A DNA stretch of 44,682 nt from Bacteroidaceae bacterium (GTDB lineage: Bacteria > Bacteroidota > Bacteroidia > Bacteroidales > Bacteroidaceae), in the NCBI GenBank assembly GCA_017541265.1, contig JAFXZK010000124.1, forward strand, positions 1 to 44,682. The letters run 5' to 3'. How positions within the stretch are numbered: the first letter of the stretch is position 1; each line of letters begins with the position of its first letter. Under the pieces are notes generated by a model. The model searched no databases and was not told the DNA's origin. It saw only the letters and a program-made list of their open reading frames with translations. This document shows positions 1-44,682 of this stretch, in pieces. A program made the position numbers and the translations under genes.

Positions 1-1335
1 CTCCTCGAACGTCCCGTTGCCTTTTCCCAGGAAGATGCCTTCGTGGCAGTCCGTGTCGTCATTGCTTCTCTGGTCAAAGGCGATGATGTCCATGTTGCCG
101 TCGTTGTTGATGTCGCAAGGCACAATGGACGGCGAGTCTGCCACCTGGAAGGGCGGTGCTGTTGAGACCTTTGTCCATTTGTGGGTGGTGGAATTGAAGG
201 TCGCGAGGTATGAGATGCGTTTAGTCGTTGTTTCGTCTGTGGCGGAGTTCTGAACTACGGACAACCCACCGGCCACGATGTCTTGGTTTCCGTCATTGTT
301 CAGATCTACGGTGACCGCTCCGCCGTGCTCAAAACCCCACGACTGTGTGATAAGCTCGGGATTGTAGGGGGCTGTCGTTGAGAGCGTTGGCCGGATGATG
401 GGGTCGTTAAGCATCACGAGGTTGTTGGCTCGGAACTGCATTGTGCCGATGTACATCAGTCGTGTCTGCACCGATTCCGTGCTGTTGTGGGCATGGAAGA
501 CGATGCGCAGGATGCCTTCCTTGTCGTAGAAAAGCGAGTGATGGCCTGTGCCTACGAGGTCGTCCCAGCGGCGAAGGATGGGATTGCTGGTGTTCTTCGT
601 CCAAGTACCTGTGGCGATGTTGTTTGTGTAGGCATAACCTACAGCATAGTCCTGGCTGCGGTAGTCGTTGCCGGAATAGGTGAGGTAGTAGCGTCGGCCG
701 TTCTTGATGACGTTCGGCCCTTCGTTGACCTTACCCATCTTCAGCTCCCACGACTGTGAGGCGGCAAAGCACTTGCGCAGGGTGCTTGCGATGGGCGTGA
801 TGTAGTCTTCGCTGAGTTTTGCCTGCCAGATGCAGTTGCCGTCGGTAAAGCGGACGAAGAAGATATAGGCTGTGCTGTCGCCGCTCTCGCTGACATCGAA
901 GAAGACATGCGAGTCGATGCACTTCTCATCGCCCAAGAGGCTTTCCATCTGATAGGAACCGACCTGCACGAACGGTCCTTTAGGTGATGTAGCTGTGGCG
1001 GCAAAGAGGTGCTCGTTGGCGGAGTAGTACATGATGTACTTGTTGCCAATGTGATAGACCTCGGGTGCCCAGAACCATTGTGTCTCGGTGGTGTTGGCCT
1101 TGTTGAGTGCCAGCCCCTCGTACTTCCATGTCCTGAGGTCGTCACTCGTGTAGCAGCGGATGCCGTTGGCGTCGTTCGTGCCGTAGGCATAATAGGTGTC
1201 GCCCTCGAGCAGGATGTACGGGTCGGCAAGAGGTACTTGGCTCTTGCCGCCTTCTGCCATAACGAGGAGGGGAAGGAAGAGAAGCATGAGAGGCATCCCA
1301 ACCCACCTTAGAGGGAGAATTGTTCGTTTGCTCAT
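1..1335 (-). CDS. GH43-family glycoside hydrolase with C-terminal VCBS/FG-GAP repeats, 3' end outside window
   Basis: The minus frame is open from ATG at 1335 to the window edge (445 codons, no stop), so the C-terminus is missing. Residues 1-27 form a signal peptide (hydrophobic LMLLFLPLLVMA). A five-bladed GH43 fold follows: the ADPYILLEG strand gives the expected base Asp38, CIDSHVFFD gives the middle Asp141, and NEGPNVIKNG gives the acid Glu205. The family cleaves arabinofuranosyl or xylosyl linkages by inversion. From about residue 335 there are two Ca-binding-type repeats, DLNNDGNQDIV and DINNDGNMDII, typical of FG-GAP/VCBS propellers. It is the last visible gene of the minus-strand run from GH27, 234 bases after the phosphatase gene, and the gap is filled by a composite palindromic repeat. 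The exact substrate (arabinan or arabinoxylan) cannot be told from sequence alone. Confidence 0.88.
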   Translation of the reverse strand, partial: MSKRTILPLRWVGMPLMLLFLPLLVMAEGGKSQVPLADPYILLEGDTYYAYGTNDANGIRCYTSDDLRTWKYEGLALNKANTTETQWFWAPEVYHIGNKYIMYYSANEHLFAATATSPKGPFVQVGSYQMESLLGDEKCIDSHVFFDVSESGDSTAYIFFVRFTDGNCIWQAKLSEDYITPIASTLRKCFAASQSWELKMGKVNEGPNVIKNGRRYYLTYSGNDYRSQDYAVGYAYTNNIATGTWTKNTSNPILRRWDDLVGTGHHSLFYDKEGILRIVFHAHNSTESVQTRLMYIGTMQFRANNLVMLNDPIIRPTLSTTAPYNPELITQSWGFEHGGAVTVDLNNDGNQDIVAGGLSVVQNSATDETTTKRISYLATFNSTTHKWTKVSTAPPFQVADSPSIVPCDINNDGNMDIIAFDQRSNDDTDCHEGIFLGKGNGTFEE

Positions 1336-1394
1336 ATCTTTATCTTTTTACCTTAAATATATTTGAAGTTAAACAGGAAGTTAACTCGCTTGTT

Positions 1395-1512
1395 CTGGCG
1401 GATTTGTAATCCGCCAGTGTTGAATATAAGCATTTGTAATGTGATTATATGTGTCTGTCGGGATTGCAAATCCCTATACTCGTGTTCTGGCGGATTGCAA
1501 ATCCGCCAGAAC
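1395..1512 (+). repeat. Composite palindromic intergenic repeat, copy A (four hairpin modules)
   Basis: Four palindromes with an ATT-NNN-AAT core lie in fixed order. Module 1 is 1395-1417 (arm CTGGCGGATT, loop TGT). Module 2 is 1431-1441 (CATT, TGT, AATG). Module 3 is 1460-1474 (GGGATT, GCA, AATCCC). Module 4 is 1484-1512 (13-bp arm GTTCTGGCGGATT, loop GCA). The spacer between modules 1 and 2 reads TTGAATATAAG. The same order recurs at 25473-25583 and, inverted, at 40632-40746; a two-module version is at 35671-35719. It lies between the phosphatase and GH43 genes. Confidence 0.93.
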
Positions 1513-1523
1513 ATGATATCGTC

Positions 1524-1570
1524 CTTTTACTTCCTTAACTTCTTTTACTTCCTTAACTTCTTTAACTTCT
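1524..1570 (+). repeat. Short tandem repeat of the TTAACTTC type beside the phosphatase stop codon
   Basis: The tract consists of tandem TTTTACTTCC / TTAACTTC units and runs into the phosphatase stop codon. A related tract preceded by the same ATCGTCC string occurs at 25621-25671 next to composite repeat copy B, so it may be part of the same mobile or amplified unit. Confidence 0.7.
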
Positions 1571-2964
1571 TATTCTTCGTGTGGAGTCTTCCAGCCTGCG
1601 GCCTTGGCCATCTTCTTGCAGATTTCGGTGTTGTCGAAGCGGCCATGGAACTGTTCTGCACCAACACCGATGGCGAAGGCGGGAACGTAGCCGTTGCTGT
1701 GGCCGCCGCTCTGCCAGCCAATCAGGGCGCACTCCGAGATGAGGTGCTTCACTGTGCTGCACACGCGGCCTGCATCAGCCTTGCCTTCCTTGAACTCATT
1801 GAAGGAACGCTCCAGTCGTTCGCTCTGGTCGTCGTTGAGTTTCACGCCGTCCCAGAAGCCGAAGTTCTCGGTGAGGAACTTCTTGCCTTCTTCCCAGGTG
1901 AAGCCTTCGCCCAGCTTCTCCTTCATGGCATTCAGCTCACGGTTCAGCTTGTCCATGCTCATGCGCTGGTAGGAAACAGCCTTGAGGTTCAACTCGTACG
2001 GGCCACGGCCGAGGACGAGACCGCCGGTCTCATGGTCGGCAGTGATGACGATGAGTGTCTCGTCGGGATGCTGCTGGTAGAACTCGTACGCCACCTTGAC
2101 GGCATTGTCCATGTCGATGAGTTCGGAGATGAAAGCGGGATCGTTTGCGTGGCAAGCCCAGTCAATCTTACCGCCTTCGACCATCAGGAAGAAGCCGTCC
2201 TTCTTTTGCTTGGTGAGGAAGTTGATGGCAGCACGGGTGATGTCCTGCAGGGTCAAGTCATCCTTTGTACGGTCCAGGGCGTAGGGGATGGAGTTGCGTT
2301 CGCGCTTGCTGGCTTCTTCTGTCTGGAAGAGAATCATCTTGTCGGCTTTCTTTGCCTTTTTCAGATAGTCCTTATAGCCGCGTGCGATGGTATATCCGGC
2401 AGCTTTGGCCTGTGCATAAAGGTCGGGACCGCCTTCGGGATTGTCGGGCTTCACGAAATCGCTGCCGCCGAAGAAGTCAAAGCCGGAGCTGGGAAGCTGT
2501 GCGCCAATTTCGTATGTCATGCCGCGCTTGGGTACATGGGAAAAGAAAGCGGCGGGCGTTGCATGGTCGATGCTCACGCTCGTGGTGATACCCACAGCTG
2601 CACCGGCGTCCTTTGCCCAGTGTGCGATGCAGGTCACGGGAGTTGTCAGGTCTTTCAGCACACCCAGCGCACCGTTCTTTGTCTTGTTGCCAGAGGCAAG
2701 CGCCGTGCCGCCCGCTGCGGAGTCGGTCACACCGTTGGTCGCGCTCTGCGTGTTGATGAGGCCGAAGTAGGGGAAGCTGGGGAAGCAAAGCTCCGTGATG
2801 CCGATGCGCCCTTCGAGGGCACCGAGATAGGTTTCGGCGGCATTCACCTGGTTCACCCCCATACCGTCGCCGATGAAATAGAACACATACTTAGCCCTGC
2901 CCTCGGCAAAGCAAGCCAGAGCAACCAGCAGGATGCTCAGCGTGGATAAGAATCGTTTTGTCAT
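1570..2964 (-). CDS. Secreted alkaline phosphatase (PhoA superfamily)
   Basis: A 464-residue protein with a signal peptide (about residues 1-20). It carries the alkaline phosphatase hallmarks in order: YFIGDGMG with metal ligand Asp33, TDSAAGGTALASG with nucleophile Ser82, EGGKIDWACHAND and TADHETGG as metal-binding segments. The family hydrolyses phosphomonoesters in the periplasm using two zinc ions and one magnesium ion. Length matches the family (about 450-480). It sits 31 bases downstream of the DUF3472 gene stop, within an otherwise glycan-directed minus-strand run. It could release phosphate from phosphorylated glycan fragments or act in general phosphate scavenging; the sequence does not decide between these. 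Confidence 0.93.
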   Translation of the reverse strand: MTKRFLSTLSILLVALACFAEGRAKYVFYFIGDGMGVNQVNAAETYLGALEGRIGITELCFPSFPYFGLINTQSATNGVTDSAAGGTALASGNKTKNGALGVLKDLTTPVTCIAHWAKDAGAAVGITTSVSIDHATPAAFFSHVPKRGMTYEIGAQLPSSGFDFFGGSDFVKPDNPEGGPDLYAQAKAAGYTIARGYKDYLKKAKKADKMILFQTEEASKRERNSIPYALDRTKDDLTLQDITRAAINFLTKQKKDGFFLMVEGGKIDWACHANDPAFISELIDMDNAVKVAYEFYQQHPDETLIVITADHETGGLVLGRGPYELNLKAVSYQRMSMDKLNRELNAMKEKLGEGFTWEEGKKFLTENFGFWDGVKLNDDQSERLERSFNEFKEGKADAGRVCSTVKHLISECALIGWQSGGHSNGYVPAFAIGVGAEQFHGRFDNTEICKKMAKAAGWKTPHEE

Positions 2965-2995
2965 AGTTGGAGTTATTTGGTTAAATGATTGTGGC

Positions 2996-5900
2996 TTATT
3001 TCAGTATCTTCTTTCCATTCACGATGTAGATGCCCTTCTGCATCTGCTGCACACGCTGCCCGGCAAGGTTATAGATCTTAAGGTCATTAAGGTCTATAAA
3101 GTCCTTATGGCCTTTAAGGTCTTTGATGGCGGTCGTGCCATTCAGGGCTTCTTCTGCCCTTTCAATTGCTTCACGCAGGGATTTGCTGTCTTCTGCATTG
3201 GCTGTGCCGGCAGAGATGCGCGGGCGTATTGCCTGCAGTTTAGCCATTAAATCGTCGAAGGCCTCTTGAACCCCTGGTATTATGTAATAGGGCGAGGCAG
3301 TCTCGTCGATAGTGACATCGTGTATTTGGAACTCACTCATGGCGAAGACATGGCTGTTTTCACGGTTGCCAATGGTTTGCATGACATTGAAACGCAGGAA
3401 GCGTGTGCCTCCGTCGGTGAAGATGACTGGCGAAGTGTAGCTATCGCTAATGCTGGTGGGCAAGTTTTCCGCGATTCGGGTTATAGGCACGAAGTTAATC
3501 GTGGAGGACGATGCAGTGATGATGATGTCCGAGGGAATGTCGGACAGGCCGTATTCTTCGTTCTGCGATGGCGTGAAGCTGAAGGCAAATGCATTGACGG
3601 CTTTGTTTGTCCGCGCCTGAATGTAGGACATCTCCTCCGGCCAGGTGATGCCGCTGTACCAGGTCTCATAGTAGGTACTGATCTTGCCGTCAATGAGTTT
3701 GGCGAGACTGTGTTCTGCCTGCTGTGATTTGTTGACATTGGAAGAGAGATAATTACTGCTGGGGATGAGCTTCGTGCCTTCTGCCGGATAGGCGACGAAT
3801 GCTTTCCCGTAGGTTTGCAGACCTTGCTGGAAGAGGGCTTCGGCACTGTTCTCGTGGAGAACCTGTCCGGCAGTGGTGGAGAGTTCAAACACAACATCTT
3901 CCGCTGGCTTCAGGTATTGGTTGGTGCGCAACTGGAAGATGGCGACAGCTCCTGTTGAAGTGCCGGCGACGACAGGCTCCTCAGTGTTGGCCTTGATGTT
4001 AAGCTTCTTGTTTTGAATGGTGATGATGAAGCCTGCGCCACTCTTGCTGAGGCTGATGGGCATGGGCGTGTCGGAGAGCACAACAGCAGAGCCGTCGTAG
4101 ATGAGATACTTCTGTGTTCCGAGGTTGTAGAGATAGTCTTCGTTGTACTTCGCCGAGTGCAGTATCATCCAGTTGCAGTATGGGCTGGTGACGGAGCACG
4201 GCTGGCGATAGGCTTCGAGGGCAGTGGTTGCAGTGGAGCCGGCAATGGTGATTGTCTCGTCGGGCGTGGCAATGAGGTCTCCATAACCTGAGGCATTGTG
4301 AAGCTGATAGACGGCCAGCGGTGTGAAGCTCTCCGCATTTTTCACTACGCCGTAGGTGAGCGGATGTGCCGTCGCGCCAATCTGTTCGATGGCCAGGCGC
4401 AGGGCTTCGGCATCGGTGCAGGTGCCGTCGGCATAGACATCGCGTAATGGCTCTAAGTCGGCAGGGGCGTATCCGCCCCATGTGTCAGCTTCGTTGAAGA
4501 TTTGCTGTGCGAGGGCAAGCAAGTCGGCAAGCCGATACTCGTCTTTGAAGAAAACTTCGTTGATGAGAAGCTTGTCTCCGTAGCCTTCCGTGAATTCAAG
4601 ACGGAAATAACGCGCTTTGACTGCTTTCCCCAGCTCTATGGTGGGGTAGTCGCTGTCCTCGATGTTGAGATTGCGGTTTGCTGCTTCTTTTCTCCAAGTT
4701 CTGCCGTTCGAGGAAATGGAGAGTGTCATCTTTTTTGCGCGATAAGTGCTTTCGCGATTCTGGAATAGTCCAATGGAGGAGACAGTGACGGAGTCGGGGG
4801 CTTCAAAGTCAAAGGTGTGGGGATAGCCTACGGAACCGTTCTTCCACTTGTTGTGGTAGTAGGTGCTGGCCTGACCGTCGAGTATCATGGCGGCACGTCC
4901 GTTGTCGCCCTCACCCACTGTCTCCTCGTCGCTATATCCGATGAGCTTCCATGTGGCAGGGTCAGAGACGGTGCGGGTCAGCTCGACGCGCGACTTCGTG
5001 GTCTTCGTCTGATAGTGGAGGACGCCTTCGTCCACGCGACGCTCCAGACGGGCCACGTCGATGGTGTCCACCCAAGGCATTTCGCCCATTACGGGAGCTT
5101 CGCAGGTGGAGGCACTGTCGCGAGTACCCATGTAGCCGCCAGTCTCGAGGTAGAAGGTCTTGTCGAAGAGTTCCGTGACACCGTGACCATAGTCGTAGCG
5201 TGAGTTGCGCTGGTTCTTGCCTTGTGTATGTCCGTAGCCTGCATGGTTCAGGGCATACCACTGGCCAGTGGCAGCCGAGCGCATGGCTCCGTTGCGGAAG
5301 TAGCAGCGGCGCATCAGGTTGCCACCCTTATCGCCGAAGTTCTCCAGGAAGCTGTAGATGCCGCTTGTGAGTCGGTTGGCGCCTGCCATGCGCAGGGTGC
5401 CCATGTAACGCCAGTCGGCGTCCTCCGCATTCTTGAACCATACGGTCTGCAGCGTGCTTTCAAATTCGCTGACCGTGCCGTCCTCGTTGGTCACGCTGAC
5501 GATGTCTGGGCGTACGTTATAGAGGAACTGCACCCAGTGGTCGAACTCCCAGAAGTCATCGCGGTTGTAGCGGATGCTGGCTCCTGTGCCTTCTCCTCCG
5601 AAACGTGTGGCGTAAGCCTCGGGTCCAAGGTCAACAGCCCCTGCACGCATGATGTCGGGCAGGTTCTTATCCTTATCCACGTCGCCGTTGTCCCATATCG
5701 AGAAAAGCACGGTATGGCCGTAGCTGCCATCGCTGCGGTTGGGCATCTGTATGCCCGAGTACATGCCGTCCGTGCCGATAGCCATCTGGTAGGTGGCGGG
5801 CTGCTTGTACTCACTTGGGTACATCACCTCGAGGTAAGACCAGTTGTAGCTTTGTCCCGAAGGCGCTCCCGGCACCTTTGAACTCCACCAGAGGTGAACG

Positions 5901-6403
5901 CTGGGTGCCATGAATATCTCGGAGTCGGTGATGTTGAGTGTCGAGGTGCGCTGGAACAGGAGCAGGTTGATGCGGTCCGAACTTGAACCATTTGGACAGG
6001 TCAGTTCGAAGCGGTACCAGCCGTCGTAGGGCATCTCTGTGTCGGGCATAATCTCCATGGTTTGCTGTCCCGCCTTTGGGCTTGTGGTGCTGGTGTCGAG
6101 AACGACGGTACCTGTGGCGGGATGTACGATGCGAACACCCAAGGTCAGCTTCTTGCTGCTTTGGATTACAGCATCGGCGCGGACGTGTCCTGTCGGGAAG
6201 TGGATACCATAGACGAGGACTGTCCCTGATGGGTAGTTCCAGTTGATGTAAGTGTTCGAGCGCTGGCTGCCAGTCGCTTCTCCATTAAGTTCGCGATAGT
6301 GGCGCGCAGGCCAAATTGTATCAGTCTTTGCTTGCCAGTCGGCATAGGTTGGCATTGCAAGCCACAACGCCAACAACAGCAATAATGCCTTTATCTTTTT
6401 CAT
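2996..6403 (-). CDS. Secreted DUF3472 protein with discoidin-like domains and C-terminal sorting tail
   Basis: A 1135-residue protein. The signal peptide is about residues 1-21. A beta-sandwich resembling DUF5077 spans roughly 22-150, then a DUF3472 region (YLEVMYPSEYK, TYQMAIGTDGMYSGIQM, VLFSIWDNGD, DFWEFDHWVQFLYNVRPD) to about residue 430. An F5/8 type C (discoidin) domain follows at about 490-640 (AAMILDGQASTYYHNKW, YFRLEFTEGYGDKLLINEVFF), and a second discoidin-like segment at about 890-1050 (AKLIDGKISTYYETWY). The tail IYNLAGQRVQQMQKG...GKKILK is a CTD for outer-membrane export and surface attachment. DUF3472 has no proven activity that I know; its neighbours suggest carbohydrate binding or cleavage. 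The stretch before the CTD is encoded by an in-frame simple repeat. The gene follows GH27 by 36 bases, so it is probably cotranscribed. Confidence 0.87.
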   Translation of the reverse strand: MKKIKALLLLLALWLAMPTYADWQAKTDTIWPARHYRELNGEATGSQRSNTYINWNYPSGTVLVYGIHFPTGHVRADAVIQSSKKLTLGVRIVHPATGTVVLDTSTTSPKAGQQTMEIMPDTEMPYDGWYRFELTCPNGSSSDRINLLLFQRTSTLNITDSEIFMAPSVHLWWSSKVPGAPSGQSYNWSYLEVMYPSEYKQPATYQMAIGTDGMYSGIQMPNRSDGSYGHTVLFSIWDNGDVDKDKNLPDIMRAGAVDLGPEAYATRFGGEGTGASIRYNRDDFWEFDHWVQFLYNVRPDIVSVTNEDGTVSEFESTLQTVWFKNAEDADWRYMGTLRMAGANRLTSGIYSFLENFGDKGGNLMRRCYFRNGAMRSAATGQWYALNHAGYGHTQGKNQRNSRYDYGHGVTELFDKTFYLETGGYMGTRDSASTCEAPVMGEMPWVDTIDVARLERRVDEGVLHYQTKTTKSRVELTRTVSDPATWKLIGYSDEETVGEGDNGRAAMILDGQASTYYHNKWKNGSVGYPHTFDFEAPDSVTVSSIGLFQNRESTYRAKKMTLSISSNGRTWRKEAANRNLNIEDSDYPTIELGKAVKARYFRLEFTEGYGDKLLINEVFFKDEYRLADLLALAQQIFNEADTWGGYAPADLEPLRDVYADGTCTDAEALRLAIEQIGATAHPLTYGVVKNAESFTPLAVYQLHNASGYGDLIATPDETITIAGSTATTALEAYRQPCSVTSPYCNWMILHSAKYNEDYLYNLGTQKYLIYDGSAVVLSDTPMPISLSKSGAGFIITIQNKKLNIKANTEEPVVAGTSTGAVAIFQLRTNQYLKPAEDVVFELSTTAGQVLHENSAEALFQQGLQTYGKAFVAYPAEGTKLIPSSNYLSSNVNKSQQAEHSLAKLIDGKISTYYETWYSGITWPEEMSYIQARTNKAVNAFAFSFTPSQNEEYGLSDIPSDIIITASSSTINFVPITRIAENLPTSISDSYTSPVIFTDGGTRFLRFNVMQTIGNRENSHVFAMSEFQIHDVTIDETASPYYIIPGVQEAFDDLMAKLQAIRPRISAGTANAEDSKSLREAIERAEEALNGTTAIKDLKGHKDFIDLNDLKIYNLAGQRVQQMQKGIYIVNGKKILK
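3079..3125 (-). repeat. In-frame TTAAGGTCW-type simple repeat before the CTD
   Basis: Imperfect 8-9 base units (TTAAGGTC, TATAAAGTCC, TTTAAGGTCT) lie inside the DUF3472 gene and encode the KDLKGHKDFIDLNDLK linker directly before the CTD motif YNLAGQR. Confidence 0.75.
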
Positions 6404-6439
6404 GGTTTTCTTATTTCACCTTTTCACTTTTTCACTTTT

Positions 6440-8644
6440 TTATTTTACCTTCAGGTATTTGCAACCGTGTGTGGGGATGGTGCAGTTGAGTTCGTCGGCG
6501 GAGAGGTTCTTCTGTCGCCAGAGGTCGCGGATGGTGAAGTTCTTCGAGACATAGTCTGCGATGTTGACCTGCTTATCCTCGTCGCCCACGTTGAAGATGC
6601 CGATGGCTGTGCCGCCGTCGGCAAGCGGACGGCTCCATACTTCGATGTCGCCCACCTTCGACACGCGGTCGGCCTGCTTGCCGAGGATGTCCTGGTTGAT
6701 GGCGTTCACCTCGTTGTTGCACAAGAGGCCGATGGTGAAGTCATCCATCTGTGCGATGTCGCAACCGATGAGCATGTTGGAGGCAAGCAGCGTCCAAAGG
6801 GTGATGTGGGTGTATTGCTCGTCGGGTGTCAGACGGCTGTCGCGCAGGTTCGAGCTCCATCCCACCTTGCCCACGATGAGCATATCGGGGTCGTTCCAGT
6901 GTCCGGGTGCGGCGTAGGGGGCGAGGCCTGCCTGACGCTTGAAGCCGATGTCGTACATTGAAACCCATGCGTCGTAGATGTCGCCCGTGGTGCGCCAGCT
7001 GTTGGCATCCACGAAGCGTCCCCATTCCCATACCTTCGCCATGCCATATTGGCAGAGGCTGTAGAAGATGTCGCGGGGCTGTTCACGCAGGTACTTCTGC
7101 ATCAGCAGATAGGGACGTACATACGATGCAACGCCCTTGTCCCTTTCCTTCGCATGGGCACGTCCGTAGCCGCACCAGTCGTACTTCAGGTAATCGACGC
7201 CCCAGCTGTTGTAGCTCTCGGCATCCTGCAGCTCGTGGTCGATAGAGCCGAGATAGCCGCCACAGGTGTAGTCGCCGGGCGACGAGTAGATGCCGAACTT
7301 CAGGCCGCGCTCATGGAGCCAGTCGCCCAGGGCTTTCATCGAGGGGAACTTCTCGTTGACGGCAATGGTGCCGTCGGGGTTGCGCTGCTCGGCTTCCCAA
7401 CCGTCGTCGATGTTCATATAGCAGTAGCCGTAGTCGGCAAGTCCCTTGTCGAGGAGGGCTTGGGCAGAGGACATCACCTTCTCCTGCGACACGCTCAGTG
7501 CCCAGCAGTTCCATGAGTTCCAGCCCATGGGCGGTGTGAGGCCTATCATGCGGTCGCCCACCTTGAGGGTGAACTCCTGCGAAGCTTTGCCCTTGGCGTT
7601 CTCGGCTGTCACCGTGAAGGTGAGGTCGCCGGCCTTGTCAATCTTGCCGCTCAGCACGCCGTCGCTCTCCGAGAGCTTCAGGCCTGCAGGCAGATTGGCA
7701 GCGGTGAACTTCATGGGACGTTCGCCCGAAACGGGGAAGCGGTAGATGACGGGTGAACCCGGACGCACGCCGAACAGCGGTGCGCCGTTGAAGCGCGGTG
7801 TGGCGGGAGCGGGAGGTGTCAGGATATACTTCAGGGGCAGACGCTTGCTGATGGTCACGCCCGACTTGCTGTCGGTGTAGGTGGCTTCCAGCAGGCAGAC
7901 CTTCTTCTTGTCGTAGGGGATGCTGACGCTGACGGGTTTGCCCTGCTTGGGCGAAAGCTTCTTCGTGAGGCTGCCGACCTTCTTGCCTGTGTCGCGGTCG
8001 GTGATGCTGACAGCGAGTGTGCCGCTGGTGGTCAGCGGGTAGGCGTTGCTGAGTTCGATGTCGCAATGTGCTTGTCCCTCGTTGACGTCGGTGAAGCGCA
8101 GAGAGAGACCTTCGGCAGCATTGGGGACGCGCACCGTAAGCGGGTTGTCGAACAGACCGCCCGGCTCACCGCCGTTATAGACGCGGATGGCTATCACATT
8201 GTCGGCGTCCCAGCGTATACCGCCTGTCTTGGCATCGACGGGATAGTTGCGCGGGGTGCTCCAGGCAGAGCGGTAGCCGGCCTTGTCGCCGGGCATACTG
8301 CCAGTCTTGCCGATGAGCTTGCCGTTGAGGTAGCACTCGTCGGTGTCGTCGGCTTTGGGCAGATTGAACACCACAATCTTCTGTTGGTCAGCGCCTTTCA
8401 GCAGACTGCTGGGGATGGTCAGGTGTACACGATACCAGGCGTAGGCTTTGTTGATGGCATACCCCTGGTCGTCCCAGTTCTTTGTCATGTCAATCTCCTT
8501 CCAGGAGGCATCGTTCGTTTCGGGCTTTGCCCAACTCAGGTCGTCTCCCTTCTGGAAACGGGCCTTGCTGATGCTGACGTTCTGGGCCTCTGCGCAGATG
8601 CCCACGAGGGTAACAAGTACCAGTAAAAAGTTTCTTTTCATCAT
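6440..8644 (-). CDS. GH27 alpha-galactosidase with N-terminal sugar-binding domain and putative Ig (He_PIG) domain
   Basis: A 734-residue protein with a signal peptide (about 1-20). Residues about 25-170 form a galactose-binding-like beta-sandwich (DECYLNGKLIGKTGSMPG). A He_PIG-like Ig module is at about 295-365 (LPAGLKLSESDGVLSGKI). The GH27 barrel begins at LTPPMGWNSWNCWA and contains YCYMNIDDGWE, the nucleophile segment YLKYDWCGYG and the acid/base region NSWRTTGDIYD. It removes terminal alpha-1,6- or alpha-1,3-galactose by a retaining mechanism. It ends CKYLKVK and lacks the CTD tail of its neighbours, so it is probably periplasmic. Two adjacent ATG codons (8644 and 8641) could serve as start. 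A TATCTTTG -7 element at 8689-8696 lies about 45 bases upstream, making this the likely first gene of the operon that continues through DUF3472, phosphatase and GH43. Confidence 0.94.
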   Translation of the reverse strand: MMKRNFLLVLVTLVGICAEAQNVSISKARFQKGDDLSWAKPETNDASWKEIDMTKNWDDQGYAINKAYAWYRVHLTIPSSLLKGADQQKIVVFNLPKADDTDECYLNGKLIGKTGSMPGDKAGYRSAWSTPRNYPVDAKTGGIRWDADNVIAIRVYNGGEPGGLFDNPLTVRVPNAAEGLSLRFTDVNEGQAHCDIELSNAYPLTTSGTLAVSITDRDTGKKVGSLTKKLSPKQGKPVSVSIPYDKKKVCLLEATYTDSKSGVTISKRLPLKYILTPPAPATPRFNGAPLFGVRPGSPVIYRFPVSGERPMKFTAANLPAGLKLSESDGVLSGKIDKAGDLTFTVTAENAKGKASQEFTLKVGDRMIGLTPPMGWNSWNCWALSVSQEKVMSSAQALLDKGLADYGYCYMNIDDGWEAEQRNPDGTIAVNEKFPSMKALGDWLHERGLKFGIYSSPGDYTCGGYLGSIDHELQDAESYNSWGVDYLKYDWCGYGRAHAKERDKGVASYVRPYLLMQKYLREQPRDIFYSLCQYGMAKVWEWGRFVDANSWRTTGDIYDAWVSMYDIGFKRQAGLAPYAAPGHWNDPDMLIVGKVGWSSNLRDSRLTPDEQYTHITLWTLLASNMLIGCDIAQMDDFTIGLLCNNEVNAINQDILGKQADRVSKVGDIEVWSRPLADGGTAIGIFNVGDEDKQVNIADYVSKNFTIRDLWRQKNLSADELNCTIPTHGCKYLKVK

Positions 8645-8688
8645 GTTTATATATTATTATAAGGTTATATATTATGTATAATGTAGGG

Positions 8689-8696
8689 CAAAGATA
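8689..8696 (-). promoter_or_regulatory. Bacteroidota -7 element upstream of GH27
   Basis: TATCTTTG (minus strand) matches TAnnTTTG. I see no good TTTG at the expected distance of 19-21 bases upstream, so only the -7 element is supported. Confidence 0.55.
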
Positions 8697-8773
8697 CGAA
8701 AAAATTTTTTATCATGGATGCTTTTTTCAACTTTATTCACACTTAGTAAAGCTTAAATAATAACTATGTGTGA

Positions 8774-8910
8774 TTTTATGGAACACAAGGACATGTTTTA
8801 TGGAACGCAAAGACCATTTTTATTTAACTCAACACAAAGACGCAAAGACACAAAGGTTTAGGTATGCTTGCATGGACGCGAAGCCCTTCGTGTCTTCGTG
8901 TCTTTGTGTT
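8774..8910. repeat. Direct copies plus long imperfect hairpin of ACAAAGAC-type repeats
   Basis: Two direct copies of TTTTATGGAACnCAAnGAC (8774-8792 and 8796-8814) are followed by an imperfect inverted repeat. The left arm at 8831-8856 is built from CACAAAGA/CGCAAAGA/CACAAAGG units and the right arm at 8885-8910 is its near reverse complement. The first copies also match, inverted, the GTCTTTGTGTTCCGTAAAAC stretch ending near 8919. This is most of the 513-base gap between the GH27 gene and the next gene; the remainder is the 22-bp array at 8938-9003, a terminator and a GC-rich palindrome. Confidence 0.85.
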
Positions 8911-8937
8911 CCGTAAAACCAAAAGCTTTATCGTTGA

Positions 8938-9003
8938 TTGCTTTGTCATGACAAAGCAATTGCTTCATCATGACCAAGCAATTGCTTCATCATGATGAAG
9001 CAA
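8938..9003. repeat. 22-bp hairpin array 1: three abutting 22-bp palindromes
   Basis: Three 22-bp palindromes abut without spacers: 8938-8959 (perfect, half-site TTGCTTTGTCA), 8960-8981 (imperfect, TTGCTTCATCA with TGACCAAGCAA) and 8982-9003 (perfect, half-site TTGCTTCATCA). All share TTGCTT..TCATGA..AAGCAA. No spacers, so it is not a CRISPR. It lies about 70 bp beyond the terminator of the 9158-12322 gene. Confidence 0.95.
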
Positions 9004-9069
9004 TGAAGACAACGTGGCGTGTTTTAACAGCAGGCTGCATGACCTGGCCAAACAAGCACGGAATCGCCA

Positions 9070-9103
9070 CAAAAAAGGCGGCTCCCGCTATGTGGAGCCG
9101 CCT
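9070..9103 (-). terminator. Intrinsic terminator of the 9158-12322 gene
   Basis: On the minus strand there is a perfect 10-bp stem AGGCGGCTCC / GGAGCCGCCT with an 8-base loop, followed by a run of Ts (plus-strand A run 9070-9076). It lies 54 bases after the stop codon. Confidence 0.9.
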
Positions 9104-9120
9104 ACTATTTTACTATTTAC

Positions 9121-9152
9121 TCTCCCTTCCCTTTAGGGGAGGGTTGGGGAGA
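9121..9152. repeat. GC-rich REP-like palindrome (CTCCC...GGGGAGGG)
   Basis: The sequence runs CTCCCTTCCCTTTAGGGGAG and continues with GGTTGGGGAGAG, an imperfect hairpin between the stop codon of the 9158-12322 gene and its terminator. A relative lies inside the CotH gene at 16633-16666. Confidence 0.65.
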
Positions 9153-9157
9153 GGCTT

Positions 9158-12100
9158 TTACTTCAGGATCTTCTTGCCGTTCACGATGTTGATGCCCTTC
9201 TGCATCTTGCTGATGCGCTGACCGGCGATGTTGTAGATGAGGCCGTTCTCGGCAACCGTCTCAACATTTGCTATGCCAGTAGGATCCTCTTCGGCGAACT
9301 TGAAGATGAAGCCCTTAACATCACTTCCAGCGGGAAGCTCAAGATAAGCCTTGCCAGCGGCGATGGTGCCACTTTCTGCCAAGAAGAAGCCAACTTCCTC
9401 ACCTTCGGGCTTAGCGAGAACGAACTTGCCAGCAGCTTCGATAGGTTCGAGCGTACCCTTCAGGTCGTTTACGATTTCCTCATCCTCTTGAGCAAGTTCC
9501 TTGGCGAGGGCATTGCTGCCATCGACTTCGTCGTCGTAAAGTCCGAGAGCACCACTCGGCATTCCTTCACCAACCTTGAATGAATAGGTTGCGGGATCAG
9601 CCTTGAGGATGACAGCTGTGAGTTCAGGAATAGTACCATCCAGTGCATTCAAGGTCAGGAACTTGTAATCACCAGGAGTTGTTCCGTTTTCACCATCTGT
9701 AATCACAGCAGTGTAAGCGGTTACGCCTTCAGGAATTGCAACGGGGAAGGGCATGTAAGTTGTAGCAAACTCAGCATCGCCTACCGTAATGCTGATTTCT
9801 GTGCCTTCAGCGTCCACAACTTCCCATTGAGAGGCAGCAGCAGCAGCTTCCCAACCTACGATTGAACCGCCACTTGCGCAGTGCAGAGCAGAGAAACCTT
9901 CTGATCCTTCATCTGCGGGATTAGCCTGGAATGCTGCATAACCTACAGCAGGAACAACAACGGTGTAGTCGGCAGCGTCAGCGGTTGCTGTAACCTGTCC
10001 GCTCTTTGTAACAGTTGCAGGAGCAAACTTGCCCATCAAGCCGATAGAATAGGTAGTGTCACCAGTCTTGGTCAGCTTCACAATATTCTTGGCACCCTTT
10101 ATTTCATCATAGTTGCCATACATATTAGCGTCGCTTGGGTCAATGCCCATGTAGGTGCCATAGTTCTTGTTCTTCAGGAGGTAGTAGCCTGTCTCGGGAA
10201 GAACGAACTGAGAGAGGTCGGTCAGATCTACAGCATCCAGACTCTCCTTCAGGGCCTTGTAGGTTGCGAAGGGGCACTCGGTCTTGTATGCAGGATCCCA
10301 ACCGAGGGCAGCCTTGGCTTCATCGGTGAATGTGAAGTAACCTGTTGCATCGAATGCGGGAGCAATCTCGTCAACTACGAAGCTTGCGAAGTTTGTAGGA
10401 ACGTCGAATACTGTGAATGCAGAGCCAGCGTCGCCAATGTTGCCGGTGGTGTTCCAGAACTTCAGAGAACCGCCTGCGCCACCATACTGGTTGATGTAGA
10501 GGTCAGTGCCGGGAACACCCAGGCAGAATGAGTTGGCAGGAACACTCGTGTTGGTGCTGGCAACAATCTTCCATAAATGATAGCCTTCTGAGTCATCCAT
10601 TATGGTAGGAATACTGCCACTGTTCAGGCTGGCTACGTCTCCATAGGCGAAGCTCTTGCCTTCACCTTCAGCCTTGTTGATAACCTTGAAGCCATTGTAG
10701 CCGTCGCCAAGGAATGCCCACTGGTAAGAGTCCTCAACAAGACCCATTGTGTTGGCGTTCTGTGTCTTGTATGCACCGTCGCCGTCCTTGACAGCACTTG
10801 TTACATACCATGTGCCACGCATTGCCATATTCTGCCATTGAGCATTAGCAAAGTCTGCAGAGAGCTTGAACGGGCCATTCCATGTTGCAGTGAACTCAAT
10901 GGTCGTCTCATTCTCGCTGATGGTAACATCCACGTCATTGTAGGTGTAGTAGGGACGCTTGAACTCATCAAGCAGGGTGGTGATTTTGGCACCAAGCTTT
11001 GTTGGCTGCGGCTCAGAGGTGAAGATGGTGTTGCCCAACTCATCCTTCACAACGTAGGTCACAAAATATGAGGGATGGAAGTATGCTTCCAGTTCTGCCA
11101 AAGCATCTGTCGGGTCGAAGTCAGCAGCTTCAACCATATAATACTGATTGCCCTCGTCGGCTGTGCTCCAGCTGTCGATGACATATCCCAGAGGTGCGTT
11201 GCCGTTTGTGTTGAGATACTTGCCTGCCACATTGAAGTGCCACAGGAAGTAGGGTGCTGTTTTCGCTTCCATTACAATGGCATCTTCTGTGCTGAAGCCT
11301 ACGGTTGTCAAGTCGAGTGCCACGCTGGCATCGTTCTTGATGAACTTGTTCTCATCGACACTGAAGATGTAGTAGTTGTCTTCATAGTTGAGGAGGGCGA
11401 ACTTGCCGAGGGGCTGTGCGTTGGCTGTCGCGTCGTTCAGGGCTGTATTAACCATACTGCCGTTGTAGGCAATCATTGCGCCGCGGTCGCAACCGACATT
11501 GTATGCCTTGTTGTTGCTCAGGCCTGCCAGAGACTTAACAACGCCAGGCTTCTCGGTGCGGGTGATTGTAATTGTGCAGTCGGTGTCGCCGATCGTGCCA
11601 GATGCTGTGTAGTCATAGCAGAAATTCTCGTGGAAGAAGCCATTGAAGTCCATACCTGTGCCAGGCAGAGGAGTGATAATTCCGCTGTTAGCTTCCTGCT
11701 TCTTGGTTGTTGAGCTTACCACAGTTGTGCCGTCGGACTCAACGAGCTTGTAGGTAACATTGACAGTTGTCAGAGGACCTTCGAAGTCCCAAATGTAAGC
11801 CTTGTCGTAGCTGTAGCAGGGAGTAACCACCTCATTGTTGATGTAGTATGTCCAGTGTGTACGAGCTGCGTCATTCCAGCTGCTTGTGCCGTCGGCACAG
11901 TTACAGGAACGGATGGCATACTTGCCGTCGCTGTTCAGGTAAAGAATCTGCCTTTCCCAGTCAGTACGGTCGCCAGTAGAATGAGCAAAGTTGCCCGGCT
12001 TCAGATTGGCCTGGTTGTTGCTCAAAGGAGGATTGGTGAATCGATCTGTTCCCGTGTCAATACGGAAGCCTGTTCCGAAGTGACCACCAGAGGTCTTGGT

Positions 12101-12322
12101 GATGGTGAAGTAACCAGCATTGTCCTTGTTACTTGTCAATCCTCCGCCTGTAGTCACATAATAGTCTGTACCACTCACCGTAGTCTTGATGCGGTAGGTG
12201 CCGCCTTCTGTAATGGCCTCTTTCGCTGCAAGATAGTCAGCGTCGCTTGTGTTCTGTGCCATTACGCCCGTCCATGTCATCATCGATAACACAGCGGTCA
12301 AGAGAAGTTTGATTTTTCTCAT
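9158..12322 (-). CDS. Large secreted protein of unknown function with C-terminal sorting tail
   Basis: A 1054-residue protein with a signal peptide (about 1-22). Residues about 36-175 form a beta-rich domain with the conserved blocks YYVT, LSNNQANLKPG, DWERQILYLN, AIRSCN, SSWNDAARTHWTYY and YSYDKAYIWDFE. The same blocks occur near the N-terminus of the product of 20751-25355, so the two define a shared domain family. Further beta-trefoil-like strings occur later (GYYLLKNKNYGTYMGID, about 720). The tail LIYNIAGQRISKMQKG...GKKILK is a CTD. No catalytic motif is visible; a binding or structural surface role is a guess. It has its own good promoter (12398-12429) and terminator (9070-9103), so it is probably monocistronic. 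Confidence 0.85.
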   Translation of the reverse strand: MRKIKLLLTAVLSMMTWTGVMAQNTSDADYLAAKEAITEGGTYRIKTTVSGTDYYVTTGGGLTSNKDNAGYFTITKTSGGHFGTGFRIDTGTDRFTNPPLSNNQANLKPGNFAHSTGDRTDWERQILYLNSDGKYAIRSCNCADGTSSWNDAARTHWTYYINNEVVTPCYSYDKAYIWDFEGPLTTVNVTYKLVESDGTTVVSSTTKKQEANSGIITPLPGTGMDFNGFFHENFCYDYTASGTIGDTDCTITITRTEKPGVVKSLAGLSNNKAYNVGCDRGAMIAYNGSMVNTALNDATANAQPLGKFALLNYEDNYYIFSVDENKFIKNDASVALDLTTVGFSTEDAIVMEAKTAPYFLWHFNVAGKYLNTNGNAPLGYVIDSWSTADEGNQYYMVEAADFDPTDALAELEAYFHPSYFVTYVVKDELGNTIFTSEPQPTKLGAKITTLLDEFKRPYYTYNDVDVTISENETTIEFTATWNGPFKLSADFANAQWQNMAMRGTWYVTSAVKDGDGAYKTQNANTMGLVEDSYQWAFLGDGYNGFKVINKAEGEGKSFAYGDVASLNSGSIPTIMDDSEGYHLWKIVASTNTSVPANSFCLGVPGTDLYINQYGGAGGSLKFWNTTGNIGDAGSAFTVFDVPTNFASFVVDEIAPAFDATGYFTFTDEAKAALGWDPAYKTECPFATYKALKESLDAVDLTDLSQFVLPETGYYLLKNKNYGTYMGIDPSDANMYGNYDEIKGAKNIVKLTKTGDTTYSIGLMGKFAPATVTKSGQVTATADAADYTVVVPAVGYAAFQANPADEGSEGFSALHCASGGSIVGWEAAAAASQWEVVDAEGTEISITVGDAEFATTYMPFPVAIPEGVTAYTAVITDGENGTTPGDYKFLTLNALDGTIPELTAVILKADPATYSFKVGEGMPSGALGLYDDEVDGSNALAKELAQEDEEIVNDLKGTLEPIEAAGKFVLAKPEGEEVGFFLAESGTIAAGKAYLELPAGSDVKGFIFKFAEEDPTGIANVETVAENGLIYNIAGQRISKMQKGINIVNGKKILK

Positions 12323-12397
12323 AATGAATTAGTTTAGGTTAATAAAAAGGTTAATTAAATTGGTTTATATTATTTTATTAAATAGTCTTTATCGCCA

Positions 12398-12429
12398 CAA
12401 AGTTACAATTAATTATTTTAATTGCAAAT
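12398..12429 (-). promoter_or_regulatory. Bacteroidota promoter of the 9158-12322 gene
   Basis: Minus strand: ATTTGC at 12424-12429 (-33 element) and TAACTTTG at 12398-12405 (-7 element), with 19-20 bases between TTG and the -7 box. The leader to the ATG is about 70 bases and AT-rich. Confidence 0.85.
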
Positions 12430-12498
12430 AAAAATTGAAGAAAAATGAAGCCTAACGGCAAAAAACAAAAAAAAGGAAGAGGGTTTTCCCTGCTTCCA

Positions 12499-12756
12499 TC
12501 ACGTCAAAAAAGTTTGTTTCTCTTTGATTCGTTTCAGAGCCAAAGCCGATACTTCCTGAATCATTTGCTTGGCAGGTTCCAAATATGGCAGGACATCGTT
12601 CTTTGTCAGTCCGTATGTGTCATCATAGTCTCCTGTGAGACGCATCGTGAAGAGGTCGTGGTACAGTACTACACCGCACGCCTGATCGTATGCCCGTTGT
12701 GCTTTCTCCAGACGGAACTCAACGACAGCTTTCCGTTCTTCTGCGTTCAGGCTCAT
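12499..12756 (-). pseudogene. HEPN-domain protein of an MNT/HEPN pair, internally shortened
   Basis: 85 residues. The N-terminus EERKAVVEFRLEKAQRAYDQA and the C-terminal part LFTMRLTGDYDDTYGLTK...PYLEPAKQMIQEV match the two ends of minimal HEPN proteins (usually 120-140 residues). The central helices are missing, including the segment that normally carries the R-x4-6-H RNase motif. The join falls near ACGVVLYHDLF. The ATG overlaps the MNT stop codon by four bases (ATGA), a typical translationally coupled arrangement. If active HEPN toxin requires the R-x4-6-H residues, this copy should be inactive as an RNase. It may still fold as a remnant partner. I call it a degenerate gene, not a confirmed pseudogene. 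Confidence 0.7.
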
Positions 12757-13082
12757 AGGGTGACTCCTTCTTTCATTACGTTCTTATAGAAGGGGGTGTA
12801 ACTTTTCGACTCCCATTCTTTGGTCGTGTAAATGATGGGGTGGATCATCTCGTCCATTTCCCAGCCCAACTCAAAGATGGGATAGGAGATGTTCTCCTTG
12901 TCGCCTCGTGTGATACTTTCCTTGTCTAATAGGATAAGGATGTCCCAATCGGAGTCCTTGCGTGCGTTGCCTCTGGCACGAGAACCGAACAGAATGGCTC
13001 TGGCCTTGGGCTGGCTGGCATCTCGCAGGACGTTTTGAATGCCTGTGGCAATTTTGCTTTGCGTAGAGAGGGACTTATTCAT
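12753..13082 (-). CDS. MNT-type nucleotidyltransferase (antitoxin of MNT/HEPN pair)
   Basis: 109 residues with a minimal nucleotidyltransferase core: FGSRARGNARKDSDWDILIL gives the GS motif (Ser34) and the DxD pair Asp45 and Asp47. In characterised MntA/HepT systems the MNT protein AMPylates and silences the HEPN RNase. Here the partner has lost its centre. A clean promoter (13114-13146) precedes the gene. The pair sits between two large secreted-protein genes, with 101 bases to the CotH stop codon. Confidence 0.88.
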   Translation of the reverse strand: MNKSLSTQSKIATGIQNVLRDASQPKARAILFGSRARGNARKDSDWDILILLDKESITRGDKENISYPIFELGWEMDEMIHPIIYTTKEWESKSYTPFYKNVMKEGVTL

Positions 13083-13113
13083 ACTACTTCTTTACAAATA
13101 GTCTATATCGCTG

Positions 13114-13146
13114 CAAATATAGTCATTTTGTATTAATGTTGCAAAT
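13114..13146 (-). promoter_or_regulatory. Bacteroidota promoter of the MNT/HEPN pair
   Basis: Minus strand: ATTTGC at 13141-13146 and TATATTTG at 13114-13121, with 20 bases between TTG and the -7 box. The ATG of the MNT gene follows about 30 bases downstream. Confidence 0.85.
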
Positions 13147-13183
13147 AAAAGCTGGGGAAAAACACGAAAAAGCGGAGCTGATG

Positions 13184-16100
13184 TTAAAAAGGAAGTCCTT
13201 TTGTTACCTTTGTGCTTCCGTCTTTGTATATTTCCTTGCGGATAATCATTCCCTGAGGCAATTTGCTGTTTGGTAATTTGTCATTTGCAATTAAGCGACC
13301 GCTTAAGTCGTAATACTGAACGGCTTGAACTTTGCCGGCGGAAGCAATGGCTGGCTTAATCTCGTCCAGCACATCCTGGCTGGCGAACCAAAGCGGATAA
13401 GGCCTCTGCAATGTGCCCAACTGTTTGCCAGATTGGAATGTGGCGTAGCCTTCGGAGCCATAGACTTCGCCCTGGGCATCGAGCAGGCGGAACACGATGC
13501 GCTCTTCCGAATCCTGTCCGGGAGAGGGCGCTCCGCCATGAATGTTCATGTAGAGAAGCCCATCCTCCAAAGTGCCGACACCTCTGCATTCATCGCCGCA
13601 GAAGGCTCCAACGTAGTAAGGCTCGTCAAGGGACAACTGCTCGTCGGCACTTACGCTGGCCACAATAGTCATCACATCGGGGTAGGCATGAAGCCAATTG
13701 CCACTTGACCAATTGCTGTCCATGTTTTCTTCACCCGAGAAAAGCGCCTGGCGTGCGGCAGCATAGTGTTTGGTGCGAGACCTCATGGGGCTGAGGCTCT
13801 GCCAGCAGAACTCCTGTTCGCGTGCTGTATAGAGCATGTAGGCTTGGCCGGGCTGCAATATGGTGAGAGGCCCGTGCCACTGTCCGTCTTCGTATGTGGC
13901 AAAGACATCCAAGCCAACTATCCTGTCGCCTTCCTCCGGTGCGAAGTTGGCAAGGGCGGCCTCCAGCGTTGTGGCATTGTAGAGCGGACAGCCTATCCAG
14001 TTCCATCCGCGCTGCAGGGTGACGGGCAATTCGACGTCGTAGATTTCGCCGCGCAGCACGACGTTGCCTGCCTGCTGCATCTTAATTTTGTAACCTCTGG
14101 TTGCCTCCAGGGTTTTCAGAGTTCCCTGCCATCCTTCATTCTCGGTCAACAGGAGGCTGTCTTCCTGTCCTATCAGGCATTGGGCGTTTATGAGGAAGCG
14201 GCTTTTGTCTATGTCGTCGTACATGTTGTGCGAGGTCCAGTTCCATCCCTCCGCCAGTTCGAGAGTGATGGTCCGGTCCGTGCCCAGCCAGCCGTCGTCG
14301 GTGATGGCATTGTAGTCCATCATGCCGAGCTTGTTTGTCTTGTCTATGGTGGGCTGGTTCAGGATGGTAGCCATGTTGCCGCCGTCGGGGTATCTGCCGT
14401 AGGTCTGCCATTTGCCTTGCTCCATGTAGTCCAGACGGTCAGCCCACGAGCCGTCGGCCGCCTGTATGCTGACGCATGAGCCGTCGGCATTGCTCAGCTT
14501 GAAGGGGGCGTGCAGCTGGCTGATGGCATCCCTCTCGTCGCACCAGATGATGCGTGTGCCGTGCGCCGGCACAATGAGATTCTCGTTCCATGCTTCTTGC
14601 CCCTCGCCCTTTGTTATCCGGTACTTCTGCGGCTTCCTGCGGCTGTCGCTCAGGTAGAGTCCCTCCAGGCTGATGTCCTGGTCGGTAGTGTTGTAGAGTT
14701 CCACCCAGTCGGACTTCTTGACGTATTCACTGATATAGATGTCGTTGCCTGCGCTCACCTCGTTGATGCGCAGGGGTGCGGCACCGTTTTCCCATCGCTG
14801 CTGTTCATCTGTGATGGGCGTGAACAAGGCTGTCAGTACGAGCTGGCTGTTGCTCTCGAAGTTTTCGTGCAAGTCCACGCTGCTTTCCGTCGAAACCATT
14901 TCCCCGCCTTTGCCGGTCAGGGTGAGGTTGCCGTCGAACCAAATGTCGCTGCTGGTTCCATGACAGTTCTTCACTTCAACTGCTATCTGGTTGTCGCCAG
15001 CCACCAGATACTCGTGCGGAATATCGAAGCTGCCCGAGTAAGGCTCCTGACCCTCGTAGTGTTCGCCTATGGTATAGTCGGCATACGTCGAACCGCTGGC
15101 AACATAGTAGCCGCCAACCTCATGACCGTTCACATAGAGCATCATGCCGTCGTCTATCTGGTAGTTGAACGTCAGGATGTCCTCGTCGTCGAGTAGGGTG
15201 TTGAGGTGGAAGGTCTTGCGGAAGTAGTAGGTGGAGCGTTTCCTGCCTGAGCCTTGGTCGAGCTTCGTGACGGAATTCTCCTGCATGTAGTAGCCGGCAT
15301 TGGCAAAGCCGAAAGGAGCCGTCCCTGTGCGCCATCCGTCCTGCGCCTCGGCGAAGGACGGGGACTTCCAGTCGAAGCCGTCCATCGAGCCTTGGTCATA
15401 GTACATCCATTCGGTGCCAAAGGGGATTAGGGTAGTGGTGGAGGCTGTCTGGCCTTCCGTCTTCCAGCCGCTGAAGGTGTAGCCAGCCGGAGCTTTTGCC
15501 GAGAGCATGATGGGCTGGTCGTTGTTGTACGAGTAGAGATAGCCGGCGAACTTGCCAGTGGGAATCTCCTGCCCGTTCACGGCCAGACGTGCCTCTGGGA
15601 TGTTGGCAGAGATGTTGGCATATAGGTTGTAGCTGATCTTGTAGTAGCTGCGCAAGGTGTTGATGCGTGAGCCGTTGTATGCCGAGCGTATGGAGTTTAT
15701 CAAGCCTGTGTTCGATCTACTGCTCTCGAAGCGCAGGGCGGGATTGATGTTTTCATAGATATCCCAGACAATCTCTTCGCAGCGTATGGGTTCGAACACA
15801 CTTCCATCCACGAGGCAGTAGGCGTCCATGAACTGTCGGCGGAAGGCGTCGTACTTCATCAGGTTGCGGAAGAGGTTGTCCACGTTGGTGCTCACGCTGG
15901 ATTCCAGCACCCGTGTCAGCATGTCGGAATATGCAAAAGCGGAGTCTGTGTCGAAGAGCACGAAGTGGAACTTGCCGTCCGTGCGGCTGCGGAAACCTTT
16001 TACGTTGTTGTTATTTGTTATCCAGTCCGATGCTCCCATGTAGCACTCCAGCGCCATGTAGTTGATGAATTCGTCCATGTCCACCATGTCGCATATCTCC

Positions 16101-17620
16101 TGATAGACTTCTTCCGAATTGGTCGAGGCCAGTTGTGCTGCCAGTCTCTGCAATTCCATCCAGGCTTGGTCGTCGCCCATCTTCTGGTTGTATTGTCCGT
16201 TGCTCAGGTCGAACTGGTCCATGTCGTCGAAGTCGATGCCGTAGTTGCTGAGGGCGAAGTGCTTGTTGTTGCTTTCGCGGATGTTGAGCATGCCGTAGTA
16301 TTCTCCGTTCAGGAAGACGTGGGCAGGCTGATAGTCCTGGCAGTCAATGTAGAAGCCGCTCTTCAGCACAATCTGCTGTATGGCGGGGTCGATGATGCGT
16401 GCGTAGGTGTCGTTGCCGCCGTTGCGCACCTGCCAGCAGCGGTATTTGTTGTGGGGTTTCAAAGGGAAGACGGGGTAGTCTATCACATTCACGCCCTCGT
16501 ACCGCTTGTCCGTCTTGATGCGGAAGGACGGTCTTGCCTCCCAATACCTGCCGTCCACAGTGGCTCCTCCGTAAGCCCTCGTCCAGCCACCGCATATCTC
16601 CAGGTCTGTCTCTTGGTTTAAGACCATTGACCACCCCTCCCCCTCTACGGGGGAGTCGGAGGGGGTCTTTGGCACCAGGTATTCCATGTTGATGGGACGT
16701 TCCCAGTCCATGTTCCAGTTGCAGGCGCTGCTTTGCCCGTTGCCGCTGATGCCGTTGGTGCCCCTTATGAAGACGCCGACCTTGTCGTCGAAGAAGTTCT
16801 TCGGCTCCGAGCATACAGACAGGATGGGCAGGTAGTAGTTGTGGTTTGCGTAGATGTAGCTGCGTGTCACCACGGGACTGGGCAGATAGCCGTCCTTTAT
16901 GAGGCAGAGGCGCAGGATGGTGGTGGAGCTGATGTTGAAGCGTCCGTCGGAGCTTGTCTCGCCGTTGGTTGCCGTTGGCGCACTGCCGTCGGTGGTGTAC
17001 CGCAGGGTCGTGCCTGTCGGTATCTTGACGCGCACCGAAAAGTCTTGCGTGAAGACGCGGCTATCGGTGTTCACGACAGGTGGCTGCAGCCTCGTGGAAG
17101 CGAAAATGCTGGTGGTGTTGGTGGCGCCAGGTGTGGGGTTGCCGGTGGCTTTCCACTCGTCTCCGCCATCCTGGGTGCGTGCCCACGAGCAGCGCGGGAC
17201 AGCTTGCGGATAGGTCACAGACGAGATGACCGACTTGTCGGCAGACAGCAGGCTGATGGTGCCGCCTTCGTATTCCAATTTGAACGGAATCTGCCGACGG
17301 GCATTATTGCCGTAGTTGCCTTCCGAGTAGTGGTGGTCGAACCAGAATGCCTTGAATTTGTTTGCCGGCACAGAGCCGTGAGCGGCCACGAATTTCATCT
17401 CGTTCACCCCGTCGCTCAGGTACATGCCTTGGAGCGAGATGGCTGTGTTCGTGGGGTTGTAGAATTCTATCCAGCTGCCGTAGCAGTTGGCGTTGTCGAG
17501 GTACTGGTCCAGGTTGGCGACCTGGACTTCATTGATTATCAGTGATGCGTCTGCCTGTTCCTGTGCCGGCACCATGGCGGGCAGCAACAGGATTAGCAGA
17601 GAGATGACATTTCTTCTCAT
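13184..17620 (-). CDS. Secreted CotH-kinase-like protein with lamin-tail domains and C-terminal sorting tail
   Basis: A 1478-residue protein with a signal peptide (about 1-19). Lamin-tail domain 1 is at about 27-160 (LIINEVQVANLDQYLDNA, WIEFYNPTNTAISLQGMYLSD). A chitobiase-C-like segment (TLRYTTDGSAPTATNG) is at about 205-220. The CotH kinase-like domain runs from about 255 to 620, with VFLNGEYYGMLNIRE, DWITNNNNVKGFR and FHFVLFDTDSAF. A second lamin-tail domain (LRINEVSAGNDIYISEYVKK) is at about 960-1080. The tail YYDLSGRLIANDKLPNSK is CTD-like but ends atypically in VTKGLPF. CotH proteins are atypical kinases in spore coats; in Bacteroidota they occur as surface proteins of unclear substrate. 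At 16633-16666 a GC-rich palindrome is read through in frame. A TACATTTG -7 element is at 17639-17646. Confidence 0.9.
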   Translation of the reverse strand: MRRNVISLLILLLPAMVPAQEQADASLIINEVQVANLDQYLDNANCYGSWIEFYNPTNTAISLQGMYLSDGVNEMKFVAAHGSVPANKFKAFWFDHHYSEGNYGNNARRQIPFKLEYEGGTISLLSADKSVISSVTYPQAVPRCSWARTQDGGDEWKATGNPTPGATNTTSIFASTRLQPPVVNTDSRVFTQDFSVRVKIPTGTTLRYTTDGSAPTATNGETSSDGRFNISSTTILRLCLIKDGYLPSPVVTRSYIYANHNYYLPILSVCSEPKNFFDDKVGVFIRGTNGISGNGQSSACNWNMDWERPINMEYLVPKTPSDSPVEGEGWSMVLNQETDLEICGGWTRAYGGATVDGRYWEARPSFRIKTDKRYEGVNVIDYPVFPLKPHNKYRCWQVRNGGNDTYARIIDPAIQQIVLKSGFYIDCQDYQPAHVFLNGEYYGMLNIRESNNKHFALSNYGIDFDDMDQFDLSNGQYNQKMGDDQAWMELQRLAAQLASTNSEEVYQEICDMVDMDEFINYMALECYMGASDWITNNNNVKGFRSRTDGKFHFVLFDTDSAFAYSDMLTRVLESSVSTNVDNLFRNLMKYDAFRRQFMDAYCLVDGSVFEPIRCEEIVWDIYENINPALRFESSRSNTGLINSIRSAYNGSRINTLRSYYKISYNLYANISANIPEARLAVNGQEIPTGKFAGYLYSYNNDQPIMLSAKAPAGYTFSGWKTEGQTASTTTLIPFGTEWMYYDQGSMDGFDWKSPSFAEAQDGWRTGTAPFGFANAGYYMQENSVTKLDQGSGRKRSTYYFRKTFHLNTLLDDEDILTFNYQIDDGMMLYVNGHEVGGYYVASGSTYADYTIGEHYEGQEPYSGSFDIPHEYLVAGDNQIAVEVKNCHGTSSDIWFDGNLTLTGKGGEMVSTESSVDLHENFESNSQLVLTALFTPITDEQQRWENGAAPLRINEVSAGNDIYISEYVKKSDWVELYNTTDQDISLEGLYLSDSRRKPQKYRITKGEGQEAWNENLIVPAHGTRIIWCDERDAISQLHAPFKLSNADGSCVSIQAADGSWADRLDYMEQGKWQTYGRYPDGGNMATILNQPTIDKTNKLGMMDYNAITDDGWLGTDRTITLELAEGWNWTSHNMYDDIDKSRFLINAQCLIGQEDSLLLTENEGWQGTLKTLEATRGYKIKMQQAGNVVLRGEIYDVELPVTLQRGWNWIGCPLYNATTLEAALANFAPEEGDRIVGLDVFATYEDGQWHGPLTILQPGQAYMLYTAREQEFCWQSLSPMRSRTKHYAAARQALFSGEENMDSNWSSGNWLHAYPDVMTIVASVSADEQLSLDEPYYVGAFCGDECRGVGTLEDGLLYMNIHGGAPSPGQDSEERIVFRLLDAQGEVYGSEGYATFQSGKQLGTLQRPYPLWFASQDVLDEIKPAIASAGKVQAVQYYDLSGRLIANDKLPNSKLPQGMIIRKEIYKDGSTKVTKGLPF
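13262..13300 (-). repeat. In-frame AATTTG-type simple repeat in the CotH protein CTD loop
   Basis: Imperfect 7-8 base units around AAATTG/CAAATGA encode IANDKLPNSKLPQG in the CTD. Equivalent coding repeats occur at 20394-20428 and 32982-33019. Confidence 0.7.
16633..16666. repeat. GC-rich REP-like palindrome inside the CotH coding frame
   Basis: The sequence CCCCTCCCCCTCTACGGGGG continues with an AGTCGGAGGGGG arm, forming an imperfect hairpin. On the coding strand it is read in frame as KTPSDSPVEGEGWSM. It resembles the intergenic palindrome at 9121-9152. Confidence 0.75.
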
Positions 17621-17638
17621 TTTTTACATGTTTGGGTG

Positions 17639-17646
17639 CAAATGTA
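17639..17646 (-). promoter_or_regulatory. -7 element upstream of the CotH gene
   Basis: TACATTTG on the minus strand matches TAnnTTTG, with the ATG about 20 bases downstream. No -33 TTTG at the right distance was found. Confidence 0.5.
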
Positions 17647-17774
17647 CTCTTTTTTATTAAATATATAATTTATTAGGCAAATAATAATTCCTAATTCTTG
17701 ACTTTTGTGTGACAACGTATCGAAAAAAACACTAACTTTACACCGCAAAAGGCTATACATTATATTTTATTACC

Positions 17775-20477
17775 ATGAAACGAGTCATTACATTTTCTGT
17801 GTTATTATGCACACTGCTTGCAATGGGGTGTCTGCCTATGCAAGCCGAAATGGTGTGGAAGAAGGCAGAGGCTTTGCTGACCAATGCTTCTCAGATTACG
17901 TCGAACAATTCCGAGAATGGCTTCCCACCCAGTAACCTGCTGCGTCCCGAGAGCGAGGGCGTCGGCACAAATCAGTACATCTGGCATTCGTCGTGGAGCA
18001 ATCCTGGGCCTTTGCCTGCTGGCACAGACACCTATCTGCAAGTACACCTGAACGAGGCTCAGCAGCACATCATCTTCACGATGATAGGCTCTACCTGGTC
18101 TTCAACCTACGACACGCCTACGGAAATGATTATTCAGGTTGCCGACGCGCCAACAGGCGAATGGACGGAGGTGGCGCACCTGAAGAACATGGACCAGGAC
18201 TTCTACGGCTTCTCGCCAGACCGCTATGAGTCTCCTCACCTTGATTTGGGTGCTGCCCATACATACGTTCGCTTCGTGGTGAAGAAGACCGTCAATGCGG
18301 GCAAGAGCAACCGTTACGATGCCAATGGCAATCCTTTCGTCTCGCTTGGACGCTTCCAGGTCTATCGTGCCGAGGAGGGAGAGCCTGACCCTGTCAACCC
18401 CGAGGACAACATCAACTTGCTCTTCATCGGCAACAGCATCACGGCAGGTGCCACCCTCGGCAACGCCTCCACACAGGCTCCGCCCATCGTCTGCCGCTCA
18501 CTGATAGCCGAGGCGACGGGCGTCAACACCAATGTCTATAATGGCGGACACTCCGGCATCACCACTTTCGGCTATATGCCGGGCCGCGACGACTTCACAC
18601 GCATCGTCAGCAATGCCAAGGCACTCAAGAAGGCGAACGGCGGACTTATATATATATGTATAATGTTAGGCACGAACGACAGTGCTTGCTCCGGCACGGA
18701 GGGCGCCCCTGTCGCTCCCGACACATACCGCACAAACATCAAGGCCATCATCGACAAGCTCATCGCCGAAGTGCCCGACTGCAAAATCCTCCTCAACTAT
18801 CCCATCTGGTACAGCCCCAGCACCTACAACGGCGCGAAGTACCTGCAGGAAGGGCTTGACCGCCTGCGCAGCTACTATCCCGTGCTCGACGGCATTGTGG
18901 AGGAGTACGCACAGGTCTATGCCGGCAACCGTGGCGTGTGGGAGTACTTCGAGAACAACTTCGCCCTCTTCACCCGCGAGAGCGGCAATGCCGGCTACTT
19001 CTACCTCCATCCCAACGTGAACGGTGCCAAGCGTCTTGCCGAGATATGGGCGAACAGCCTTTTGGAGCTTATCGAGGCCGACGGCGTAGAGGTGAAGAAC
19101 CCGTTGCCCGAGTGGAACACCTTCAAGCCGCAGAACAACAAGAAGTACAGCATGAAGACAACCCGGGGCGACATGGGCACCAAGGACGGCAAGCTCACCA
19201 GCACTGTGAAGACGGACATCGGGGCCACAAAGGGCGAGTTCGCCTTCATCACCCATCAGGGGCAGCTCTATCTCTACAGCATCAGCGACCATGCGTTCAT
19301 GTACCGCGACCCTGTGTCCTATCAGAGCGACTGGAGCAACATCATCTGCTCCAACGAATACCTGCAGCCCATCAAGGTAAACTACACAGGCACCCCGGAG
19401 GCCTATCCTTATTATATCACGATGGACGGCTATGTCTTTAACAGCGCCTCCAGCACACAGACGGGCATCTGCGCCAACACCTATACGCCCCACGACGCCG
19501 GCAACCAGACCACCATCACCGAGGAAGGCGATTTCGACCCCTCCGAAGCACTCGAAATCCTTGCAAGCTATGTGGAAAAGCAGCCTACCGTCTATGAGCA
19601 GACACTCCCCACGGGCGCAAAGCTCATGGTGTTCTGCGCCTCGGAGGAGAACGCCAACGGCAAGGCGGTCGTCATCATTCCGGGCGGCGGCTACTCTTAT
19701 GTGGCTGGCAGCTATGAAGGTTCCGACTGGGCCCCTTTTTACCTTGATCTCGGGTTTACCGTTGCGGTGCTCACCTACAACCTGCCTCACGGTAATCCCG
19801 AGATTCCCCTTGAAGACGGACGCGCCGCCCTGCAGTACTTGCGCGACAATGCCGAGGCGTTGCGTATTGACCCCAGCCTCGTCGGCGTGATGGGCTTCAG
19901 CGCTGGCGGACACCTCGCCAGCACCATCGCCACACACCTCACGGGCGACGAGCTGCCTGCCTTCCAAATCCTCTTCTATCCCGTCATCTCGATGGATAAA
20001 CGCTACACACACGCCGACTCCAGAAAGAACCTTCTGGGCGACAATCCAAGCGACGAACTCGTCAACCTCTACAGCAACGAGCTTCAGGTCACTGCCGAGA
20101 CACCGCCTGCATACCTCTGCTGGGCTACCAACGACGAGGTCGTCAAGCCCACAAACAGCCAGAAGTACAGGTCGGCATTGAAGAACGCCGGCGTGCCCGT
20201 CACCGTCAAGACATTCTCGTCGGGCGGTCACGGCTTTGGCTTCAAAACCACCTTCACCTACCACAGGCAGATGCTCCAGTCCCTCACCGATTGGCTGCAA
20301 GGGCTGGACGGTGTCATCACCAGCCTCTCCGAATGTTCTGAATACTCTGATTATTCTGAACACTCCGGGAGCCTCTATGACCTCAGCGGACGAAAAATTG
20401 CAAATTGTAAATTGTCTAATAGCAAATTGCCGAAGGGCATTTATATCTTGAATAACAGGAAGATAGCAGTCAAATAG
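17775..20477 (+). CDS. Bimodular secreted esterase: SGNH hydrolase plus alpha/beta-hydrolase (acetylxylan esterase-like)
   Basis: A 900-residue protein with a signal peptide (about 1-24). A discoidin-like domain (25-200) is followed by an SGNH/GDSL hydrolase (about 212-435): FIGNSIT with Ser221, LGTND with Asn300, YLHPN with His411. A spacer beta domain (about 450-585) leads to an alpha/beta hydrolase (about 605-845): IPGGGYS oxyanion strand, GFSAGG with nucleophile Ser708, ATNDEVV with Asp786, GGHGFGF with His818. The second module resembles acetylxylan or feruloyl esterases of Bacteroidota. The tail SLYDLSGRKIANCKLSNSK...GIYI is a CTD. Likely role: removing acetyl or other acyl groups from plant polysaccharide at the cell surface, with two active sites per chain. 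A weak TAACTTTA box lies at 17733-17740; the gene is divergent from CotH. Confidence 0.92.
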   Translation: MKRVITFSVLLCTLLAMGCLPMQAEMVWKKAEALLTNASQITSNNSENGFPPSNLLRPESEGVGTNQYIWHSSWSNPGPLPAGTDTYLQVHLNEAQQHIIFTMIGSTWSSTYDTPTEMIIQVADAPTGEWTEVAHLKNMDQDFYGFSPDRYESPHLDLGAAHTYVRFVVKKTVNAGKSNRYDANGNPFVSLGRFQVYRAEEGEPDPVNPEDNINLLFIGNSITAGATLGNASTQAPPIVCRSLIAEATGVNTNVYNGGHSGITTFGYMPGRDDFTRIVSNAKALKKANGGLIYICIMLGTNDSACSGTEGAPVAPDTYRTNIKAIIDKLIAEVPDCKILLNYPIWYSPSTYNGAKYLQEGLDRLRSYYPVLDGIVEEYAQVYAGNRGVWEYFENNFALFTRESGNAGYFYLHPNVNGAKRLAEIWANSLLELIEADGVEVKNPLPEWNTFKPQNNKKYSMKTTRGDMGTKDGKLTSTVKTDIGATKGEFAFITHQGQLYLYSISDHAFMYRDPVSYQSDWSNIICSNEYLQPIKVNYTGTPEAYPYYITMDGYVFNSASSTQTGICANTYTPHDAGNQTTITEEGDFDPSEALEILASYVEKQPTVYEQTLPTGAKLMVFCASEENANGKAVVIIPGGGYSYVAGSYEGSDWAPFYLDLGFTVAVLTYNLPHGNPEIPLEDGRAALQYLRDNAEALRIDPSLVGVMGFSAGGHLASTIATHLTGDELPAFQILFYPVISMDKRYTHADSRKNLLGDNPSDELVNLYSNELQVTAETPPAYLCWATNDEVVKPTNSQKYRSALKNAGVPVTVKTFSSGGHGFGFKTTFTYHRQMLQSLTDWLQGLDGVITSLSECSEYSDYSEHSGSLYDLSGRKIANCKLSNSKLPKGIYILNNRKIAVK
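20333..20428 (+). repeat. Two in-frame simple repeats at the esterase CTD
   Basis: At 20333-20366, 9-base units (TCTGAATAC, TCTGATTAT, TCTGAACAC) encode SEYSDYSEHS. At 20394-20428, AAATTG-type units encode IANCKLSNSKLP. The first motif recurs at 32908-32945 in coding DNA and at 25425-25455 between genes. Confidence 0.8.
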
Positions 20478-20504
20478 CTCTCATGCTGAAACATGCCTGA
20501 AAAA

Positions 20505-20604
20505 GTCCCCGTTCTTATGGCGATAAGTACAGGGACTTATGGTGATAAGTACAGGGACTTATTGGAATAAGTACAGGGACTTTTGGCGGCATGTGCAGGG
20601 GCTT
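20505..20604. repeat. 22-bp hairpin array 2
   Basis: Four complete 22-bp units (20505-20526, 20527-20548, 20549-20570, 20571-20592) and a partial fifth. Each junction forms a hairpin ACTTAT-nnnn-ATAAGT with a 6-base linker ACAGGG. The first GTCCCC and the GGGAC of unit 2 add a second, outer pairing. The array starts 27 bases after the esterase stop. The gap to the next gene (20478-20750) otherwise holds only AT-rich leader and a -7 box. Confidence 0.92.
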
Positions 20605-20673
20605 GAATGTTAAAAAAAACTAAAATAGGAAAATTTTTGTTATAACTATAGCAGAAGGTTCCTGCAAAATGTT

Positions 20674-20681
20674 TATATTTG
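20674..20681 (+). promoter_or_regulatory. -7 element upstream of the 20751-25355 gene
   Basis: TATATTTG matches TAnnTTTG and leaves an AT-rich leader of about 60 bases before ATG at 20751. No convincing -33 element. Confidence 0.55.
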
Positions 20682-20750
20682 CAAGTCAGAAAGTGTGTAA
20701 AACCACTAAAATTAACATAATTTATTTCAAAAACCTTTAATTTATTAACA

Positions 20751-23700
20751 ATGAAAAAAAGTTACTTATTTCTGATGATGTTGTTCGTTCAACTCATCAT
20801 GGGTGGCAAGGCATTTGCTGCTGATCCACCACAGGCAGAGTATGAAGCTGCACTTGCAGCTATCCCCAGTGGCGCCTACTACATTACCACAGAAGTGGAT
20901 GGCGTCAAGTACTATGTAACTGCCTCCGGCTCTTTGGAAGAACGGTATGAGGGTATCGAAGCCTCTGAGGGACTGTTTACAATTAACCAAGTAGATGCCT
21001 CTGCGGCAGCAGATAAGCTTTATGATGTTGCCTTCCATATTGAAGGAGCTAATGGACACTTCTCTAATACCACGCTATCCAACGACAAAGCCATTCTGAA
21101 ACCTGGTACCGGGGTTTTCCGTTTGGATACCGGTAATAACCGTAATGACTGGGAAAGCCAGGTGTTTTATTTGAATGAGGAAGGCAAAATTGCCATTCGT
21201 TCTTGCAACACCGCCTATGCTGAAAGCAGTTGGAAGGACGCAGGCCGTGCTTTCTGGACCTATGAGGTTGACGAAGCCGGCGAAGTTGTCTATGGCGATT
21301 TCGGTCCCATGCCTGCCTACAGCTACGAACCCGCTTACATCTGGACATTGGAGCAGCCCGAAGGTAAGGAACAGGTTTATATGGTTCTCAATAACTTATA
21401 TGGCAAATATGAAGACTTAGTTTGGGAAGACGTTGATGAACCTAGTACCTTAAATATGGGTACGGAGTTCGGTCAGTTGTCCGATTGGGACAGTTGGAGA
21501 GAATTATGGAATCTGTTGCAAGAAGTTAAAACTATTTGCGACAATTTTGTAGATCCAGAGTATGATTACTATATGGATCCCGATGCTCCCACTCTTGAAG
21601 ATGCCGAAAAATATGCAGCAGATGCCGACTCCCTGTACCAGGTGATTCTCGACAGCGAGGTGCCCTATACAATGGAGAATGGCTACTATCGCATTTATGC
21701 GGTGAAACGCTACAAATCCGGTACCAATGAGGAAACAGGTGACCCCATACTTGTTGACAAAGCCTTTGCAGCTTCATTCGACAAGGCTAATCATCCGGAC
21801 AAGGGTGTGTATGGCACTGCCAGAAAAGACCTTGCCAACTTCGTCTGGGAGCTTACCAAGAGCGAAACAGGTGACAGCGTGATGATTAAGAACGTTGGTA
21901 TGGGAACATACATCAGCTTCTCTTCTCCTTCCGCTAATCGTGTCGTGATGACCGAGGATGTGAACGATGCAAGCTATGTGCAGTTCGACTATGCTGGTAA
22001 CGATTATGTCGAGCCTGATGGCGTGAGCGATTATAGGGATCTCTTCGCAATCCGTCTTGCCAGCTCAAAGAGAGTCAGTGGAAGCTATATCCATCAGAAC
22101 AATCACGGCTCTCAGGCAGACGATAGCTCTCCTTGGGGTGCATACGAGACAGACCGCGGTGCAGACGAGGAGTTGACCTTCTGGAATACAACACGTAGCT
22201 ATGATGTTTCCGCAGTCGATAAGTGGACCAGCGAATGGTTCCTTGAGCCTGTATCAGAAGAAGAGGTTGCAGAACTCGTTGAAGCCTTTGGCCCCGTTGT
22301 GAACCACGAACTTTTGGTTCAGAAGAACCAGGCACTGCGTGACAAGGTTCTCGAGACTTTGACGCTTGCCAAGGACATTACCCATGTTAAGATGATTACT
22401 TCTGTCAACCAGCTTGACAACCGTTTCGGTGACTCTTCTGAAGGTCAGAACCCCGGTAACTTGTTGGATGGTGACGGAACCACCTTCTGGCACACCACAT
22501 GGCATGGCCTTGCTGAAGGCGTAGAACCTTTCTACTATTATGGTGAAGGTTACGAAGAAGGTCTCGAATGTCATTTCCTCCAAATTTCCGGTATGGAGAA
22601 GATGGTTGGCAACTGCGAACTCTACCTCAGGGAAAGAGACGGTGCAGACAACGACCGTGTGAAGACCTTGGTGATTCAGGGTACAGACGACTTGTCGAAA
22701 GCAGATGATGAGTGGGAAGAAATTGCAAGACTCACACTCCCCCACACAGGCAAGGGCGAAGAGAACACTGTTCCCTTCACCGTAGCAAAGAGTTATCCGT
22801 ACATTCGCCTGTTTGCCATTGAAGTTAACTCAAGTTTCCGTCAGTTCTGGCATGCATCAGAGATTCAGATCTATACATTAGAGGAGAACCCCAACTCTCA
22901 GTTCGTAATGATGGGTCAGGTGGCTCAGGATTTGCAGGACGCTTACGATACTAACTGCGCTATTGCCGATGCAGACCTCACGGTCGAGAATTATCAGGCA
23001 TTGCTCGATGCTTACAATGCATTCATGGCTGCTGGTCTTGTTGATCCTGCTGAACTGCGTGCTGCTCTGGAAACATACGCCAAGGCTACCGAGGGCGTTG
23101 TAGAAGGTCAGAATCCCGGCCAGTGGGCAGACAAGAGCATCGCCGACCAATATGATGCCCTCTATGCAGAAGCTCAGGCTTACAACAAGGCTGGCAAATA
23201 CACCGTTAAGGATATTCACAAGTATGCCGTAATGCTCAAGGCTATGCAGAAGAGCGTGATGGAGAAGGCCAACGTCGTTGAAACCGACAAGTGGTACCGC
23301 ATCATGGTTCCCACAGAGGAAATGTACGACGCTTACGGCTTCAGCAAGGAAGGCGTGGACAAGGCTAATGACCTTATCGAGGAACAGTGGAATGTTCCTG
23401 GCACCTTTGTTACGACAGCCAAGTTAGAGTCCGAAGAGGAAACTTATATTGACGATGAAACAGGGGATGAAAAGACCAGGACCATTTCTTGGCTTGAGGC
23501 TATTAACGGTGATGATGTTCGCGAGTCTAACCGCCTGTTCTTCATGCCAGACGACGATATCGAAGACAAGGCTGTCAGCATGTTCCGCTTTGTCGAGAAA
23601 GAGGCAGAGGGCGTTGACTATGCTCCTCTCTTCATAGACGCTAAGGAGAACATGATAATGGCTCTTGACATGAGCAACTCTTACACACGCGTTGATACAC

Positions 23701-25355
23701 TTATTACTAAGGCTTCTCAGCTCTCAAGTAATGCAAGCGACGAAGCTGAAGGTAAGGATCTCGGTGCTTTGATTGACAATAATCCCAGCACCTTCTGGCA
23801 CAGCGACTGGCACGTGAAGGTTATTGCTCCTCCATATCTGCAGGTTGCTTTTGACGAACCCGTTTCTGGTCTTGTTCAGGTTGAAATTACACGTCGTAAC
23901 AATGGCTTTGGTCACATCGTACGCATGTACGTTCAGGGTAGTAATGATGGTGAGACATGGACGAACATCGGTTACCTCGAGGCTCCTTACGGTGGCACTG
24001 CCGGCGAAACAATCGCATGCCTGCCCATCGACCTCGGTGGCGAGTTCAGCAACCTTCGCTTCATCAATACTTGCAGATGGCTTAATGGCGGTGGCAACAG
24101 CGCTGAAATGGATCCCTTCGCAGAACCCAAGGGTGCAGATGAGTATGATAAGACTTGGACTTACTTCCATGCTGCTGAGTTCCAGCTTTATTCTGTAGTA
24201 CCTGCAAAGGAACCGAGTGCAAGTGCTCAGGCTCTCCAGGAGGCTTACACAACAGCCAACAAGATTCTCATTAAGGACGTTACCGCAGAAGACCTCGCTG
24301 CAACAGCAGGTGCTTATAGGGCATTCCGTTCTGAATTCAATGCCGAGGAGGGCAAGGACGTTCTGCCTTACGGTATTGATAAGGTTGCTCCTGTCTATGC
24401 TATTCAGAACAAGGCTACCGGTCTGTTCGTGAACGCCAACAATGGCAATGGTGGCAACACCAACGATGTCAACCTGAGGACCATTCCTACCTTCTTCGAT
24501 TACAAGGCTCTTGGTTATGAGAGAAGCTTGTTGCACGGCACGCAAATCAATGGCACTACTCCTAACAACCTGCATGCCGGTGAATCCAACCGCAGACTCT
24601 GCACATGGAGTTCTACCGAAGCTACCTCTAACTCTGGTCTCGTTATTGTTGAGGCAGACGAAGAATATGTAGCTCCAGAATCGTTCACCTTCTTCAAGGA
24701 CATCAAGCCCGGCCGCATCGCCGACTGGTGTCACAGTGTGACCATCACTCCCGTGGAAGCTAATGAAGAAGCAGGTGCCTACATGGTTGTCGGCCAGTTC
24801 ACTGAAGGTGAAGATGAAGATGCAGAAACCTTCATCGCTCTGCAGAAGATGGCTGTTATCGAAGCAGGCAAGCCCGCACTCTACATCTTAGGTGACACCA
24901 CAAGCTATGATGCAGAAGACGAATACGTTGAACCCATGAAGTTCACTATCTCCGGCGCCGAGAAGCCTGTAGTGGAGAGCACGGGAGTTAACGGTCTCTT
25001 CGGCACCCTCGTTCCCGTTACGCTTGACAAATATGAGATCTTCTTCAACGGCAACCATGCAGAATGCAAGGAAGGACAAGGTCTTACTGCATGCAGCGCA
25101 TACCTTGACCTCGAAGTTTGCCCGCAGACTAATCCCGGAGGCTTATACGACTTCGTTATCGTGCTCGGTCAGGCAGCCAGCGATGTTGTCGACGGCGTGA
25201 AGGATGTATCTTCTGCTCTTGAGAACATCAGCAAGCCCGGCAATGTTTACAGCATGGACGGCAAGCTGCTCCGCACGAATGCTACCCTCAACAGCCTGAA
25301 GACAATGGGCAAGGGTATGTATATCCTCAACGGTGTGAAAGTTATTGTTAAGTAA
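20751..25355 (+). CDS. Very large secreted protein with two discoidin domains and C-terminal sorting tail
   Basis: A 1534-residue protein with a signal peptide (about 1-23, ending AFAADPP). Residues about 35-205 match the N-terminal domain of the 9158-12322 product (YYVTASGSL, LSNDKAILKPG, DWESQVFYLN, AIRSCN, SSWKDAGRAFWTYE, YSYEPAYIWTLE). Discoidin domain 1 is at about 548-710 (GNLLDGDGTTFWHTTWH...ASEIQIY), a helical FIVAR-like stretch at about 720-870, and discoidin domain 2 at about 985-1150 (LGALIDNNPSTFWHSDWH...AAEFQLYS). The CTD (VYSMDGKLLRTNATLNSLK...KVIVK) ends the chain. It is a probable surface glycan-binding protein; no catalytic residues are recognised. A strong terminator follows the stop codon. 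Confidence 0.88.
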   Translation: MKKSYLFLMMLFVQLIMGGKAFAADPPQAEYEAALAAIPSGAYYITTEVDGVKYYVTASGSLEERYEGIEASEGLFTINQVDASAAADKLYDVAFHIEGANGHFSNTTLSNDKAILKPGTGVFRLDTGNNRNDWESQVFYLNEEGKIAIRSCNTAYAESSWKDAGRAFWTYEVDEAGEVVYGDFGPMPAYSYEPAYIWTLEQPEGKEQVYMVLNNLYGKYEDLVWEDVDEPSTLNMGTEFGQLSDWDSWRELWNLLQEVKTICDNFVDPEYDYYMDPDAPTLEDAEKYAADADSLYQVILDSEVPYTMENGYYRIYAVKRYKSGTNEETGDPILVDKAFAASFDKANHPDKGVYGTARKDLANFVWELTKSETGDSVMIKNVGMGTYISFSSPSANRVVMTEDVNDASYVQFDYAGNDYVEPDGVSDYRDLFAIRLASSKRVSGSYIHQNNHGSQADDSSPWGAYETDRGADEELTFWNTTRSYDVSAVDKWTSEWFLEPVSEEEVAELVEAFGPVVNHELLVQKNQALRDKVLETLTLAKDITHVKMITSVNQLDNRFGDSSEGQNPGNLLDGDGTTFWHTTWHGLAEGVEPFYYYGEGYEEGLECHFLQISGMEKMVGNCELYLRERDGADNDRVKTLVIQGTDDLSKADDEWEEIARLTLPHTGKGEENTVPFTVAKSYPYIRLFAIEVNSSFRQFWHASEIQIYTLEENPNSQFVMMGQVAQDLQDAYDTNCAIADADLTVENYQALLDAYNAFMAAGLVDPAELRAALETYAKATEGVVEGQNPGQWADKSIADQYDALYAEAQAYNKAGKYTVKDIHKYAVMLKAMQKSVMEKANVVETDKWYRIMVPTEEMYDAYGFSKEGVDKANDLIEEQWNVPGTFVTTAKLESEEETYIDDETGDEKTRTISWLEAINGDDVRESNRLFFMPDDDIEDKAVSMFRFVEKEAEGVDYAPLFIDAKENMIMALDMSNSYTRVDTLITKASQLSSNASDEAEGKDLGALIDNNPSTFWHSDWHVKVIAPPYLQVAFDEPVSGLVQVEITRRNNGFGHIVRMYVQGSNDGETWTNIGYLEAPYGGTAGETIACLPIDLGGEFSNLRFINTCRWLNGGGNSAEMDPFAEPKGADEYDKTWTYFHAAEFQLYSVVPAKEPSASAQALQEAYTTANKILIKDVTAEDLAATAGAYRAFRSEFNAEEGKDVLPYGIDKVAPVYAIQNKATGLFVNANNGNGGNTNDVNLRTIPTFFDYKALGYERSLLHGTQINGTTPNNLHAGESNRRLCTWSSTEATSNSGLVIVEADEEYVAPESFTFFKDIKPGRIADWCHSVTITPVEANEEAGAYMVVGQFTEGEDEDAETFIALQKMAVIEAGKPALYILGDTTSYDAEDEYVEPMKFTISGAEKPVVESTGVNGLFGTLVPVTLDKYEIFFNGNHAECKEGQGLTACSAYLDLEVCPQTNPGGLYDFVIVLGQAASDVVDGVKDVSSALENISKPGNVYSMDGKLLRTNATLNSLKTMGKGMYILNGVKVIVK

Positions 25356-25372
25356 ATAACCAATCTATCAAT

Positions 25373-25415
25373 AGAGGGAGCCTTTCAGGGAAAGCCTGAA
25401 GGCTCCCTCTTTTTA
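25373..25415 (+). terminator. Intrinsic terminator of the 20751-25355 gene
   Basis: A stem of about 16 bp (AGAGGGAGCCTT... with ...AAGGCTCCCTCT, one bulged T) and a short loop is followed by TTTTT, 18 bases after the stop codon. Confidence 0.95.
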
Positions 25416-25424
25416 ATTTAATGG

Positions 25425-25455
25425 AAATATCTGAGTATTCTGAATAATCTGAGTA
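25425..25455 (+). repeat. Intergenic TCTGAGTAT/TCTGAATAA simple repeat
   Basis: Units ATCTGAGTAT, TCTGAATA and ATCTGAGTATTTTGAG lie between the terminator and composite repeat copy B. They are the intergenic counterpart of coding repeats at 20333-20366 and 32908-32945. Confidence 0.7.
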
Positions 25456-25472
25456 TTTTGAGGAGTTTTGTC

Positions 25473-25583
25473 CTGGCGGATTTGCAATCCGCCAGTATAG
25501 AATATAAGCATTTACAATGCGATAAACAATGAATAGTTGGATTACAAATCCCTATACCCAATACGAGCGGATTACAAATCCGC
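25473..25583 (+). repeat. Composite palindromic intergenic repeat, copy B (four hairpin modules)
   Basis: Module 1 is 25473-25495 (arm CTGGCGGATT, loop TGC), module 2 is 25508-25520 (GCATT, TAC, AATGC), module 3 is 25539-25551 (GGATT, ACA, AATCC) and module 4 is 25567-25583 (GCGGATT, ACA, AATCCGC). Order, orientation and the AGAATATAA spacer match copy A. Together with the terminator, simple repeats and an AACTTC tract (25621-25671) it fills the 324-base gap; no clear promoter for the protease gene is seen. Confidence 0.93.
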
Positions 25584-25679
25584 CCGAACGTCCGAATGAA
25601 GCCTTCAAGCAACCAAAACTATCGTCCTTCAACTTCTTTAACTTCCTCTAACTTCTTTAACTTCTTAATACCTTGTTAA

Positions 25680-28600
25680 ATGAAAACAAAGATTCTGCTA
25701 TTGATAGCTTGTCTGGTGCCTGCCCTTGGCTGTATGGCACAGATAGAAGATTATACCCTGCCCGATGGCAAGGTGGTGAAGATTGACCGCAGCGTCTTTC
25801 CTGACCTCAAGTACGATGTAACACCCAAAGCCAAGCCAGCCGACTATGTGGCTCGGCGCAAGGCACGCAAGGCGCAGGCACAGCTGCCGCCCTACGTCTA
25901 TAACGGACAGGACAAGTACTTTCCGCCCATCTTCAACCAGAGCGGCGGGTCGTGCGGCTCGGCAGCCGGCGTGGGCTACCAGTTCACCCACGAGATGAAC
26001 AGCTATCGCGATGCCGATGCTTCCCTGCCAGAGAACCAGTATCCCTCGCACTTCACCTGGCTGATGGCTTATCAGACCAGCTCGACCGAGGGAATGGCAA
26101 AGGCCAACGGCATCCCCAATGTCCCCACCTACGGCGGACGCACCTATAGCAGACTCTTTGGCCCACAGACGCACGACGACCCCGACTACGGATGGATGCA
26201 AGGCTACGACAAGTGGTTCGCTGCCATGTGGAACAGGTCGGCCTACAACATCAGCCTCAGTCCAACCAACACCGCAGAGGGCAGGCAGGAACTCAAGGAA
26301 TGGCTCTACAACCATAGCGGCGACGAGACCATGCACGGCGGCGGTGTGGCAGGCATCGGTGTTGCTGCCGGTGGCACATGGGTCGCCATCCCTAACTCCC
26401 CCGCCAACAAGGCGGCAGGCGTTGTCGGCATGAAGTATGTGAAGAAATGGGGCGACACCTTCAACCATGCTCTTACCGTCTGCGGCTACGACGACCGCAT
26501 TGAGTTCGACCTCGATGAAGACGGCATAGTCGGAGAGGCGGAGGAAGACGAGGTTGGCGCCTGGATTATTGCCAACTCGTGGGGCGACGGCTGGGAGAAC
26601 AAGGGCTTCATCTATTGCCCCTACAAGTACAGCTATGCCGTCGATAACGACACATGGACATGGACGCCCGGCGCATTTATCATCCGACAGGATTACCGTC
26701 CCTTGCGCACCATCAAGCTGTTGATGGAGTACAGCCACCGCAGTGAGCTTCTCCTTTCTGCCGGCATTGCCGAGAACGTGAATGCCACCAAGCCCGAGAA
26801 GACCATCCCCTTCGAGCACTTCCGCTATGCAGGCAATACCCTTGGGGCCGACCCCGCTCCCGAAGTGCCCATGCTGGGACGCTGGGCCGACGGTATGCAC
26901 TACGAGCCGATGGAGTTCGGCTACGACCTCACCGACCTGACCTTCTCCGTGGACCGCACCAAGCCGTTGAAGTACTTCTTCATCGTCAAGACAAAGACCG
27001 GCGCGATAGGCACAGGACTTATCCACAAGGCATCCATCATCAACTATGAGATAGAGAATGAAGGCGTGGAGATTCCCTTCGCGCAGGAGAACGTCACGAT
27101 TCAGAACAAAGGGAAAGAAACCATCATCACTGTCATTGTGCCTGGCGAACAGCTTTACCCACCGACGAACCTCAGCCTTGAGGACGGCGTGCTGGTCTGG
27201 ACGGCTCCCCAAACATCGAGCCTCATGCTTACGGGTTATCATGTCTATGAAGGCACGACGTGTGTGGCACAGCTGCCCGTCGAGCAGACTTACTTCACGC
27301 CAGCCGCCAGCGCCTCCGATGCGTTCACCGTCAGGGCTGTCTATCAGGCGGGGCAGTACGAACAGGAGTCCGCTTCCAGCAATGCCGTGGTGCTTGAGTT
27401 GCCTCAACAGGGTGCCAACCAAATCGTCAACATGAACGAGGGCAGCATCGTCATACCGAATGCCATTTCCGAGATGCTGGGGCAGGCGACTATCGAGTTC
27501 TGGATGCGCAACGACAAGAACGTCAGCTACACGCATCAGGTCGGCCCCGGCTGGGGCACGTTCCTCTTCCACAACAGCAGCAGCGGCACACTTTCCGTGG
27601 GCTGGGACAGCAGCGGCTCAGACAGGCTGAATGTCTCGGGCGTCTTCTCTACGCTCAAGAAGTGGAACCATATCGCCATCGTCATCAATGGCAGCACCCT
27701 CACGCTCTATGTCAATGGCATTAAGAAAGGCACGATTACCTCTAAGACCTACTCTGGCCTTACAGCCTTTGGCGACCTCCAGTTTGGCCGCACCTCAGAC
27801 ATCAACCAATGGTGGATAGGCGGCTTGGACGAGATACGTGTATGGAAGACGGTGCGCACGCAGGCAGAGATAAGAAACAACATGCGCGTCCACATTGCTG
27901 CGCCTGCTTTGCAGCCCGACCTCTTGGTGTACGTTCCTATGGAAACCATCGAGGTGGAAGGCGAGACAAGGCTTCGCGAATATGTCAGCGGCAAGCACGC
28001 CTACTTCCGCGCCATCGGCACGCACGAGGTCGTGGAGGACGAAAGCCCGTTCTCCGGCACAGCGCCTACGCCAACGCTCACTATCTCCGAAGAGAGTGGC
28101 ACACATTATGCCGGCATACCTTTCCGCCTGACAGCACAGACGTTGCTTAATGCGACGGCTTGGGAATGGAAGGCTCTCTCTAACGGAGAGAATTTAGAAG
28201 GGTCTTTGTCTGGCATGTCTCCCACTTTCCTCTTCCCGGGTGCAGGTACATATAATATAATGTGTACGGCAACCTACGCCGACGGCAGTACGCTTTCAGC
28301 CGAGAAGGAGATTACGGTCAACGAGGGCGAGGCTCCTGTTGCTGCCTTTGAGGTGCTCAACGATACGCTGCCAGCAGGCGACCGCTTCAGCTTCATCAAT
28401 CACAGCGAAGGCAGCGGCTGCACCTATCAGTGGAGTATGCCGGGAGCCGAGGTGGAGCAGACGAAAGGCACCAATGCCACCGCGCTCTATCCCACAATAG
28501 GCACTTTCGACGTTACCCTTACCGCGACCAATCCCCACGGCTCCAGCAGTGTGACCAAGCAGGTGACGGTGCGCGAGTCGGCTCCTGCTGCCCGCTTCGA

Positions 28601-30185
28601 TGTCTCCGAGACAGCCATCATGCTGGGCGAGGGCATCCAGCTCACCGACGACAGCCGCTACAGTCCTCTCTCATGGCACTGGGAGCTGAACAATGGCTGC
28701 AGGGCTTTGACTGTGGACGAGCAGTCGCCTTACATTGTTCCTATCGCTCCTGGCATCTATGATGTCAGCCTGCATGTGACGAATGCTTTGGGCGAGAACA
28801 CGCTCACCCGCAACCGCTACCTCATCGTCAGCAACGACGATCCTGTTTCTTGCCTCAACTTCACTGGCGTAGAGACTTTGCAACTCGCTTGTCCTTTTGC
28901 CGAGACGCAGAAGAAGCTCACCCTCACATGGTGGATGCGACCTTCCGAGTGTCAGGGCAGCGTGAGCATCAGTTCTTCTCAGGGCAGTCTCTCTACTTCT
29001 GTTGATAACAAGGGCCTGCTGAGTATCACGCTTGGCACCAAAACGGTACAATCCAGTGAGGGCTACATCATCAAGGACGAGTGGCATCACTACACTGTGA
29101 CCTACAGCTCTGGCAGCGTCAAGTTCTATCGCGATGGCCTGCTCATCAACGCTCCCGCCGCAAGGCTCGCCAATACCTTCCCAGTTCTTGAGACCATCAC
29201 GGTGGGCGAGGGCTTTAAGGGGCAGATTGACGAAGTGCAGCTGTGGAACACGACGTTTACCGAAGCCAAGATTAAGGAATACTGCAACCAGCATATCGCT
29301 GATGTGCAGCAGGCGCAGACAACAGACGGCCTGTTACTCTATTACGACTTCAACCAGAACGGTGGCGACGTCATGGACCGCACCTCTAATGGCTGCAATG
29401 CACAGCGCATCGGCTTCGGTCCCGACGGCGACGCATGGAACTCTGCCCTGGGCGTCTTTACGCTCGACACGGAGGCACTCATGCACGGCGACATCTCTGC
29501 CACATTCCTCACCAACTACAAGAATCCCTATATCACGGCATCGGGGACAGTCAACCCCAACAACAGCAGCCGCTTCCTGAAGTTGGCTATGCGGACATCC
29601 CGTTCCAAGTGGCAGGATGCCAATGCCATCGTCAAGAACGGCATCACGACTGGCGCGCACATCGACACCAGCCACCACAGCGACATCCAGTTCGAGACAC
29701 AATGGAGCGGCTTTGCCACGCCTCTGCTCGACTACCGCCTCTGGCAGGCTGTAACGCTTCCTCCAGGCAAGTATACCTTTAGCATCACGCCGGGCGATGT
29801 TGACGACATGCAGACCAGCCGCTTGGTTGTCAGCGAAGGCAAAGCATTGGTGAGCGATGCGGAATGTGAAGAGAAAGCCATTGCCTGGTGCAAGCTTCAG
29901 GATGGCACCGTCAGCTTCACTTTGGCGGAAGAAACGGAAGTCTCGCTCGGCATCATCGTGAACCTCACTGGGCAGTCCAGCTTCGGCATCAACGCCTTCA
30001 AGCTCGAAGGTGTCACCATCGAGCCGCTCACGCCCACCGACCCCACAGGCATTGATGAAATTCAACATTCAAAATTCAAAATTCAAAATGATGATGCCGT
30101 CTATGACCTCGCTGGCCGAAAGGTAGCCAATGGCCAATTAAGAAGTGGTGTTTATATCGTTAACGGCAAAAAGATACTCAAATGA
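25680..30185 (+). CDS. Secreted papain-like (C1) cysteine protease with LamG and PKD domains and C-terminal sorting tail
   Basis: A 1501-residue protein with a signal peptide (about 1-20). Residues 60-340 are a C1A peptidase: NQSGGSCGSAAG gives Cys92, FNHALTVCGYDD gives His263 and IIANSWGDGW gives Asn299. A Ca-loop-like string DLDEDGIVGEAEED (277-290) sits between His and Asn. An fn3-like region (about 500-575), a LamG domain (about 580-755, SIVIPNAISEMLGQATIEFW), PKD-type repeats (about 800-1060) and a second LamG domain (about 1065-1230, FYRDGLLIN, GQIDEVQLWN) follow, then a further beta domain and a CTD (AVYDLAGRKVANGQLRS). Likely a surface protease. Its stop overlaps the start of the next gene by four bases, so the two are coupled. 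Confidence 0.9.
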   Translation: MKTKILLLIACLVPALGCMAQIEDYTLPDGKVVKIDRSVFPDLKYDVTPKAKPADYVARRKARKAQAQLPPYVYNGQDKYFPPIFNQSGGSCGSAAGVGYQFTHEMNSYRDADASLPENQYPSHFTWLMAYQTSSTEGMAKANGIPNVPTYGGRTYSRLFGPQTHDDPDYGWMQGYDKWFAAMWNRSAYNISLSPTNTAEGRQELKEWLYNHSGDETMHGGGVAGIGVAAGGTWVAIPNSPANKAAGVVGMKYVKKWGDTFNHALTVCGYDDRIEFDLDEDGIVGEAEEDEVGAWIIANSWGDGWENKGFIYCPYKYSYAVDNDTWTWTPGAFIIRQDYRPLRTIKLLMEYSHRSELLLSAGIAENVNATKPEKTIPFEHFRYAGNTLGADPAPEVPMLGRWADGMHYEPMEFGYDLTDLTFSVDRTKPLKYFFIVKTKTGAIGTGLIHKASIINYEIENEGVEIPFAQENVTIQNKGKETIITVIVPGEQLYPPTNLSLEDGVLVWTAPQTSSLMLTGYHVYEGTTCVAQLPVEQTYFTPAASASDAFTVRAVYQAGQYEQESASSNAVVLELPQQGANQIVNMNEGSIVIPNAISEMLGQATIEFWMRNDKNVSYTHQVGPGWGTFLFHNSSSGTLSVGWDSSGSDRLNVSGVFSTLKKWNHIAIVINGSTLTLYVNGIKKGTITSKTYSGLTAFGDLQFGRTSDINQWWIGGLDEIRVWKTVRTQAEIRNNMRVHIAAPALQPDLLVYVPMETIEVEGETRLREYVSGKHAYFRAIGTHEVVEDESPFSGTAPTPTLTISEESGTHYAGIPFRLTAQTLLNATAWEWKALSNGENLEGSLSGMSPTFLFPGAGTYNIMCTATYADGSTLSAEKEITVNEGEAPVAAFEVLNDTLPAGDRFSFINHSEGSGCTYQWSMPGAEVEQTKGTNATALYPTIGTFDVTLTATNPHGSSSVTKQVTVRESAPAARFDVSETAIMLGEGIQLTDDSRYSPLSWHWELNNGCRALTVDEQSPYIVPIAPGIYDVSLHVTNALGENTLTRNRYLIVSNDDPVSCLNFTGVETLQLACPFAETQKKLTLTWWMRPSECQGSVSISSSQGSLSTSVDNKGLLSITLGTKTVQSSEGYIIKDEWHHYTVTYSSGSVKFYRDGLLINAPAARLANTFPVLETITVGEGFKGQIDEVQLWNTTFTEAKIKEYCNQHIADVQQAQTTDGLLLYYDFNQNGGDVMDRTSNGCNAQRIGFGPDGDAWNSALGVFTLDTEALMHGDISATFLTNYKNPYITASGTVNPNNSSRFLKLAMRTSRSKWQDANAIVKNGITTGAHIDTSHHSDIQFETQWSGFATPLLDYRLWQAVTLPPGKYTFSITPGDVDDMQTSRLVVSEGKALVSDAECEEKAIAWCKLQDGTVSFTLAEETEVSLGIIVNLTGQSSFGINAFKLEGVTIEPLTPTDPTGIDEIQHSKFKIQNDDAVYDLAGRKVANGQLRSGVYIVNGKKILK
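30057..30090 (+). repeat. In-frame ATTCAAA simple repeat before the protease CTD
   Basis: Tandem AATTCAAA-type units encode EIQHSKFKIQND between the last domain and the CTD. The same unit type occurs inside aroB at 41327-41394. Confidence 0.8.
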
Positions 30186-33058
30186 AACGTATTATAAAGG
30201 CTCTTATTATCCTGTCGTTTGCATGGCTAATGGTCAATGGCCAATGGTCGATGGCAAATGCCCAGAACCCCGACAGCCTGACGTTTGCTGTGCTGGGCAA
30301 CTCCATCTCGACCTATTATGACTATCTTCCCTCCGGTTATGCCGTCTATTATACGCAGGACCGCGAGAAGAACTATGGCTTTCAAGTGGGCGACACATGG
30401 TGGATGCAGTTGAGCCGCACCTCCGGGCTTACGTTCCTAGCCAACGCCTCGTGGAGCGGTAGCCGTGTGGCGTGCGACGTCCTCAACAGCAATGCGCCTT
30501 TCCTCAGCAATCATCGCGTGACGGCTCTGGGGCGTGCGGGCAAGCCCGACTTCATCTTTATCGCCGGTGGCACGAACGACTGGGCTCGTGCAGCGGTGCC
30601 TCTGGGCCAATACCGTACATCGAACTTCACCGACTCGGTTTCTTTCCGTGGCGCCTATCAGCGGCTTTTGTATAAGCTTACCACCAAGTACCCGCAGGCC
30701 CGCATTGTCTGCTTGAGCATCTTCCCGCGAGGAAACGGCGTCAATGAAAAGAATGCGCAGGGCTGGAGCCAGGCCGATGCCAATGCCAGCATCAAATACA
30801 TTGCCGAGCAGCTCGGCCAGTACTTTATTGACTGTACGCCAGTAGCTTGGAGCAGCGATTGGAACGCTTCGACATTCGACAAGCTTCATCCTACGGCATC
30901 CGGAGGCACACAACTCGCCAACCATATCTACAACAAATTGATTTCGCAAGGCATTATTACAAGGGCCTTGAAGCGCTCGAACGAGGTGGAGGAGGCGGAG
31001 CGTCTGCTTGACCTTAGCTTCACGGCAGACGGCATCGTCAATCAAGGCACATACGAAACCAGAGTTGGCAAGCACGGCACCGCCGCCACCTACTATGATG
31101 CCACCAATGATGTCTGGTATGGCTGCACGAAGGCAAAGGCATCGGACTATTTCTTTGCGACTTACGATGAGAATACGCCAATCGTCGATGCTTTCAACAG
31201 CAGTGTGACGTGGGAGATGCTTGTCCGTCTCGACGGCTTGGCAGACCAGGCTGGGAACATCAGCAGAACCTGTATCCTGGGCAATGAGGAGAATGGCGGC
31301 TGGGCTTTCTACAACTCCGAACTGGCAAGCAGCTTCTGCTACTGCAACAAGAGCGGGGTGAAGAGCACCATGAAGAGCATCACGGGCGACTCCATTCTGG
31401 TGGCTGGCAAGTTCTATCACTTAGTGGTGACGATGGACAGGACGAGTCACATCATGCGCTATTTCATCAATGGCAAACTTGTCTGCACCGGCACACGCGC
31501 AGGCACCAACATGACGATGCCCCAATGCGGTTCAAGCAAGGGGCACAGGGGCATGTGGATATGCCTTGGCGGCGATGCCACTTCTGGCACCTTCAACAAC
31601 GGTGCGGAGAACTCGTCGGCCTGCAGCTTCGTCTTTGCCCGCATCTACAACGGTGCGCTCTCGCAGAGTGCTGCCACCGGCCTCTATAACGATGAGGTGA
31701 AGAGGTTCACGGAGCCGCAGACTTCGCATGGAACAGAACTCCTCATGGACATGGAGCTTACGCCCGACGGTGCCGTCAACCATGCTCCCTCATATAGCGA
31801 TAGCCCCATCACCATGATGGGCGATGTGCCGATAAGCTACAATGCCGACATCAACCTCTATGAGGCGCAGTTCAACAAGACGAAGTCACAGTTCTTCAAG
31901 TATAATATAGGTGGTGTCCCTGGCATTATGAATCAGCTGTCGGATGCCTATAGCGTCGAGGTCTTCTGCCGAAGCAACGATACCCTGCCATCGGCTACTA
32001 TTCGCCCGCTGGGCTTCCTCAACGGCTACGGCTTCAGCCTGCAGATGAACAACAAGGGCAACATCGGCTACACGACCACGACACAGGGCAACAAGGCAGA
32101 TGGCACATTCGCCAAGACGCAGTGGAGCTGGATAGGCGCAGGTTCCCTCACCACCGACTACACCCACTACGTTATCGTCTATGACCGCAAGAACTTCCGT
32201 TCGCAGTTCTATATCAACGGCGAACTGGCCGACACGCGGTGGCTGACCTTCAAGGAGTGTCCCGTCTATGAATGGACTCCCACGACATGGCTTGCCATTG
32301 GCGGCGATGCCACTGGGACTTACGAGGCGTCCACTTCCGTGGGTAACTACTCCTTTATGGGCGATGTGGCAATGGTGCGTATCTATGGCAGGGCGCTCAA
32401 AGGAAGCGAGGTGCAAAGCCTTGCCGGCATCCTCGGCTCACAGGAGAAGACCTACACATTAGGCACCAACGGCTATGCCGCAGTCTGCCTGCCTTACGTC
32501 TGGCAAGTGCCGGAAGGCTGCACTGCCTATATCGTCACGGAGATTGCCTCTCCATCCGCCATGCTGACAGCCATCGCGGAGGCAGGCGAGAACGTGCCCT
32601 ATGGTATGCCTGTTTTACTCAAAGGCACGGCAAAAGCCACTGTAACGCTTAAGGCAGAGAGCAAGGATGCAGCCCATGAAATGGTAAATGGTAAATGGCT
32701 AAATGGTAAATGGACGAATCTCTTGGCTGGCACCTATCCCGGCAAGACGCTTGCCGTGGGCGAGGGCTACTGCATGAGAACCACAGGCGCGAACATCTAC
32801 CGTGCCACGTCTGCTGTCACCCTTCCTCCGTTCAGCTGCTACCTGCCCTCTGACGAGAAGCGGTCGTACTTCAAACTTGAGGAGTCTGCCGATGGAATAT
32901 CAGATTGTTCTGAATACTCTGATTACTCAGAACATTCAGAACACTCCGATGCCATCTATGACCTCAGCGGTCGCAAAGTTGCAAACTGTAAATCGACGAA
33001 TTTCAAATTGCCAAAGGGCATCTATATTGTTGGAGGCAGAAAGTTAATAATGAAATAA
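30182..33058 (+). CDS. Secreted SGNH hydrolase with two LamG-like domains and C-terminal sorting tail
   Basis: A 958-residue protein. ATG at 30182 overlaps the protease stop (ATGA). The signal peptide (about 1-27) contains an in-frame ATGGTCAATGG repeat read as MVNGQWSMAN. The SGNH domain (about 33-255) shows VLGNSIS with Ser41, AGGTND with Asn132 and DKLHP with Asp233 and His236. Two LamG-like domains follow (about 275-495 and 510-755; RYFINGKLVCTG and SQFYINGELADTRW). A further beta region and a CTD (AIYDLSGRKVANCKSTNFK...GIYI) finish the protein. SGNH enzymes are esterases; an acylated cell-wall glycan is a plausible substrate. The coupling with the protease suggests a joint role on a common target such as plant cell wall glycoprotein, which is inference. 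Confidence 0.88.
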   Translation: MKRIIKALIILSFAWLMVNGQWSMANAQNPDSLTFAVLGNSISTYYDYLPSGYAVYYTQDREKNYGFQVGDTWWMQLSRTSGLTFLANASWSGSRVACDVLNSNAPFLSNHRVTALGRAGKPDFIFIAGGTNDWARAAVPLGQYRTSNFTDSVSFRGAYQRLLYKLTTKYPQARIVCLSIFPRGNGVNEKNAQGWSQADANASIKYIAEQLGQYFIDCTPVAWSSDWNASTFDKLHPTASGGTQLANHIYNKLISQGIITRALKRSNEVEEAERLLDLSFTADGIVNQGTYETRVGKHGTAATYYDATNDVWYGCTKAKASDYFFATYDENTPIVDAFNSSVTWEMLVRLDGLADQAGNISRTCILGNEENGGWAFYNSELASSFCYCNKSGVKSTMKSITGDSILVAGKFYHLVVTMDRTSHIMRYFINGKLVCTGTRAGTNMTMPQCGSSKGHRGMWICLGGDATSGTFNNGAENSSACSFVFARIYNGALSQSAATGLYNDEVKRFTEPQTSHGTELLMDMELTPDGAVNHAPSYSDSPITMMGDVPISYNADINLYEAQFNKTKSQFFKYNIGGVPGIMNQLSDAYSVEVFCRSNDTLPSATIRPLGFLNGYGFSLQMNNKGNIGYTTTTQGNKADGTFAKTQWSWIGAGSLTTDYTHYVIVYDRKNFRSQFYINGELADTRWLTFKECPVYEWTPTTWLAIGGDATGTYEASTSVGNYSFMGDVAMVRIYGRALKGSEVQSLAGILGSQEKTYTLGTNGYAAVCLPYVWQVPEGCTAYIVTEIASPSAMLTAIAEAGENVPYGMPVLLKGTAKATVTLKAESKDAAHEMVNGKWLNGKWTNLLAGTYPGKTLAVGEGYCMRTTGANIYRATSAVTLPPFSCYLPSDEKRSYFKLEESADGISDCSEYSDYSEHSEHSDAIYDLSGRKVANCKSTNFKLPKGIYIVGGRKLIMK
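32681..33019 (+). repeat. Three separate in-frame simple repeats in the SGNH/LamG gene
   Basis: At 32681-32713, ATGGTAAATGG units encode MVNGKWLNGKW. At 32908-32945, TCTGAATAC-type 9-base units encode SEYSDYSEHSEHS. At 32982-33019, AAATTG-type units encode VANCKSTNFKLPKG in the CTD. Codons in between are normal coding sequence. Confidence 0.75.
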
Positions 33059-33061
33059 AAT

Positions 33062-33092
33062 TTTGCTTTGACAGAGAAATTATGTAACTTTG
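33062..33092 (+). promoter_or_regulatory. Bacteroidota promoter of the antitoxin/PIN pair
   Basis: TTTG at 33062-33065 and TAACTTTG at 33085-33092 are separated by 19 bases. The position fixes the antitoxin start at ATG 33119, since an upstream in-frame ATG at 33068 lies inside the promoter. Confidence 0.88.
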
Positions 33093-33118
33093 CAGGCAGA
33101 AATAGGATATACAAGCGT

Positions 33119-33349
33119 ATGAGTTACTCTCAAATGGCACAGTTAGAACTGATGAATGCAGTGTGCAATATCGGTTCCGAAGCAGAATTACGTGAATTTA
33201 AGAACCTCTTGGCTCATTATTTCGCACAGAAGGCTCAAAAAGCTATTGATGCGTTATGGGACAAGGGTGTTATCAACGAGCAAACCATTGAGCAATGGGG
33301 CGCGGAACACATGCGCACCCCCTACAGTTATGAGGCGCATCGTTCTTGA
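33119..33349 (+). CDS. Probable antitoxin of a PIN-domain toxin-antitoxin pair
   Basis: 76 residues, starting MSYSQMAQLELM and containing LAHYFAQKAQKAIDALWDKG and TIEQWGAEHMRTPY. Small proteins of this type precede PIN-domain toxins in Bacteroidota; I recognise the family by its pattern and its position, not by a solved structure. It is mostly helical. The downstream PIN reading frame begins at 33330, inside this gene, a 20-base overlap that fits a coupled TA operon. In such pairs antitoxin and toxin together usually repress their own promoter, which here is the clean element at 33062-33092. The toxin frame is broken, so the antitoxin may be a survivor of a decayed pair. Confidence 0.75.
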   Translation: MSYSQMAQLELMNAVCNIGSEAELREFKNLLAHYFAQKAQKAIDALWDKGVINEQTIEQWGAEHMRTPYSYEAHRS

Positions 33350-33745
33350 CACGAACTGCTTGCTACAGGCTTTGCCCAGCCAGAGTCCGTATCACAAGAT
33401 ATGGACTGAAGTGATGGCTGGCAACATTTGCTTGTGTGTCAATTCGATATCCTTAACGAGTACGAAGAAGTTCTTGCTGCGAAAACAACCCCTGAGATAG
33501 CTCGTAATGTGGTTGAAGCCATTGCCAGACTACACAGCACCGTTTTTCAGGAGGTATATATTCACTTTGGGCTGATTGTGGCTGATGCTGATGATAACAA
33601 ATTTGTTGACTGTGCTGTGGCTGCCGATGCTGAATACATTGTAACCAATGATTCGCATTTCAATGTGCTCAAACAAATTGATTGGCCGAAGCTGGCCATC
33701 ATATCCATCAAAGAATTTCTAATGCAAATAAATAATGGCGGGTGA
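33330..33745 (+). pseudogene. PIN-domain toxin (COG1569-like), frameshifted
   Basis: The N-terminal part reads MRRIVLDTNCLLQALPSQSP...NICLCV in one frame from ATG 33330. The continuation FDILNEYEEVLAAKTTPEIARNVVEAI...DADDNKFVDCAVAADAEYIVTNDSHF lies one frame over and ends at 33745. The frames meet at 33441-33443 (GTCAATTCG), where one added base would restore CVNFDILNEY. PIN acidic residues are present on both sides (LDTN, DADDNKF.D, TND). PIN domains are Mg-dependent RNases. The shift looks like loss of one T in a short AATTT run and may be a real inactivation or a sequence error. The stop codon sits in the loop of the following terminator. Confidence 0.85.
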
Positions 33746-33760
33746 TTACCCGCCATTATT
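33731..33760. terminator. Bidirectional terminator between PIN and OmpA-like genes
   Basis: A perfect 13-bp stem (AATAATGGCGGGT / ACCCGCCATTATT) with tetraloop GATT. The AT flanks give T-rich 3' ends on both strands. The PIN stop TGA (33743-33745) starts at the last stem base. Confidence 0.88.
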
Positions 33761-33766
33761 CATATA

Positions 33767-34624
33767 TTACTCTTCATCATCTGGAGCCTGACCGATAAGC
33801 TCCATGAACTCGTCGAGCTTGGGCGTGATGATAATTTGTGTGCGGCGATTGCGCTGGCGGCCTTCGCCCGTGTCGTTGCTTGCAATGGGGTTGTACTCGC
33901 CACGGCTGCCGGCGGTGAGACGCTTCGGGTCAACACCGTAGCGGTTCTGCAACTCCTGTACTACGCTGGAGGCGCGGAGGGCTGCAAGGTCCCAGTTGTT
34001 GCGGATGTTGGTCTGCTTGATGGGCACGTTGTCCGTGTTACCTTCAATCAGCACATCGTAGTCCTTGTAGTCGGTGATGATTTTGGCAATCTTGCCGAGC
34101 GTCTCGCCAGCACGCTCGTTAATCTGGTAGCTGCCGCTCTTATAGAGCATGTTGTCGGAGAGCGAGATATAGACCACTCCCTTGAGCACCTGCACATCCA
34201 CGTCCTTGAGTTCTTCCTTTGAAAGGGAACGTGTAAGGTTGTTGGTCAGCACCATGTTCAGGCTGTCGCTTCTGTCTTTGGCTTCCACGAGCTGCTTGAT
34301 GAACTTGTTGGAGGCATTGATTTCATCCACGAGCTTTGAGATGTTGACGTTGCCCTCGGTGTTCTGCTGCAGGCTCTTGTCGAGCGACCCTTGAAGCTTT
34401 GCATAGGCAGCCTGCATCTTTTCGCTGCCACTTCTGCATTCAGCGAGACGCTCTTCCAGGCTCTTGATGGTGGCGCGGTTCGCTGCCAGTTGTTCTTTTG
34501 CGGTCTGGTATTCGGTGCTCAGTCTGTTGTAGTTGGTCTGCAGTTCGACGAACTTCTTCTTGCTGGCGCAGGAGGCCAGCAGCAATCCTGCTGTGAGGAA
34601 TAAAAGAATCTTTTTCATAATCAT
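33767..34624 (-). CDS. OmpA-family lipoprotein with coiled coil
   Basis: 285 residues. A lipoprotein signal ends at LLLASC, giving a lipidated Cys, followed by a coiled coil from about 25 to 120 (YNRLSTEYQTAKEQLAANRATI, EERLAECRSGSEKMQAAY). The OmpA/MotB domain is at about 150-270 (LSDNMLYKSGSYQINERAG, VLIEGNTDNVPIK, NWDLAALRASSVVQEL, GRQRNRRTQIIITPK). These domains bind peptidoglycan non-covalently. Two in-frame ATGs (34624 and 34618) are possible; MKKILLF at 34618 gives the more usual signal peptide. The -33/-7 promoter at 34666-34696 lies about 40 bases upstream. Confidence 0.93.
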   Translation of the reverse strand: MIMKKILLFLTAGLLLASCASKKKFVELQTNYNRLSTEYQTAKEQLAANRATIKSLEERLAECRSGSEKMQAAYAKLQGSLDKSLQQNTEGNVNISKLVDEINASNKFIKQLVEAKDRSDSLNMVLTNNLTRSLSKEELKDVDVQVLKGVVYISLSDNMLYKSGSYQINERAGETLGKIAKIITDYKDYDVLIEGNTDNVPIKQTNIRNNWDLAALRASSVVQELQNRYGVDPKRLTAGSRGEYNPIASNDTGEGRQRNRRTQIIITPKLDEFMELIGQAPDDEE

Positions 34625-34665
34625 ATTACCATTAAGGTTTCACTTCATATTGCGTAATCACGGTG

Positions 34666-34696
34666 CAAAGGTAGTGCTTTTTTGCAGACATGCAAG
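34666..34696 (-). promoter_or_regulatory. Bacteroidota promoter of the OmpA-like lipoprotein gene
   Basis: Minus strand TTG at 34693-34695 and TACCTTTG at 34666-34673 with 19 bases between. Confidence 0.78.
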
Positions 34697-34898
34697 CATT
34701 TGCAGGCTTGAAAGCCGTCTTTTTTATCTTTTTTTTGAATGATTTATACGAAATTAAGAATTAGTTGTACCAGAATGTGGTGCATAATGTCTGTCCGGTC
34801 ATAAAGCGTTTACTTGCCGGAATTTGCCAGAAATGCTTGGTGTTTCCGTTAAAAATCTTTACACTGAGATTTGTCGCCACACGCAGTTTTTGAGGATA

Positions 34899-34986
34899 AA
34901 TCCTGTAGGTTGTCACATAAGAGCGTGGACTTATTGCCATAAGTACACGTTCTTATTGCTAACAAGCCACGTTGTTTTGACCATCT
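34899..34986. repeat. 22-bp hairpin array 4 (degenerate, related to array 2)
   Basis: Units at 34921-34942, 34943-34964 and 34965-34986 align at a 22-bp step on CTTATTGC / CTTATTGC / GTTTTGAC; 34899-34920 may be a fourth, weaker unit ending CATAA. The junction of units 1 and 2 gives GTG-g-ACTTAT-tgcc-ATAAGT-a-CAC. Unit 2 resembles unit 1 of array 2 (both have CGTTCTTAT). It lies in the 709-base gap between the OmpA-like and PadR genes; apart from two promoters, an operator-like palindrome and this array I see nothing in that gap. Confidence 0.75.
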
Positions 34987-35264
34987 TTCCACAGCCTTTT
35001 TCGTATAAAAACATGCTCTTCTTTGCTTAAAACGGATGTCTTGTGACACTATGTTTGCATTGTATGCCAGGCGGAAGCGTTGTAACCACCTGGTAATCAG
35101 TGCGCATTCGATTTGAGCGCATTTCTTCCGTCAGGGGTGTCTAAGTGCCTCCCGACACCTAAAACGCTGTCAGAATGAGTGTAATTGCGAATAACCATTA
35201 CATTCGAGGGTTGTTGGCTGCCTCAATGACTTGTGTTTCTGCCTTAAATTATGTTAAATGTTAG

Positions 35265-35304
35265 TACCTTGCGATACAAGGTATTGTAATTATGCCTACC
35301 TTTG
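35265..35304 (+). promoter_or_regulatory. PadR promoter with overlapping operator-like palindrome
   Basis: TACCTTG (35265-35271) and CAAGGTA (35277-35283) form a perfect 7-bp inverted repeat with a 5-base centre. The -7 element TACCTTTG is at 35297-35304. The palindrome covers the -33 region, a natural place for PadR autorepression. Confidence 0.72.
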
Positions 35305-35333
35305 CAGTGTCGAAACAAGTTAGCTGTTAGAAG

Positions 35334-35663
35334 ATGAACACTGACAATACAAAGTCTCAGATGCGTAAGGGGATGCTGGAATACTGCATCATGCTCTTGC
35401 TGCGCTACCAGCCCTGTTATGCCAACGACATCATTCAGCGTCTGCACGAAGCACAGATGATTGTGATGGAAGGCACGCTCTATCCGCTGCTCTCGCGTTT
35501 GAAGCGCGACGGGCTGCTGGGCTACGAGTGGCGCGAAAGTACGCAGGGACCGCCACGCAAGTACTATGTCCTGACCGATGAAGGGCAGCAGGCCCTCGCC
35601 CAGCTGGATGCCAACTGGGAGGAAATCGAAAGGACAGTGTACTTTCTGAAGAATGAAAGATGA
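35334..35663 (+). CDS. PadR-family transcriptional regulator
   Basis: 109 residues with the PadR winged-helix pattern: MRKGMLEYCIMLLL, YANDIIQRLHEAQMIVMEGTLYPLLSRLKRDGLL and RKYYVLTDEGQQALAQLDANW. The length matches the small PadR class. The gene starts ATG at 35334, about 30 bases after the -7 box. A PspC-domain gene follows 154 bases downstream on the same strand, a common PadR partnership in Bacteroidota; it likely represses its own operon in response to an unknown signal, perhaps membrane stress. Confidence 0.94.
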   Translation: MNTDNTKSQMRKGMLEYCIMLLLRYQPCYANDIIQRLHEAQMIVMEGTLYPLLSRLKRDGLLGYEWRESTQGPPRKYYVLTDEGQQALAQLDANWEEIERTVYFLKNER

Positions 35664-35670
35664 AGGTTGA

Positions 35671-35719
35671 GGGATTGTAAATCCCTATTTCCTAAACGGT
35701 CGGATTGCAAATCCGACCG
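35671..35719 (+). repeat. Composite palindromic repeat, copy C (modules 3 and 4 only)
   Basis: 35671-35685 is GGGATT-GTA-AATCCC and 35697-35719 has arm CGGTCGGATT with loop GCA. Modules 1 and 2 are absent. The copy begins 7 bases after the padR stop, inside the padR-pspC gap. Confidence 0.9.
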
Positions 35720-35817
35720 AACAAAACCAACCTCAAACGCCTAAACAACCAATCTCCAAATAACCCCAAGCCACCCACATAGTACTATATAACTAATCCC
35801 ATAAACAATCCAAAACA

Positions 35818-36636
35818 ATGAAAAAGAACATCAGCATCAACCTTTTCGGTACATTGTATAATATAGACGAGGATGCATACAACCTCTTAGAGAACTATTT
35901 GAAGAGTATGCAGCGCTACTTTGGCCGTCAGGAGGGCGGCGAGGAGATAGCCGACGACATTGAGCACCGTGTGGCAGAACTACTTTGGCAGAAGCACGAG
36001 GCAGGAATGACCGCCGTTGACATCAATGTCGTAAAGGAGATTATCGACACCATAGGCAATGCCGAACAGATTGCCAGCGACGGCGGAAACAAGGCGGAGA
36101 ATGCCTTTGCTACGTACAACAGGCGAGAGCGCGGCAGGCAGGAGAACAGCTTCAAGGAGGACTTCAAGCATTTTGCCGATGAAGCTGGCAGGTTCGCAAG
36201 CGACACCTACGACAGGGGGCGCGAACATGTCCGTACACACCGTTTCTATCGTTGTGCAGACGACAAGGTGCTTGGCGGTGTCTGCTCGGGACTGGCAACC
36301 TATTTCAATGCCGGTGAACCAGTTGTCTGGCGGCTCGGTGCCATTGCGCTCACGCTTTTGGGCGTAGGTCTGCCTCTTCCTATCATCTATATAGTGATGT
36401 GGCTTGTGACTCCCGCCGCCATTACGCCCGAAGACCGTCTGCGTCAGCAAGGCAGGGAAGTCACGCCCGACAACCTGGCGCAGCAGGTCGTGAATGATTC
36501 GGAGCCAGTGATAGTGAAAGACGAGAACAAGGGCTGTCTCAAGGCAGTGCTCATCGTGTTCGGCATCTGTGTCGTGATTCCTTTGGTTCTCTATGTTTGG
36601 GCAATAGTGAAGATTCTCGGGTACATCGCCCTTTGA
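35818..36636 (+). CDS. PspC-domain membrane protein
   Basis: 272 residues. The N-terminal 100 residues are helical (IADDIEHRVAELLWQKHE, VVKEIIDTIGNAEQIA). The PspC domain is at about 140-200 (FYRCADDKVLGGVCSGLATYFN, VVWRLGAIALTLLGVGLPLP, MWLVTPA) with one or two membrane segments. Another membrane helix is near the C-terminus (AVLIVFGICVVIPLVLYVWAIV). PspC proteins sense or counter membrane stress in Proteobacteria; in Bacteroidota a PadR/PspC pair is frequent but its role is not well settled. The stop codon is 4 bases from the end of the convergent minus-strand gene. Confidence 0.92.
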   Translation: MKKNISINLFGTLYNIDEDAYNLLENYLKSMQRYFGRQEGGEEIADDIEHRVAELLWQKHEAGMTAVDINVVKEIIDTIGNAEQIASDGGNKAENAFATYNRRERGRQENSFKEDFKHFADEAGRFASDTYDRGREHVRTHRFYRCADDKVLGGVCSGLATYFNAGEPVVWRLGAIALTLLGVGLPLPIIYIVMWLVTPAAITPEDRLRQQGREVTPDNLAQQVVNDSEPVIVKDENKGCLKAVLIVFGICVVIPLVLYVWAIVKILGYIAL

Positions 36637-36640
36637 TTCC

Positions 36641-37138
36641 CTAATCCTTCTCCCTTTGCAGGGCTTCCCAGCCGCTGCGGTCCTGCCACTGGACGTAAAT
36701 CGTCTTGAAGCTGTCGCCCTTCAACCGCTTCTTTCCCAAAGAGACACGGGCGTATGTGGAGGACCATTCCTCGAGGTTGCGCTCGTGGGTATAGTCCCAT
36801 GAGGCATACTTGCGGCGCAGCTGTTTGCGTATCTGGCTGGTCTTCATCAGCAGCCCGATTTCGTTGCCTTTTATCTCGACGAACCAGACTGTGACGAGGT
36901 GGACGGTGTGGGAGCGCGGCGTGGCATGAACCTCAATCTTTGCGTCGATGCCGTCGAAGAAACCAGTCAGCGTGGTACATTCGTTGTCTTCATCCTCGAA
37001 GACAAAGCCTTTTGCCTCCAAGGAATCCACAAACTCATCCCTGTCGCCTCCAAGTGGCAGGTTGAGAAAGACGGAATGCCTCTGTGCTGTTATGCACAGG
37101 GACAGTCCCAAAAGTATGATAAGTAGCCTTACTCTCAC
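36641..37138 (-). CDS. Small secreted protein of unknown function
   Basis: 165 residues. The frame begins with GTG at 37138, immediately after the GH95 stop codon with no intervening base, and gives a signal peptide (MRVRLLIILLGLSLCITAQ). No in-frame ATG lies close by, so I accept the GTG start. The mature part contains GGDRDEFVDSLEAKGFVFED, KIEVHATPRSHTVHLVTVWF and WDYTHERNLEEWSSTYARVSLG. I do not recognise a domain. The zero-base spacing indicates cotranscription and probably translational coupling with GH95. Confidence 0.78.
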   Translation of the reverse strand: MRVRLLIILLGLSLCITAQRHSVFLNLPLGGDRDEFVDSLEAKGFVFEDEDNECTTLTGFFDGIDAKIEVHATPRSHTVHLVTVWFVEIKGNEIGLLMKTSQIRKQLRRKYASWDYTHERNLEEWSSTYARVSLGKKRLKGDSFKTIYVQWQDRSGWEALQREKD

Positions 37139-40100
37139 TTATTTGATGAACTTTTTGCCTTTCTGCACATAAACACCCTTCGTCGCTTCATCCTTTGCGA
37201 CTTGCTGTCCTGCGAGGTTATAGAGCTTTTCCTCCGCTCCCACCTCAAAAGGGCGGGGAGCAGAGTTTATGCCCGTTGAGTTGTCATAGTCGATGGTCAC
37301 GATGTCGCCCTGCTTTACACCAGGAATGGTATATACATCGCCGTTTGCAATGGGTGCGACGCTCTCACCGTTCAAGCGGAAGGTGTAGCCCACATCCTCC
37401 AGCTTCGCATAGCGGACACGCAAGGGCTGGCCTGCGTGGCTGGTGATGCTGATGCTGGTGGCGACACCGTTCTGCCAAGTCTCGCTGACGGTGAAGTTGC
37501 CTTGAGCCTTCAGACCCGTAACGCTGCCTCCTGCTTTCCAGGCAGAGGGTAGGGCAGGGAGGATGGTGATGATGTCGTCGTAGGATTGCAGAAGCATTTC
37601 GCAGATGCCGCTGGTGCAGCCGTAGTTGCCGTCAATCTGGAAGGGCGAGTGAGCATCGTAGAGGTTGTAGTAGCAGCCGCCGTAGTTGCCCATCTCAATG
37701 ACGTAGCTGCCCGAGTGACGAAGTGCCAGCGAGAGGTTCTTGCGGGCGCGGTCGCCGTCGAGGCAGCGGCTATAGGTGTTTGTCTGCCAGCCCATCGACC
37801 AGCCCGTCACGTCGCCGTTGCGGGCAATCTGTCCGTTGTAGGCAGCCTGGAACAGGCGTTTACCTTCGTCGCTCTGGTCGTAGGCGCTGACCTGCGAGAA
37901 GGGATAGAGGCACATCAGGTGGGAGAGGTGGCGGTGCCCCGGGTCGGAGAGCGGATTGTTCTTCCATTCGGAGATGCAGAGCTTGCCGTTGTAGGTTTCT
38001 GTCCACAGGCCTTTGTCGAAGTTGTCGTAGAGGGCTTGGATGGCTGCAATCTGCGCGTCCGTCAGGGGCGACTCGCTGCCCAGCTCTGCGTGCCCCTTCA
38101 TCACTTCGTCCAGCACCTCGTAGCTCGTCTGCTGACCGAAGGCCGTCACGTCCACAGGCCCGTGCTCAGGGCTGAACTCGCCTTTAATCTCGTAGCGCCC
38201 GTTGCTGTCCTTTGTGGCGATTGACTTGGTGAAAAGCGCGTTCTGGTACATCACGGGCAGAGCCTTCTTCAGGAACTCCCTGTCCATCGTGTACTTGTAG
38301 TAGCGCCAGAGATGTGTGCAGTACCAGGCGCCGAGTGTCTTCATCGAGTTGTTGCTCCACGTCGATGTGCCGCCGAAGATGTTGTTCTCCACGGCCACCG
38401 TCCAGCCTTGTGCGCTGCTCTTCAGCTGCTTAGCGAACAGATACCAGGGCGAGTTCGAGCCGGGAGCACCGAGGTCGAGGATGTAGTTCAGGAAAGGCAA
38501 ATGCATCTCCGAGAGGTTGGTCGGGTCGGCAGGCCAGTAGTTCATCTGCACGTTGATGTCGGCGTGTATGTCGCAATGCCAGAAGCTTGTGTTGCTGCGG
38601 TCGTTCCAGATGCCTTGCAGGTTCGACGGCGCGTGGATGGTGGTGTCGAGGTTCGCGCCAATGGTGAGGTAGCGTCCGTACTGGAAGTAGAGTGCTTCGA
38701 GGAAGAGTCCGTCGCTGCTCGTCTGGTTCTGCGTCGAGGCGTTGTAGAACTTGATGAGGTCTTCGGTTGTCTTCGTAGAAGAGCCGCCGAGGTTCAGGTT
38801 GACACGGTTCATCAGGGCGCTGTGGGCTGTTTGGTGGTCGGCAAGCAGGACGAAGTAACCCTTTTCGACAGCGTCGTTAATGCGGGAAGTGACAGTGGCA
38901 GCAAGGTCTGAAGCTGTTGCTCCGCTCTTGCAGCCGGACTTGCTTGCATCGTAATCGGTGGCTGCTGCCATGATGATGTTCGCCCAAGTCGCGCCACTGA
39001 TATTGATGCCGTCGGAACCTGTGACTATCGTGCCGTCTGTCTCTACCTTGAAGCGCGTGTTGTAGCTGACGATTTGCATCTTTCCGGAGAAGGTGGCAGA
39101 GGCTGTGCCGTCGGTTTCTGACGTATAGGTGACGCTGCCAGCACCGATTTGTCCGTCTGGTGCATAGCTGATGCCGAGCGCCAACTGCTCTGTGCCCTCT
39201 GCTTCATAGCGGGCCACGAAGACCTTGTCGGTGGCAGAGGCGAAGTAGCGGCGATGGAAGGCTGTCTGCTTGTCTGGCGACTGGAAGTTGACACCAGCCA
39301 CACCTTTGATGATGTCGAGGTAGCGGTTGTAGTTCTCTATAGCCTTATTGTCGGAAGCGACAGCCGAGAACGTGCCGCTCTTGTCCTTGACGAGAATTGA
39401 GCCGAAGTTCTGGAAGTAGCCTTGGTTGCCGGAGTTCGTCGCTGTGCCGCTCCAGAGCGTCTTCTCGTTGAATTGGATGTTGTCGCACAGTACACCGCCC
39501 CGAATGGTTGCGCCAATCTGACCGTTGCCCATCGGCAGTGAGTATTCCATCCAAGTGTCGCTGACGCCTGTGGCTGTGGCTGGCGTGTCGTACCACAGCG
39601 AGAAGTCGTCGATATCGGTCGGCCTCGTGCCTTTCTGCCCTACGCAGAATTCAGAGGGCTGCACGTCGGCTTCGGCAATGAGGTAGAGGATGTTGTTCAC
39701 GTCGGCAGCCTGCCAAAGGCCGATTTCCTTGCCGACACCCGTGCCGCCCCATTGGTTGAAGTAGCGGTTGGTCTGGGATGCTGCGCCCACCCATGAAATC
39801 TCATACTTGCCGGCATAGTTCGTGTTGCCTGTCTTTTCAATGGTGAAGCCCTTTGTGTCTGCGGATTGGCGCGTCTTGACGCGACTGCCGTCGTAGTAGG
39901 CATAGCGCCCTGTGCCTTTGTTGACGAGTTGGAAGTTCCCCTCGTTGCCGACGAGTTTCCACAGCTGGCTCTGCTCGCCGTACTTGCGTCCCTGCGTCGT
40001 GATGTTCTTACCAGCTCCCATGTCCTGCAGCACGAGGTCGGAGTTGGCGAAGGTGACGAAGTAAAAGTTCTCCTGCGCGTCGGTGGAGAAGTAGTCGTCG

Positions 40101-40594
40101 GGAATGCCCTGAATGGTTAAGATGAAGCGCGAACCGGCGTCCGTGCTGCCGGAGGCATTGTCCCAATACGCGAGGTAGTTGCCGCGCTTGTTCCAATACT
40201 TGTGCTCCGAGCCGTGGTCCTTTATCCAGAAGCCCTCGCCGTTCTTGCCCATGTCGAACTTCGTGACGGTTGACGTGTTGCTTTCTAACACCATCTTTGC
40301 GCGGCCGTTGGCTTCCGTGCCCGTCATTCCGAGGACGTAGTTCCCGCCCCTCGCTTTGTTGTAGAACGAGTAACCGTCGGTCTCGTTGCCGATGAAAGTC
40401 CACAGCCCGGTGTCGCTCGTGTCCTCGGTTGTGTTGCTCAGCAACAGATTGACGCCATCCCTGTAGCTGGTCTTATAGCTAAGGTAGCCGCCGTTTGCCA
40501 CTTTGATGGTGTACCAGCGTGCATTCGTCAGGTCGGCTGCATTGGCCATACCGACGAGCAAGAAGGTGAGGAATAGTAATGCAAATTGTTTCAT
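37139..40594 (-). CDS. GH95 glycoside hydrolase with N-terminal beta-trefoil-like region and C-terminal sorting tail
   Basis: A 1151-residue protein with a signal peptide (about 1-19). Residues about 20-310 are beta-trefoil-like (ricin-type), with repeated patterns such as LWTFIGNETDGYSFYNKARG and LWKLVGNEGNFQLVNKGTGRY. GH95 spans about 328-1080: LPMGNGQIGATIRGG, NEKTLWSG, HADINVQMNYWPADPTNLSEMHLP, GEFSPEHGPVD, GHRHLSHLMCLYPFSQ and QIDGNYGCTSGICEMLLQS. The family removes alpha-L-fucose (1,2-linked) or alpha-L-galactose by inversion, as on xyloglucan side chains or host glycans. The CTD (KLYNLAGQQVAKDEATKG) follows. Upstream lie composite repeat D and 22-bp array 3; no clear -7 box was found. 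Confidence 0.93.
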   Translation of the reverse strand: MKQFALLFLTFLLVGMANAADLTNARWYTIKVANGGYLSYKTSYRDGVNLLLSNTTEDTSDTGLWTFIGNETDGYSFYNKARGGNYVLGMTGTEANGRAKMVLESNTSTVTKFDMGKNGEGFWIKDHGSEHKYWNKRGNYLAYWDNASGSTDAGSRFILTIQGIPDDYFSTDAQENFYFVTFANSDLVLQDMGAGKNITTQGRKYGEQSQLWKLVGNEGNFQLVNKGTGRYAYYDGSRVKTRQSADTKGFTIEKTGNTNYAGKYEISWVGAASQTNRYFNQWGGTGVGKEIGLWQAADVNNILYLIAEADVQPSEFCVGQKGTRPTDIDDFSLWYDTPATATGVSDTWMEYSLPMGNGQIGATIRGGVLCDNIQFNEKTLWSGTATNSGNQGYFQNFGSILVKDKSGTFSAVASDNKAIENYNRYLDIIKGVAGVNFQSPDKQTAFHRRYFASATDKVFVARYEAEGTEQLALGISYAPDGQIGAGSVTYTSETDGTASATFSGKMQIVSYNTRFKVETDGTIVTGSDGINISGATWANIIMAAATDYDASKSGCKSGATASDLAATVTSRINDAVEKGYFVLLADHQTAHSALMNRVNLNLGGSSTKTTEDLIKFYNASTQNQTSSDGLFLEALYFQYGRYLTIGANLDTTIHAPSNLQGIWNDRSNTSFWHCDIHADINVQMNYWPADPTNLSEMHLPFLNYILDLGAPGSNSPWYLFAKQLKSSAQGWTVAVENNIFGGTSTWSNNSMKTLGAWYCTHLWRYYKYTMDREFLKKALPVMYQNALFTKSIATKDSNGRYEIKGEFSPEHGPVDVTAFGQQTSYEVLDEVMKGHAELGSESPLTDAQIAAIQALYDNFDKGLWTETYNGKLCISEWKNNPLSDPGHRHLSHLMCLYPFSQVSAYDQSDEGKRLFQAAYNGQIARNGDVTGWSMGWQTNTYSRCLDGDRARKNLSLALRHSGSYVIEMGNYGGCYYNLYDAHSPFQIDGNYGCTSGICEMLLQSYDDIITILPALPSAWKAGGSVTGLKAQGNFTVSETWQNGVATSISITSHAGQPLRVRYAKLEDVGYTFRLNGESVAPIANGDVYTIPGVKQGDIVTIDYDNSTGINSAPRPFEVGAEEKLYNLAGQQVAKDEATKGVYVQKGKKFIK

Positions 40595-40631
40595 TGTATT
40601 AGGTTGTTTATTAGTTTAGTTCTTTTTCGTT

Positions 40632-40746
40632 CGGGTGGATTTGTAATCCGACCGTATTGAATATAGGGATTTATAATCCCGCAAGATTTTGTTTGTCGCA
40701 TTTCAAATGCTTGTATTCCATACCTGGCGGATTGCAAATCCGCCAG
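40632..40746 (-). repeat. Composite palindromic repeat, copy D (four modules, inverted orientation)
   Basis: Read on the minus strand: module 1 at 40724-40746 (arm CTGGCGGATT), module 2 at 40698-40710 (GCATT, TGA, AATGC), module 3 at 40666-40680 (GGGATT..AATCCC) and module 4 at 40632-40654 (two mismatches). The GGAATACAA spacer between modules 1 and 2 matches copies A and B. It lies upstream of GH95. Confidence 0.92.
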
Positions 40747-40763
40747 AACAAGGGAAACACTCC

Positions 40764-40837
40764 GTGCCTAGTTTGCCAATTAGGCGTGTTTAGTTTGCCA
40801 ATTAGGCGTGCCTAGTTGCCCAATTAGGCGTGCCTCG
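40764..40837. repeat. 22-bp hairpin array 3
   Basis: Three full 22-bp units (40764-40785, 40786-40807, 40808-40829) and a partial fourth. Each forms GCCTAGTT-tgcc-AATTAGGC with one G-T pair per stem and a GT linker. In unit 2 two C-to-T changes keep G-T pairing on the plus strand. The array ends 26 bases past the aroB stop codon. Confidence 0.93.
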
Positions 40838-40863
40838 TTTTTTGTCACTCTTTGGATAGACTT

Positions 40864-41979
40864 TTATCCATCCCTAAGGAAATCGAGCATCTCGAATATC
40901 TCTTCCTTCGTTGCCTGCTGGTTGATGCGGATGTCTCCTATGCCGCCCAGCAGAGTGAAGTTGATGCTGTTGCCCTCGTTCTTCTTGTCGTGTTGCATGA
41001 ACGCATAGAGACGTTCGTATTGTTTGCAGTCAATGTCGGGGTCGCCGTAGTGCTGCCTGATGAACAGCACCGTCTGTCGGAACTTGTCTTTCGGGAAGCC
41101 GCACTTCACGACGCTCAGGTAGAGTTCGCAGATAAGCCCCCATGCCACAGCGTAACCATGCAGGACAGTTCGTCCTTGCTCCATGGCGAGGCTCTCGAGG
41201 GCGTGACCTGCCGTGTGGCCGAGGTTCAGGGCTTTGCGCAGTCCCTTCTCGGTGGGGTCTTCCTCCACGATGCGCTCTTTGATGCCGACGCTCTTTGCCA
41301 CCAGTGCCCCAAGCTGACTATAGAGAGATTGAAGATTGAAGATTGAAGATTGAGGGACAGTTTCTTTTTCAATTTTCAATCTTGAATGTTCAATGGAATC
41401 AAGCTCGAAGCGGAGCAGCTCTGCCCAGCTCTCTTCGTCGCTGATGAGGCCGTGCTTGAGCATCTCGGCATAGCCCGAAAGCAGGTTCTTGTGGTCGAGC
41501 GAACGCAGGAACTCGCTTGAGAGGATGACCGAGACGGCGCAGTTGAAGACGCCTATCTCGTTCTTCAGCCCGCCGAAGTTAATGCCGGTCTTGCCTCCCA
41601 CGCTGGCATCAACCTGACTGAGCAACGTTGTCGGAATGTTGATATAAGCGATTCCGCGCTTGAAGGTGCTGGCAGCGAAGCCTCCCAGGTCTGTCACCAT
41701 TCCGCCTCCCAGGTTGACGAGAAGCGAGTGGCGCGTGGCTCCGCCCTCTTGCAGGGCTGTCCAGACGTGCGTGAGCGAGTCGAGCGTCTTGTTGTCGTCC
41801 GTGTCACCAATCGTAATCATCTGTGCCGTCTCGAAGCACGGCATAGAACAGACAAGCGGCCAGCACAGGCGGAGCGTTGTCGTGTCGGTGAGCACGAAGA
41901 GGCGGTCGTGCGGGCTGCGCCGGATGGCTCCCTCAATGTCCTGCTGCAGGTTTTTGCTTGTGATGACTTCTTGTTTCAT
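40864..41979 (-). CDS. aroB: 3-dehydroquinate synthase
   Basis: 371 residues from ATG at 41979. The enzyme converts DAHP to 3-dehydroquinate in the shikimate pathway using NAD and a metal. Motifs: NLGGGMVTDLGGFAAS (nucleotide/phosphate region), ASVGGKTGINFGGLKNEIG, YAEMLKHGLI (metal Glu), LNLGHTAGHALE and LHGYAVAWG (metal His). Residues about 196-218 (IEHSRLKIEKETVPQSSIFN) are encoded by an in-frame simple repeat and look like an insertion relative to the usual about 350-residue enzyme. A TTG further upstream (41991) is in frame, but it falls inside the -7 box TATCTTTG (41989-41996), so ATG 41979 is preferred, giving an almost leaderless mRNA. Confidence 0.95.
   Translation of the reverse strand: MKQEVITSKNLQQDIEGAIRRSPHDRLFVLTDTTTLRLCWPLVCSMPCFETAQMITIGDTDDNKTLDSLTHVWTALQEGGATRHSLLVNLGGGMVTDLGGFAASTFKRGIAYINIPTTLLSQVDASVGGKTGINFGGLKNEIGVFNCAVSVILSSEFLRSLDHKNLLSGYAEMLKHGLISDEESWAELLRFELDSIEHSRLKIEKETVPQSSIFNLQSLYSQLGALVAKSVGIKERIVEEDPTEKGLRKALNLGHTAGHALESLAMEQGRTVLHGYAVAWGLICELYLSVVKCGFPKDKFRQTVLFIRQHYGDPDIDCKQYERLYAFMQHDKKNEGNSINFTLLGGIGDIRINQQATKEEIFEMLDFLRDG
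41327..41394 (-). repeat. In-frame ATTGAAG/ATTTTCAA simple repeat inside aroB
   Basis: On the plus strand, four GATTGAA units followed by TTTTCAATTTTCAATC and TTCAATGG. The reading frame continues through. Same unit family as 30057-30090. Confidence 0.85.
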
Positions 41980-41988
41980 ATTCCTCTG

Positions 41989-41996
41989 CAAAGATA
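41989..41996 (-). promoter_or_regulatory. -7 element of aroB
   Basis: TATCTTTG on the minus strand ends 9 bases before the aroB ATG, so the transcript should begin within a few bases of the start codon. Confidence 0.65.
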
Positions 41997-42067
41997 CACA
42001 TTATATATTATTATAGGAAAAGCGGAAAGGTGAAAAGAAGAAAAAATCAAAAAAAGTCGTGCAAATG

Positions 42068-42099
42068 TTTGGCTGTTCCACGAAAAAGCTGTACCTTTG
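42068..42099 (+). promoter_or_regulatory. Bacteroidota promoter of the tRNA
   Basis: TTTG at 42068-42071 and TACCTTTG at 42092-42099, 20 bases apart. The predicted transcript starts about 45 bases before the tRNA. Confidence 0.85.
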
Positions 42100-42150
42100 C
42101 CGAGCAAAAATGAGAAAGGCAGATAATTTCATCTTTCTTGTTTTGCGGAT

Positions 42151-42224
42151 GGCGGGATAGCTCAGCTGGTTAGAGCGTCGGATTCATAATCCGGAGGTCG
42201 TGGGATCGTGACCCACTCCCGCTA
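42151..42224 (+). tRNA. tRNA with CAT anticodon (Met or lysidine-type Ile)
   Basis: A complete cloverleaf can be drawn: acceptor GGCGGGA / TCCCGCT (first pair G-T), D stem GCTC/GAGC, anticodon stem TCGGA/TCCGG with loop TTCATAA (anticodon 42185-42187), T stem GTGGG/CCCAC. The T loop is ATCGTGA, with A at 54 and T at 58 in place of the usual T54 and A58. CCA is not encoded. An elongator Met or an Ile2 tRNA cannot be separated on sequence alone here. Confidence 0.93.
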
Positions 42225-42247
42225 CTTTTCATCGGTTTTAATGCAAG

Positions 42248-42280
42248 GAGAGGGCTTTGATGCCCTCTCTTTTGTTTTTT
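42248..42280 (+). terminator. Intrinsic terminator after the tRNA
   Basis: A perfect 8-bp stem GAGAGGGC / GCCCTCTC with a 6-base loop, then TTTTGTTTTTT. Confidence 0.94.
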
Positions 42281-42303
42281 AGGAAAGATAATTGTGCTTT
42301 TGC

Positions 42304-42334
42304 TTGTCTCTTAACAAACAAATCACTAACTTTG
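42304..42334 (+). promoter_or_regulatory. Bacteroidota promoter of araD
   Basis: TTG at 42304-42306 and TAACTTTG at 42327-42334, 20 bases apart; ATG of araD is 30 bases downstream. Confidence 0.8.
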
Positions 42335-42363
42335 TAGGCACTTAACTAAAATACCGTAAAAGC

Positions 42364-43089
42364 ATGTTAGAAGCATTAAAGGAAAAAGTATTCAAGGCAA
42401 ACCTTGATTTGGTGAAGCACGGATTGGTCATTTTCACATGGGGAAACGTCTCCGGCATAGACCGTGAGAAGGGTCTCGTAGTCATCAAGCCGTCGGGTGT
42501 GAGCTACGACGAGATGAAGGCCGAAGATATGGTGGTCGTGGACCTTGCCTCGGGTAAGGTCGTGGAAGGCGACCTGAACCCGTCGTCGGACACTCCCACA
42601 CACCTTGTGTTGTACAGGGCATTCCCGGAGATTGGAGGCGTCGTCCATACCCACAGCACCTACGCCACCGCTTGGGCACAGGCAGGCAGGGACATTCCAA
42701 ACATCGGAACGACACACGCCGACTACTTTCACGACGCCATTCCCTGCACCCGCAACATGAAGAAGGCAGAGGTCTTCGGCGAGTATGAGAAAGAGACAGG
42801 AAACGTAATCGTGGAACGCTTCAAAGATATGAATCCTAACGACACGCCCGCTGTGCTGGTGCGCAACCATGGTCCCTTCGCTTGGGGAACAGACGCGGAC
42901 AATGCCGTACACAATGCCGTTGTCCTGGAGGAAGTGGCGAAGATGGCGTTCATCTCATCTACCCTGCACCTCAACACACTCGACATTGTGGACCACGTTC
43001 CCTCAATGAACAAGCTCCTCATCGAGAAGCACTACAGCCGCAAGCACGGCCCCAATGCCTACTATGGCCAGAAAGGACAAACTCACTAA
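42364..43089 (+). CDS. araD: L-ribulose-5-phosphate 4-epimerase
   Basis: 241 residues, a class II aldolase-fold epimerase converting L-ribulose 5-phosphate to D-xylulose 5-phosphate, the last step of L-arabinose entry into the pentose phosphate pathway. Motifs: [44 protein letters not shown], the metal-binding [37 protein letters not shown] and the end [12 protein letters not shown]. Length and motifs match AraD fully. It has its own promoter. araA lies 682 bases downstream on the same strand, and the space between is occupied by a GxxExxY gene with repeats. Confidence 0.97.
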
Positions 43090-43094
43090 AGCTT

Positions 43095-43142
43095 TTCACA
43101 AATTAGGATAAATAACAATTCATAAATTGAGATAAATATGAC
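43095..43142 (+). repeat. 24-bp repeats upstream of the GxxExxY gene (two direct units)
   Basis: Units at 43095-43118 and 43119-43142 share TTCAnAAATT and GATAAAT. The second unit contains the GxxExxY start codon (43138-43140). Same family as 43576-43623 and 43653-43724. Confidence 0.85.
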
Positions 43143-43569
43143 AAGGCAAGAATACATGGATATGTATGATGCTGTAGGCGTGGCAATGGAGGTTTATAAT
43201 ACGCTTGGCAGATGCTTGGACGAGCACATCTATCAAGAAGCATTCGCTATCGAAGCGAATATGCGAGGTATGGACATTGAGCGTGAGAAGAAACTTAGCC
43301 TTGCCTACAAAGGTATCGAACTTCAAAAAGTATTCTTTGCCGACTTCTATTATAAAGGAATTATCATTGAGTTCAAATCTGTGGAAGAATTAGCTTCCGT
43401 GCATCGTGCGCAGTTACTTAATTACATGCGTATTTCCAACCAAGACAGGGGTATTCTCTTTAATTTTGGTGAAACCAACTTGCACTCAGAACGCTATCTC
43501 TATCTCCCCGAAGAGGACGATTTTGTCCTTCTCACACACGAGAATTACAGGTTCTACATCACCAACTAA
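43138..43569 (+). CDS. GxxExxY family protein (PD-(D/E)XK nuclease-like)
   Basis: 143 residues. The family signature appears as VYNTLGRCLDEHIYQEAF (usual form G-x-x-E-x-x-Y), followed by the nuclease-like core FADFYYKGIIIEFKSVEEL, where Asp, Glu and Lys fit D...(E)xK, then VHRAQLLNYMRISNQDRGILFNFG. The family is widespread and of unknown function; similarity to PD-(D/E)XK nucleases is established knowledge for PDDEXK_3. The gene starts 48 bases after the araD stop and ends 202 bases before araA. It is bracketed by 24-bp repeats, and its start codon lies in one. Codon use is more AT-rich than araD and araA, fitting later arrival. Its presence inside an arabinose operon is unlikely to reflect a metabolic role. 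Confidence 0.9.
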   Translation: MTRQEYMDMYDAVGVAMEVYNTLGRCLDEHIYQEAFAIEANMRGMDIEREKKLSLAYKGIELQKVFFADFYYKGIIIEFKSVEELASVHRAQLLNYMRISNQDRGILFNFGETNLHSERYLYLPEEDDFVLLTHENYRFYITN

Positions 43570-43575
43570 TTCCTT

Positions 43576-43724
43576 TACACGAATTGCGATAAATACTATT
43601 ACATTAATTGGGATAAACAGTTTCCAACTAAATATATGTGTAATCATTCAGGTAATAAATTATCACAATTTGTGGAATGTAATTTATCATAATTAGTGAA
43701 ATGATATTTCTCCCAATTAGTGAA
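43576..43724. repeat. 24-bp repeats downstream of the GxxExxY gene (two direct, three inverted units)
   Basis: Direct units: 43576-43599 and 43600-43623 (AATTGCGATAAAT, AATTGGGATAAAC). Inverted units: 43653-43676, 43677-43700 and 43701-43724 (minus-strand reading CACAAATTGTGATAAT, CACTAATTATGATAAAT, CACTAATTGGGAGAAAT). Together with 43095-43142 there are seven units, plus units pointing toward minus units. Confidence 0.87.
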
Positions 43725-43771
43725 AAAGAGAGAACAACCATTTATTTACTAATAATTAAAAGATAACATTT

Positions 43772-44682
43772 ATGACAAAAGCATTTGAGAATTTAGAGAT
43801 TTGGTGGGTGACTGGTGCGCAGTTGCTCTATGGTGGCGACGCAGTGGTTGCAGTTGACGGACACAGCAAGGAGATGGTCGAGGGCTTGAACGCCAGCGGC
43901 AACATCCCCGTGAAGATTGTGTATAAAGGCACAGCCAACAGCAGCAAGGAAGTTGAGGCTGTGATGCTCGCCGCCAACAACGATGAGAAGTGCGCAGGCA
44001 TCATTACCTGGATGCATACCTTCTCGCCTGCCAAGATGTGGATTAAGGGCCTGCAGCAGCTGCAGAAGCCTCTGCTTCACTTCCACACACAGTACAACGC
44101 CGAGATTCCCTGGAGCGAGATTGACATGGACTTTATGAACCTGAACCAGAGCGCCCATGGTGACATCGAGTTCGGGCACATTTGCACTCGTATGCGTGTG
44201 GCTCGCAAGGTGGTTTGCGGCTACTGGAAGGACGAGAAGGCTCAGAAGCAGATTGCTGTTTGGGCGCGTGTGGCTGCCGGTGTGGCCGATGCCAAGAACG
44301 TGCGCTGCCTGATGTTCGGCATGAATATGAACAACGTGGCCGTGACCGACGGCGACCGTGTGGAGTTCGAGCAGCGTATGGGCTATCATGTTGACTATTA
44401 CCCCGTCAGCAGCTTGATGGAGTATTACAAGAAAGTAACAGAAGCTGAGGCCGACGCACTCGTTGAGGAGTACAAGAAGCTCTACACCATCAAGATTGAC
44501 GAGAGCGGTGAGGCTGTCTATTGGGAGAAGGTAAAGAACTCCGCCAAGGCCGAGATTGCTCTTCGCCGTGTGCTGAAGGATGAGGGCGCTACGGCTTTTA
44601 CTACCAACTTCGACGACCTGGGCGATGCCAACATCGACGACCCGAACTTCTGTGGCTTCGACCAGATTCCCGGCCTTGCCTC
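43772..44682 (+). CDS. araA: L-arabinose isomerase, 3' end outside window
   Basis: 303 complete codons are visible from ATG at 43772 to the window edge (the full enzyme is about 500 residues). It isomerises L-arabinose to L-ribulose with Mn. Motifs: NLEIWWVTGAQLLYGG, ITWMHTFSPAKMWIKGLQ, LHFHTQYNAEIPW, NLNQSAHGDIEFGHI and FGMNMNNVAVTDGDRVEF, where the Glu belongs to the active site. The C-terminal metal ligands lie outside. Together with araD it supplies arabinose catabolism, consistent with the arabinose-targeting GH43 type enzyme at the other end of the window. No -7 box was found just upstream, so it may be read from the araD promoter through the GxxExxY insert. Confidence 0.97.
   Translation, partial: MTKAFENLEIWWVTGAQLLYGGDAVVAVDGHSKEMVEGLNASGNIPVKIVYKGTANSSKEVEAVMLAANNDEKCAGIITWMHTFSPAKMWIKGLQQLQKPLLHFHTQYNAEIPWSEIDMDFMNLNQSAHGDIEFGHICTRMRVARKVVCGYWKDEKAQKQIAVWARVAAGVADAKNVRCLMFGMNMNNVAVTDGDRVEFEQRMGYHVDYYPVSSLMEYYKKVTEAEADALVEEYKKLYTIKIDESGEAVYWEKVKNSAKAEIALRRVLKDEGATAFTTNFDDLGDANIDDPNFCGFDQIPGLA

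Follow-up and report, generated by a model that had tools for sequence, protein, structure and literature searches.

A GxxExxY nuclease gene bounded by short-repeat arrays between araD and araA: a candidate selfish cassette in Bacteroidota

The genes for L-ribulose-5-phosphate 4-epimerase (araD, 42364-43089, plus strand) and L-arabinose isomerase (araA, 43772-44682, plus strand, cut by the contig end), both identified as ORFs with profile matches, stand 682 bp apart in the window, which is the entire 44.7-kb contig analysed here and part of a 3.24-Mb draft genome of a gut bacterium (143 contigs, 87% complete). What occupies this gap, and do its parts belong together? A sequence-only reading had placed in it a GxxExxY nuclease-like gene and seven 24-bp units (a direct pair on either side of the gene, then three inverted units ahead of araA), and the coordinates agree. 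The gene (43138-43569, plus strand) encodes 143 amino acids. Pattern matching finds unit 1 (TTCACAAATTAGGATAAATAACAA, 43095-43118) and unit 2 (TTCATAAATTGAGATAAATATGAC, 43119-43142) ahead of it on the plus strand, the second containing the start codon at 43138, as had been noted from the letters. Units 3 (43576-43599) and 4 (43600-43623) follow in the same orientation, and units 5 (43653-43676), 6 (43677-43700) and 7 (43701-43724) are inverted, on the minus strand, with one mismatch to the core pattern in units 5 and 7. Matches to that core start at 43095, 43119, 43576 and 43600 on the plus strand and at 43659, 43683 and 43707 on the minus strand, with 24-bp spacing within each run. Since two of the downstream units are direct, the arms of this copy are not a simple inverted pair.

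Chance is ruled out as the source of the seven units, because the core TNCANNAATTNNGATAAA, allowing up to two mismatches, has seven matches in the whole window, all at araD-araA, against 0.69 expected, with none of 100 shuffles reaching seven. The gene is also AT-rich relative to both neighbours, as previously remarked, with a G+C content of 41.4% compared with 54.0% for araD and 54.6% for the available part of araA; the two spacers are at 20.8-24.3%. An Rfam scan of the window gave a single match, a tRNA. The explanation we favour is that the 0.63 kb from 43095 to 43724 are probably a selfish cassette, in which a PD-(D/E)XK nuclease gene is bounded by inverted arrays of its own putative recognition repeats.

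GxxExxY proteins are common, and to our knowledge their function is not known. The window protein belongs to the GxxExxY/PDDEXK_3 family by both of its profiles (PF13366, E 4.7e-30; TIGR04256, E 1.3e-30), with scores of 104.8 bits (cut-off 22) and 106.1 bits (cut-off 35), and this is the sole family that it matches in Pfam and NCBIfam at E 0.001; no transposase family matched the encoded protein. Its predicted structure (pLDDT 96) finds Cas4 SSO0001 as the best solved match in Foldseek (E 2e-4), followed by lambda exonuclease (E 8.5e-3), and the protein is evidently a full PD-(D/E)XK domain. The active-site residues D69, E78 and K80 are intact in the window, and among 81 sequences E78 and K80 are present in all and D69 in 80. 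In a set of 24 close pairs, five of them without usable dS, dN/dS was below 0.08 in 16 of the 19 computable pairs; the remaining three gave 0.13-0.26, all with dS of 0.11 or less. The conserved catalytic residues together with low dN/dS indicate that the nuclease is kept intact. Phage T7 endonuclease I was considered as a relative, but its profile match (E 0.22) is not significant and was given no weight.

The generality of the arrangement was addressed by an arm test, in which the 250 bp before a gene were compared with the reverse complement of the 250 bp after it, and a locus passed if its score exceeded those of all 60 dinucleotide shuffles. The genus set comprised the 60 best matches, not all matches, less one locus with no downstream flank (L081), one partial locus (L090) and one whose gene is identical to that of L040 (L099). 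Of these 57 loci, 46 passed, or 47 with fresh shuffles, whereas the controls passed in 0/30 cases for araD genes and 3/68 for neighbour ORFs. Two of the twelve loci in the window's clade failed (L076 and L077), the contig of the latter passing with wider flanks, as L166, by 0.5 point only. A direct-orientation version of the test was passed by 27/57 GxxExxY loci of the genus, because some flanks, those of the window included, carry units both ways.

A scan of 84,980 species genomes yielded at least 497 relatives of the window's GxxExxY type, and inverted arms, with 300-bp flanks, were found in 80/80 of the best 80 of these, for L166 and L185 by half a point only. These 80 loci, many of which share a site and nine of which were taken as the same contigs as genus loci, come mostly from Prevotella, Prevotellaceae and Bacteroidaceae drafts, many from ruminants. 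The pattern is general, and one outcome that would have spoken against the sequence-only reading, repeats missing next to all other GxxExxY genes, did not occur. GxxExxY genes are present in 152/296 Bacteroidota genomes sampled, and 23 of the 30 best loci across the phylum passed the arm test. Passes were fewer on plasmids (2/6, both Bacteroidota, the six being drawn from 8 plasmid records); the other four plasmid loci, from Sphingomonas, Fusobacteria, Treponema and Gemmatirosa, did not pass, although repeats of a similar type can be seen alongside by eye; in this cross-phylum test a locus with a broken frame (L257) and one with the start placed too far in (L276) were counted as failures. On a Sphingomonas parapaucimobilis plasmid (L273), a GxxExxY gene lies in sense orientation between fabD and fabG at an operon-like junction, with flanks that fail the inverted-array test.

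The sequence of the unit varies by GxxExxY lineage. The window has TTCACnAATTnnGATAAAT, several loci at pta-ackA and kduI have GAAACGAATnnGAATAATnnGAATAAT, and elsewhere CACTAATGCGCAAGAATA, ACGGATT, CACAGAG and others are found; the exact unit TTCACNAATTNNGATAAA is present in 8/139 genus genomes. The proposed test of whether GxxExxY genes genome-wide carry the window's exact unit failed in the strict sense, for the only other PF13366 match in the genome, a truncated gene on contig 50, adjoins a CACGGATT-type repeat. The TTCACnAATTnnGATAAAT unit is that of one lineage and not GxxExxY-wide. The truncated gene (L002, at 20275) lies before the gene for 2-oxoacid:acceptor oxidoreductase beta, with its CACGGATT-type repeats in opposite orientations.

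Is the type of unit tied to the nuclease or to the site? Between pairs at different loci, mean array similarity rises from 13.5 at 50-60% nuclease identity (875 pairs, background) to 29.9 at 75% identity or more (12 pairs). The correlation of array similarity with nuclease identity across different loci is 0.36 (rho) under a conservative definition of the site, which over-merges kduI and pta-ackA, and 0.53 under a loose one, in which some loci with a flank in common were treated as different, with 0/500 permutations as high in each case. In the 23 loci that precede ackA, identity between nucleases does not track identity between the AckA proteins (rho -0.05), and the arrays follow the nuclease (partial rho 0.71) rather than AckA (-0.13). 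At 24 loci before kduI, the nuclease partly follows KduI (rho 0.30; 10/500 permutations as high), and here too the arrays go with the nuclease, with a partial rho of 0.56 against 0.01 for KduI; the conservation of the two neighbours (median 0.90 for AckA, 0.88 for KduI) limits their resolving power in both comparisons. Array similarity thus tracks nuclease sequence more than genomic site. Part of the spacer sequence is shared too: across 17 loci, the two arms agree better at spacer positions than shuffled partners (0.72 versus 0.40), in a test that forces motif identity and does not separate models.

The earlier reading had proposed a search for empty sites at araD-araA in related strains. The araD-araA junction is empty, with 17-35 bp and no insert, in 7 of 30 loci found through araD (L103, L104, L107, L111, L112, L114 and L117), and in two of these (L103 and L104) araD is ~95% identical to that of the window. 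The window alone among the 30 has a GxxExxY gene at araD-araA, one further locus (L118) breaks off within an array whose units are of the same kind, and the GxxExxY search yielded three more cases at this junction (L131, L132 and L134). The arrangement is accordingly not fixed. On an araD tree with ten labelled rows, the distribution of the GxxExxY label calls for three or more gain or loss events, a number that label shuffles often match or undercut (248/500). Similarly, the pta-ackA gap is empty (27-52 bp) in 16/30 ackA loci, with GxxExxY in 0/29 of those that have pta, and measures 547-718 bp in the ten GxxExxY-bearing loci compared (nine distinct, L075 and L143 being taken as one contig). 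The empty junctions at both places carry no array. Comparison by eye with the empty junctions revealed no target-site duplication or exact insertion border, the borders being blurred. CACTAA, a hexamer similar to the head of the array unit, closes some araD genes; it stands at the stop of araD in clades whose protein ends ...KGQKH, while the window's araD (43066-43089) ends ...KGQTH and most of its closest relatives end ...KKK.

Copies at different sites give a second view of the unit's extent. Among 67 pairs with different context labels, the 24 closest were compared, of which 18 share flanking sequence and six lie at unrelated loci (L130/L131, L130/window, L176/L183, L133/L135, L179/L183 and L153/L170). 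In those six, collinear homology covers only the arrays and the gene, as in L130/L131, where it runs from -170 to +73. Genome G003 contains a pair of copies with 93% identity over 1.0 kb whose surroundings differ save for short repeat pieces, the duplicated element belonging to a divergent GxxExxY lineage (36% identity). The G003 copies (L281 on C36 and L282 on C15) have a different end structure from the window's type, one of them adjoins a partial copy, and several solo fragments lie nearby. An apparent second copy in G030 proved to be a duplicated contig (99.98% over 8.7 kb) and was dropped. For the window copy, the only intact one in its genome, no recent insertion was caught. Comparison supports the view that array, gene and array are mobile as one unit.

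The host junctions, identified by profile, include pta, ackA, kduI (5-dehydro-4-deoxy-D-glucuronate isomerase) behind a galactitol-type PTS IIC gene, 2-oxoacid:acceptor oxidoreductase alpha and guanylate kinase. Because the kduI and pta-ackA junctions account for 51 of the best 80 loci, the element either moves rarely or is drawn to few sites. Where the flanking genes are codirectional, the cassette of the window's clade lies in sense orientation in 16/16 contexts (of 33 distinct, p 3e-5), and other GxxExxY loci do so in 19/26 (of 45), with some neighbour ORFs in these tables being antisense miscalls. In other species, the araD-araA (L101, L106 and L127) and pta-ackA junctions (L217, L221, L223 and L228) carry 23S_rRNA_IVP-like genes between inverted iterons, assigned to TIGR02436/23S_rRNA_IVP by NCBIfam in L106, L127, L217 and L221 and by Pfam in L106, L127 and L221. 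The flanks of IVP-type genes had inverted arrays of their own repeats in 9/9 cases tested, including one in which the ORF was picked antisense (L109); L232 gave no ORF. Two unrelated gene families, GxxExxY and IVP, thus have a common architecture and common landing sites. A third kind of insert at araD-araA is short and rich in C and G runs, several being of the CCCCCTCGGGGG type (L105, L108, L110, L115, L123, L125 and L126).

The window's unit is also found on 11 contigs without a PF13366 match, namely C17 and C97 of its own genome, C18, C20, C64, C80 and C83 of G018, and single contigs of G032 (C26), G071 (C6), G073 (C116) and G124 (C42). By eye, some of these gene-less occurrences are inverted arrays, some are unidirectional and two consist of one unit each. 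The GxxExxY gene of G059 has a second array at a distance of 3.4 kb. Three gene-less elements of ~150 bp, two from the window's genome (C17, 7764-7905, L003; C97, ~137-289, L010) and one from G032 (L045), contain the window's units and have hairpin ends (CGGTCATTAG...CTAATGACCG) that the window copy lacks; the 11-base terminus occurs in the window's own genome only on C17 and C97.

Based on these comparisons, the cassette and the linkage of array to gene are well supported, and we infer that the nuclease would recognise the arrays and move the unit. In such a mechanism, the nuclease would bind its own type of array as DNA and would cut at the bound array, perhaps where the inverted arms fold into hairpins or cruciforms. 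Cutting would then promote the copying or movement of any DNA between matching arrays, and solo arrays would represent non-autonomous copies. Sense insertion at operon junctions would be tolerated, with the gene co-transcribed there. The sequence-only reading had proposed a self-propagating cassette; the cassette is well supported by empty sites, homology bounded by arrays, array-gene linkage and gene-less arrays, while self-propagation or homing is the conjectural part.

The inverted arms could instead act at the level of RNA. In an mRNA-level intervening sequence, the arms would fold in the transcript to a stem around the gene and RNase III would remove the stem, as in 23S rRNA intervening sequences, such that the arrays would be kept for RNA pairing and insertion into an operon would be harmless; the Coxiella intervening sequence is reported to be excised by RNase III (PMC4990558). 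The window RNA from 43085 to 43771 does fold, at z -6.0 (20 shuffles), with its arms paired, and arm-to-arm pairs reach a median of 53 in 81 loci compared with 14 when the flanks are shuffled, 77/81 loci forming at least 15 such pairs compared with 40/81. The sense orientation within operons, and the presence at the same junctions of 23S_rRNA_IVP genes with their own inverted iterons, fit this explanation as well. However, selection for RNA pairing is expected to tolerate G-U pairs, and the transition mismatches between arms are symmetric, with 169 G-U-compatible and 158 not (p 0.58), and 94 against 116 at other GxxExxY loci; this lack of G-U bias indicates, without proof, that the arrays are read as DNA. 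RNA pairing alone also does not account for a unit type that tracks the nuclease across unrelated sites, and we consider it an unlikely explanation. A domesticated regulator, whose protein would bind the arrays and regulate the host operon so that array and gene are kept as useful to the host, would be in keeping with the low dN/dS, with the many loci at kduI or pta-ackA and with the window unit that overlaps the start codon. It is quite improbable given that the same element type is found in unrelated operons, that the junctions are empty in many relatives and that, at pta-ackA, nuclease relationships do not follow the neighbour gene.

Could the nuclease be a bystander? Homologous recombination at the repeats, or the enzyme of another element, might move array and gene as passive passengers, the role of the nuclease being unrelated. 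We know of no transposase-like activity in the GxxExxY family, and the hairpin-ended solo elements (C17, C97 and G032) have terminal repeats that the window copy is without, both of which suit a passenger. Yet a nuclease that has nothing to do with the arrays would not be expected to co-vary with them in sequence, and homology between copies at different sites stops at or near the arrays, making this account, too, a rather remote one. A defence or toxin-antitoxin module that carries repeats by happenstance is suggested by PADLOC matches to Cas4 and Cas4b (window Cas4b E 9e-4), but the similarities found in PADLOC and PHROGs are weak and go no further than the nuclease fold, no second gene was seen inside the window arrays and the window protein had no match in phage records; such a module is very improbable.

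The favoured reading, a nuclease gene with arrays of its own, resembles several known systems in part. Homing endonuclease cassettes spread a nuclease gene into empty sites, and PD-(D/E)XK homing enzymes exist; in the present case, the empty sites are without the array and the element type is found at many unrelated sites. Insertion sequences and MITEs differ in that the protein encoded here matches neither a DDE nor any other known transposase. The REPIN/RAYT system (PMC3116915) pairs a small nuclease gene with adjacent short repeats that are specific to it, with inverted hairpin pairs, gene-less copies and apparent enzyme-repeat co-evolution. The cassette shares with it this pairing, an intergenic location, own-type inverted repeats capable of forming hairpins, gene-less copies and apparent co-evolution of enzyme and repeat. 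It differs in having multi-unit iteron arrays (9-24 bp units) and not REP palindromes, in the few gene-less copies of the window's unit per genome, and in the occurrence of the whole array-gene-array unit at different sites; since the enzyme has a PD-(D/E)XK fold and is not a Y1/HuH (IS200/IS605-like) transposase, the cassette is like REPIN/RAYT in outline and not a member. The 23S rRNA intervening sequences with S23/IVP genes (PF05635, TIGR02436; PMC4990558) likewise place a small ORF in a stem-forming insert. The GxxExxY protein, however, belongs to an unrelated family, its insert lies between araD and araA and not in 23S rRNA, and its arms give no sign of selection for RNA pairing. The BrickBuilt MITE of Porphyromonas gingivalis, also intergenic, from Bacteroidales and built of tandem short units, has 23-bp units, inverted-repeat ends, a leader and a tail, and the abstract of its description (PMC4596501) mentions neither a nuclease gene nor gene-flanking inverted arrays.

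It is tempting, though we lean slightly towards doubt, to see here a separate class of selfish DNA that is neither transposon, REPIN nor intron. Such a mobile unit would combine a minimal PD-(D/E)XK nuclease with an inverted iteron array matched to it, the recognition specificities of the two drifting in step and giving many mutually incompatible lineages per genome, with a parallel 23S-IVP four-helix class competing for the same junctions. In the open-access literature, 'GxxExxY' appears as a gene label in one paper and as a neighbour of a CRISPR-like reverse transcriptase in another. No description of array-bounded GxxExxY cassettes was found in the open-access full-text library searched; if the unit moves as it appears to, it would be a largely unrecognised kind of selfish DNA. 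If the arrays are recognition sites, GxxExxY function becomes directly testable, because each gene is accompanied by a candidate substrate and natural pairs of enzyme and array, of which there are dozens, could be swapped. One class of short intergenic repeats in Bacteroidota would then be accounted for as well, and it would be seen how nuclease elements settle within operons of central metabolism.

Other repeats were observed elsewhere in the window. A gene-less inverted array of ACACAAAG/ACGCAAAG units lies at 8774-8909, with a score of 24 compared with 14 or less in shuffles, and, because a similar unit flanks another GxxExxY lineage (L019), may represent a second family in solo form. Two short tandem arrays of 22-bp units are found at 20514-20588 (CTTATGGCGATAAGTACAGGGA) and 40763-40840 (CGTGCCTAGTTTGCCAATTAGG).
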